A DNA stretch of 25,229 nucleotides from a virus. Each line of letters starts with the position of its first letter. Within the stretch, counting starts at the first letter, position 1. The position numbers and the translations under genes are program-made. Below are positions 1 to 25,229 of the stretch, one piece after another. Below the pieces are notes generated by a model that saw only the letters and a list, made by a program, of their open reading frames with translations, was not told the origin of the DNA and made no database searches. The DNA is taken from the IMG/VR virus record IMGVR_UViG_3300037102_000080, positions 1 through 25,229 of that record, one strand, 5' to 3'.

Positions 1-469
1 GGTATCGCCGCCAGACATCTTTCTGGGAGAGGTTGGCGGTAATCGCGTCCTCGATGCTGAACTGGGCGACGTACTCTTCCCCTTCCCGGTTCGCTTCGAT
101 CTTGCACCCCTTATTGTCATTCTGGAGCCACTTGAACTTGACTCCGTGGGAGCGCATGATTGCCAGCATGGAGTCGGCGTACATCCCCAGGCGTCCCTCT
201 GGGCTGAGCCAGAACGCCCGCAGGGAGAACATCGGCAGCAAGCCCATCTCCCGACCTGTCAGGACGACAGCCAAAAGCGTCCCGGCCTGCTGATCGACGG
301 AGCGGTTGACGGTAAACGTCTTAGGGAGAAACGGAGTCCCTACCATCGCACCGCAGAATTCCTTGAGCGCGGCCATCTGCTCTTGCGAGGGCAGGCCCAG
401 TTCGGTTGACGCGTTACGAGCAAGTGCTGTATCTGGGGATTTGTAGATAGATACGGAAGAACCACCCAT
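1..469 (-). CDS. RecT-like single-strand annealing protein, 3' end missing
   Basis: The reading frame is open from an ATG at 469 to the window edge, giving the first 156 residues. The stretch around residues 70-85 (EMGLLPMFSLRAFWLSPEG) and the later IEDAITANLSQKDVWRRY resemble the conserved core of phage RecT/Bet-type annealing proteins, which typically read 'E.GL.PMQALR...V..G...' and 'FT..DA..AGL..K..W..Y'. Such proteins bind single-stranded DNA and anneal complementary strands during phage recombination. The ATG overlaps the stop of the upstream gene in a TGATG junction, so the two are translationally coupled. The family call rests on motif resemblance over a partial protein; another phage DNA-metabolism family is possible. 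Confidence 0.6.
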   Translation of the reverse strand, partial: MGGSSVSIYKSPDTALARNASTELGLPSQEQMAALKEFCGAMVGTPFLPKTFTVNRSVDQQAGTLLAVVLTGREMGLLPMFSLRAFWLSPEGRLGMYADSMLAIMRSHGVKFKWLQNDNKGCKIEANREGEEYVAQFSIEDAITANLSQKDVWRRY

Positions 470-804
470 CACTCACCGCCTTTCAAAATAGAGTCTATGA
501 CATCGAACGATGCCAGGGTTGATGCTGGCGGAGCCGGGGGCGCATCCGCAGCAGCCATTTCCTTCTGAGCCTGTTGCGCCTTGGCCGTCTTCCCCGCCCG
601 GTATTTGTTCCAGCGGGCTTGATTGGCCTTCATCGCCTCGGCCTTGCGCTCCTCCGGCGTCAATAGGGCGAAGCGGTTGTACAGCTTCCGGTGCCCCATC
701 AGAGGTTTCATGCGCTGGCCCCACATCTTGCCAAGCGTCTTGTTGTCAATGGGATGCTGGCAGTAGGGGCACTTTACCTCAACTACTTCGTTTGTCTGTT
801 CCAT
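469..804 (-). CDS. Small protein with N-terminal CPYC knuckle, unknown function
   Basis: This 111-residue protein starts with acidic residues and VKCPYCQHPID, half of a zinc-ribbon pattern; no second Cys pair is visible. The middle is rich in Lys, Arg and Ala (about residues 52-85) and the C-terminal part is Ala/Pro rich. An AAGGAA ribosome site lies just upstream of ATG 804. It is translationally coupled by TGATG to the RecT-like gene downstream and overlaps the end of the gene upstream by 26 bases, so it belongs to a leftward operon. The basic body and zinc knuckle would fit nucleic-acid binding, but that is inference. Confidence 0.65.
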   Translation of the reverse strand: MEQTNEVVEVKCPYCQHPIDNKTLGKMWGQRMKPLMGHRKLYNRFALLTPEERKAEAMKANQARWNKYRAGKTAKAQQAQKEMAAADAPPAPPASTLASFDVIDSILKGGE

Positions 805-1009
805 GTTCCTTTTTCCTTTGGGTCACGATGTGAGCACACGTCTTACACCGTGGCGCTTTGCCGGGAATCTCTACAGCCTGATCCCCCCAGAACAGAACAT
901 CCGGGGCGCAGAGCGGGCTGAAACAACGGTTGCTTTTGACTACGGCCCAGTGGACCACATCGTAAGTGGTTGGATTGGCCGTGTAAATCTCTCTTGGGGT
1001 ATTTTCCAA
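779..1009 (-). CDS. Small Cys-rich zinc-binding-like phage protein
   Basis: The product is 76 residues from a TTG at 1009, chosen because GGGAGG lies 5-6 bases upstream; an in-frame extension to 1060 lacks such a site. The order VVHWAVV, then a Cys pair (CFSPLC), then RCKTC near residue 60 matches a common layout of small phage proteins: 'VH.A......C', a spacer, then 'C..C'. This suggests a single zinc-bound knuckle fold. It is the first gene of the leftward set ending in the RecT-like protein. No enzymatic function is apparent. Confidence 0.55.
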   Translation of the reverse strand: MENTPREIYTANPTTYDVVHWAVVKSNRCFSPLCAPDVLFWGDQAVEIPGKAPRCKTCAHIVTQRKKEHGTDKRSS

Positions 1010-1079
1010 TGCTACCTCCCATTGGCAGCGTGCCACACTCGACAGGGAAACACAAGCCAAAAGTGCGACAAAATAACCC

Positions 1080-1108
1080 TTGACAGACTAGTAGGGTAGC
1101 AGTACCGT
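1080..1108 (+). promoter_or_regulatory. Candidate sigma70-type promoter
   Basis: TTGACA at 1080-1085 is followed after 17 bases by TACCGT at 1103-1108. The arrangement CTTGACAG, 15 bases, GTACCGTGG matches the promoter at 5051 (CTTGACAG, 15 bases, GTAACGTGG) in spacing and flanks. No good coding start with a ribosome site follows before the hairpin at 1206-1244. Confidence 0.45.
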
Positions 1109-1114
1109 GGAATC

Positions 1115-1248
1115 GAAGCTGACGCATCGCGGATCTGATGCCTCCACGCCTGTGTTGGCTAGTTGGCGCTCCGGCCCATTCCTCAGCCGTTGAGCGCCAG
1201 CGTCTAAGGCCCTCGGGGTTTCGACACCTCGCCCCGAGGGCCTTCAAT
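1115..1248 (+). ncRNA. Candidate small RNA between promoter and strong hairpin
   Basis: The interval runs from the expected start of the 1080-1108 promoter to the 13-bp hairpin at 1206-1244. It also holds an internal inverted repeat (GGCGCTC near 1165, GAGCGCC near 1194). A 42-codon frame from ATG 1137 has no ribosome site. Position and structure are the only evidence; no known RNA family is recognised. Confidence 0.25.
1206..1244 (+). terminator. Strong hairpin, probable terminator
   Basis: Perfect 13-bp arms AAGGCCCTCGGGG (1206-1218) and CCCCGAGGGCCTT (1232-1244) enclose a 13-base loop. Only a weak T-rich tail follows on either strand. It separates the leftward genes from the rightward operon and sits directly before the palindrome at 1249. 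Confidence 0.55.
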
Positions 1249-1264
1249 TGTCTGGATACAGACA
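1249..1264 (+). repeat. 16-bp palindrome, copy 1
   Basis: TGTCTGGATACAGACA has 6-base arms around GATA. Identical copies occur at 6987-7002 and, on the other strand, at 11208-11223; a near copy is at 10175-10190. This copy lies 23 bases before the -35 box of the promoter at 1288 and immediately after a hairpin. It may be an operator or an RNA hairpin. Confidence 0.75.
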
Positions 1265-1287
1265 CGTAAAATGTCCCACAAAAACAC

Positions 1288-1315
1288 TTGACATGCGAGC
1301 GGGACGTGGTAGCAT
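1288..1315 (+). promoter_or_regulatory. Candidate promoter for the 1334 operon
   Basis: TTGACA at 1288-1293 and TAGCAT at 1310-1315 are separated by 16 bases. The predicted transcript start near 1322 precedes a GGAGGTG ribosome site and the ATG at 1334. Confidence 0.6.
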
Positions 1316-1333
1316 AGGGCAGTGGAGGTGAGC

Positions 1334-1546
1334 ATGAAGATCCACGCAGATCACGAGATTAAGGCCGCTCAGGAGAGACGCGGCCAACGGCGCGACCTAG
1401 CACGGCTCAACGCAGCCGCTCCAGAATTGCTCGAAGCCCTCAAGGATTGTGTGGGTGGTCGTCTTGGGGGCCAGCCGGGGTATGTGAACGCGCTGGCGCT
1501 TCAGCGGGCAGAAGCGGCGATTCGGAAGGCTGAGGGCCGGTCGTGA
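1334..1546 (+). CDS. Small phage protein with 'AAAPELLEAL' helix motif
   Basis: The product is 70 residues starting at ATG 1334, five bases after a GGAGG ribosome site; an upstream GTG at 1322 sits at the expected transcript start and is unlikely. The sequence ARLNAAAPELLEALKDC and the tail AEAAIRKAEGRS match a motif common in small phage proteins ('ARLIAAAPELLEAL ... AIAKAEG'). The gene at 19785 has the same motif pair (ARLIAAAPALLDAL and AAIKEAEGG), so the two look like distant paralogues. The role is unknown. The stop overlaps a GTG start at 1543 (GTGA). Confidence 0.75.
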   Translation: MKIHADHEIKAAQERRGQRRDLARLNAAAPELLEALKDCVGGRLGGQPGYVNALALQRAEAAIRKAEGRS

Positions 1547-1640
1547 GCACAATTACGAAGGCTCTCCCCGATCTGTCCCGCACCCAGGCTGCGCTTGCGG
1601 CTTATGATGAGTTCGACAACAAAGCCGCATTCGAGGGGGT
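1543..1640 (+). pseudogene. 5' fragment of a gene interrupted by TnpB element 1
   Basis: A GTG at 1543 overlaps the preceding stop (GTGA) and encodes about 32 residues (STITKALPDLSRTQAALAAY and onward) before the frame enters the TnpB element near 1640. The frame stays open beyond this only because it lies antisense to tnpB, so that part is not counted. A candidate 3' fragment resumes at 3034-3126 on the other side. The exact right edge depends on the element boundary, which is not fixed. Confidence 0.5.
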
Positions 1641-1647
1641 GACCACT

Positions 1648-1667
1648 CCGTCAGCTAAAGCAGACGG
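1648..1667 (-). repeat. Right-end hairpin of TnpB element 1
   Basis: CCGTC and GACGG pair around an inner GC/GC pair and a TAAA loop, with one mismatch per side. The tnpB stop codon lies inside it. In TnpB systems the guide RNA scaffold ends at the element's right end and the guide is read from adjacent DNA, here to the left of about 1640. The omega RNA is therefore expected to cover the 3' part of tnpB and this hairpin. Confidence 0.55.
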
Positions 1668-2796
1668 CTTCTCGCGAAACGCTTGGGTACAAACTCCCTA
1701 CGTTGACTCGCGAAGGCAGAGTCCCTGCCCTTTGGAGGATGACTTGAGAACTAACGAGATCCCGAGATCCAGACAATCCGCACTTGGGGCACGAGTGCCA
1801 GCGGTTGTTCAGCCGCTTTGGCACAGTCGCTCCGCATGTGCATGTTTGGCTCGTACCGCTCGGGTTCACAGCTACCATCTCTCGCCCAGCACTTGCAGCC
1901 TTGTACGAAAGGAACTGGTAAAACATGCCCCAACCGGCGTCGTGAACGGACTTCGCCAGCATACCGCCAGAAAGCCCCTTCACGTTCAGATCTTCGACTG
2001 CGATCAGACCAAACTTGTTGACAATCTTCCGAGACTCTTTGTGCAGGAAGTCGGCCCTCTGGTTGGAGATATGCGTGTGAACGATCTGCAACTCTTGCAC
2101 GGCCTTCCTGCGCCGGTTGCTTCCCTTGCGACGTCTGGCAACCTTCCGTTGCGACCGTCTCAGTTTTGCCTGAGACTTCCTGTAGTAGCGCGGGTTTTCA
2201 ATCTCCGTCCCGTCCGACAGGACGGCAAACGTCGTCAATCCGACATCGATCCCAACGGATTCAGAGGAATCGGGGATAGGGCAAGGATCACACTCGACCG
2301 CGAAGCAGACGTACCACTTCCCGGATTGGCGCTTCAACGTCACCGTCTTAATGCGTCCCTCAATCGGGCGATGCAGTTTGACCTTGAGGAGTCCGGCCCC
2401 TTGTATGCGGAGCTTCCCATCGTCTATCAACCTGCAACCATCTCCGTAGGAGGGGAAGGTAATGCTGTCAAAACGCTGGAACGGCTTGAACCGGGGGAAG
2501 CCAGTTTTCTTTCCTTCCCTCAGGCGACGGAAGAAGGCTTGGTATGCCTTGTCCACGCGGCGAAGGACATCCTGGCAGCAAGAGAAGTTGGCAAGTTTAA
2601 CCAATCCCTCCGCCCGCATGGCCTTCAGTTGGTTGGCTTGGTCGTAGTAGTTGATCGACTTCCGGCACGTCTTCCAGGCCCCGCGCCGCTCTTCAATGGC
2701 GCAATTGTAGAGATCACACGCCTCGTTCAGTTGCCAGTTAAAGAACGCAACTTGGACTCTGGTTGGATAAACCCGATATTTGAACGAACTGAGCAT
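1651..2796 (-). CDS. tnpB: TnpB RNA-guided nuclease, element 1
   Basis: This 381-residue protein is of typical TnpB length. It begins with FKYRVYPT, the usual helix-turn-helix start, and has the RuvC triad: D184 in VGIDVGLTTF, E268 in GLIAVEDLN and D346 in SGSRDLVSSQVIL. The Cys pairs of the zinc finger are C319/C321 and C336/C339, so the first knuckle is CxC instead of the usual CxxC. TnpB proteins of IS200/IS605 elements cut DNA next to a short flanking motif using an RNA made from the element's right end. The tail (LPSRVNVGSLYPSVSREAV) is the usual C-terminal motif. The ATG follows the RHH gene stop by one base. Confidence 0.9.
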   Translation of the reverse strand: MLSSFKYRVYPTRVQVAFFNWQLNEACDLYNCAIEERRGAWKTCRKSINYYDQANQLKAMRAEGLVKLANFSCCQDVLRRVDKAYQAFFRRLREGKKTGFPRFKPFQRFDSITFPSYGDGCRLIDDGKLRIQGAGLLKVKLHRPIEGRIKTVTLKRQSGKWYVCFAVECDPCPIPDSSESVGIDVGLTTFAVLSDGTEIENPRYYRKSQAKLRRSQRKVARRRKGSNRRRKAVQELQIVHTHISNQRADFLHKESRKIVNKFGLIAVEDLNVKGLSGGMLAKSVHDAGWGMFYQFLSYKAASAGREMVAVNPSGTSQTCTCGATVPKRLNNRWHSCPKCGLSGSRDLVSSQVILQRAGTLPSRVNVGSLYPSVSREAVCFS

Positions 2797-2797
2797 A

Positions 2798-2938
2798 TTA
2801 CTTCAAGCCGAAGTAAAGAGCGAGTCTCCGAAGGGCCATCTCAATCACCGACGCTTGGCTCAAGCCGAGCTTCTCGGACAGCAGGGACAGAAGGCGGTGG
2901 GCCTCTTCGCTCAGGCGGAATGACGTTGGATTCTTCAC
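2798..2938 (-). CDS. Ribbon-helix-helix protein coupled to tnpB, element 1
   Basis: The product is 46 residues from a GTG at 2938. TSFRLSEEAHRLLSLL followed by SEKLGLSQASVIEMALRRLA has the beta strand, helix, helix layout of CopG/Arc-type ribbon-helix-helix DNA-binding proteins. The homologous gene before the second tnpB (6711-6887) has an ATG at the equivalent position, which supports the start. The stop is one base from the tnpB start, so the pair is an operon. A likely role is autorepression of the RHH-tnpB promoter, which is inference. Confidence 0.75.
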   Translation of the reverse strand: MKNPTSFRLSEEAHRLLSLLSEKLGLSQASVIEMALRRLALYFGLK

Positions 2939-2944
2939 ACCTCA

Positions 2945-2973
2945 ATCGTAGTCCTCTATGCGCTACTAGTCAA
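2945..2973 (-). promoter_or_regulatory. Promoter of RHH-tnpB operon 1
   Basis: On the minus strand TTGACT (2973-2968), a 17-base spacer and TACGAT (2950-2945) lie just before the RHH gene. It aligns without gaps to the promoter of element 2, sharing AGTA.CGC after the -35 box and TAC.ATTGAG at the -10. The short inverted repeat GTAG...CTAC spans the spacer and could be an RHH operator. Confidence 0.6.
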
Positions 2974-2996
2974 GCAAGAAAGGAGCGCGCATTCCT

Positions 2997-3016
2997 CCGT
3001 CGCCTAAAGGCGACGG
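2997..3016 (-). repeat. Left-end hairpin of TnpB element 1
   Basis: A perfect 8-bp stem CCGTCGCC/GGCGACGG with a TAAA loop. The sequence is shared in part with the hairpin at the opposite end of the element (1648-1667), as expected for the subterminal palindromes recognised by TnpA in IS200/IS605 elements. Confidence 0.6.
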
Positions 3017-3033
3017 TCCCCTGCGCTTAATCT

Positions 3034-3126
3034 ATGGACACCTGCAAACGGTGCGTGAGGCCCGGCCAGTTCGTGCGCGAGGCGGTTGCCCGATGGGAAC
3101 AGCGCAAGGCGGAGGGTCAACCATGA
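3034..3126 (+). pseudogene. 3' fragment of the gene interrupted by TnpB element 1
   Basis: From ATG 3034 the frame reads MDTCKRCVRPGQFVREAV and ends at 3126 in an ATGA overlap with the next gene, giving 30 residues. The Cys pair (CKRC) and the coupling to the next gene argue that it is real coding sequence. It lies immediately beyond the left end of the TnpB element and is the likely remainder of the gene starting at 1543. It may still be translated alone as a 30-residue peptide, although no strong ribosome site is seen. Confidence 0.4.
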
Positions 3127-3380
3127 CGCAAGAACAAGGCGAGCGGTTGGCGGTCGGGGAGATCGTGCAGATCAACCCAGAGATGGATATTAACCCCATG
3201 TTCGGGGCTTGCTTGCTTGTCGTCACCGAACTGAAGTCGTGGGGTGTTATGGGATACGTCCAGGGCTTAGGCAGTGACGGCAAGATCGGGGGCCAAGCCT
3301 ACATCCGGTTGCCCTTCGATCAGATCGAGAAAACCAACGGGATGGCCGTTTGGGCTATCGGGGACGAGCCGGAAGGCTGA
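3123..3380 (+). CDS. Small beta-rich phage protein, unknown
   Basis: The product is 85 residues from ATG 3123, overlapping the previous stop (ATGA). It begins MTQEQGERLAVGEIVQINPE and continues with alternating hydrophobic residues and glycines (LLVVTELKSWGVMGYVQG), a pattern typical of small SH3-like or beta-barrel phage proteins. There is no catalytic motif. The start at 3051 of a longer frame is unsupported because the overlapping fragment at 3034-3126 uses another frame there. Confidence 0.75.
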   Translation: MTQEQGERLAVGEIVQINPEMDINPMFGACLLVVTELKSWGVMGYVQGLGSDGKIGGQAYIRLPFDQIEKTNGMAVWAIGDEPEG

Positions 3381-3389
3381 GGGGGAAGT

Positions 3390-3446
3390 ATGGCCGAAAC
3401 AAAAGAGGATTGGGTGGCGATGATTCAGGGAGTATTGGCCCATTGA
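3390..3446 (+). CDS. 18-residue small protein, unknown
   Basis: ATG 3390 is preceded by GGGGGAAGT and encodes MAETKEDWVAMIQGVLAH. It ends in a TTGA overlap with the next gene, so it may mainly couple translation. Its short length means it could be chance, but both junctions fit the operon pattern. Confidence 0.45.
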   Translation: MAETKEDWVAMIQGVLAH

Positions 3447-3664
3447 AATACGAACCCGAAGGTCGGCAGATTCCCTATCAAGTGCGGCTGCAAACCCAGG
3501 CAATGGAGGAGGCGGCTCGAAGGACGATGGCGGCATTACTGACCGCCGAAGCGAAGCGCAGGCGCAAAGCGGAGCGGTGGGCGCGGGTGGGCTGGGCGCT
3601 GTCGCTGATGGAGTTCCTGGCGCTGGCGGGGCTGGTCTGTGGGTTGTGGAAGGGGTGGTTCTAA
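3443..3664 (+). CDS. Small membrane protein with basic amphipathic N-terminal part
   Basis: The product is 73 residues from a TTG at 3443, which overlaps the previous stop as TTGA. About 45 residues of basic, Ala/Arg/Lys-rich helix precede one hydrophobic segment near residues 50-68 (WALSLMEFLALAGLVCGLW). The positive charges before the segment predict a cytoplasmic N-terminus and a single C-terminal membrane anchor. The stop overlaps the next start in TAATG. Function unknown. Confidence 0.6.
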   Translation: MKYEPEGRQIPYQVRLQTQAMEEAARRTMAALLTAEAKRRRKAERWARVGWALSLMEFLALAGLVCGLWKGWF

Positions 3665-4233
3665 TGGGCACTTATACCGACGTTTGTTCTGTCCTGAAAC
3701 CAGCCAAGCGTGGATCTGCCGAGATCAGGATCGACACCCCATCCGGCTTTGAACGGTTAAGCGGAGCACTCCACGGCCAGCCCCTCGACCGAGAGAAGTA
3801 TGCGCGGCTGCTGATTAACGGGCGCGTCATGATGACCGACGCCGAGTTTGAGCGCCTCACGAACCTTGAATTTGTCTGCAAGGCGCATGGGGATATTCTC
3901 ATTGCCGGTCTTGGTATCGGCATGATCCTCAAGCCTGCCCTAAAGAATGGGGAGAGCGTTACGGTAGTGGAGATCAATCCCGACGTGATCGCCCTCGTTG
4001 CCCCATCGTTCGATGATCCGAAACTGCGGATCGTCTCGGGCGACATAGACTCCTGGTTGCCGGAAGCGGGGCAACGCTTCGACGCCATCTACTTCGACAT
4101 TTGGGAGCATTTCAACGAAGAAACGAACGCCCACGCCACAAAACTGGGCCGGAGATTCTGTAAGTATCTGAAACCGGGCGGGTGGATGGGGTCTTGGACG
4201 CGGGCGGCTTGGAAGGCCACCAACAGGCGGTAA
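3664..4233 (+). CDS. SAM-dependent methyltransferase-fold protein, spermidine-synthase-like
   Basis: The product is 189 residues from ATG 3664 (TAATG coupling). Residues about 79-90, ILIAGLGIGMIL, form the glycine-rich motif I of class I methyltransferases. VTVVEINPDVIALV supplies the acidic residue that binds the SAM ribose; LRIVSGDIDSWL and FDAIYFDIWEHF match later motifs as seen in spermidine-synthase-like proteins. The substrate is unknown; in phages such proteins may modify DNA, protein or a small molecule. It lacks an obvious C-terminal substrate domain. Confidence 0.75.
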   Translation: MGTYTDVCSVLKPAKRGSAEIRIDTPSGFERLSGALHGQPLDREKYARLLINGRVMMTDAEFERLTNLEFVCKAHGDILIAGLGIGMILKPALKNGESVTVVEINPDVIALVAPSFDDPKLRIVSGDIDSWLPEAGQRFDAIYFDIWEHFNEETNAHATKLGRRFCKYLKPGGWMGSWTRAAWKATNRR

Positions 4234-4244
4234 GGGAGGATTGC

Positions 4245-4529
4245 ATGGTAAAACAGCAAACGATATGTGACCGATGCGGGCAGGAAAAGAAGGGCGCGAA
4301 TCACTGGTGGGAGGTGTACGGTTCGCCAGTTATTCCCGACGCGCTAGTGATAAGACCTGCGGGGCCATCGACAGCACAGCCGGGGGCCGTAGAGGTGCTG
4401 GGCGCACCAGGGGACTTCTGCTCCCAAGTGTGCGCCCTGCGAGCCATCGACGAATGGATGTCAAAGCAGATTGCAGAGGCGAAGGCGGAAGAGAAACTGT
4501 CGCAGGAAGCGGCTGAAGCCAATGCTTAA
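4245..4529 (+). CDS. Zinc-finger-like small protein
   Basis: The product is 94 residues from ATG 4245, preceded by GGGAGGA. It contains ICDRCGQEKKGANHWWEV and later DFCSQVCALRAI, so four cysteines in CxxC and CxxxC pairs could bind one zinc. A charged C-terminal helix follows (IAEAKAEEKLSQEAAEA). The end overlaps the next gene by 8 bases. The zinc site suggests nucleic-acid or protein binding; the specific role is not recognisable. Confidence 0.7.
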   Translation: MVKQQTICDRCGQEKKGANHWWEVYGSPVIPDALVIRPAGPSTAQPGAVEVLGAPGDFCSQVCALRAIDEWMSKQIAEAKAEEKLSQEAAEANA

Positions 4530-4782
4530 CAAGTCTGAGCGCATCCGCCAACTGCTTCTGGCGGGCGAGTTGGGGCCGCTCGAAATAGGGGTAATCGTCG
4601 GCACAACAGCAGCGACCGTTCGCTCTGTCAGACAGCGCATGAAACGTCCGCAGGCCATCTCTGACGTGAACGCAAGGATTGAATCCCTACGGATCGAAAT
4701 GCGCCTATTGCAGCGCGATGTCTCTGCTATCAGAAGCGACATTACGGCCATTTTCCAGAAGCTAAGGAAGACACGCCACTGA
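4522..4782 (+). CDS. Helix-turn-helix protein with C-terminal coiled coil
   Basis: The product is 86 residues from ATG 4522. Residues 4-37 (SERIRQLLLAGELGPLEIG to RSVRQRMK) form a likely helix-turn-helix: 'I.QLL..G....EI...VG.....VR..R'. Residues about 48-82 show heptad leucines and isoleucines (IESLRIEMRLLQRDVSAIRS), a probable coiled coil for oligomerisation. It is the last gene of the operon and could be a small DNA-binding regulator. Confidence 0.65.
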   Translation: MLNKSERIRQLLLAGELGPLEIGVIVGTTAATVRSVRQRMKRPQAISDVNARIESLRIEMRLLQRDVSAIRSDITAIFQKLRKTRH

Positions 4783-5050
4783 TGCGCCACGCGCCGGTTC
4801 AAGCGCCCCGGTAGCCTACTCACCACTAACCCACTGGTTCAGCCCTGGTCCCGTCTACTTGGCGAGTCGTCCAACTGGTTAAGATGCTTGACTTTGACTC
4901 AAGAGATGTAGGTTCAAGTCCTGCCTCGCCAGCCAACCTAAATCGCCCCGGTTCCACGCGCCCCGGTCGCCCCGCCCTGGTCGCGCCGGTTGACGCTCAG
5001 CGGGCGGCGCTGGCGGCGGGCCGGAATCTACGCTTCCCAAAACTTTCCTC
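4783..5050. other. Noncoding, repeat-rich DNA around the tRNA
   Basis: Apart from the tRNA, this stretch holds short GC-rich repeats and no convincing gene. Copies of GCGCCGGTTC lie at 4791-4800 and, as GCGCCGGTT, at 4983-4991. Variants CGCCCCGGTTC or GCGCCCCGGT lie at 4803, 4944 and 4958. The same motifs recur at 6940-6949 and in tandem at 7143-7172. Confidence 0.5.
4860..4935 (+). tRNA. tRNA-Gln (anticodon TTG)
   Basis: The 76 bases fold as a complete cloverleaf. The acceptor TGGCGAG pairs with CTCGCCA, followed by discriminator G and an encoded CCA. The anticodon stem CTTGA/TCAAG encloses loop CTTTGAC with anticodon TTG; the T arm GTAGG/CCTGC encloses TTCAAGT. An encoded CCA and its place among phage genes fit a phage-borne tRNA. 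Confidence 0.93.
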
Positions 5051-5079
5051 TTGACAGGCCGCTATGCAAGGTGTAACGT
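5051..5079 (+). promoter_or_regulatory. Promoter for the 5124-5548 genes
   Basis: TTGACA (5051-5056), a 17-base spacer and TAACGT (5074-5079) form a good promoter. It shares the arrangement CTTGACAG, 15 bases, GTAACGTGG with the one at 1080. An ATG at 5064 lies inside it and so is not a start. Confidence 0.6.
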
Positions 5080-5123
5080 GGGTCTATGCCACAAAGAACA
5101 GGCAGAAATGGAGGCAAATAGCC

Positions 5124-5330
5124 GTGTTGCATCTGTTAGAGGAACTGACGCCCTACCAAGAGGGGCGGCTGATGGCGGATCTGACCCGCAAGGGATACAC
5201 GTCCGAAACCGTCAACGGATATACTCCCGGCACGCTGGAGTATCAGGAATTCAACCGAGGGGTGTACGACGACGCGCAAGCGGAAGCGCACAAGGCGGCG
5301 GCGGGCATGGGCGTGGGGGTGACGGCGTGA
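5124..5330 (+). CDS. Small acidic phage protein, unknown
   Basis: The product is 68 residues from GTG 5124, nine bases after GGAGG (5110-5114). The upstream in-frame ATG at 5064 is rejected because it lies between the -35 and -10 boxes. The sequence (LEELTPYQEGRLMADLTRKG and TPGTLEYQEFNRGVYDDAQA) is predicted helical and soluble with no known motif. The stop overlaps the next start as GTGA. The end (GVGVTA) resembles the end of the micro-ORF at 19720-19788 at DNA level. Confidence 0.6.
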   Translation: MLHLLEELTPYQEGRLMADLTRKGYTSETVNGYTPGTLEYQEFNRGVYDDAQAEAHKAAAGMGVGVTA

Positions 5331-5548
5331 CGCGCATATCTTCAGCCAGTCCGGTACGCCGGGAAACCGACGTTCACTACCGGGGTAGGGCGTTGGTGGT
5401 GGAGCTTCACCCTGGCTTTTTGACCCTCAAAGAGAAGGGCAAGCGGTACAGGGTGAGCGTGGGCTACGACGCCATTCTCTCGCTGGGTTTCAAACTGTTA
5501 GCGCGGGCCGAAGCCGCAGAGAAGAAGAGCAAAGGAGGCAAGCGATGA
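5327..5548 (+). CDS. Small basic beta-rich protein, unknown
   Basis: The product is 73 residues from GTG 5327 (GTGA coupling). HYRGRALVVELHPGFLTLKE followed by RYRVSVGYDAILSLGFKLLA suggests a small beta-sheet unit and a helix, ending in a Lys-rich tail (EKKSKGGKR) that also encodes an AAAGGAGG ribosome site. The stop sits right at the edge of TnpB element 2. The gene may originally have been longer or been followed by another gene that the element interrupted. Confidence 0.65.
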   Translation: MTRISSASPVRRETDVHYRGRALVVELHPGFLTLKEKGKRYRVSVGYDAILSLGFKLLARAEAAEKKSKGGKR

Positions 5549-5558
5549 TCCGTTTCCC

Positions 5559-5574
5559 GTCGCTGACAAGCGAC
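5559..5574 (-). repeat. Right-end hairpin of TnpB element 2
   Basis: GTCGCT (5559-5564) and AGCGAC (5569-5574) enclose GACA. It lies about 30 bases beyond the tnpB stop, where the 3' end of the guide RNA scaffold is expected. In the tnpB strand the hairpin is followed by GG, as at element 1. The guide would be read from host DNA just left of this. Confidence 0.5.
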
Positions 5575-5602
5575 CAGCACGCGTGATGTATCGCCTTTGA
5601 CT

Positions 5603-6745
5603 TCAGCGACTTCCAAGGCCATGCAGAGCAATCTCCACATTACGGCCTTCAGGTGGCATCCCCACCTGTCCACGGGCAAGGATGACTTGCGCCGCAGCGT
5701 GATCTCTATGCGCGGTGTACCCGCAGGGGCAGACGTGCTGCCGCTGGCTTAGGATCTTTTTCGCTACGGCCCCACAAGAGGGACACGTTTGAGAAGTGTA
5801 CGCCGCATTAACTTCGACTACCTCAACCCCGGCCCATTCTGCCTTGGATTTAAGGATATTCAGGAAGCTGCCCCAGCCAGCGTCCAGAACAGCGCGGGCA
5901 AGCCGGTGATTCTTGGACATCCCAGAGATGTTCAAGCTCTCCACCGCGATCAACCCGTACTTGTCTACCAACTTTCGAGCAATCTTATGATGCTGGTCGC
6001 ACCTGTAGTTTGCAACCGAGGCGTGTGTGGCAATGACAGCACGCCGAGCGTTGCGTCGTCCTCTACCGCCCTTATTCCTTCGATCCATGCGCCTCTGCTG
6101 GACTCGCAGTTTGCGGAGCTTCCACTTGAGCGGCTGGAGGGGCGCTATGTGCTCTCCATCCGAAGTTGTCAGGAAGCTCTCGATTCCCAAGTCAATCCCG
6201 ACGGCGGCAGTATTTTTATTTTCAACTGCCACTTCGCCAAGATCGCAGACAATCACGACATACCACTTCCCGGCTTCGCGCTTTACCGTGATCGTCTTGT
6301 GCTTTCCTTCAGTGGGACGGTGCAGCCGCACGCGGACCAACCCGACGTGCTGCAAGCGAAGTTTATTCCCGATCAGCCTAACACCGTGCGGCACTTGGGG
6401 GTAGGTAAAGCTATCGAATCGGTCTCTGCTCTTAAACCTCGGGTATCCGGGCTTTTCTCCGGCCTTACAACGCCTAAAAAAAGCAGCAAAGGTGGTATCC
6501 AGACGGTTCATCGTGGCCTGAGCGCTTTGCGCGTTGAGACGCGCAAACCAAGGATTGATTTTATTCTCCCTTGCGAACCATTTGGCTTGATCGCGGTACT
6601 TGATCGACTTCTTTTCGATTTCGTAGGCCGTTTTTCGCTGTGCAAGGCACTGGTTATAGAGACGCCTGTGTGTCTCCAGCGTGATCTCCAACTCCCGCGT
6701 CTGGTTGACGTTAGGATAGAGGCGGTACTTGTACGCTTTGTACAT
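5603..6745 (-). CDS. tnpB: TnpB RNA-guided nuclease, element 2
   Basis: This 380-residue protein begins MYKAYKYRLYPNVNQT. The RuvC triad is intact: D185 in VGIDLGIESF, E269 in GLIAVESLN and D348 in TAHRDHAAAQVIL. The zinc finger has C321/C324 (CPSC) and C339/C341 (CPC), so the second knuckle has one residue fewer than CxxC; in element 1 it is the first knuckle that is short. The two TnpBs are clearly related but diverged over their whole length, so they are not a recent duplication. The start overlaps the end of the RHH gene by 35 bases. Confidence 0.9.
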   Translation of the reverse strand: MYKAYKYRLYPNVNQTRELEITLETHRRLYNQCLAQRKTAYEIEKKSIKYRDQAKWFARENKINPWFARLNAQSAQATMNRLDTTFAAFFRRCKAGEKPGYPRFKSRDRFDSFTYPQVPHGVRLIGNKLRLQHVGLVRVRLHRPTEGKHKTITVKREAGKWYVVIVCDLGEVAVENKNTAAVGIDLGIESFLTTSDGEHIAPLQPLKWKLRKLRVQQRRMDRRNKGGRGRRNARRAVIATHASVANYRCDQHHKIARKLVDKYGLIAVESLNISGMSKNHRLARAVLDAGWGSFLNILKSKAEWAGVEVVEVNAAYTSQTCPSCGAVAKKILSQRQHVCPCGYTAHRDHAAAQVILARGQVGMPPEGRNVEIALHGLGSR

Positions 6746-6887
6746 CTGCCTTCACGTTGTAGCGTTCGGCCAGCAACCGCACGGCCATCTCAATCACAGA
6801 GGCTTGGCTCAAGCCTAGTTTCTCGCCAAGCACCACGAGGAGCCGCAGGCAGTTCTCACTCAGGCGGAATGCGGTTGGCTTCTTCAT
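6711..6887 (-). CDS. Ribbon-helix-helix protein coupled to tnpB, element 2
   Basis: The product is 58 residues from ATG 6887. TAFRLSENCLRLLVVLG followed by EKLGLSQASVIEMAVRLLAE aligns with the protein at 2798-2938: both share FRLSE, RLL, EKLGLSQASVIEMA and a final LA. The layout is that of a CopG/Arc-type DNA-binding protein. Its last 11 codons overlap the tnpB start in another frame, so translation is coupled. Repeated association with TnpB suggests regulation of tnpB expression or a partner role. Confidence 0.75.
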   Translation of the reverse strand: MKKPTAFRLSENCLRLLVVLGEKLGLSQASVIEMAVRLLAERYNVKADVQSVQVPPLS

Positions 6888-6893
6888 ATCTCA

Positions 6894-6922
6894 ATAGTAA
6901 CGCAAATCGCGTTACTTGTAAA
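6894..6922 (-). promoter_or_regulatory. Promoter and likely operator of RHH-tnpB operon 2
   Basis: On the minus strand TTTACA (6922-6917), a 17-base spacer and TACTAT (6899-6894) precede the RHH gene. A perfect inverted repeat AGTAACGC/GCGTTACT (6896-6903 and 6909-6916) fills the spacer and overlaps the -10 box. That is where a repressor such as the RHH protein would bind. The repeat could instead be the element's left-end hairpin. Confidence 0.6.
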
Positions 6923-6956
6923 CAACCTAAGCCAAGCCCGCGCCGGTTCACGCAGA

Positions 6957-6984
6957 AAGCCCCGGTCACTGATCGGGGCTTTTT
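6957..6984 (+). terminator. Rho-independent terminator
   Basis: AGCCCCG and CGGGGCT form a 7-bp GC-rich stem with a 9-base loop, followed by a T-run (GCTTTTTC). The run of A before the hairpin makes it usable on the other strand too. It lies directly before the palindrome at 6987. Confidence 0.75.
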
Positions 6985-6986
6985 CG

Positions 6987-7002
6987 TGTCTGGATACAGA
7001 CA
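6987..7002 (+). repeat. 16-bp palindrome, copy 2
   Basis: TGTCTGGATACAGACA, identical to 1249-1264. It follows a terminator at once, as copy 1 follows a hairpin. Downstream are AAAGGAGAG, a possible GTG start at 7014 and then another terminator at 7069. Confidence 0.8.
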
Positions 7003-7013
7003 AAGGAGAGAAC

Positions 7014-7043
7014 GTGAAAGGAGGTGGAGTTATGCACAACTAG
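7014..7043 (+). CDS. Possible 9-residue leader peptide
   Basis: GTG 7014 follows AAAGGAGAG at good spacing and reads VKGGGVMHN before TAG at 7041. It lies between palindrome copy 2 and the terminator at 7069-7105, an arrangement like an attenuator leader. There is no structural gene downstream on this strand, so it may be a decayed unit. Confidence 0.2.
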   Translation: MKGGGVMHN

Positions 7044-7068
7044 CCGAACGCCCTGGTAGCAACAAACG

Positions 7069-7105
7069 GCCCCGGTTCCCTGCAAAGGGAGCCGGGGTTT
7101 CTTTT
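7069..7105 (+). terminator. Rho-independent terminator
   Basis: CCCCGG.TCCCT pairs with AGGGA.CCGGGG around a short loop, followed by TTTCTTTT. Together with 6957-6984 and 7183-7214 it makes three terminators within 260 bases, insulating the left genes from the leftward operon. Confidence 0.75.
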
Positions 7106-7142
7106 GCGCCCTGGTAGCAGAGAGCGGGAGGGCGGGCAGACA

Positions 7143-7172
7143 GCGCCGGTTCGCGCCGGTTCGCGCCGGTTC
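7143..7172. repeat. Three perfect tandem copies of GCGCCGGTTC
   Basis: The 10-bp unit GCGCCGGTTC is repeated at 7143, 7153 and 7163. Single copies lie at 4791-4800 and 6940-6949 and a 9-base copy at 4983-4991, all in noncoding DNA. They could be protein-binding sites or remnants of a common intergenic element. Confidence 0.7.
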
Positions 7173-7182
7173 AAGCGGGCAC

Positions 7183-7214
7183 AAAAAAGCCCGCCCCGCC
7201 GAAGCGGAGCGGGC
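7183..7214 (-). terminator. Terminator of the leftward operon
   Basis: On the minus strand GCCCGCTCCGC, a TTCG loop and GCGGGGCGGGC form a stem with one mismatch, followed by six T (7188-7183). It lies 26 bases past the stop of the last leftward gene at 7240. Confidence 0.85.
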
Positions 7215-7239
7215 CGGGGAGCCGGTATGCGGATGGAGG

Positions 7240-7461
7240 CTAGGCCCGCCGCTCGACACCCCTGAAGAAATGCGCGCGGGCAGATTCAATCGTCCAGCCG
7301 ACATATCTCAGCGCGTTACAGCATATGCGCCCGTTACGACGGAGCCGGGCCGGATGCCCGCACATCTGAACGATCCCATCTCGAACGTAGATCTTCACGG
7401 CGTAATCATAGCCGTTCTGCACGACGCCCGCCGCGTCGAGTTCCTGAAGCGTGGCGCGCAT
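7240..7461 (-). CDS. Small protein, last gene of the leftward operon
   Basis: The product is 73 residues from ATG 7461, which overlaps the stop of the previous gene as TAATG. An upstream GTG at 7500 would overlap that gene deeply and is not preferred. MRATLQELDAAGVVQNGYDY and NGRICCNALRYVGWTIESAR are the clearest stretches. There are three cysteines but no recognisable zinc site and no membrane segment. Function unknown. Confidence 0.6.
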   Translation of the reverse strand: MRATLQELDAAGVVQNGYDYAVKIYVRDGIVQMCGHPARLRRNGRICCNALRYVGWTIESARAHFFRGVERRA

Positions 7462-7637
7462 TATCGCCCGCGCCTCTGCCACTCGCCTAGCCAGCCACAC
7501 GCGCCGCAGAGCAAGGCAAACGCGCCCGCCAGCAGGATCGCGCCGTGTAGCCCGTCAGGGCGGCCAGCGCAAGCCCAGAGAACGGCCACCGCGCCCGCAA
7601 TGGCCACGTAAGCATAAGCCTTCGAGTTATGAAGCAC
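7461..7637 (-). CDS. Two-helix small membrane protein
   Basis: The product is 58 residues from GTG 7637, preceded by GGAGGCGTCCA with the GGAGG inside the end of the gene upstream. Two hydrophobic segments, about residues 8-24 (AYVAIAGAVAVLWACAG) and 33-52 (AILLAGAFALLCGACGWL), are joined by a short polar turn. The tail is basic (GEWQRRGR). It resembles the small hydrophobic proteins common in phage operons. The stop overlaps the next start. Confidence 0.65.
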   Translation of the reverse strand: MLHNSKAYAYVAIAGAVAVLWACAGRPDGLHGAILLAGAFALLCGACGWLGEWQRRGR

Positions 7638-7947
7638 TGGACGCCTCCGACCTATAGGCCCACGATTGCCGCGCTATCTCGCTCAACTGTTCCCACGTTT
7701 TGCGGGGTGCGCCGTCGTGATAGTAGGGTTGTCTTCGCACGTCTGCTTCATAGTCGGCCCGCCCGCACTCGGGAAGCCCCGTTGCAATTGCGGCAGTGAT
7801 CTGGTTATGAGCGTCCTCAGCGGAAACCTTCAGGGCTTCGACAAGTGGGAACGTCCCGTAATTGAAAACAAAGGTCCGCGTCTCGCCGCGAAAGGTGGTT
7901 TTCACTAAGCGCGTTTCCATGTCAATCTCGGTCAGGTATTTTAGCAT
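7627..7947 (-). CDS. Conserved-looking phage protein, unknown
   Basis: The product is 106 residues from ATG 7947, preceded by GGAGGTCCG; a longer frame to 8034 lacks a ribosome site. The N-terminal half is beta-rich (YLTEIDMETRLVKTTFRG), followed by VEALKVSAEDAHNQITAAIA and KTWEQLSEIARQSWAYRSEA, which looks like a motif seen in small phage proteins. It overlaps the membrane-protein gene by 11 bases. No function can be assigned. Confidence 0.65.
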   Translation of the reverse strand: MLKYLTEIDMETRLVKTTFRGETRTFVFNYGTFPLVEALKVSAEDAHNQITAAIATGLPECGRADYEADVRRQPYYHDGAPRKTWEQLSEIARQSWAYRSEASSAS

Positions 7948-8002
7948 CGGACCTCCAAACGCTTTGAGTGGGCTAGACTTGGGACTAGCCCCATGCGCGT
8001 TA

Positions 8003-8024
8003 GATCGGGCCGCAAGGCCCGATC
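8003..8024 (-). repeat. Intercistronic hairpin with GCAA loop
   Basis: A perfect 9-bp stem GATCGGGCC/GGCCCGATC closes a GCAA loop (TTGC on the transcribed strand). It lies in the 86-base gap between the metallopeptidase gene and the 7627-7947 gene. There is no T-run, so it is more likely to stabilise or process mRNA than to terminate it. A second inverted repeat (GGCTAG/CTAGCC) follows at about 7970-7989. Confidence 0.5.
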
Positions 8025-8033
8025 CCCTCCGCA

Positions 8034-9239
8034 TCAGTCGCCGGTGTCAACGTGTACGGTCCGGCCCCACGGGGCGCGCGCCGTCGTGGTCAGGTCCGTC
8101 AACCATAGGACAGGATAAGCCGGTTCGCGGGGCGTGTCGGCTGATTCCAAGTCCGTGAAATAGATACCGAGTTCGGGGTCCTCGCCGGTTTCCGCGATAG
8201 CGTCAAAGGCAGGCTGAAACCGCGTCCCGCCGCCGCCCATGTGGGCCGGGGGCGTGTCGGGTATCGTTTCTGCGTCATACGTCCCTATCAGGTGGGCGCG
8301 CGTGTCGCATCCCCAATAGCGGACCCGTTCGGGCTTGCATTCGCGGACAAGGCCCGCGAATTCTGCCCACGCGATAGAGAGCAAGCGTTCGTCAATCGAC
8401 CCGCTTGTGTCTGTGATCCAATCTATGATCCCTTGGGGTTCCTTGTCGATACCGGGCAGGTATAACCCGCTGGCAATAAAACGCCGGTTCGGGCGACTCC
8501 ATGTATAGTCGCTCGGGTTCGTGGCCTGCACGTATTCGCGGATGATAGCGCGGTAGTCTTCCCGCGATTCCCGCGCCGCCTTAGCGGCCCGCGCCGCGTC
8601 CGCCGGCAGGGTCCCAGCTTTGCGGCATACGTTTGAGGCTTGCTCACCCACTATCTTCCAATCTTCCTCAGTCATTCCGGGCCGGGCCGGGCCGGGCTTG
8701 CCCGATCCCTCGCCGGGCTTCCCTTGCGGCTGCGGGGCGTCCGACACTGTACCAGTACTCGGAGCCTTGTCGGGCTTGCCTTGCCCGCTCTGCTGCTGCT
8801 GCTGCGGCTGCTGGCGCTTCGCCGCCGCGCGCTTAGCATAGATCACTTCAGCCGATAACCCCTCATACTGAGGATCAATCAGAACATCGGGCGGAAGCTG
8901 AAAACCCGCTTTGGCTAGCTCTCCGTTGATAGCTAGATCGGTGGAAATGTTCCACTCCTGCCCGTCACGATTGCCGCGCCGCCAGCAGTGGCCTAGGGCG
9001 CAGTGCATAGTCTCATGCGCCACTATCGCCATGAGATGCGGGCGGGCTTGTTCCAGGACGAATTGAGGGTTATAGCATAGCGTCGAACCGTCAACGTTAC
9101 ACTTCTCAATAGACGGATCGGCCACCATTGCGAGATGAGACGCTAGCACTCCGAACCATGGTTGATCGAGAATCAGGGCAGAGCGCGCGGCACTCATAGC
9201 CCGTTCGGCCCGTTCCAGGACGTTTGAGGGTGAGTCCAT
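8034..9239 (-). CDS. DUF2201-like metallopeptidase with C-terminal VWA domain
   Basis: This 401-residue protein starts at ATG 9239 (GAGGGG upstream). Residues 70-90 (HLMAIVAHETMHCALGHCWR) hold the zinc metallopeptidase motif HETMH, followed by EWNISTDLAINGELAKAGF as in DUF2201 N-terminal domains. A Gln/Pro/Gly linker spans about 143-190. The C-terminal half is a von Willebrand A fold with a complete metal site: DTSGS (277-281), T339 in GGGGTRF and D363 in YFTDLE. Such proteins are encoded beside MoxR-type AAA+ ATPases, as here, and likely act as their partner. Substrate unknown. Confidence 0.85.
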   Translation of the reverse strand: MDSPSNVLERAERAMSAARSALILDQPWFGVLASHLAMVADPSIEKCNVDGSTLCYNPQFVLEQARPHLMAIVAHETMHCALGHCWRRGNRDGQEWNISTDLAINGELAKAGFQLPPDVLIDPQYEGLSAEVIYAKRAAAKRQQPQQQQQSGQGKPDKAPSTGTVSDAPQPQGKPGEGSGKPGPARPGMTEEDWKIVGEQASNVCRKAGTLPADAARAAKAARESREDYRAIIREYVQATNPSDYTWSRPNRRFIASGLYLPGIDKEPQGIIDWITDTSGSIDERLLSIAWAEFAGLVRECKPERVRYWGCDTRAHLIGTYDAETIPDTPPAHMGGGGTRFQPAFDAIAETGEDPELGIYFTDLESADTPREPAYPVLWLTDLTTTARAPWGRTVHVDTGD

Positions 9240-9249
9240 GGGAAACCCC

Positions 9250-10134
9250 TCACGCGACGAATTGGCGCATTTGATCGAGCATCGCTTCGGCCTTCGCCGC
9301 AACGTCCTCGCGGGTAAACATATTGTCTCGGAGGGATTGTGCGTCGTGGGCGCAAAGCTCGCGCATTTCATCCGCGAACAGGGCTATTTTCGGATCGTTC
9401 GTCAGGTTGAGGGACGGGAGAACATCCAGCAGCTTTTGGATGTTCTCCACAAGGGAATCACGGAAGGGCGAAGCGCCGGGCTTCGCCGGATCGTAAGCGC
9501 GGAGCCGTTCGGCCATTGCAGACACTACCGTTTTGATCCGGTCCCAAACGTCGGCCATCGCGGCCTGCACGGTCGCGTTTGAGTCGTCTTCGATCTGCTG
9601 GCGTATGGCGTCAACCTCTGCCGCTCCGAGTTCCACGACGCGAAAGTCGCCCGCAGTGGGAACCGGGCGAACCGTCCAGCGGAAGGAAAAGCGCCGCCGC
9701 AACTCGTAAGCGCTGGGATAGTCTGCCGGATTGAAAAGCCCGTTCAAGCGTTGCCGGGCGTCGTCCACATAACTGGGCCACGCGGTCAGGAAGGCGTCAA
9801 CTAAGGGCGTCCAGTCGGACTCCCGTTGACGCATCCAGTCCGCATACTCCCAATAGCCCGCGCCCGTCAGGATGCGGGAGCCGTCGTCACCCCATGGGAG
9901 CGTGCGCCTGTAGTGTTCGGTCCGAATCTCGCCCGCTAACTTCTTGATCGGTTCCAGAGCCTCTTTAGCGAGCAAGTTCTTTTTGTACTGCCCCGCGTCA
10001 ATGGTGGTCTGGTGAGCATCCGCGACCTCGCGGGTTACTTTGGCGTCCGTCCGCACGGCGTTGAAGAGTGAGAGATTGACAGATACGAGCATCGCGCGGT
10101 CCGCGATGGTCTGTGTTTGGGTGTTTAGATTCAT
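9250..10134 (-). CDS. DUF3150-like phage protein, partner of MoxR/VWA
   Basis: The product is 294 residues from ATG 10134, 10 bases after GGAGG. AGEIRTEHYRRTLPWGDDGS, LNGLFNPADYPSAYELRRRF and FRDSLVENIQKLLDVLPSLN match what I recall of DUF3150 proteins, which are largely helical and occur next to AAA+ and VWA genes in phages. It lies between the ATPase gene and the metallopeptidase gene, 10 bases from the latter, so the three form one cassette. It may be an adaptor or substrate of the ATPase; that is inference. Confidence 0.7.
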   Translation of the reverse strand: MNLNTQTQTIADRAMLVSVNLSLFNAVRTDAKVTREVADAHQTTIDAGQYKKNLLAKEALEPIKKLAGEIRTEHYRRTLPWGDDGSRILTGAGYWEYADWMRQRESDWTPLVDAFLTAWPSYVDDARQRLNGLFNPADYPSAYELRRRFSFRWTVRPVPTAGDFRVVELGAAEVDAIRQQIEDDSNATVQAAMADVWDRIKTVVSAMAERLRAYDPAKPGASPFRDSLVENIQKLLDVLPSLNLTNDPKIALFADEMRELCAHDAQSLRDNMFTREDVAAKAEAMLDQMRQFVA

Positions 10135-10174
10135 AGGTAAAGCCTCCATTGATTCGAGCGTTAAAGGTTGCGCG

Positions 10175-10190
10175 TGTCTTGATCCAGACA
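10175..10190 (-). repeat. 16-bp palindrome, near copy 3
   Basis: On the minus strand TGTCTGGATCAAGACA differs from the other copies by a swap of two bases near the centre, while flanking bases extend the arms to GCGTGTCT/AGACACGC. It lies in the 58-base gap between the ATPase and DUF3150-like genes, 41 bases before the ATG at 10134. Confidence 0.7.
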
Positions 10191-10192
10191 CG

Positions 10193-11185
10193 CTAGAAAA
10201 CTACGTCAGAATGAGCGATACCCCACGCGATAAACTCGGGCGTGGACTGAATCGACGGGGAAACCGCGCAAGCAAGCCGGAGCGAATATACCCCGTACTC
10301 TGCCGGGAGCCGGTCCAAGTACTGAATCCCGCGCCCGCAGTTGCTAGGCGTGATAGTGCGGGCGACCGCCGCCGCTATGGCATACATGGCGCTAGGCGAC
10401 GTGGGCAGGGTGGCCGCTTGGGGGTTCATAAAGACGGCCTGAATGTTGGGAAGCTGGCGGAAGTCACGCACGAAGGCCGAGAACTCCTGCGCGGTAGACT
10501 CTCCCACGCATCCCGAAAAAAGGGCGTGTTCGATGTTCGCCGGGGCTTGGCGCTTGACCATCTCACTCATAAACTGGCCCCATGAGCGGCTAGACGGGTA
10601 AGCCTTTTCCTTAGGATCGAAGCGATTGAGCAACTCGGGCCGGAACTGAATAAACGCGATACACTCGAACGCCACGCCCGCCGCCACGGCCCATTTAACC
10701 CAGTCGTTAGCATCCGGTTCCAGGTGCAAATGCACGAAGCGGTTAGCAAGAGCGGATGTCATACGCTGGACCCCGCCGCCGTCCGTCTCGTAGTTGACCG
10801 CCGCGAACTGAACCACGTCCGGGGGCATGGTGTATTCGCCGCATCGCCTCTCCTGAATCAGTTGGAGTAGGCCATTCTGCACAAGCACGGGAGCGCGGTT
10901 CACCTCATCCCAGAGGATAAGCGAAGGCCCGTCCTCGGGATAGGGCAGGAAGCCGGGCGTGGCCCAGCGGGTGCGCCCGCCGTCAACGTAGGGGATTCCG
11001 CGCAAGTCTACCGCATCCAAGTTAGCCGCGCGAATGTCGAACAACTTACGACCGAGAGACGCGGCGACCTGGGCGGCAATCTGGGACTTGCCGACTCCGG
11101 GATGTCCCCAGATACAGGTGGGGGTGTTAGCTTTGGCGCACTCGGCTAGCGCCGGGACAAGCTCTGAGGGTTTCAACGTCTGCAC
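10193..11185 (-). CDS. MoxR-type AAA+ ATPase
   Basis: The product is 330 residues from GTG 11185, which has GGAGG eight bases upstream; an in-frame ATG at 11200 lacks a ribosome site. Walker A is GHPGVGKS (27-34), Walker B LILWDE (89-94), sensor 1 the Asn of AAVNYETD (near 131), and ANRFVHLHLEPD carries the likely arginine finger. The order is that of MoxR/AAA_5 ATPases, which remodel or load cofactors on partner proteins and work with VWA proteins. The VWA partner is two genes downstream. Confidence 0.88.
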   Translation of the reverse strand: MQTLKPSELVPALAECAKANTPTCIWGHPGVGKSQIAAQVAASLGRKLFDIRAANLDAVDLRGIPYVDGGRTRWATPGFLPYPEDGPSLILWDEVNRAPVLVQNGLLQLIQERRCGEYTMPPDVVQFAAVNYETDGGGVQRMTSALANRFVHLHLEPDANDWVKWAVAAGVAFECIAFIQFRPELLNRFDPKEKAYPSSRSWGQFMSEMVKRQAPANIEHALFSGCVGESTAQEFSAFVRDFRQLPNIQAVFMNPQAATLPTSPSAMYAIAAAVARTITPSNCGRGIQYLDRLPAEYGVYSLRLACAVSPSIQSTPEFIAWGIAHSDVVF

Positions 11186-11207
11186 TCTGTTAGCCTCCAT
11201 TACGATC

Positions 11208-11223
11208 TGTCTGTATCCAGACA
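11208..11223 (-). repeat. 16-bp palindrome, copy 4
   Basis: On the minus strand TGTCTGGATACAGACA, identical to copies 1 and 2. It lies 23 bases before the GTG start of the AAA+ gene and just after a GC-rich hairpin at 11243-11260. In that place it could block or promote expression of the ATPase cassette. Confidence 0.8.
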
Positions 11224-11242
11224 CGGGCAATCGGCCCGCCAC

Positions 11243-11260
11243 GGCCCGCCAGCGCGGGCC
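11243..11260 (-). repeat. GC-rich hairpin before the AAA+ cassette
   Basis: GGCCCGC (11243-11249) and GCGGGCC (11254-11260) form a perfect 7-bp stem with a 4-base loop. It lies between the membrane-protein gene ending at 11270 and palindrome copy 4. With no T-run it is at best a weak terminator or pause site. Confidence 0.4.
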
Positions 11261-11269
11261 GAAGCTGGA

Positions 11270-11410
11270 CTACTGCCGGAACCATCCCCAGAGCAAGCCG
11301 GCCAGCGCCGCCAGCAGCAGCGCCACGCCATAGCCCAACAGTAGAGCCGGGAGCCTGTCAGTGTGGGCAGGCCGGGACGTATCGACGGAGAAACGGTCTT
11401 CTTGTGCCAT
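11270..11410 (-). CDS. Single-span membrane protein
   Basis: The product is 46 residues from ATG 11410, coupled to the gene upstream through TGATG; GAGGTGC lies 7-8 bases before it. The first 20 residues are polar (MAQEDRFSVDTSRPAHTDRL), followed by a hydrophobic helix of about 24 residues (ALLLGYGVALLLAALAGLLW) and the end GWFRQ. It could anchor or regulate the downstream ATPase system at the membrane, but only position supports this. Confidence 0.65.
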   Translation of the reverse strand: MAQEDRFSVDTSRPAHTDRLPALLLGYGVALLLAALAGLLWGWFRQ

Positions 11411-11703
11411 CAGCGCACCTCTAAGAGAGTAGAGTCTGAATCGAGACGGGCGGTAATGCGGGAGATATCGACCCACTGAGAGCCGGAACCCGCCAGCGGT
11501 TCGACCTGGAGACGGACTTGTCCCCATGCGGACTTCGCATCAGTCACGCGGCAGTTGATAACCATATCCTCCATGCGGACGGCCACCAAAGCGCCGACTG
11601 CCGGGCGAAGTTGATTGCAGGTTGTTCGACTCGTAGCGTTGCGGGGAGTGGGGCGGCAGTCCCCACAGGCGCAGTATTGAAAGTGAGCAGCGGTGCTTGC
11701 CAT
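11410..11703 (-). CDS. Small Cys-containing, beta-rich phage protein; first gene of the leftward operon
   Basis: The product is 97 residues from ATG 11703, with GGAGG nine bases upstream. FQYCACGDCRPTPRNAT at the N-terminus gives a small Cys cluster; residues about 34-85 (PAVGALVAVRMEDMVINCRV, VRLQVEPLAGSGSQWVDISR) look like an SH3-type beta barrel. The start region shares ATGGAGGCTAA with the AAA+ gene start. It is nearest to the promoter at 11749-11778. Role unknown. Confidence 0.65.
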   Translation of the reverse strand: MASTAAHFQYCACGDCRPTPRNATSRTTCNQLRPAVGALVAVRMEDMVINCRVTDAKSAWGQVRLQVEPLAGSGSQWVDISRITARLDSDSTLLEVR

Positions 11704-11748
11704 CGGATTAGCCTCCATGCGGAGCCGATATGTCGGCCCCTACCCAAT

Positions 11749-11778
11749 ACCTTATGCCCGTTTGGATGTGGGAGTCAA
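11749..11778 (-). promoter_or_regulatory. Candidate promoter of the leftward operon
   Basis: On the minus strand TTGACT (11778-11773), an 18-base spacer and TAAGGT (11754-11749) lie about 46 bases before the first gene at 11703. The -10 is imperfect, but no better candidate is seen between here and 12000. Confidence 0.4.
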
Positions 11779-12371
11779 GCGGTAACTTGCTACAGCGCGT
11801 AGATTATTGCCCCTGCCCCATCCGGCCCGCCGCAAGGCGGCAGCAGCGCATCGGCTGTACTCCGATAACAGGGATAGATAAGGAGGGGAGAGAGAGGGAA
11901 GCAGAGCAAGCCCGCCACGGCATCCGCTAGCCCTAACCTTATCATTGGTAGGGCGTTAAACCCCTATATGCGCGGTCTAGCGTGGCACTCAGGCCCATCG
12001 GCCACCTCCAGACACCTCCAGACCCGCCCCGCTCGGCGCTTCGGTAGTGCGATGCGCGGCAACATAGGAGGTCGGAGAGAGAGTAACGCGCGCTCTCCCC
12101 GCCACGAACCGCAGCACCTCAAAGGTGGCATGGTGGCCCCATTGTGGCGGTACCGGGCGGATGCACCACACTTCAGCGGCTTGTATGTTGTTGATCCTAT
12201 TAGGGATCTCCCGACGCGGCGCAGGGGGTGGGGGTGGTACTCGCCGGGGTGGCTGAAATTCAACTGTCCTCGATTCCGGCCACAAATAAAAAACCACAAA
12301 AAATAAAGCATTTATAATCATGCGATTGCGGAGGTTTAAGGTTGCGAAGTATCGAGGTGGGGTGAATTCGC
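11779..12371. other. Gene-free divergent control region
   Basis: About 590 bases lie between the leftward and rightward operons. Frames on both strands have no ribosome sites and unnatural composition. The stretch includes purine-rich DNA at 11871-11905, a short direct repeat CACCTCCAGA at about 12004-12022, and an A+T-rich patch at 12281-12319. A replication origin or control region is possible but unproven. Confidence 0.5.
12281..12319 (+). promoter_or_regulatory. A+T-rich patch with a TATAAT box
   Basis: This patch is over 75% A+T in an otherwise GC-rich window and contains TATAAT at 12313-12318, with no matching -35 box at the right distance. It may be a strand-opening site or a weak or activated promoter for the rightward genes. 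Confidence 0.35.
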
Positions 12372-12400
12372 TTGACAGGGAGAAGGTATAGTGGCACACT
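12372..12400 (+). promoter_or_regulatory. Candidate promoter of the rightward operon
   Basis: TTGACA at 12372-12377 (in CTTGACAG as at 1080 and 5051), then 17 bases and CACACT at 12395-12400. The -10 is weak. The start would be near 12407, ahead of the GGAGAAGG ribosome site and ATG 12429. GGAGAAGGTATA is repeated at 12379 and 12411. Confidence 0.4.
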
Positions 12401-12428
12401 CCCTAGTGAAGGAGAAGGTATAAGGTAT

Positions 12429-12833
12429 ATGTCGCAAGGGAAGGTAGAAGAAGAGAGGCTTGCGAGGATGTTTGGGGAGGACGATGGGGAAAGGGGAGAA
12501 GGTAAAGGGTTGAAGGTTCGGAAGAGATGGGAAGATCGGAAGCCGGTGTGGGATAGGCACGGGAACCTGATGGAGTACGCGCCGAAGGCAGATGGATCAC
12601 GGAAGAATGGGTACGTGCCGGTGAAGGTAATAGTGGCGCAAGGGTGGTTGGGGAGAAGGTTAAAGGTTGACGAGAGGGTAGTTTTGAAGGATGGAGACGT
12701 GAAGAATTTAAGGATAGAGAACCTTGGGGTGAGGAAGTTAGGGAGCCGGGAAGTGCGGTGGTTGGGAGGCGGGGTTGAAGACGGTAAGGGAGATGAGATG
12801 ACGGGGCGTAAGTTTAAGGGATTACATACATAG
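12429..12833 (+). CDS. HNH-like protein lacking the catalytic histidines
   Basis: The product is 134 residues from ATG 12429; the upstream in-frame start at 12372 falls in the promoter. VIVAQGWLGRRLKVDERVVL and KDGDVKNLRIENLGVR follow the pattern of phage HNH endonucleases ('V...FLGRPL...E.VHH.DGD..NNR.ENL'), but the two His of the active site are replaced (RVVLKDGD). The RPVWDRHGNLMEYAPKADGS-like part before it (residues 40-59, beginning KPVWDR) is typical of a strand-rich entry. It may be a dead nuclease used as a DNA-binding protein. The gene is strikingly purine-rich on the coding strand. Its last five codons lie in the inverted repeat at 12817. Confidence 0.55.
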   Translation: MSQGKVEEERLARMFGEDDGERGEGKGLKVRKRWEDRKPVWDRHGNLMEYAPKADGSRKNGYVPVKVIVAQGWLGRRLKVDERVVLKDGDVKNLRIENLGVRKLGSREVRWLGGGVEDGKGDEMTGRKFKGLHT

Positions 12834-12843
12834 CTACCCTAGC
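12817..12843 (+). repeat. 27-bp inverted repeat, left arm
   Basis: This arm is the exact reverse complement of 13020-13046. It contains the last four codons and stop of the upstream gene. The arms enclose 176 bases holding a 39-codon gene. The pair could be terminal repeats of a 230-bp mobile element or a regulatory pair. Confidence 0.85.
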
Positions 12844-12870
12844 GTAATTTTTAAGGAAAGGAGGTGGACA

Positions 12871-12990
12871 ATGGAACTAAACCAGACCGAGAAAGCCCGG
12901 ATTGTCGCTTTGCAGCAGAAACCGGAAGCGCAGCGCACTGACGCGGAAAAGGCGGAACTGGCGGCATTGCTTCAGAAGCAAAGCCAATAG
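12871..12990 (+). CDS. 39-residue protein inside the inverted repeat
   Basis: ATG 12871 follows AAGGAAAGGAGGTGGACA, one of the strongest ribosome sites in the window. The peptide is helical and charged: MELNQTEKARIVALQQKPEA, then DAEKAELAALLQKQSQ. There is no known motif; it could be a small helical hairpin. Both sides are bounded by the 27-bp inverted repeat arms, so it would be the only cargo if this is a mobile unit. Confidence 0.6.
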   Translation: MELNQTEKARIVALQQKPEAQRTDAEKAELAALLQKQSQ

Positions 12991-13019
12991 CGTTGGCCGT
13001 CTCGTAGCACATTGTTTTA

Positions 13020-13046
13020 GCTAGGGTAGCTATGTATGTAATCCCT
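13020..13046 (-). repeat. 27-bp inverted repeat, right arm
   Basis: Perfect reverse complement of 12817-12843. It ends four bases before the AAGGAG ribosome site of the gene at 13059. Outside the arms the match falls off after one mismatch and three further bases. No target duplication is obvious. Confidence 0.85.
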
Positions 13047-13058
13047 AAAAGGAGCTTT

Positions 13059-13274
13059 ATGAGATACCGTGATGGGCTTCCGCCCTCCGAATACAATCTG
13101 CCACCGGGATGCTCGCAGCGAGACTGCGAAGGTTCTGGTATTTCTGATCGGGACGACATGGACAATGACCCCAACCCCTACGATTTTGAGGAGGTGCCAA
13201 CATGGGCTGACCGGCTAAAAACTGGCGCCGCAGGGACGGCGAGGCCACAAGACAAGTTGAAGGATTCGGATTAA
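13059..13274 (+). CDS. Small acidic protein, unknown
   Basis: The product is 71 residues from ATG 13059, preceded by AAAAGGAGCTTT; an in-frame ATG at 13032 lies inside the inverted repeat and lacks a ribosome site. The sequence is polar and Asp/Pro rich (DRDDMDNDPNPYDFEEVPTW), with a basic start. Two Cys occur (GCSQRDC). No fold or function is recognised. Confidence 0.6.
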   Translation: MRYRDGLPPSEYNLPPGCSQRDCEGSGISDRDDMDNDPNPYDFEEVPTWADRLKTGAAGTARPQDKLKDSD

Positions 13275-13324
13275 GCATGAGAACCGGGGTCTGGAGACAG
13301 GCCCCGGACAAAGGAAGGTACACC

Positions 13325-13387
13325 ATGACCGAACTTGAATCGCGCCTGGCGGATTGCCGCCGGCGGATCGAGGGAGAGAAGCCATGA
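13325..13387 (+). CDS. 20-residue small protein, unknown
   Basis: ATG 13325 follows AAAGGAAGG and reads MTELESRLADCRRRIEGEKP, a short amphipathic helix. It overlaps the next start as ATGA. A longer form from ATG 13277 is possible but has no ribosome site; it would cross the hairpin CCGGGG/CCCCGG at about 13282-13305. Confidence 0.4.
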   Translation: MTELESRLADCRRRIEGEKP

Positions 13388-13437
13388 CGCGCTACGTGCG
13401 AGTGCCCATCGAGGCCGAGGAAGGGGGCTCTCGATGA
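13384..13437 (+). CDS. 17-residue small protein, unknown
   Basis: ATG 13384 overlaps the previous stop and reads MTRYVRVPIEAEEGGSR, ending in an ATGA overlap with the next gene. The last codons (GAAGGGGGC) supply a ribosome-binding sequence. It resembles a truncated beginning of a gene family here that starts MTR with valine/isoleucine strands (compare MTRIVIEIN at 13434), suggesting a partial duplication. Confidence 0.4.
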   Translation: MTRYVRVPIEAEEGGSR

Positions 13438-13661
13438 CGCGCATCGTGATTGAGATAAATCGTGGGGAGGTGCGGCGGCGAGAGTGCGGAAGGTGCGATC
13501 AAATCATTTGGGGGCTGGATACTGCCTATTGCCGAGCATTCACTACGCGAGCATTCCGTCTCCCACGTCAACTGAGACGTGTTGGCGGAGCACCCCAGCG
13601 CTGCCCGCAGTGCCTAGCGGCAGAAGTGAAGGAGGGGGTGCCCAATGGCAGAGCAGTTTGA
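13434..13661 (+). CDS. Zinc-ribbon-like small protein
   Basis: The product is 75 residues from ATG 13434. VRRRECGRCDQIIWG and, about 37 residues later, QRCPQCLAAEV give two CxxC knuckles, a classic four-Cys zinc ribbon. The N-terminal strand MTRIVIEINRGE precedes it. The ribosome site of the next gene lies within its final codons and the two genes overlap by 17 bases. A nucleic-acid-binding role is plausible. Confidence 0.65.
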   Translation: MTRIVIEINRGEVRRRECGRCDQIIWGLDTAYCRAFTTRAFRLPRQLRRVGGAPQRCPQCLAAEVKEGVPNGRAV

Positions 13662-13950
13662 TCTCGCCGAGTTAGAGCGGCTGCACGCGGCGGCGATGGG
13701 CTGCCCGCACTCTCTGGGCGAAGGCGCGAAGCCGGTTCACGAATTGACGAACTATCTAACGACGCATCTCCCAGCCATCCTCGCGATGGGTGCCGAGCGC
13801 GAGCGGCTGCGGGGAGAGCGGGAGAAGATGGCGAAGGCTCTGATAAAAACGTGGGGAGTCTTGGAGCCGATTTGCCCGTGGGGATCAAAAGACAAAATCA
13901 TGAGCGAGCACGCCGAGGCACTCGCCATCGCACGGAGGATCGCGAAATGA
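13645..13950 (+). CDS. Helical protein of unknown function
   Basis: The product is 101 residues from ATG 13645, preceded by GGAGGGGGTGCCCA. It is predicted almost wholly helical: LAELERLHAAAMGCPHSLG, then AILAMGAERERLRGEREKMA and a final helix HAEALAIARRIAK. The charged heptad pattern in the middle suggests a short coiled coil. ATGA coupling links it to the next gene. Several neighbours share this style of small Ala/Glu/Arg-rich protein. Confidence 0.65.
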   Translation: MAEQFDLAELERLHAAAMGCPHSLGEGAKPVHELTNYLTTHLPAILAMGAERERLRGEREKMAKALIKTWGVLEPICPWGSKDKIMSEHAEALAIARRIAK

Positions 13951-14459
13951 CGGGAGAACTTGTATCAGCCACCCACCTAGTGATGGTGATGGCGAACGCA
14001 TCAAATTGGGCCGACCTGTTCGACGATAGCGAGCGGGATGCGCTGCGCCTGGTTGTCACAGAGGTAACACACGCGCAAGCTATCATCGCCGAGAAGGACC
14101 GACAGATTGCGGAGTTGGCGGCGAAGATGGAGAAGGCAGTCGCTCTGCTCTACAAAGCATATGAGCTTGTGAACGACGGGAGTATGCAGAGTAGCCAGTG
14201 GGAAGCGTTCAAAAAGGTTTGCGCTGGGATTTCGCTGTTGAACCAACTCGATCCCGCCGTCATTCTCGCCGCCCGCGACAAGGCGCTCACGGAGCCGCTG
14301 GAGGCCCGCATTGCCGAGCTTGAGGCTCAGGTTAAGGCGTGCCACATGGAGAGAGACAACTTGAAGGGGAATCTCACCGACCTCGCAGCCTATCGAGAGA
14401 AGGTGCGGATAGAGTTCGCTAACCAGTTACTTGACCCCGCAAGCCGGGAGGGTGCATGA
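13947..14459 (+). CDS. Coiled-coil protein, unknown
   Basis: The product is 170 residues from ATG 13947 (ATGA overlap). Heptad-like stretches lie at about residues 45-75 (AIIAEKDRQIAELAAKMEKA) and 115-150 (LEARIAELEAQVKACHMERD). This layout is common in phage proteins of unknown role that repeat 'ARIAELEAQ'. No catalytic motif is seen. The stop overlaps the next start. Confidence 0.7.
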   Translation: MTGELVSATHLVMVMANASNWADLFDDSERDALRLVVTEVTHAQAIIAEKDRQIAELAAKMEKAVALLYKAYELVNDGSMQSSQWEAFKKVCAGISLLNQLDPAVILAARDKALTEPLEARIAELEAQVKACHMERDNLKGNLTDLAAYREKVRIEFANQLLDPASREGA

Positions 14460-14662
14460 GGATTCACATCAAACATTACGACTACGACTGGGCTAAGCCG
14501 GCACTCTACTATTGCTGGCGTCCTGAGTGGGATCGCCGCTTTCGCTTCGCCATGCCGTTGCTGTCCTACCAAGGGGCGTGGGAGCTTGCGTTCGACACGC
14601 TGAAACGGAGGGGCGCAGAGGTAAGCTATGAAGATTGGTACGAGGCTGCATCAGGTTGGTGA
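14456..14662 (+). CDS. Small aromatic-rich protein, unknown
   Basis: The product is 68 residues from ATG 14456 (ATGA overlap). It is unusually rich in Trp, Tyr and Phe (HYDYDWAKPALYYCWRPEWD, then YEDWYEAASGW), indicating a compact folded domain. No family is recognised. A 33-base gap with AAAGGGGAA follows before the next gene. Confidence 0.65.
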   Translation: MRIHIKHYDYDWAKPALYYCWRPEWDRRFRFAMPLLSYQGAWELAFDTLKRRGAEVSYEDWYEAASGW

Positions 14663-14695
14663 GTTGGAAGCGTTAATGTTGAAAGGGGAATTGGG

Positions 14696-14935
14696 ATGAG
14701 ACAGCTTACGCTTGCTGGAGTGAACAAGGTGATCCAGAGGACTCTTGAAAAGGTGTCTGTTTTGGCTGGGCGAGATGGAGTAAACCCGCGTGACCAAGCT
14801 GTCTTTTTAGCTGGGGCGCTGTGGGGTGCAAAGCTACACGAAAACCAGTACGAGGGATGGATGTGTTCTGGGGCATCAAAGTTCATCCGTGATGCAGTGA
14901 AGCCCATTCAGCAAGATCTGAAGAAGGTGCTATGA
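14696..14935 (+). CDS. Small helical protein, tandem paralogue 1
   Basis: The product is 79 residues from ATG 14696. VNPRDQAVFLAGALWGAKLH, a Trp/Cys/Ser turn, then FIRDAVKPIQQDLKKVL aligns with the next protein (LRDRAIYLRGLADAAKV, then SLRDAIRETAKRLRKEIKP). Two adjacent copies of the same helical unit indicate tandem duplication with divergence. Function unknown. ATGA coupling to the next gene. Confidence 0.65.
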   Translation: MRQLTLAGVNKVIQRTLEKVSVLAGRDGVNPRDQAVFLAGALWGAKLHENQYEGWMCSGASKFIRDAVKPIQQDLKKVL

Positions 14936-15153
14936 GGATCACAGTGGCGACGATGGACCGGGCGATCTGGGCGGCCCGCCTGGGGGTTGGATTAGATTGC
15001 TATGACCCGGCGCTACGTGATCGCGCCATCTATCTGCGGGGCCTCGCGGACGCGGCGAAGGTGCTGTGTCTTTGGGATGGATGTTCTTCCAGATCATTGC
15101 GTGACGCGATCCGCGAGACGGCGAAGAGGCTGAGAAAGGAGATCAAACCATGA
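14932..15153 (+). CDS. Small helical protein, tandem paralogue 2
   Basis: The product is 73 residues from ATG 14932. It is the second copy of the unit described for its upstream neighbour: RDRAIYLRGLADAAKVLCLW, then SSRSLRDAIRETAKRLRKE. The last codons (AGGAGATCAAACC) double as the ribosome site for the next gene. The same RKEIKP/RKEIKG ending recurs at 15912, so gene ends and ribosome sites are duplicated together. Confidence 0.65.
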   Translation: MRITVATMDRAIWAARLGVGLDCYDPALRDRAIYLRGLADAAKVLCLWDGCSSRSLRDAIRETAKRLRKEIKP

Positions 15154-15539
15154 ATAAGCAAACACTTCTTGGGGAGCGATTGCGACGTAAGGCCGGAGAT
15201 CCCCGCGATGCCACCCTCCGCGAACTGGATCACTGGAAACAAGTATCCGGGTTCGATACCCCAGAACAAATGGTGGCGGCTGTCAATGACAGGTTTGACA
15301 AAGAGCTTCCACGGGGGCTAGCGAAATCGTTGTGGCAGCTTACGCAACGAGACTGCATTAAGTATGAGAGGATCATCCGCGAGCTGCTGGCGCTGTGTGC
15401 GAGGGAGGCGCTGAGGATTGAGGCACTGTCCCACGTAGTGCAGGATGACGACTTGCGGGTAGCAATGCACCGAGCTACGTTTGAACTCCGCGCGGCCAGC
15501 ACAGACCCAGCGCTTGGAGGAGACGGCGAAAAAGGTTGA
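15150..15539 (+). CDS. Helical protein with DPRDAT motif
   Basis: The product is 129 residues from ATG 15150. GDPRDATLRELDHWKQVSGF near the start, then ELLALCAREALRIEALSHVV, resemble parts of the next two proteins (DDPRDATIGELRALCGEAAV and PDPRDAEIAKLREALTKI). The series looks like repeated shuffling of one helical module. No membrane segment or catalytic motif. Function unknown. Confidence 0.65.
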   Translation: MNKQTLLGERLRRKAGDPRDATLRELDHWKQVSGFDTPEQMVAAVNDRFDKELPRGLAKSLWQLTQRDCIKYERIIRELLALCAREALRIEALSHVVQDDDLRVAMHRATFELRAASTDPALGGDGEKG

Positions 15540-15555
15540 GGAAGGAACTTAAGGG

Positions 15556-15912
15556 ATGAGCGAGTATCGAGAATTCAGGGATGCCGCAGACGTATTCGCG
15601 GCGTGCTGCCCTAAGGCAAAACACTTTGACGGAGATTGTGCAGCGGCGAATCGACTGTATCCAATCCTGGAGAAGATCAGGGAACGCGCCATAGCCACCG
15701 CTGACGATCCGCGTGACGCCACCATCGGCGAACTGCGGGCGCTGTGCGGGGAAGCGGCGGTGCAACTTGACGAGTACCTTGATTACGAGCGAGCGGAGCA
15801 CATTTGCATCGTAATAGGCGACGTGGCCCTTGCTGCCAAGCTCCGCGCTGCCAGCGCAGCCCAGGCGCTTGAGGAGACGGCGCAGAGAATAAGGAAGGAG
15901 ATCAAGGGATGA
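15556..15912 (+). CDS. Helical protein with DPRDAT motif
   Basis: The product is 118 residues from ATG 15556, preceded by AAGGAACTTAAGGG. An N-terminal part with three Cys (FAACCPKAKHFDGDCAAANR) is followed by the DDPRDATIGELRALCGEAAV module and a C-terminal helix ending RIRKEIKG, which encodes the ribosome site for the next gene. It shares modules with 15150-15539, 14932-15153 and 15909-16199. Confidence 0.65.
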   Translation: MSEYREFRDAADVFAACCPKAKHFDGDCAAANRLYPILEKIRERAIATADDPRDATIGELRALCGEAAVQLDEYLDYERAEHICIVIGDVALAAKLRAASAAQALEETAQRIRKEIKG

Positions 15913-16199
15913 GCAATACCAGCAAATCACAAGAGATGTCTGGGATGCCAGCCAACATGAAGTTTGTACCAGCGGGAAACATATTTGCGCCTAGCCCCGA
16001 TCCGCGCGACGCAGAGATCGCCAAACTGCGGGAGGCGCTGACCAAGATCACGGCAGAGATCGTAAAATCTACCGACTTAGCCCTGCAAATGGTGGAGGCG
16101 AAAGCCTGGGCAACCTGCGCACTGAATCTCGCCCTGTCGATGAATAGGATTAACAGTATCGCAGTCCAGGCGCTCGCCGAGCCGGGAGGGAAGCCATGA
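15909..16199 (+). CDS. Helical protein with DPRDAE motif
   Basis: The product is 96 residues from ATG 15909 (ATGA overlap). After a polar N-terminus it has PDPRDAEIAKLREALTKITA, the same 'DPRDA...LR' module as its upstream neighbours, and a second helix with MVEAKAWATCALNLALSMNR. This 'ARIAKLREAL' style is widespread in phage proteins without known role. The stop overlaps the next start. Confidence 0.65.
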   Translation: MSNTSKSQEMSGMPANMKFVPAGNIFAPSPDPRDAEIAKLREALTKITAEIVKSTDLALQMVEAKAWATCALNLALSMNRINSIAVQALAEPGGKP

Positions 16200-16357
16200 A
16201 CTCACTGCATATTGCCGCTTTTACTTGGGCGGTGGTGGCTCTAACAATGGCTATTTTCGTTAAGCCGATTCCGCCCTGGGTTTACTTCTGGTCTGCCGCT
16301 GCGATTATTGCCTACGTCGTCGCCGAAGTCGTTCGCTTGCTGAGAGAGAAGCCATGA
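16196..16357 (+). CDS. Two-span small membrane protein
   Basis: The product is 53 residues from ATG 16196, overlapping the previous stop (ATGA). Hydrophobic segments run at about residues 5-22 (HIAAFTWAVVALTMAIFV) and 28-47 (WVYFWSAAAIIAYVVAEVV), joined by KPIPP. A basic tail RLLREKP follows. The stop overlaps the next start. The role is unknown; a holin-like function is possible from the two-helix form, but there are no lysis genes nearby. Confidence 0.6.
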   Translation: MNSLHIAAFTWAVVALTMAIFVKPIPPWVYFWSAAAIIAYVVAEVVRLLREKP

Positions 16358-16644
16358 ACTTATTTGACCAAGGTCCGGATGGGAAGTTCATAAGCCGGAG
16401 TGAGGCGCTGAAAGCATGGTTGCCGAAGCTCTTAGATAGAGCCCTTGGCGATGAAACCGCGCAAGCCCTGGATGTGCTGGCGGGGTATAAAGAGCGTCAT
16501 GCGGCTAACGATCTGCGGGTAGCGGCCGACATGTTAGACAGACAAGATTCACACAGCGCGGACTACTGTATCAAGCGGCATACGCGCAAGCGCACCATCG
16601 CCGCCGAACTCCGCGCGACCAAGGAAAGGATCGGGAAGCTATGA
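16354..16644 (+). CDS. Small helical protein, unknown
   Basis: The product is 96 residues from ATG 16354. The sequence is charged and helical with no cysteine pair typical of zinc binding (ALKAWLPKLLDRALGDETAQ, then DLRVAADMLDRQDSHSADYC). It ends RTKERIGKL-like (ATKERIGKL), supplying an AAGGAAAGG ribosome site. The stop and next start overlap as ATGA. No function is recognised. Confidence 0.6.
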   Translation: MNLFDQGPDGKFISRSEALKAWLPKLLDRALGDETAQALDVLAGYKERHAANDLRVAADMLDRQDSHSADYCIKRHTRKRTIAAELRATKERIGKL

Positions 16645-17060
16645 TTGAATCCCTGCTGATTGCCTACCTGCTGGCCCAGCCTCCAGCGACCGGGTGGCGC
16701 TTCTGTCCCGAGTCGGGCATATATCAGATAACCCCTTGCTATTCGGAAGTCCTAGCCCCTATCGTAATCGCTCAACAGCCCGACCTCGACGTCCTCCGCG
16801 CTAGGGTGGACGCGCTGGAGAAGCGGGTCAAGGAACTAGACCATAGCCTCACCTTGTGTGAATCTGCCGCTAGGCGAGAAAGTTTCGATAAGGGTTATCG
16901 GCCATTGGAGCCCTTGGATGTGAGTAGGTGTTGGAAGTTGGAAGTAGCGTGGGAAGCCTGCGACCGCGCCACGGCGCTCACGGTGCGGATCGTGCGCGAC
17001 AACACCGCGCTGCTCACCGGCGGGCGGGCGATGGGGAAGAGCGAGCGGAGCCGGGCATGA
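16641..17060 (+). CDS. Protein with hydrophobic N-terminus and coiled coil
   Basis: The product is 139 residues from ATG 16641. The first 16 residues (MIESLLIAYLLAQPPA) are hydrophobic and may be a weak export signal or buried helix. Residues about 48-75 (LDVLRARVDALEKRVKELDH) form a coiled coil. C-terminal residues are basic. Four Cys are scattered. It ends in an ATGA overlap. Function unknown. Confidence 0.6.
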   Translation: MIESLLIAYLLAQPPATGWRFCPESGIYQITPCYSEVLAPIVIAQQPDLDVLRARVDALEKRVKELDHSLTLCESAARRESFDKGYRPLEPLDVSRCWKLEVAWEACDRATALTVRIVRDNTALLTGGRAMGKSERSRA

Positions 17061-17311
17061 CCGACGAAACATTCATCGCGACGATCAGCACAGCATTCCC
17101 GTCTGGGAAATATGGGGTAATATTGCCATTTTGGCGCAAGCCCGACGGCACGGTAGACCGAGAGAGGACACTGGACAACCTAAAGTACTTCCCGTTAGCT
17201 AGCACGTTCACGCCGGAGCAACGAGCGAAGTTGCTTTCTGGGCCGCCAGAGCAACCGCCGAGCGACAAGCCGTCGAGTGAGGCGTGTAAGGAGCGCGGCA
17301 ATGGGAAGTAA
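17057..17311 (+). CDS. Small protein with ACKERG tail, unknown
   Basis: The product is 84 residues from ATG 17057. It begins MTDETFIATISTAFPSGKYG and ends SEACKERGNGK. The DNA for its tail, GCGTGTAAGGAGCGCGGC at 17282-17299, is identical to 18830-18847, where it ends another gene, and it carries the ribosome site of the following gene in both cases. It overlaps the DUF5131 start by 11 bases. Function unknown. Confidence 0.65.
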   Translation: MTDETFIATISTAFPSGKYGVILPFWRKPDGTVDRERTLDNLKYFPLASTFTPEQRAKLLSGPPEQPPSDKPSSEACKERGNGK

Positions 17312-18638
17312 CTCGAAGATTGAATGGACGAGGCACACATTTAACGCTTGGGTTGGCTGTTCCAAGGTAAGCGCGGGTTGTACCCGATGTTATGCCGAAT
17401 CGCTGGCAAAGCGCACCGGATTGGCGATTTGGGGTGATTCCGGTACGCGGCATGTCACCTCAGACGCCTATTGGCAGGAGCCATATAAATGGGCAACCGC
17501 TGCGAGCATGTTTGGCGAGAGGCATCGCGTATTCTGCAATTCGCTAGCGGATGTGTTCGAGGATCGACCGGACCTTTCCGCGCCCCGTCATCGACTCTGG
17601 CGATTGATTCTCGACACACGTCATTCGCTTGATTGGTTGCTGCTGACGAAGCGGCCCGAGAACTTCAACATGATACCGCTCTCATTGGCGGATTCAGTCT
17701 GGCTCGGCGTCTCCGTGGAGGACCAGGCGACAGCCGACGAGCGGATTCCGCTGCTGCTGAAGACACCGGCGGCGGTTCGGTTTGTGAGTTGCGAACCCTT
17801 GATTTCCCCTGTCGATGTGTCACAATATATCAGAGGTTACAAACCGTATGAAGGAAGCGGAGCGATCATTTTTAGCGCTGATGCAGATCGGTGTCTTTTC
17901 GATGGAGGCGGACGGCCAGATATGGAGACATCGCAGGCTAGTGGGGGGGAGCCACGTCGGAACACCTCCAGCGTGGAGGGACATCGCGAGAGTTCGGGCG
18001 GAAAAGTCAACGAGCAACGGATACCCCACGATCTTCTTCAACGACGGAGTGGACGGGAAGCGAAAGAAGGTGTGGGCGCACCGAATCGTTTGGATGATAG
18101 CGAACAGATCGGATATTGCGCCGGGCCTGGAAATCAACCACAAGGACGGCATACGGAAGAACACATCGCCCTCGAACCTGGAAACAGTAACCCACTCACA
18201 GAACATGATTCACGGTTGTCGGGTGCTGGGGAGGAAAGGGAAGTCCGCATCCGGCGAGACCAATCCGGCGGCCCGATTGCGGGTGAGCGATGTCTTACAA
18301 ATCAGGGCGCTTGCGGGCAAGATACCGCAGTCGCAGATGGCTGCTATGTTCCACGTGAACCAGGGGACAATTTCAGCGGTCATAACGAAGAAGTCATGGG
18401 CGCATCTGGAATCTCGCTGATAATCGTCGGTTGCGAGAGCGGGCCGGGGGCGCGGCCGATGGATGAGAACTGGGTGCGCTCAATCCGCGATCAGTGCGTG
18501 GACACCGACGTGCCGTTCTTCTACAAGCAACGGCTGGAGAATGGCCACAAAGTATCGCTGCCCCTACTCGATGGTCAGCAGTGGGCACAGTTCCCGGAGG
18601 CGCCCGATGCCAAGGAGGGCGAGGAGGTAAGCGAATGA
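17301..18638 (+). CDS. DUF5131 (Gp37/Gp68) family protein with a 200-codon insertion
   Basis: The product is 445 residues if read through, from ATG 17301 with AAGGAG upstream. Residues 1-177 match DUF5131: NSKIEWTRHTFNAWVGCSKV, C20, C27 and C30 (CX6CX2C), then VFCNSLADVFE, LDWLLLTKRPENF, LGVSVEDQ and RFVSCEPLISPVD. The usual next motif, IIVGCESGPGARPMDENWVR, appears only at about residue 370. Between them lie some 195 low-complexity residues in the frame of a nested HNH gene. Without the insertion the protein would be about 255 residues, normal for the family. Whether the fused form folds is unknown. The biochemical role of DUF5131 is not known. Confidence 0.8.
   Translation: MGSNSKIEWTRHTFNAWVGCSKVSAGCTRCYAESLAKRTGLAIWGDSGTRHVTSDAYWQEPYKWATAASMFGERHRVFCNSLADVFEDRPDLSAPRHRLWRLILDTRHSLDWLLLTKRPENFNMIPLSLADSVWLGVSVEDQATADERIPLLLKTPAAVRFVSCEPLISPVDVSQYIRGYKPYEGSGAIIFSADADRCLFDGGGRPDMETSQASGGEPRRNTSSVEGHRESSGGKVNEQRIPHDLLQRRSGREAKEGVGAPNRLDDSEQIGYCAGPGNQPQGRHTEEHIALEPGNSNPLTEHDSRLSGAGEEREVRIRRDQSGGPIAGERCLTNQGACGQDTAVADGCYVPREPGDNFSGHNEEVMGASGISLIIVGCESGPGARPMDENWVRSIRDQCVDTDVPFFYKQRLENGHKVSLPLLDGQQWAQFPEAPDAKEGEEVSE
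17848..18420 (+). CDS. HNH homing-type endonuclease nested inside the DUF5131 gene
   Basis: The product is 190 residues from ATG 17848, in the +1 frame relative to DUF5131, with AGAGG upstream; an ATG at 17815 is an alternative. The HNH core is VWAHRIVWMI (H78), LEINHKDGIRKNTSPSNLET with N97, H98 and N110, the layout of phage HNH nucleases. The C-terminal part (GETNPAARLRVSDVLQIRAL, then QSQMAAMFHVNQGTISAV) is a helix-turn-helix that would read target DNA. The stop overlaps the resumed DUF5131 reading. It likely spreads by cutting DUF5131 genes that lack it. Confidence 0.85.
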   Translation: MKEAERSFLALMQIGVFSMEADGQIWRHRRLVGGSHVGTPPAWRDIARVRAEKSTSNGYPTIFFNDGVDGKRKKVWAHRIVWMIANRSDIAPGLEINHKDGIRKNTSPSNLETVTHSQNMIHGCRVLGRKGKSASGETNPAARLRVSDVLQIRALAGKIPQSQMAAMFHVNQGTISAVITKKSWAHLESR

Positions 18639-18859
18639 CAGATGAATTCTCTGGGCTTGAGGAGAACTGCCGTTTAGTTCAGATCGGCGGCAACTTCGTA
18701 TATGGGGAACCAGACAAGATCCTATCGATGATCTATGAGATACGGCGCTTGCGCGGCATATTGGATAATGTTCGGGTGGTTGATCGATTTCATGCTGAAG
18801 ATGAATACAATCAAGAGATGAAAAGTCAAGCGTGTAAGGAGCGCGGCGATGGAAGATAA
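18635..18859 (+). CDS. Small protein with ACKERG tail, unknown
   Basis: The product is 74 residues from ATG 18635, preceded by GAGGAGGTAAGCGA and overlapping the DUF5131 stop (ATGA). The middle is helical (PDKILSMIYEIRRLRGILDN). The end KSQACKERGDGR is encoded by the same 18 bases as the end of the 17057 gene, with the next ATG at the same place. This suggests that gene-end plus ribosome-site cassettes are copied as units. Confidence 0.65.
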   Translation: MTDEFSGLEENCRLVQIGGNFVYGEPDKILSMIYEIRRLRGILDNVRVVDRFHAEDEYNQEMKSQACKERGDGR

Positions 18860-19061
18860 CCCTGGAATTCAGGCGTGCATGAGACTGAACGCTAAACTGA
18901 CAAAACGTGTGGAGTTACTGCGGGTAGCGTTGGAGCGCATACACGAAGGAGCTACCCGGCGGTTAACTGTACCGCGAGATTACAGCGCTGATTATTACGC
19001 ATTCACGGCCATAGCGACTACCGCCGAAGATGCGCTTGCGGAGGCACCCGATGCCAAGTAA
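18849..19061 (+). CDS. Small helical protein, unknown
   Basis: The product is 70 residues from ATG 18849, with AAGGAG eight bases upstream inside the previous gene. LNAKLTKRVELLRVALERIH is a basic helix and the end TTAEDALAEAPDAK is acidic. The DNA of the last codons (GAGGCACCCGATGCCAAG, 19041-19058) nearly repeats 18597-18614 in the DUF5131 gene. No function is recognised. Confidence 0.6.
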   Translation: MEDNPGIQACMRLNAKLTKRVELLRVALERIHEGATRRLTVPRDYSADYYAFTAIATTAEDALAEAPDAK

Positions 19062-19254
19062 CGCCGCAGGCCCGTGGCACAAGTTCGACGCCCAGGACAA
19101 GGCGACGTGGCCGGAGGCAGGCGTCAGGTACCTGGTTTGGCTTGAATCGAATTATGCAATCACGGCCCACTTTTTTAATGGCAACGTATGGATCGGCGTA
19201 AAGGGCGTGACGCACTGGGCCGAGATCCTTCCGCCGGAATCGAGTGGCGAGTAA
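19051..19254 (+). CDS. DUF551-like small protein
   Basis: The product is 67 residues from ATG 19051, preceded by GGAGG. The order 'W.KF......WPEAGVRYLVWL', then AHFFNGNVWIGVKGVTHWAE and LPP matches DUF551-type phage proteins ('LP..g..VLV ... f..g.W.......THW.PLP'). They are small, beta-rich and of unknown role. The stop overlaps the next start as TAATG. The overlap with the previous gene is 11 bases. Confidence 0.65.
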   Translation: MPSNAAGPWHKFDAQDKATWPEAGVRYLVWLESNYAITAHFFNGNVWIGVKGVTHWAEILPPESSGE

Positions 19255-19532
19255 TGCCAGCACCAACACTCGGCGGCGGTTGGCGGCAGACGCTTCTCGC
19301 ACTGGAGGAGGACTGGGATTCATATGGCGCTGTGTCTATAGCTGTCACTGCGCTTGAGACACTGGCGGGATTCTCCGTCGTCCCATGCTCGTCGGGCGGT
19401 ATCCAGTTGGAAGTCCATCGTGACGGCTACGACATTGAGATTGAGATTGACGCAGCGGGGCGCATCGTTAGAGCGGTGGTGGGCCACGAAGCGCCGGAAT
19501 CGAGCGCGACGCAGGAACGGGAGGGAAGATGA
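19254..19532 (+). CDS. Phage protein with 'DWDSYGA ... GGIQLE' motifs
   Basis: The product is 92 residues from ATG 19254 (TAATG). LLALEEDWDSYGAVSIAVTA, then VVPCSSGGIQLEVHRDGYDI and EIEIDAAGR match a phage and bacterial protein pattern ('L..NWD.YGA..I...A ... P...GG.QLEW...G.DLEIEI...G'). The function is not established as far as I know. The end EREGR encodes the GGAGGGAAG ribosome site of the next gene. Confidence 0.7.
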   Translation: MPAPTLGGGWRQTLLALEEDWDSYGAVSIAVTALETLAGFSVVPCSSGGIQLEVHRDGYDIEIEIDAAGRIVRAVVGHEAPESSATQEREGR

Positions 19533-19723
19533 AGCGTTTACCGTGGGGGCATAAGTCGCGACATTGCGTTTTCTGTGGGTTGGTGGGGCCGCGAGTACCT
19601 GTGCTGGGGGGCTATGCGCATCGGCGCTGCATTCAAGAACCGATGAAAGATTCCCCAAGGCCACCATTAAAGAGAGCCCCAAAGACCACGGGCAGCGGCT
19701 ACGCGATTGCGGAGGGAAGATGA
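19529..19723 (+). CDS. Basic Cys-containing small protein
   Basis: The product is 64 residues from ATG 19529 (ATGA overlap). HCVFCGLVGPRVPVLGGYAH then RRC gives CxxC plus His/Cys, a possible zinc knuckle. The rest is Lys/Arg/Pro-rich (DSPRPPLKRAPKTTGSGYAI). The end AEGR supplies GGAGGGAAG for the micro-ORF that follows. Nucleic-acid binding is plausible; nothing more specific can be said. Confidence 0.6.
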   Translation: MKRLPWGHKSRHCVFCGLVGPRVPVLGGYAHRRCIQEPMKDSPRPPLKRAPKTTGSGYAIAEGR

Positions 19724-19788
19724 CCCACGCGACCCTGCTCTCTGACCGGTCCGCCGTGCGCCGCGCCTACGTGGGGGTGACGGCATGA
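19720..19788 (+). CDS. Micro-ORF family member A
   Basis: A 22-residue frame, MTHATLLSDRSAVRRAYVGV then TA, with GGAGGGAAG directly upstream and ATGA overlaps on both sides. The same pattern (MT..xL.SDQ.AVRRA.VG) occurs at 20930, 21574 and 24118. It may couple translation between larger genes or be a remnant of a gene start copied around the operon. Confidence 0.6.
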   Translation: MTHATLLSDRSAVRRAYVGVTA

Positions 19789-20063
19789 GCGACTGGAAAG
19801 TTATCACCCCCGGCCCGAAGCTCGGGCAAGCCCCAATGAAGGGCGGTCGTTTTCTCGTTGAAACGCGATCAGGTATAGAAGTTGCTCAGGTACGCTGTGA
19901 GGAACACGCTCGCCTAATTGCCGCTGCCCCAGCGTTACTGGACGCTTTAAGGCAGTACATGGGATTTTGCGGGAATACCTGCTACTCGGTTCCCCGTGAA
20001 GTCGCCAAGATGTTGTACGACAATGCCGAAGCTGCTATTAAGGAAGCGGAGGGCGGGGTATGA
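19785..20063 (+). CDS. Small phage protein with 'AAAPALLDAL' motif
   Basis: The product is 92 residues from ATG 19785. The N-terminal half looks like a small beta unit (KGGRFLVETRSGIEVAQVRC), followed by the helix EEHARLIAAAPALLDALRQY and the end AEAAIKEAEGG. The helix motif is widespread in phage proteins and recurs in the gene at 1334. The stop overlaps the next start. Function unknown. Confidence 0.7.
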   Translation: MSDWKVITPGPKLGQAPMKGGRFLVETRSGIEVAQVRCEEHARLIAAAPALLDALRQYMGFCGNTCYSVPREVAKMLYDNAEAAIKEAEGGV

Positions 20064-20281
20064 GAATTTATGCTTATGTGACCACTGAATCAGTCCGCGA
20101 AGGACCGGCAAAGCTACCGGGCGCAGAAGTCAACGGGAAGCCCGTCTCAAAACATGGTGATTACTGGGCCTGGACGAGAGGCAAGCGGGCTACGCTGAAG
20201 ATCATTGCCGATCCGAAGTCGCTCGGCTGGCGATACCGCACCGCTCGGAGAGTTGCGGAACTGTGGGGGTGGACGCGATGA
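20060..20281 (+). CDS. Small basic protein, unknown
   Basis: The product is 73 residues from ATG 20060 (ATGA). It starts MRIYAYVTTESVREGPAKLP and has a basic C-terminal helix (WRYRTARRVAELWGWTR). It has the look of a small strand-rich then helical domain. No family is recognised. It is coupled to the next gene by ATGA. Confidence 0.6.
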   Translation: MRIYAYVTTESVREGPAKLPGAEVNGKPVSKHGDYWAWTRGKRATLKIIADPKSLGWRYRTARRVAELWGWTR

Positions 20282-20397
20282 CGAAAGCAAATCCCATACC
20301 TAAACATCAGTGGACGCATATCGGCGACAAGGTTCTTGTCGTGCGTCAATGCGCTCACGACGTGGGCCGCTACATTTGGTATCGGGCCTGGGTATGA
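20278..20397 (+). CDS. 39-residue small protein, unknown
   Basis: ATG 20278 overlaps the previous stop, and the frame reads MTKANPIPKHQWTHIGDKVL, then VVRQCAHDVGRYIWYRAWV. His and Cys residues (H10, H14, C25, H27) could form a metal site, but no standard spacing is seen. The stop at 20395-20397 overlaps a further short ATG frame. Confidence 0.5.
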   Translation: MTKANPIPKHQWTHIGDKVLVVRQCAHDVGRYIWYRAWV

Positions 20398-20400
20398 GCG

Positions 20401-20550
20401 ATGAGCGAGAAACGGATGCGTGATTCGATGGACGCGCCAGAGTTTCCCTACGACGACGAGGGGCGCTGCCCTTACTGTGGTGCGGCCTCAGATGAGGACT
20501 GCATCCCAGAGAGCCATTGTGATGACCTTGATGATCTTGATGATGTGTAG
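20401..20550 (+). CDS. Acidic Cys-rich small protein
   Basis: The product is 49 residues from ATG 20401. RCPYCGAASDEDCIPESHC has four Cys in CxxC-x8-C-x5-C spacing, a possible zinc site like that in small phage proteins with 'CP.CGA....C....C'. The C-terminus is a run of Asp (DDLDDLDDV). The ATG shortly after the previous stop has only a weak ribosome site (GAGCGATG). It lies in a stretch otherwise without genes. Confidence 0.5.
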   Translation: MSEKRMRDSMDAPEFPYDDEGRCPYCGAASDEDCIPESHCDDLDDLDDV

Positions 20551-20570
20551 TTGGGGGAGGAGGAGGGAAG

Positions 20571-20933
20571 ATGAGAGTAGATCCTGCCGCGACATACCGA
20601 CTGCTGGAAGCCGTCGAGGAACTCTACCGCCAGCACGCCAAACTTCAAGAGATGCGGCGCAATGTGAAGCCTTGTACGGAATTTAGTTCCGGAGATAGAG
20701 AAACCGGGGACTACGGAACGCCCGCGTGCGACATCCACAAGGACACCGACGAGATGTGTGAGAACTGTCTTATCAAGGCAGCGCAACTCTCGGCTTTCAA
20801 GGTGGCGAAACGGAAGCGCGCTTTGGCACAACGCCGAATCCTGCGATGGGCCGAGCGGCACGTAAAGACACCCTACGAACGTGAGACGTGGCGCAACTCA
20901 CTGGCGTGCTGGAAAAAGGTGGCTGGCAAATGA
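20571..20933 (+). CDS. Helical Cys-containing protein, unknown
   Basis: The product is 120 residues from ATG 20571, preceded by GGAGGAGGAGGGAAG. It starts with a helix (YRLLEAVEELYRQHAKLQEM), then a middle with C35, ACDIH and MCENC, a possible zinc site, and a basic C-terminal helix (KRKRALAQRRILRWAERHVK). It overlaps micro-ORF B by ATGA. The basic and zinc-binding elements fit nucleic-acid binding, by inference. Confidence 0.6.
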   Translation: MRVDPAATYRLLEAVEELYRQHAKLQEMRRNVKPCTEFSSGDRETGDYGTPACDIHKDTDEMCENCLIKAAQLSAFKVAKRKRALAQRRILRWAERHVKTPYERETWRNSLACWKKVAGK

Positions 20934-20989
20934 CCCACGCGACCCTGCTCTCTGACCAGGATGCGAAACAAATGAAAGGACAGAAATGA
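20930..20989 (+). CDS. Micro-ORF family member B
   Basis: A 19-residue frame, MTHATLLSDQDAKQMKGQK. Its first 27 bases are identical to member A at 19720, then it diverges and ends in AAAGGACAG, the ribosome site for the next gene, with an ATGA overlap. The identity over the start and divergence after it suggests copying of the start cassette. Confidence 0.6.
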   Translation: MTHATLLSDQDAKQMKGQK

Positions 20990-21357
20990 ACATAGACGAT
21001 CTGACCATCAAGCAGGCCCGCGAACTGGTTGCGATGTTCGCGACAAGCCCAACGATCAACCCCAAACCAGTGCATCCGATGCTCGGCAAACGCTGCCTTG
21101 TGCGGACCTACAGCGCCGGAGTGCATATCGGCGATGTGGTGTACGTCGATGGCATGGAATGTAAGCTGGAGAATGCGCTTCGACTGTGGAAGTGGGAAGG
21201 TGGCGGCTTGTCGCTGTCGGCGGTCGCAAACAACGGGATTTCTGGCGGCAGGCTGAACAAGACTGGCGAAGTCTACCTGACGAACGTAATTGAGTTCATC
21301 CCGACGACCAAGATGGCAGAGGCGACGTATGAGCGATTTATCGAAGATCGTCGCTAG
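20986..21357 (+). CDS. DUF6948-like phage protein
   Basis: The product is 123 residues from ATG 20986. The central part GKRCLVRTYSAGVHIGDVVY, then ENALRLWKWEGGGLSLSAVA, NNGISGGRLNK and VYLTNVIEFIP follow the pattern I know from DUF6948 phage proteins ('GK.VIVRTYSAGV..G ... A.RLW.W.G ... L....A..G......... V.L....EIIP'). No role is known. The last 29 bases overlap the Gly-rich gene. Confidence 0.7.
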   Translation: MNIDDLTIKQARELVAMFATSPTINPKPVHPMLGKRCLVRTYSAGVHIGDVVYVDGMECKLENALRLWKWEGGGLSLSAVANNGISGGRLNKTGEVYLTNVIEFIPTTKMAEATYERFIEDRR

Positions 21358-21577
21358 GCATCGCGGCGACGGCTCCGGCTACGGCGACGGCTACGGCGAC
21401 GGCTACGGCGAAGGCTCCGGCTACGGCGACGGCTCCGGCTACGGCTACGGCGACGGCTCCGGCTACGGCTACGGCGAAGGCTCCGGCTACGGCTACGGCG
21501 ACGGCTACGGCGACGGCGACGGCTCCGGCGAAGGCTCCGGCTCCGGCTCCGGCTACGGCTACGGCGACGGCTCATGA
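21329..21577 (+). CDS. Gly/Tyr/Ser/Asp repeat protein
   Basis: The product is 82 residues from ATG 21329. After MSDLSKIVARHRG, residues 14-82 consist of GDGSGY, GYGDGY, GEGSGY and similar steps: glycine at every second position, alternating with D, E, S or Y. It is built from near-identical DNA units (GGCTACGGCGAC, GGCTCCGGC). Such low-complexity chains are disordered and may bind or phase-separate. It overlaps its upstream neighbour by 29 bases and the micro-ORF C by ATGA. Confidence 0.65.
   Translation: MSDLSKIVARHRGDGSGYGDGYGDGYGEGSGYGDGSGYGYGDGSGYGYGEGSGYGYGDGYGDGDGSGEGSGSGSGYGYGDGS
21369..21576 (+). repeat. Degenerate GGCTACGGCGAC / GGCTCCGGC repeat tract
   Basis: About 208 bases of 6-base steps GGCTAC, GGCGAC, GGCTCC and GGCGAA in changing order, all in frame with the protein at 21329. 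The pattern favours expansion and contraction by slippage or recombination, so length probably varies between relatives. On the minus strand it creates an Arg/Ser-rich frame that is not a gene. Confidence 0.9.
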
Positions 21578-21654
21578 CGCAGGCAATGCTCCAGTCTGAC
21601 CAGGATGCCGTGCGCCGCGCCTGCGTGGGGGGGGAGGACGATGAACTACGCTGA
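21574..21654 (+). CDS. Micro-ORF family member C
   Basis: A 26-residue frame, MTQAMLQSDQDAVRRACVGG then EDDELR. It overlaps the stop of the Gly-rich gene (ATGA) and runs 14 bases into the helicase gene, carrying the GGGGGGGAGG ribosome site for the helicase. It matches member A in AVRRA.VG and member B in SDQDA. Confidence 0.6.
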   Translation: MTQAMLQSDQDAVRRACVGGEDDELR

Positions 21655-23026
21655 GTTCCTAGCATCGAAACGTATCTTGTCTGAGCCGTGCGGATTTGAG
21701 GTAGCAGAATCAGATATTAACCCGATGCTGTTTCCGTTTCAACGGGATATCTGCCGATGGGCGCTACGCGGCGGCAAGCGGGCCGTCTTTGCGCACACGG
21801 GGCTTGGCAAGGGGCCGATCCAGTTGGAGTGGTGCAGGCACGTCTGTCTGCACACGGGTGGCAACACACTCATCCTGGCCCCACTGGCAGTATCGCAGCA
21901 GTTCAAACGGGAAGCCGCAAAGTTCCACATCGCGGTGACGCTTTGTCGCGATCAGTCCGACGTGCGGCCCGGGATCAACGTCACAAACTACGAGCGCATG
22001 GGGCTGTTCGATCTGCGTTCATTCGCTGGCGTGGCGATGGACGAATCGAGTTGTATCAAGGACTGGACCTCAAAGACAACCAAAGACCTGATAGAACAAC
22101 TAGCCGAAACGCCGTTCAAGCTCTGCTCCACGGCGACCCCGAGCCCGAACGACCACGCCGAACTGGGAACCCACGCCGAACTATTGGACGTGATGCGGCG
22201 CTCCGCCATGCTGGCGATGTTCTTTGAGCACGATGGCGGCGAGACGGCCAAGTGGTCGCTCAAGGGGCATGGACGCCGACCGTTCTGGAAGTTCGTAGCT
22301 TCGTGGGCCGTCTGCCTACTCAAGCCATCCGACCTTGGATACGACGACGAAGGATTCAATCTACCGCCCCTGCACCTCCAAGAGCACATCGTGGAAGTAG
22401 ACCAAAGCATCAGCACGGATGGGATGCTTTTCAGATGCCCGGACATGAGCGCGACGGGCCTCCACAAAGAGATGCGTCTGACTTGCGACGACCGGGCGCG
22501 TAAGGTTGCAGAACTTGTACGAGAGAAGCCCGACGAACAGTGGATCATCTGGTGCAACACGAACTACGAAGCCGACGCCATGCGGGCGGCGCTCCCTGAA
22601 GTCGTCGAAGTGCGCGGGTCTGATTCGCAGGAAAAGAAAGAGTCCGGAGTAGTCCAATTCTTAGATGGAGACATCCACTGGCTGCTCAGTAAGCCTGAAA
22701 TCTTCGGCTACGGCTTAAACCTTCAGTGCTGCTGTAATATGGCTTTCGTCGGCCTCTCGTATTCGTTTGAATCTATGTTCCAAGCGATCCGCCGATGTTG
22801 GCGCTTCGGGCAGGCGCATCCCGTCAACGCCCATATCATAGTGGCCGAAACAGAGGGCGGCGTACTCTCGACCATCCGGCGCAAGGAAGCGCAGTACGAA
22901 GAACTACAGCAAGAGATGAATGTCGCCATGCGCGAGGAGCAGCTTGCCGCGCGGCATAAGGCAACGAGATACGACCACGAAACAGAAATGGAGATTCCGG
23001 AATGGCTGATATCGCAAACGGCGTGA
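21641..23026 (+). CDS. Phage DEAD/SNF2-type helicase
   Basis: The product is 461 residues from ATG 21641, with GGGGAGG upstream; an in-frame ATG at 21605 lies in the micro-ORF and is not preferred. Motif I is AHTGLGKGPIQLEW (51-64), motif Ia LILAPLAVSQQF, motif II MDESS (133-137), motif III STATPSPN (163-170), and the second RecA-like domain ends MFQAIRRCWRFGQAHPVNAH (motif VI with Arg and Gln). The family is common in phages next to a DNA methyltransferase gene, as here. It would move on or remodel DNA with ATP. The exact role, such as replication or modification, is not known. Confidence 0.85.
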   Translation: MNYAEFLASKRILSEPCGFEVAESDINPMLFPFQRDICRWALRGGKRAVFAHTGLGKGPIQLEWCRHVCLHTGGNTLILAPLAVSQQFKREAAKFHIAVTLCRDQSDVRPGINVTNYERMGLFDLRSFAGVAMDESSCIKDWTSKTTKDLIEQLAETPFKLCSTATPSPNDHAELGTHAELLDVMRRSAMLAMFFEHDGGETAKWSLKGHGRRPFWKFVASWAVCLLKPSDLGYDDEGFNLPPLHLQEHIVEVDQSISTDGMLFRCPDMSATGLHKEMRLTCDDRARKVAELVREKPDEQWIIWCNTNYEADAMRAALPEVVEVRGSDSQEKKESGVVQFLDGDIHWLLSKPEIFGYGLNLQCCCNMAFVGLSYSFESMFQAIRRCWRFGQAHPVNAHIIVAETEGGVLSTIRRKEAQYEELQQEMNVAMREEQLAARHKATRYDHETEMEIPEWLISQTA

Positions 23027-23979
23027 AGGTAATAAACCAAGTGATTACGGAAGAGTACGCCATTTACCAGGGCGACTGCGTTGAAGTAATGCGCGGGATG
23101 CCCAACGACAGTGTTCATATGAGCGTGTTTTCCCCGCCGTTTGGTTCCTTGTACTCATACACGGACGCGCAGCAGGACATGAGCAATGTCCGCGACTACA
23201 AGGAGTTCTTTGCCGGATTCGATTTCATGGTGCGCGAACTTCACCGGATTATGATGCCCGGTCGGCTGGTCGCATTCCACTGCATGCAGATCCCAGCCAT
23301 GAAGGAGCGCGACGGATACATTGGGCTGAAGGACTTTCGTGGCGATCTGATCCGGGCGTTTGAGAAGTACGATTTCATCCACCATTCCGAGGTGGTGATT
23401 TGGAAAGATCCACTGATCGAGGCCACGCGGACCAAGGCGCTCGGGTTGATGCACAAACAACTTGTGAAGGATTCGGCCATCTGCCGAGTCGGAAGCCCCG
23501 ATTATCTCGTAGTGATGCGCAAGGATGGCGACAATCCCGAGCCAATACCGCATGCCCCTTCGGGCTTCAACCGCTGGATTGGACGGCCCGAAGACGAACC
23601 CAAGGCCGAAAAAAAGATCGGTTCGGCAGTGAACAAGTATTCGCACTATGTCTGGCAGCGCTACGCTTCGCCGGTTTGGTTCGACATCAATCCGAGCGAC
23701 ACGCTACAGCGCACCAGCGCTCGCGAAGACGACGATTCCCGGCACATCTGCCCGCTTCAACTGACAGTGATCCGGCGTGCGATTGAACTATGGAGCAACC
23801 CCGGAGACATCTTATTTTCGCCGTTTGCCGGGATCGGATCGGAGGGCTATGTGGCACTGGAGGAACGACGTCGGTTTGTAGGGGCCGAATTGAAAGAATC
23901 TTACTACAACCAAGCTTGCCGGAATCTTGAAGCCGCGTTGAAATTGCGAGACCAAGGAACGCTCTATGGCGGAGATTGA
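23002..23979 (+). CDS. Site-specific DNA methyltransferase, N4-C/N6-A type
   Basis: The product is 325 residues from ATG 23002, overlapping the helicase by 25 bases. The catalytic motif IV is VFSPPFGSLY (SPPF at 44-47) and the SAM motif I is FSPFAGIGSEG (272-282) at the C-terminal end, so the order is beta class. SPPF/SPPW is typical of N4-cytosine methyltransferases, but N6-adenine activity is also possible. It may protect phage DNA from restriction; no restriction nuclease is seen nearby. The stop overlaps a small gene by 14 bases. Confidence 0.85.
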   Translation: MADIANGVKVINQVITEEYAIYQGDCVEVMRGMPNDSVHMSVFSPPFGSLYSYTDAQQDMSNVRDYKEFFAGFDFMVRELHRIMMPGRLVAFHCMQIPAMKERDGYIGLKDFRGDLIRAFEKYDFIHHSEVVIWKDPLIEATRTKALGLMHKQLVKDSAICRVGSPDYLVVMRKDGDNPEPIPHAPSGFNRWIGRPEDEPKAEKKIGSAVNKYSHYVWQRYASPVWFDINPSDTLQRTSAREDDDSRHICPLQLTVIRRAIELWSNPGDILFSPFAGIGSEGYVALEERRRFVGAELKESYYNQACRNLEAALKLRDQGTLYGGD

Positions 23980-24121
23980 GGATGAACTCGCCCGCTGCGT
24001 CCGCGAACAGGAAGCAGTGAAAGTATACCTGGACAGCGACGGACCAGACAAGGACGGGGCGTGGAAGGGATTGACGGATTGGCTCATGGAAGAGGCGCTG
24101 ATTCGATTGGGGGCTCTATGA
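23966..24121 (+). CDS. Small acidic helical protein
   Basis: The product is 51 residues from ATG 23966, starting inside the methyltransferase end. It is acidic and helical (MAEIEDELARCVREQEAVKV) and ends WLMEEALIRLGAL. The stop at 24119-24121 overlaps the start of micro-ORF D (ATGA). Function unknown. Confidence 0.55.
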   Translation: MAEIEDELARCVREQEAVKVYLDSDGPDKDGAWKGLTDWLMEEALIRLGAL

Positions 24122-24210
24122 CCCCCTCCCAACTCCAGGCCGACCAGAACTCGGTTTGGCGGGCCTGCGTGGGTTGGTGGGTTAAGTTGTTAGTTTTCGT
24201 GGCACAATAA
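24118..24210 (+). CDS. Micro-ORF family member D
   Basis: A 30-residue frame, MTPSQLQADQNSVWRACVGW, then WVKLLVFVAQ. It shows the shared pattern (L..DQ..V.RACVG) but has a hydrophobic extension. It is the most diverged member. It ends just before the imperfect palindrome at 24210 and the recombinase gene. Confidence 0.5.
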   Translation: MTPSQLQADQNSVWRACVGWWVKLLVFVAQ

Positions 24211-24225
24211 GTCTTGATACGGACT
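24210..24225 (+). repeat. Degenerate palindrome like TGTCTGGATACAGACA
   Basis: AGTCTTGATACGGACT matches GTCT.GATAC.GAC of the 16-bp palindrome and lies 11 bases before the recombinase start, just before its GGAGG. The match is imperfect, so it may be a weak or independent site. Confidence 0.35.
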
Positions 24226-24235
24226 GGAGGTGATG

Positions 24236-24919
24236 ATGAAAGCAGCGGCATACTGTAGGGTTTCGACTAAAGATCAGGCAGAAAACGGCGTCTCCCTGAA
24301 GGACCAAAGGGCCAAGATCGAGGCTATGTGTGTGGTTCGAGGAGACGAGCTTGTAGCGCTGGTAACGGACGAGGAATCCGGCAAGGATCTCAACCGTCCC
24401 GGTTTCCAACAGATTCAGCGGATGGTGGAGGACCACGAAGTCGATGTCGTCATCATCGCGAAGTTGGACCGGCTGACCAGAAGCGTGGGGGATCTGGCGC
24501 ACCTTCTGGCCCTATTCGATAAACATGGAGTGGCGCTCGTATCCCTAGCTGAGTCTCTTGACACACAGAGTGCAGCGGGCCGTCTTGTGATTAACGTCAT
24601 GGGTGCCGTGGCCCAATGGGAGCGGGAAGTGATCTCCGAGCGGACGAAGGCGGCACTGGCGTATAAGAAATCGAAGGGGCAGCGGGTGGGGAACATCCCG
24701 TTCGGGTTTGAGTTGGGCGAGGGGAAGCAGTTGATCCCCAATCTGCGGGAGCAGAGCCTTATCAGGCTAATCAGGCGTGAACGTGAAAAAGGGGCGAGCT
24801 ATCGCGCAATCGCGGGTGTGTTGAATAACTGTGAGTATAAGACTCGCACGGGCGGCAAGTGGCGGCACGAGTCGGTCGAAGACGTTTACAAGGCGAAGCC
24901 GGTAGTACTATCGGCGTAG
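24236..24919 (+). CDS. Small serine recombinase (resolvase/invertase type)
   Basis: The product is 227 residues from ATG 24236, five bases after GGAGG; the two in-frame starts before it (GTG 24230, ATG 24233) are too close to the ribosome site. The catalytic domain has S10 in YCRVSTKDQ, AKLDRLTRSVGDL near residue 80 and GAVAQWEREVISERTKAAL in the long helix. The C-terminal 60 residues (GASYRAIAGVLNNCEYKTRT, GGKWRHESVEDVY) form a helix-turn-helix. It is close to resolvases in length and much shorter than large serine integrases. It could integrate, resolve or invert DNA; no att site is recognised. Confidence 0.88.
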   Translation: MKAAAYCRVSTKDQAENGVSLKDQRAKIEAMCVVRGDELVALVTDEESGKDLNRPGFQQIQRMVEDHEVDVVIIAKLDRLTRSVGDLAHLLALFDKHGVALVSLAESLDTQSAAGRLVINVMGAVAQWEREVISERTKAALAYKKSKGQRVGNIPFGFELGEGKQLIPNLREQSLIRLIRREREKGASYRAIAGVLNNCEYKTRTGGKWRHESVEDVYKAKPVVLSA

Positions 24920-24927
24920 GAGGAAAT

Positions 24928-25229
24928 ATGCTTAAAACGAAAGACACGTACAACGGCCACCTGACTTTCCGAACCACCAGCCTCTACATCGGCGACGTGC
25001 TAGATCTGTATGAAGAATACTCGCCAGACGAAGTGGATCTTCTTAAGGTGCTGGCGAAGGATCGAAATGTGATACTGGCCGGGGCGAACATCGGGGCCAT
25101 CGCGGTGCCGGTCGGGAAGGCTGCTAAGGAGCTTAGCGCGTTTGAGCCAAACCCGATTGAGTACGAACTGCTATGGGAAAATATACAGAACTGCGGCTCA
25201 TGCTTACCGTGCTGCAAAGCGCTTGGAGA
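24928..25229 (+). CDS. FkbM-like SAM methyltransferase, 3' end missing
   Basis: This partial gene encodes 100 residues from ATG 24928, with TAGGAGG upstream, and runs off the right edge. LYIGDVLDLYEEYSPDEVDL, then VILAGANIGAIAVPVGKAAK and LSAFEPNPIEYELLWENIQN follow the N-terminal half of FkbM-type methyltransferases ('G..E...Y.E.E..LL ... E.GANIG...VP.A ... V.AFEP.......L..N'). FkbM proteins methylate hydroxyls on small molecules or sugars. The Asn after GANIGA is unusual only in lacking the acidic residue before it. Presence of a glycan-type enzyme fits a phage accessory function. Confidence 0.7.
   Translation, partial: MLKTKDTYNGHLTFRTTSLYIGDVLDLYEEYSPDEVDLLKVLAKDRNVILAGANIGAIAVPVGKAAKELSAFEPNPIEYELLWENIQNCGSCLPCCKALG

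Follow-up and report, generated by a model that had tools for sequence, protein, structure and literature searches.

TnpB, the nuclease from which Cas12 evolved, is very abundant in prokaryotes. The closest described systems are the IS200/IS605 elements carrying tnpA and tnpB and the tnpA-less IS1341-type elements. Like the elements described here, they have a TnpB with intact RuvC residues, hairpins at the left end (LE) and the right end (RE), and an omega-RNA hairpin at the 3' end of tnpB. The two elements in the window (the whole 25,229-nucleotide stretch of viral DNA that was analysed) differ from them in that a gene for a ribbon-helix-helix (RHH) protein is in the place of tnpA and forms one operon with tnpB. 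CopG of plasmid pMV158/pLS1 and Arc of phage P22 resemble these RHH proteins in size (45-53 aa), in fold, in the palindrome of the promoter, and in being encoded by the first gene of the operon. CopG and Arc, however, control plasmid replication and a phage switch, whereas the target proposed here is a selfish nuclease, and binding is predicted. We know of no description of an RHH accessory in IS200/IS605 elements, and no published report of RHH-TnpB was found in the open-access literature that was searched.

RHH-tnpB operons of the window

The preliminary description of this DNA had reported two small RHH frames, each coupled to a tnpB gene, and both are present on the minus strand. RHH1 (2798-2938; 46 aa) starts with GTG, and its stop codon is one base ahead of the ATG of tnpB1 (2796). 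RHH2 (6711-6887; 58 aa) starts with ATG and overlaps tnpB2 by 35 bases. These CopG-like proteins show 65% identity across 46 aligned residues (E 4e-18) and have the stretch EKLGLSQASVIEMA in common. Their Pfam scores are under the gathering cut-off (RHH_1/RHH_3, E 0.002 and 0.009); those of four close family members (L010, L037, L039, and L040) exceed the RHH_1 cut-off. The AlphaFold model (pLDDT 85) contains the two helices of an RHH, and its top PDB match is CopG (Foldseek: 32% identity, E 0.2, probability 0.99). The family matches, the model, and the match to CopG together indicate an RHH fold.

Both downstream genes, tnpB1 (1651-2796, minus strand; 381 aa) and tnpB2 (5603-6745, minus strand; 380 aa), encode IS200/IS605-type RNA-guided nucleases, which match guided_TnpB (NF040570) far over the cut-off. 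The divergence of the two proteins, noted earlier, amounts to 42% identity over 372 aa. In the alignment with solved TnpBs, the three acidic RuvC residues (D-E-D) are preserved in both, and on this basis both seem to be catalytically intact. A reading as TldR was set aside, because no catalytic residue of RuvC is lost.

The LE of element 1 (2989-3027, minus strand) contains the hairpin CCGTCGCC-TTTA-GGCGACGG at 2997-3016. It resembles the left ends of five tnpA-bearing elements (L069, L016, L194, L065, and L153) and, likewise, that of the RHH-bearing phage element L230, with matches of 77-84% over 55-65 nt. The RE of the same element (1640-1667, minus strand) comprises the omega-RNA 3' hairpin CCGTCTGC-TTTA-GCTGACGG (1667-1648) and matches the right ends of related tnpB elements at 76-95%. 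The guide would begin right behind this hairpin, within a phage frame that begins at 1543 and is interrupted. A probable right-end hairpin of element 2 (5591-5609, minus strand; TCGC...GCGA) was also recognised, and the phage frame that begins at 5548 (MIRFPSLTSDQHA) is broken off at this end. An omega-RNA hairpin close to the 3' end of tnpB thus appears to be present in both elements, although that of element 2 is weaker; its right end matches that of L012 only (76% over 72 nt). No left end was recognised for element 2, and no empty site was obtained for either element, the relatives of a flanking gene being too diverged. Within the window, neither tnpB1 nor tnpB2 is adjoined by tnpA, the Y1 transposase gene of an autonomous IS200/IS605 element; the RHH gene occupies its place.

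Promoters and operator-like palindromes

The promoter of RHH1-tnpB1 (2945-2973, minus strand) has a -35 box TTGACT (2973-2968) and a -10 box TACGAT (2950-2945), 6 nt ahead of the GTG. That of RHH2-tnpB2 (6894-6922, minus strand) has TTTACA (6922-6917) and TACTAT (6899-6894), again 6 nt ahead of the start codon, ATG. The two align without gaps from the -35 box to the start codon, as was first described. A perfect palindrome, GTAACGC-N5-GCGTTAC, is located at 6915-6897 (minus strand) in the RHH2 promoter, and an imperfect one, GTAGCGC-N5-GGACTAC, at 2966-2948 (minus strand) in the RHH1 promoter. The latter has 5/7 half-site matches and departs from the operator pattern of the family at two positions, whereas the RHH2 palindrome is the sole zero-mismatch match in the 96-kb phage contig.

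Throughout the close RHH family of the window, the palindrome lies over the -10 box in one fixed register. Its half-sites match at 41 of 56 positions; none of 500 shuffles reached this value, the maximum being 33. The family operator pattern is very rare among the viral contigs scanned, where the fourth hit, L061, was a chance match. In the 96-kb contig, the top matches are the RHH-tnpB promoters. Four unrelated RHH-tnpB loci (L068, L182, L126, and L234) have different palindromes, also over the -10 box. In the promoters of four other unrelated loci (L119, L204, L228, and L251), no palindrome was significant on its own. A putative operator is the best reading of the conserved promoter stretch, and the sequence predicts that each RHH gene of the window has such a palindromic operator in its own promoter.

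It should be added that leaderless transcription (18/21) was dropped as a hallmark of the RHH genes. It is seen as well in tnpA genes that occupy the corresponding slot (25/41, against 2.6 expected), so that it is no evidence for RHH.

RHH genes replace tnpA one-for-one

The pairing was surveyed in 153 non-redundant related tnpB loci. The gene directly upstream of tnpB is tnpA in 45 of them and an RHH gene in 14. An RHH profile matched 13 of the 157 ORFs abutting tnpB but none of 2,072 other small ORFs on the same strand; on the opposite strand, 1/2,410 small ORFs matched. When all RHHs linked to intact tnpB genes were left out of the profile, the enrichment agreed. RHH genes therefore abut tnpB more often than by chance. 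Several unrelated lineages are found in this position (HicB-RHH, TacA1, CopG, and Arc types), in Streptomyces, Bacillota, a proteobacterial MAG, and many viral contigs. In Streptomyces, all six RHH homologues found precede tnpB, and the RHHs are under purifying selection (dN/dS 0.07-0.35). No more RHH copies were found around the L126 and L068 genomes, which belong to groups with few genomes; the upstream frame of L188, examined as a candidate, is not an RHH. The pairing reaches beyond this phage and beyond the RHH family of the window, and the recurrent operon proposed at the outset is broader than had been claimed.

RHH and tnpA share one slot, between the left end and tnpB; none of the surveyed loci had both. 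Near-identical elements carry either the one or the other. The switch was repeated: 14 changes are counted for 14 RHH tips, and at least five supported switches are in actinobacteria. The RHH gene replaces tnpA one-for-one.

Among the close relatives of the window RHHs, nine non-redundant members were counted, including the two of the window, which are the only ones directly ahead of tnpB. Four are followed by homing-endonuclease genes (three GIY-YIG, one HNH) and the remaining three by other genes. Homologues lying mostly away from tnpB had been named in advance as evidence against the operon, and at the level of this subfamily the objection is partly borne out. Since close RHHs precede GIY-YIG and HNH genes, the subfamily seems to regulate selfish nuclease genes generally, not TnpB alone. 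The family is rare and is found mostly in metagenomic phages and on one plasmid; no relatives were detected in genome contigs scanned with the window RHH alignment, or by tblastn in an annotated phage collection.

Proposed control of TnpB and relation to known systems

We consider it probable that a CopG/Arc-type autorepressor has replaced tnpA and restrains a TnpB that acts like a homing endonuclease. This proposal builds on the position and recurrence of the RHH gene, the replacement of tnpA, the purifying selection, the register of the palindrome, and the intact nuclease residues. RHH1 and RHH2 would be minimal repressors that bind the palindrome where it overlaps the core promoter of the operon encoding them. 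Since the RHH-tnpB mRNA can also be processed to the omega-RNA, repression would lower the guide RNA along with TnpB. The RHH gene would be a part of the IS200/IS605-type element, in the place of tnpA between the left-end hairpin and tnpB. Such an element would be unable to transpose alone and would persist as an RNA-guided homing element. Negative autoregulation would set the nuclease dose, with a burst on entry into a new DNA molecule and a low steady level thereafter. The imperfect palindrome of RHH1, the four unrelated promoters in which none was significant, the unrecognised left end of element 2, and the placement of most close relatives ahead of other genes weigh against this proposal. 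The earlier suggestion that the small protein controls tnpB is thus supported by the recurrence and the operator-like palindrome, repression itself being what we infer.

Alternatively, the RHH protein might be an antitoxin-like partner that binds and inhibits TnpB or its RNP; autoregulation would then be a by-product, and loss of RHH would unleash TnpB. A small RHH gene followed by an overlapping or abutting effector gene is the type II toxin-antitoxin order, and several RHHs match the Pfam antitoxin families TacA1, HicB, and FitA-like. However, RHH1 ends where the RHH domain ends, and the C-terminal tails are unconserved across the family. A type II toxin-antitoxin reading was set aside, as RHH1 has no toxin-binding C-terminal region. 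The direct assistance to TnpB that had also been considered finds no support either, RHH1 being a bare 46-aa DNA-binding domain. Moreover, TnpB needs no RHH partner, because related TnpBs pair with unrelated RHHs and near-identical TnpBs are found in elements that have tnpA but no RHH. The presence of the same RHH family ahead of GIY-YIG and HNH genes also argues against this explanation, which seems unlikely.

A hitchhiking RHH gene, one of a common small mobile kind that landed upstream and lends tnpB its promoter but has no regulatory part in the life of the element, is quite unlikely, too. Window-type RHHs do precede unrelated genes, such as those for signal-peptide-like proteins in L006 and L010. 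Against this stand the enrichment precisely at the start of tnpB with almost none elsewhere in the loci, the recurrence with different RHH families, and the selection and consistent placement seen in Streptomyces; even a hitchhiker would leave tnpB under the RHH's own regulated promoter. An end-binding transposition accessory that partly replaces tnpA, like relaxosome RHHs such as NikA, would fit the tnpA slot, the retained left and right ends, and weak NikA-like Pfam matches in some RHHs, but is very improbable, as the promoter, not the end hairpins, contains the conserved palindrome, 46 aa leaves no room for catalytic residues, and the RHH family also precedes homing genes outside IS200/IS605 elements.

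Beyond the autorepressor reading, IS200/IS605-type elements may have two interchangeable forms, a tnpA-tnpB form that transposes and an RHH-tnpB form for regulated homing, with a general module of repressor plus selfish nuclease; the case for this joint reading seems evenly balanced. According to it, the tnpA cassette would have been exchanged repeatedly, in bacteria as well as in phages, and an RHH autorepressor metering an active TnpB would have taken its place, and the same RHH module would govern GIY-YIG and HNH homing genes, across unrelated nuclease families. The link to these homing genes points to a common control logic for phage selfish nucleases.

The RHH gene paired with tnpB suggests a previously unnoticed control of RNA-guided nucleases. 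How TnpB is restrained from harming its carrier is little understood, and a dedicated repressor in the slot of tnpA would make this question directly testable. Such a repressor would help to explain the persistence of tnpA-less tnpB elements, and RHH-tnpB could become a natural means of switching a compact nuclease used in genome editing.

Type II toxin-antitoxin operons with RHH antitoxins likewise have a small RHH gene first, an overlap with the effector gene, and a promoter palindrome. Here, in contrast, the effector, an RNA-guided nuclease, is found without RHH as well, and RHH1 has no toxin-binding tail. TldR proteins, TnpB-like nuclease-dead repressors, are likewise phage relatives of TnpB tied to transcription control, whereas the TnpBs described here retain their catalytic residues and a separate RHH protein would be the regulator. 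Aca proteins, the anti-CRISPR-associated autorepressors, are small DNA-binding proteins of phage-carried effector operons, and the present loci are similar in that the gene for such a small protein is in an operon with a phage-carried effector. Aca proteins are, however, mainly of the helix-turn-helix type and encoded with anti-CRISPRs; in the present operons the protein is an RHH, encoded first and with nucleases.

RHH and tnpB genes of the window

The two small frames described preliminarily as ribbon-helix-helix (RHH) genes directly upstream of tnpB were confirmed on the minus strand: RHH1 (2798-2938) encodes 46 residues from a GTG start, and RHH2 (6711-6887) encodes 58. Their coupling to tnpB was also as described; the stop codon of RHH1 is one base ahead of tnpB1, and RHH2 overlaps tnpB2 by 35 bases. 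RHH1 and RHH2 show 65% identity across 46 residues (E 4e-18), whereas the products of tnpB1 and tnpB2 are 42% identical, in agreement with the divergence claimed earlier for the TnpBs. Both products are alignable over their length with solved TnpBs, and the RuvC D, E, D residues are kept in both.

The Pfam matches of RHH1 and RHH2 to RHH_1/RHH_3 are slightly under the cut-off; those of close relatives are over it. The AlphaFold model of a window RHH has an extended N-terminus and two helices, 11-24 and 28-42 (pLDDT 85). Its best PDB matches by Foldseek are CopG, other RHH repressors and antitoxins, with a probability of up to 0.99 and E-values of 0.2 and more, which are not unusual at such a small protein size.

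The left end of element 1 (hairpin 2997-3016) matches the left ends of tnpA-bearing elements, and its right end is also matched. Because these ends are kept around RHH1, the gene is inside the element. For element 2, no left end was recognised; its right end resembles that of L012, one of the loci collected for comparison. The window sequence is part of a virus record, and both elements are also present on the 96-kb contig IMGVR_UViG_3300048503_000021.

A tRNA gene (4860-4932, plus strand) is located between the two tnpB elements. An intergenic motif resembling CGCGCCGGTTCACGC is repeated at 4790-5003 and 6933-7176, with several copies near terminator-like hairpins. A type-P5 twister ribozyme match (7973-8032, minus strand; 44.5 bits, E 7.5e-7) was obtained by an E-value search of the first 9 kb and did not appear when the whole window was run through the faster gathering search. 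The frame of a phage Gp37/Gp68-like (DUF5131-type) gene (17277-18638, plus strand) contains, and stays open across, an HNH-like homing-endonuclease frame (17815-18420, plus strand). The inner frame resembles a homing gene that has been inserted; an Rfam search gave no group I intron.

Recurrence of RHH genes and exchange with tnpA

Loci were collected via tnpBs related to those of the window, 80 from genomes and the others from viral contigs. After redundancy removal, tnpA (the Y1 transposase gene of IS200/IS605 elements) abuts tnpB in 45 of 153 loci and is elsewhere upstream in 6, RHH is present in 14, and neither is present in 88. The RHH share of 9% is not a general tnpB rate, because the survey was seeded from TnpBs related to the window's. 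Within the same loci, an RHH profile, some seeds of which were drawn from these loci themselves, matched 13 of 157 frames abutting tnpB, none of 2,072 other same-strand frames and one of 2,410 opposite-strand frames. A control profile from RHHs without a link to intact tnpB gave the same pattern with weaker scores. The pairing of RHH with tnpB is borne out as recurrent and involves unrelated RHHs; the matches are confined to tnpB-abutting frames apart from the single opposite-strand one.

The abutting RHHs are over the cut-off for TacA1/HicB in a Bacillota locus (L068), for HicB in Streptomyces (L119, L124) and for RHH_1 in viral contigs L182, L228, L230 and L234/L236. The Streptomyces type, with HicB, is also found in viral contigs L235 and L251/L254. 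The RHH of L126, from a proteobacterial MAG, was recognised by the family profile and alignment only, that of viral contig L216 by the profile only, and that of viral contig L204 matches Arc under the cut-off. At L012 (1354-1500), the gene of a 48-aa zinc-finger-like protein (C2H2/C2HC-like, under the Pfam cut-off) stops one base ahead of a tnpB whose product is 65% identical to that of tnpB2. It may be a further small DNA-binding protein encoded in the position of RHH, the slot between left end and tnpB.

In genome G008, the TnpBs of L126 and L153, which bear RHH and tnpA, respectively, are 85% identical. Their left ends are 77% identical over 60 nt, and the tnpB match begins roughly 20 nt ahead of the start codon; the sole differing segment is between these, with RHH in L126 and tnpA in L153. 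The same exchange is observed between L119 and L134, which have 90% identical DNA across tnpB, and between L124 and L139. For the TnpB of L119, the 15 nearest relatives divide into 4 with RHH, 10 with tnpA and one with neither; none is accompanied by both. The two states are intermixed when 26 actinobacterial tnpBs are placed on a tree: 8 RHH copies need 8 changes, and well-supported branches force at least 5 of them; a wide tree built with FastTree needs 14 changes for 14 RHH tips. In these comparisons, RHH takes the place of tnpA and is exchangeable with it. Purifying selection acts on the Streptomyces-type RHH, with dN/dS of 0.07-0.35. G008, a 6-Mb MAG, has at least 23 tnpB copies at E <1e-60 (L152-L174), only one of them with RHH.

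An antitoxin-like partnership of RHH with TnpB is weakened by the occurrence of near-identical TnpBs with tnpA and without RHH, by the pairing of different RHHs with related TnpBs, and by the lack of conservation of the RHH C-terminal tail.

The expectation that RHH homologues are followed by tnpB held for the Streptomyces type, where tnpB is directly 3' in all six homologues found, but not for the close relatives of RHH1 and RHH2. This close family is found ahead of selfish nuclease genes and, in some cases, other genes. In one 43-kb phage, a GIY-YIG/NUMOD3 homing endonuclease gene is directly 3' of such an RHH twice (L004, L037; four-base ATGA overlap); in another phage (L005), one small frame is between the two genes. 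The RHH is ahead of an HNH-type gene at L039, and of other genes at L006 (a Sulfuricystis plasmid), L010 and L040. As read from the sequence, selfish elements are nested in L039 (2461-4800), where an FtsK-like gene ends: first the RHH-HNH pair, then an IS200/IS605-type element with left and right hairpins. Within the latter are a second RHH unlike the first (MSEEFTTIKVW...), an HNH gene, and what is left of a tnpB interrupted by yet another HNH-type gene, the third at this locus.

Candidate operators and proposed control

RHH genes of the close family have, ahead of the start codon, a -35 box and then the palindrome RTAnCRC-N5-GYGnTAY, whose right half is overlapped by a -10 box. A joint palindrome test gave one register, with a gap of 5 and the right half ending at -9. 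The half-site matches in this register are 41/56, as compared with maxima of 33 in 500 shuffles and 32 when just the -35/-10 spacer was shuffled. The pattern RTANCGCN5GCGNTACNATN6ATG, derived from three RHH starts, occurs four times across all viral contigs, namely at those same starts and at one chance site. In the 96-kb phage contig, the sole perfect candidate operator is that of RHH2; that of RHH1 is imperfect, with two mismatches, and the remaining two-mismatch sites are about as many as the control count. On this evidence, RHH would be a local regulator. RHH1 and RHH2 could also cross-regulate each other.

Different palindromes are found over or beside the -10 box at unrelated RHH-tnpB loci (L068, with a 12-bp half, L182, L126 and L234); at several other unrelated RHH-tnpB promoters, the palindrome is without significance on its own. 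Of 21 RHH genes, 18 have the -10 box 6-7 nt ahead of the start, a spacing that suggests leaderless mRNA. It is shared by 25 of 41 tnpA genes and so is a property of the slot.

Negative autoregulation is the most economical reading of RHH-tnpB control. RHH dimers would bind the promoter palindrome and block the promoter, so as to limit the RHH-tnpB transcript. A repressor acting with delay would let TnpB cut at entry and hold it back afterwards. A behaviour like that of homing endonucleases is attributed to TnpB (PMC10278001), which is also reported as a driver of insertion sequences in plasmids (PMC11870625). Repression, its timing and homing are what we infer here.

Relation to known elements

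No description of a recurrent, tnpA-exchangeable RHH in the place of tnpA in a tnpB operon was found in the open-access literature; priority is not established. The parts already known are the IS200/IS605-type TnpB and the CopG/Arc-type repressors. The RHH-tnpB arrangement is filed as a variant of tnpA-less IS200/IS605-type elements.
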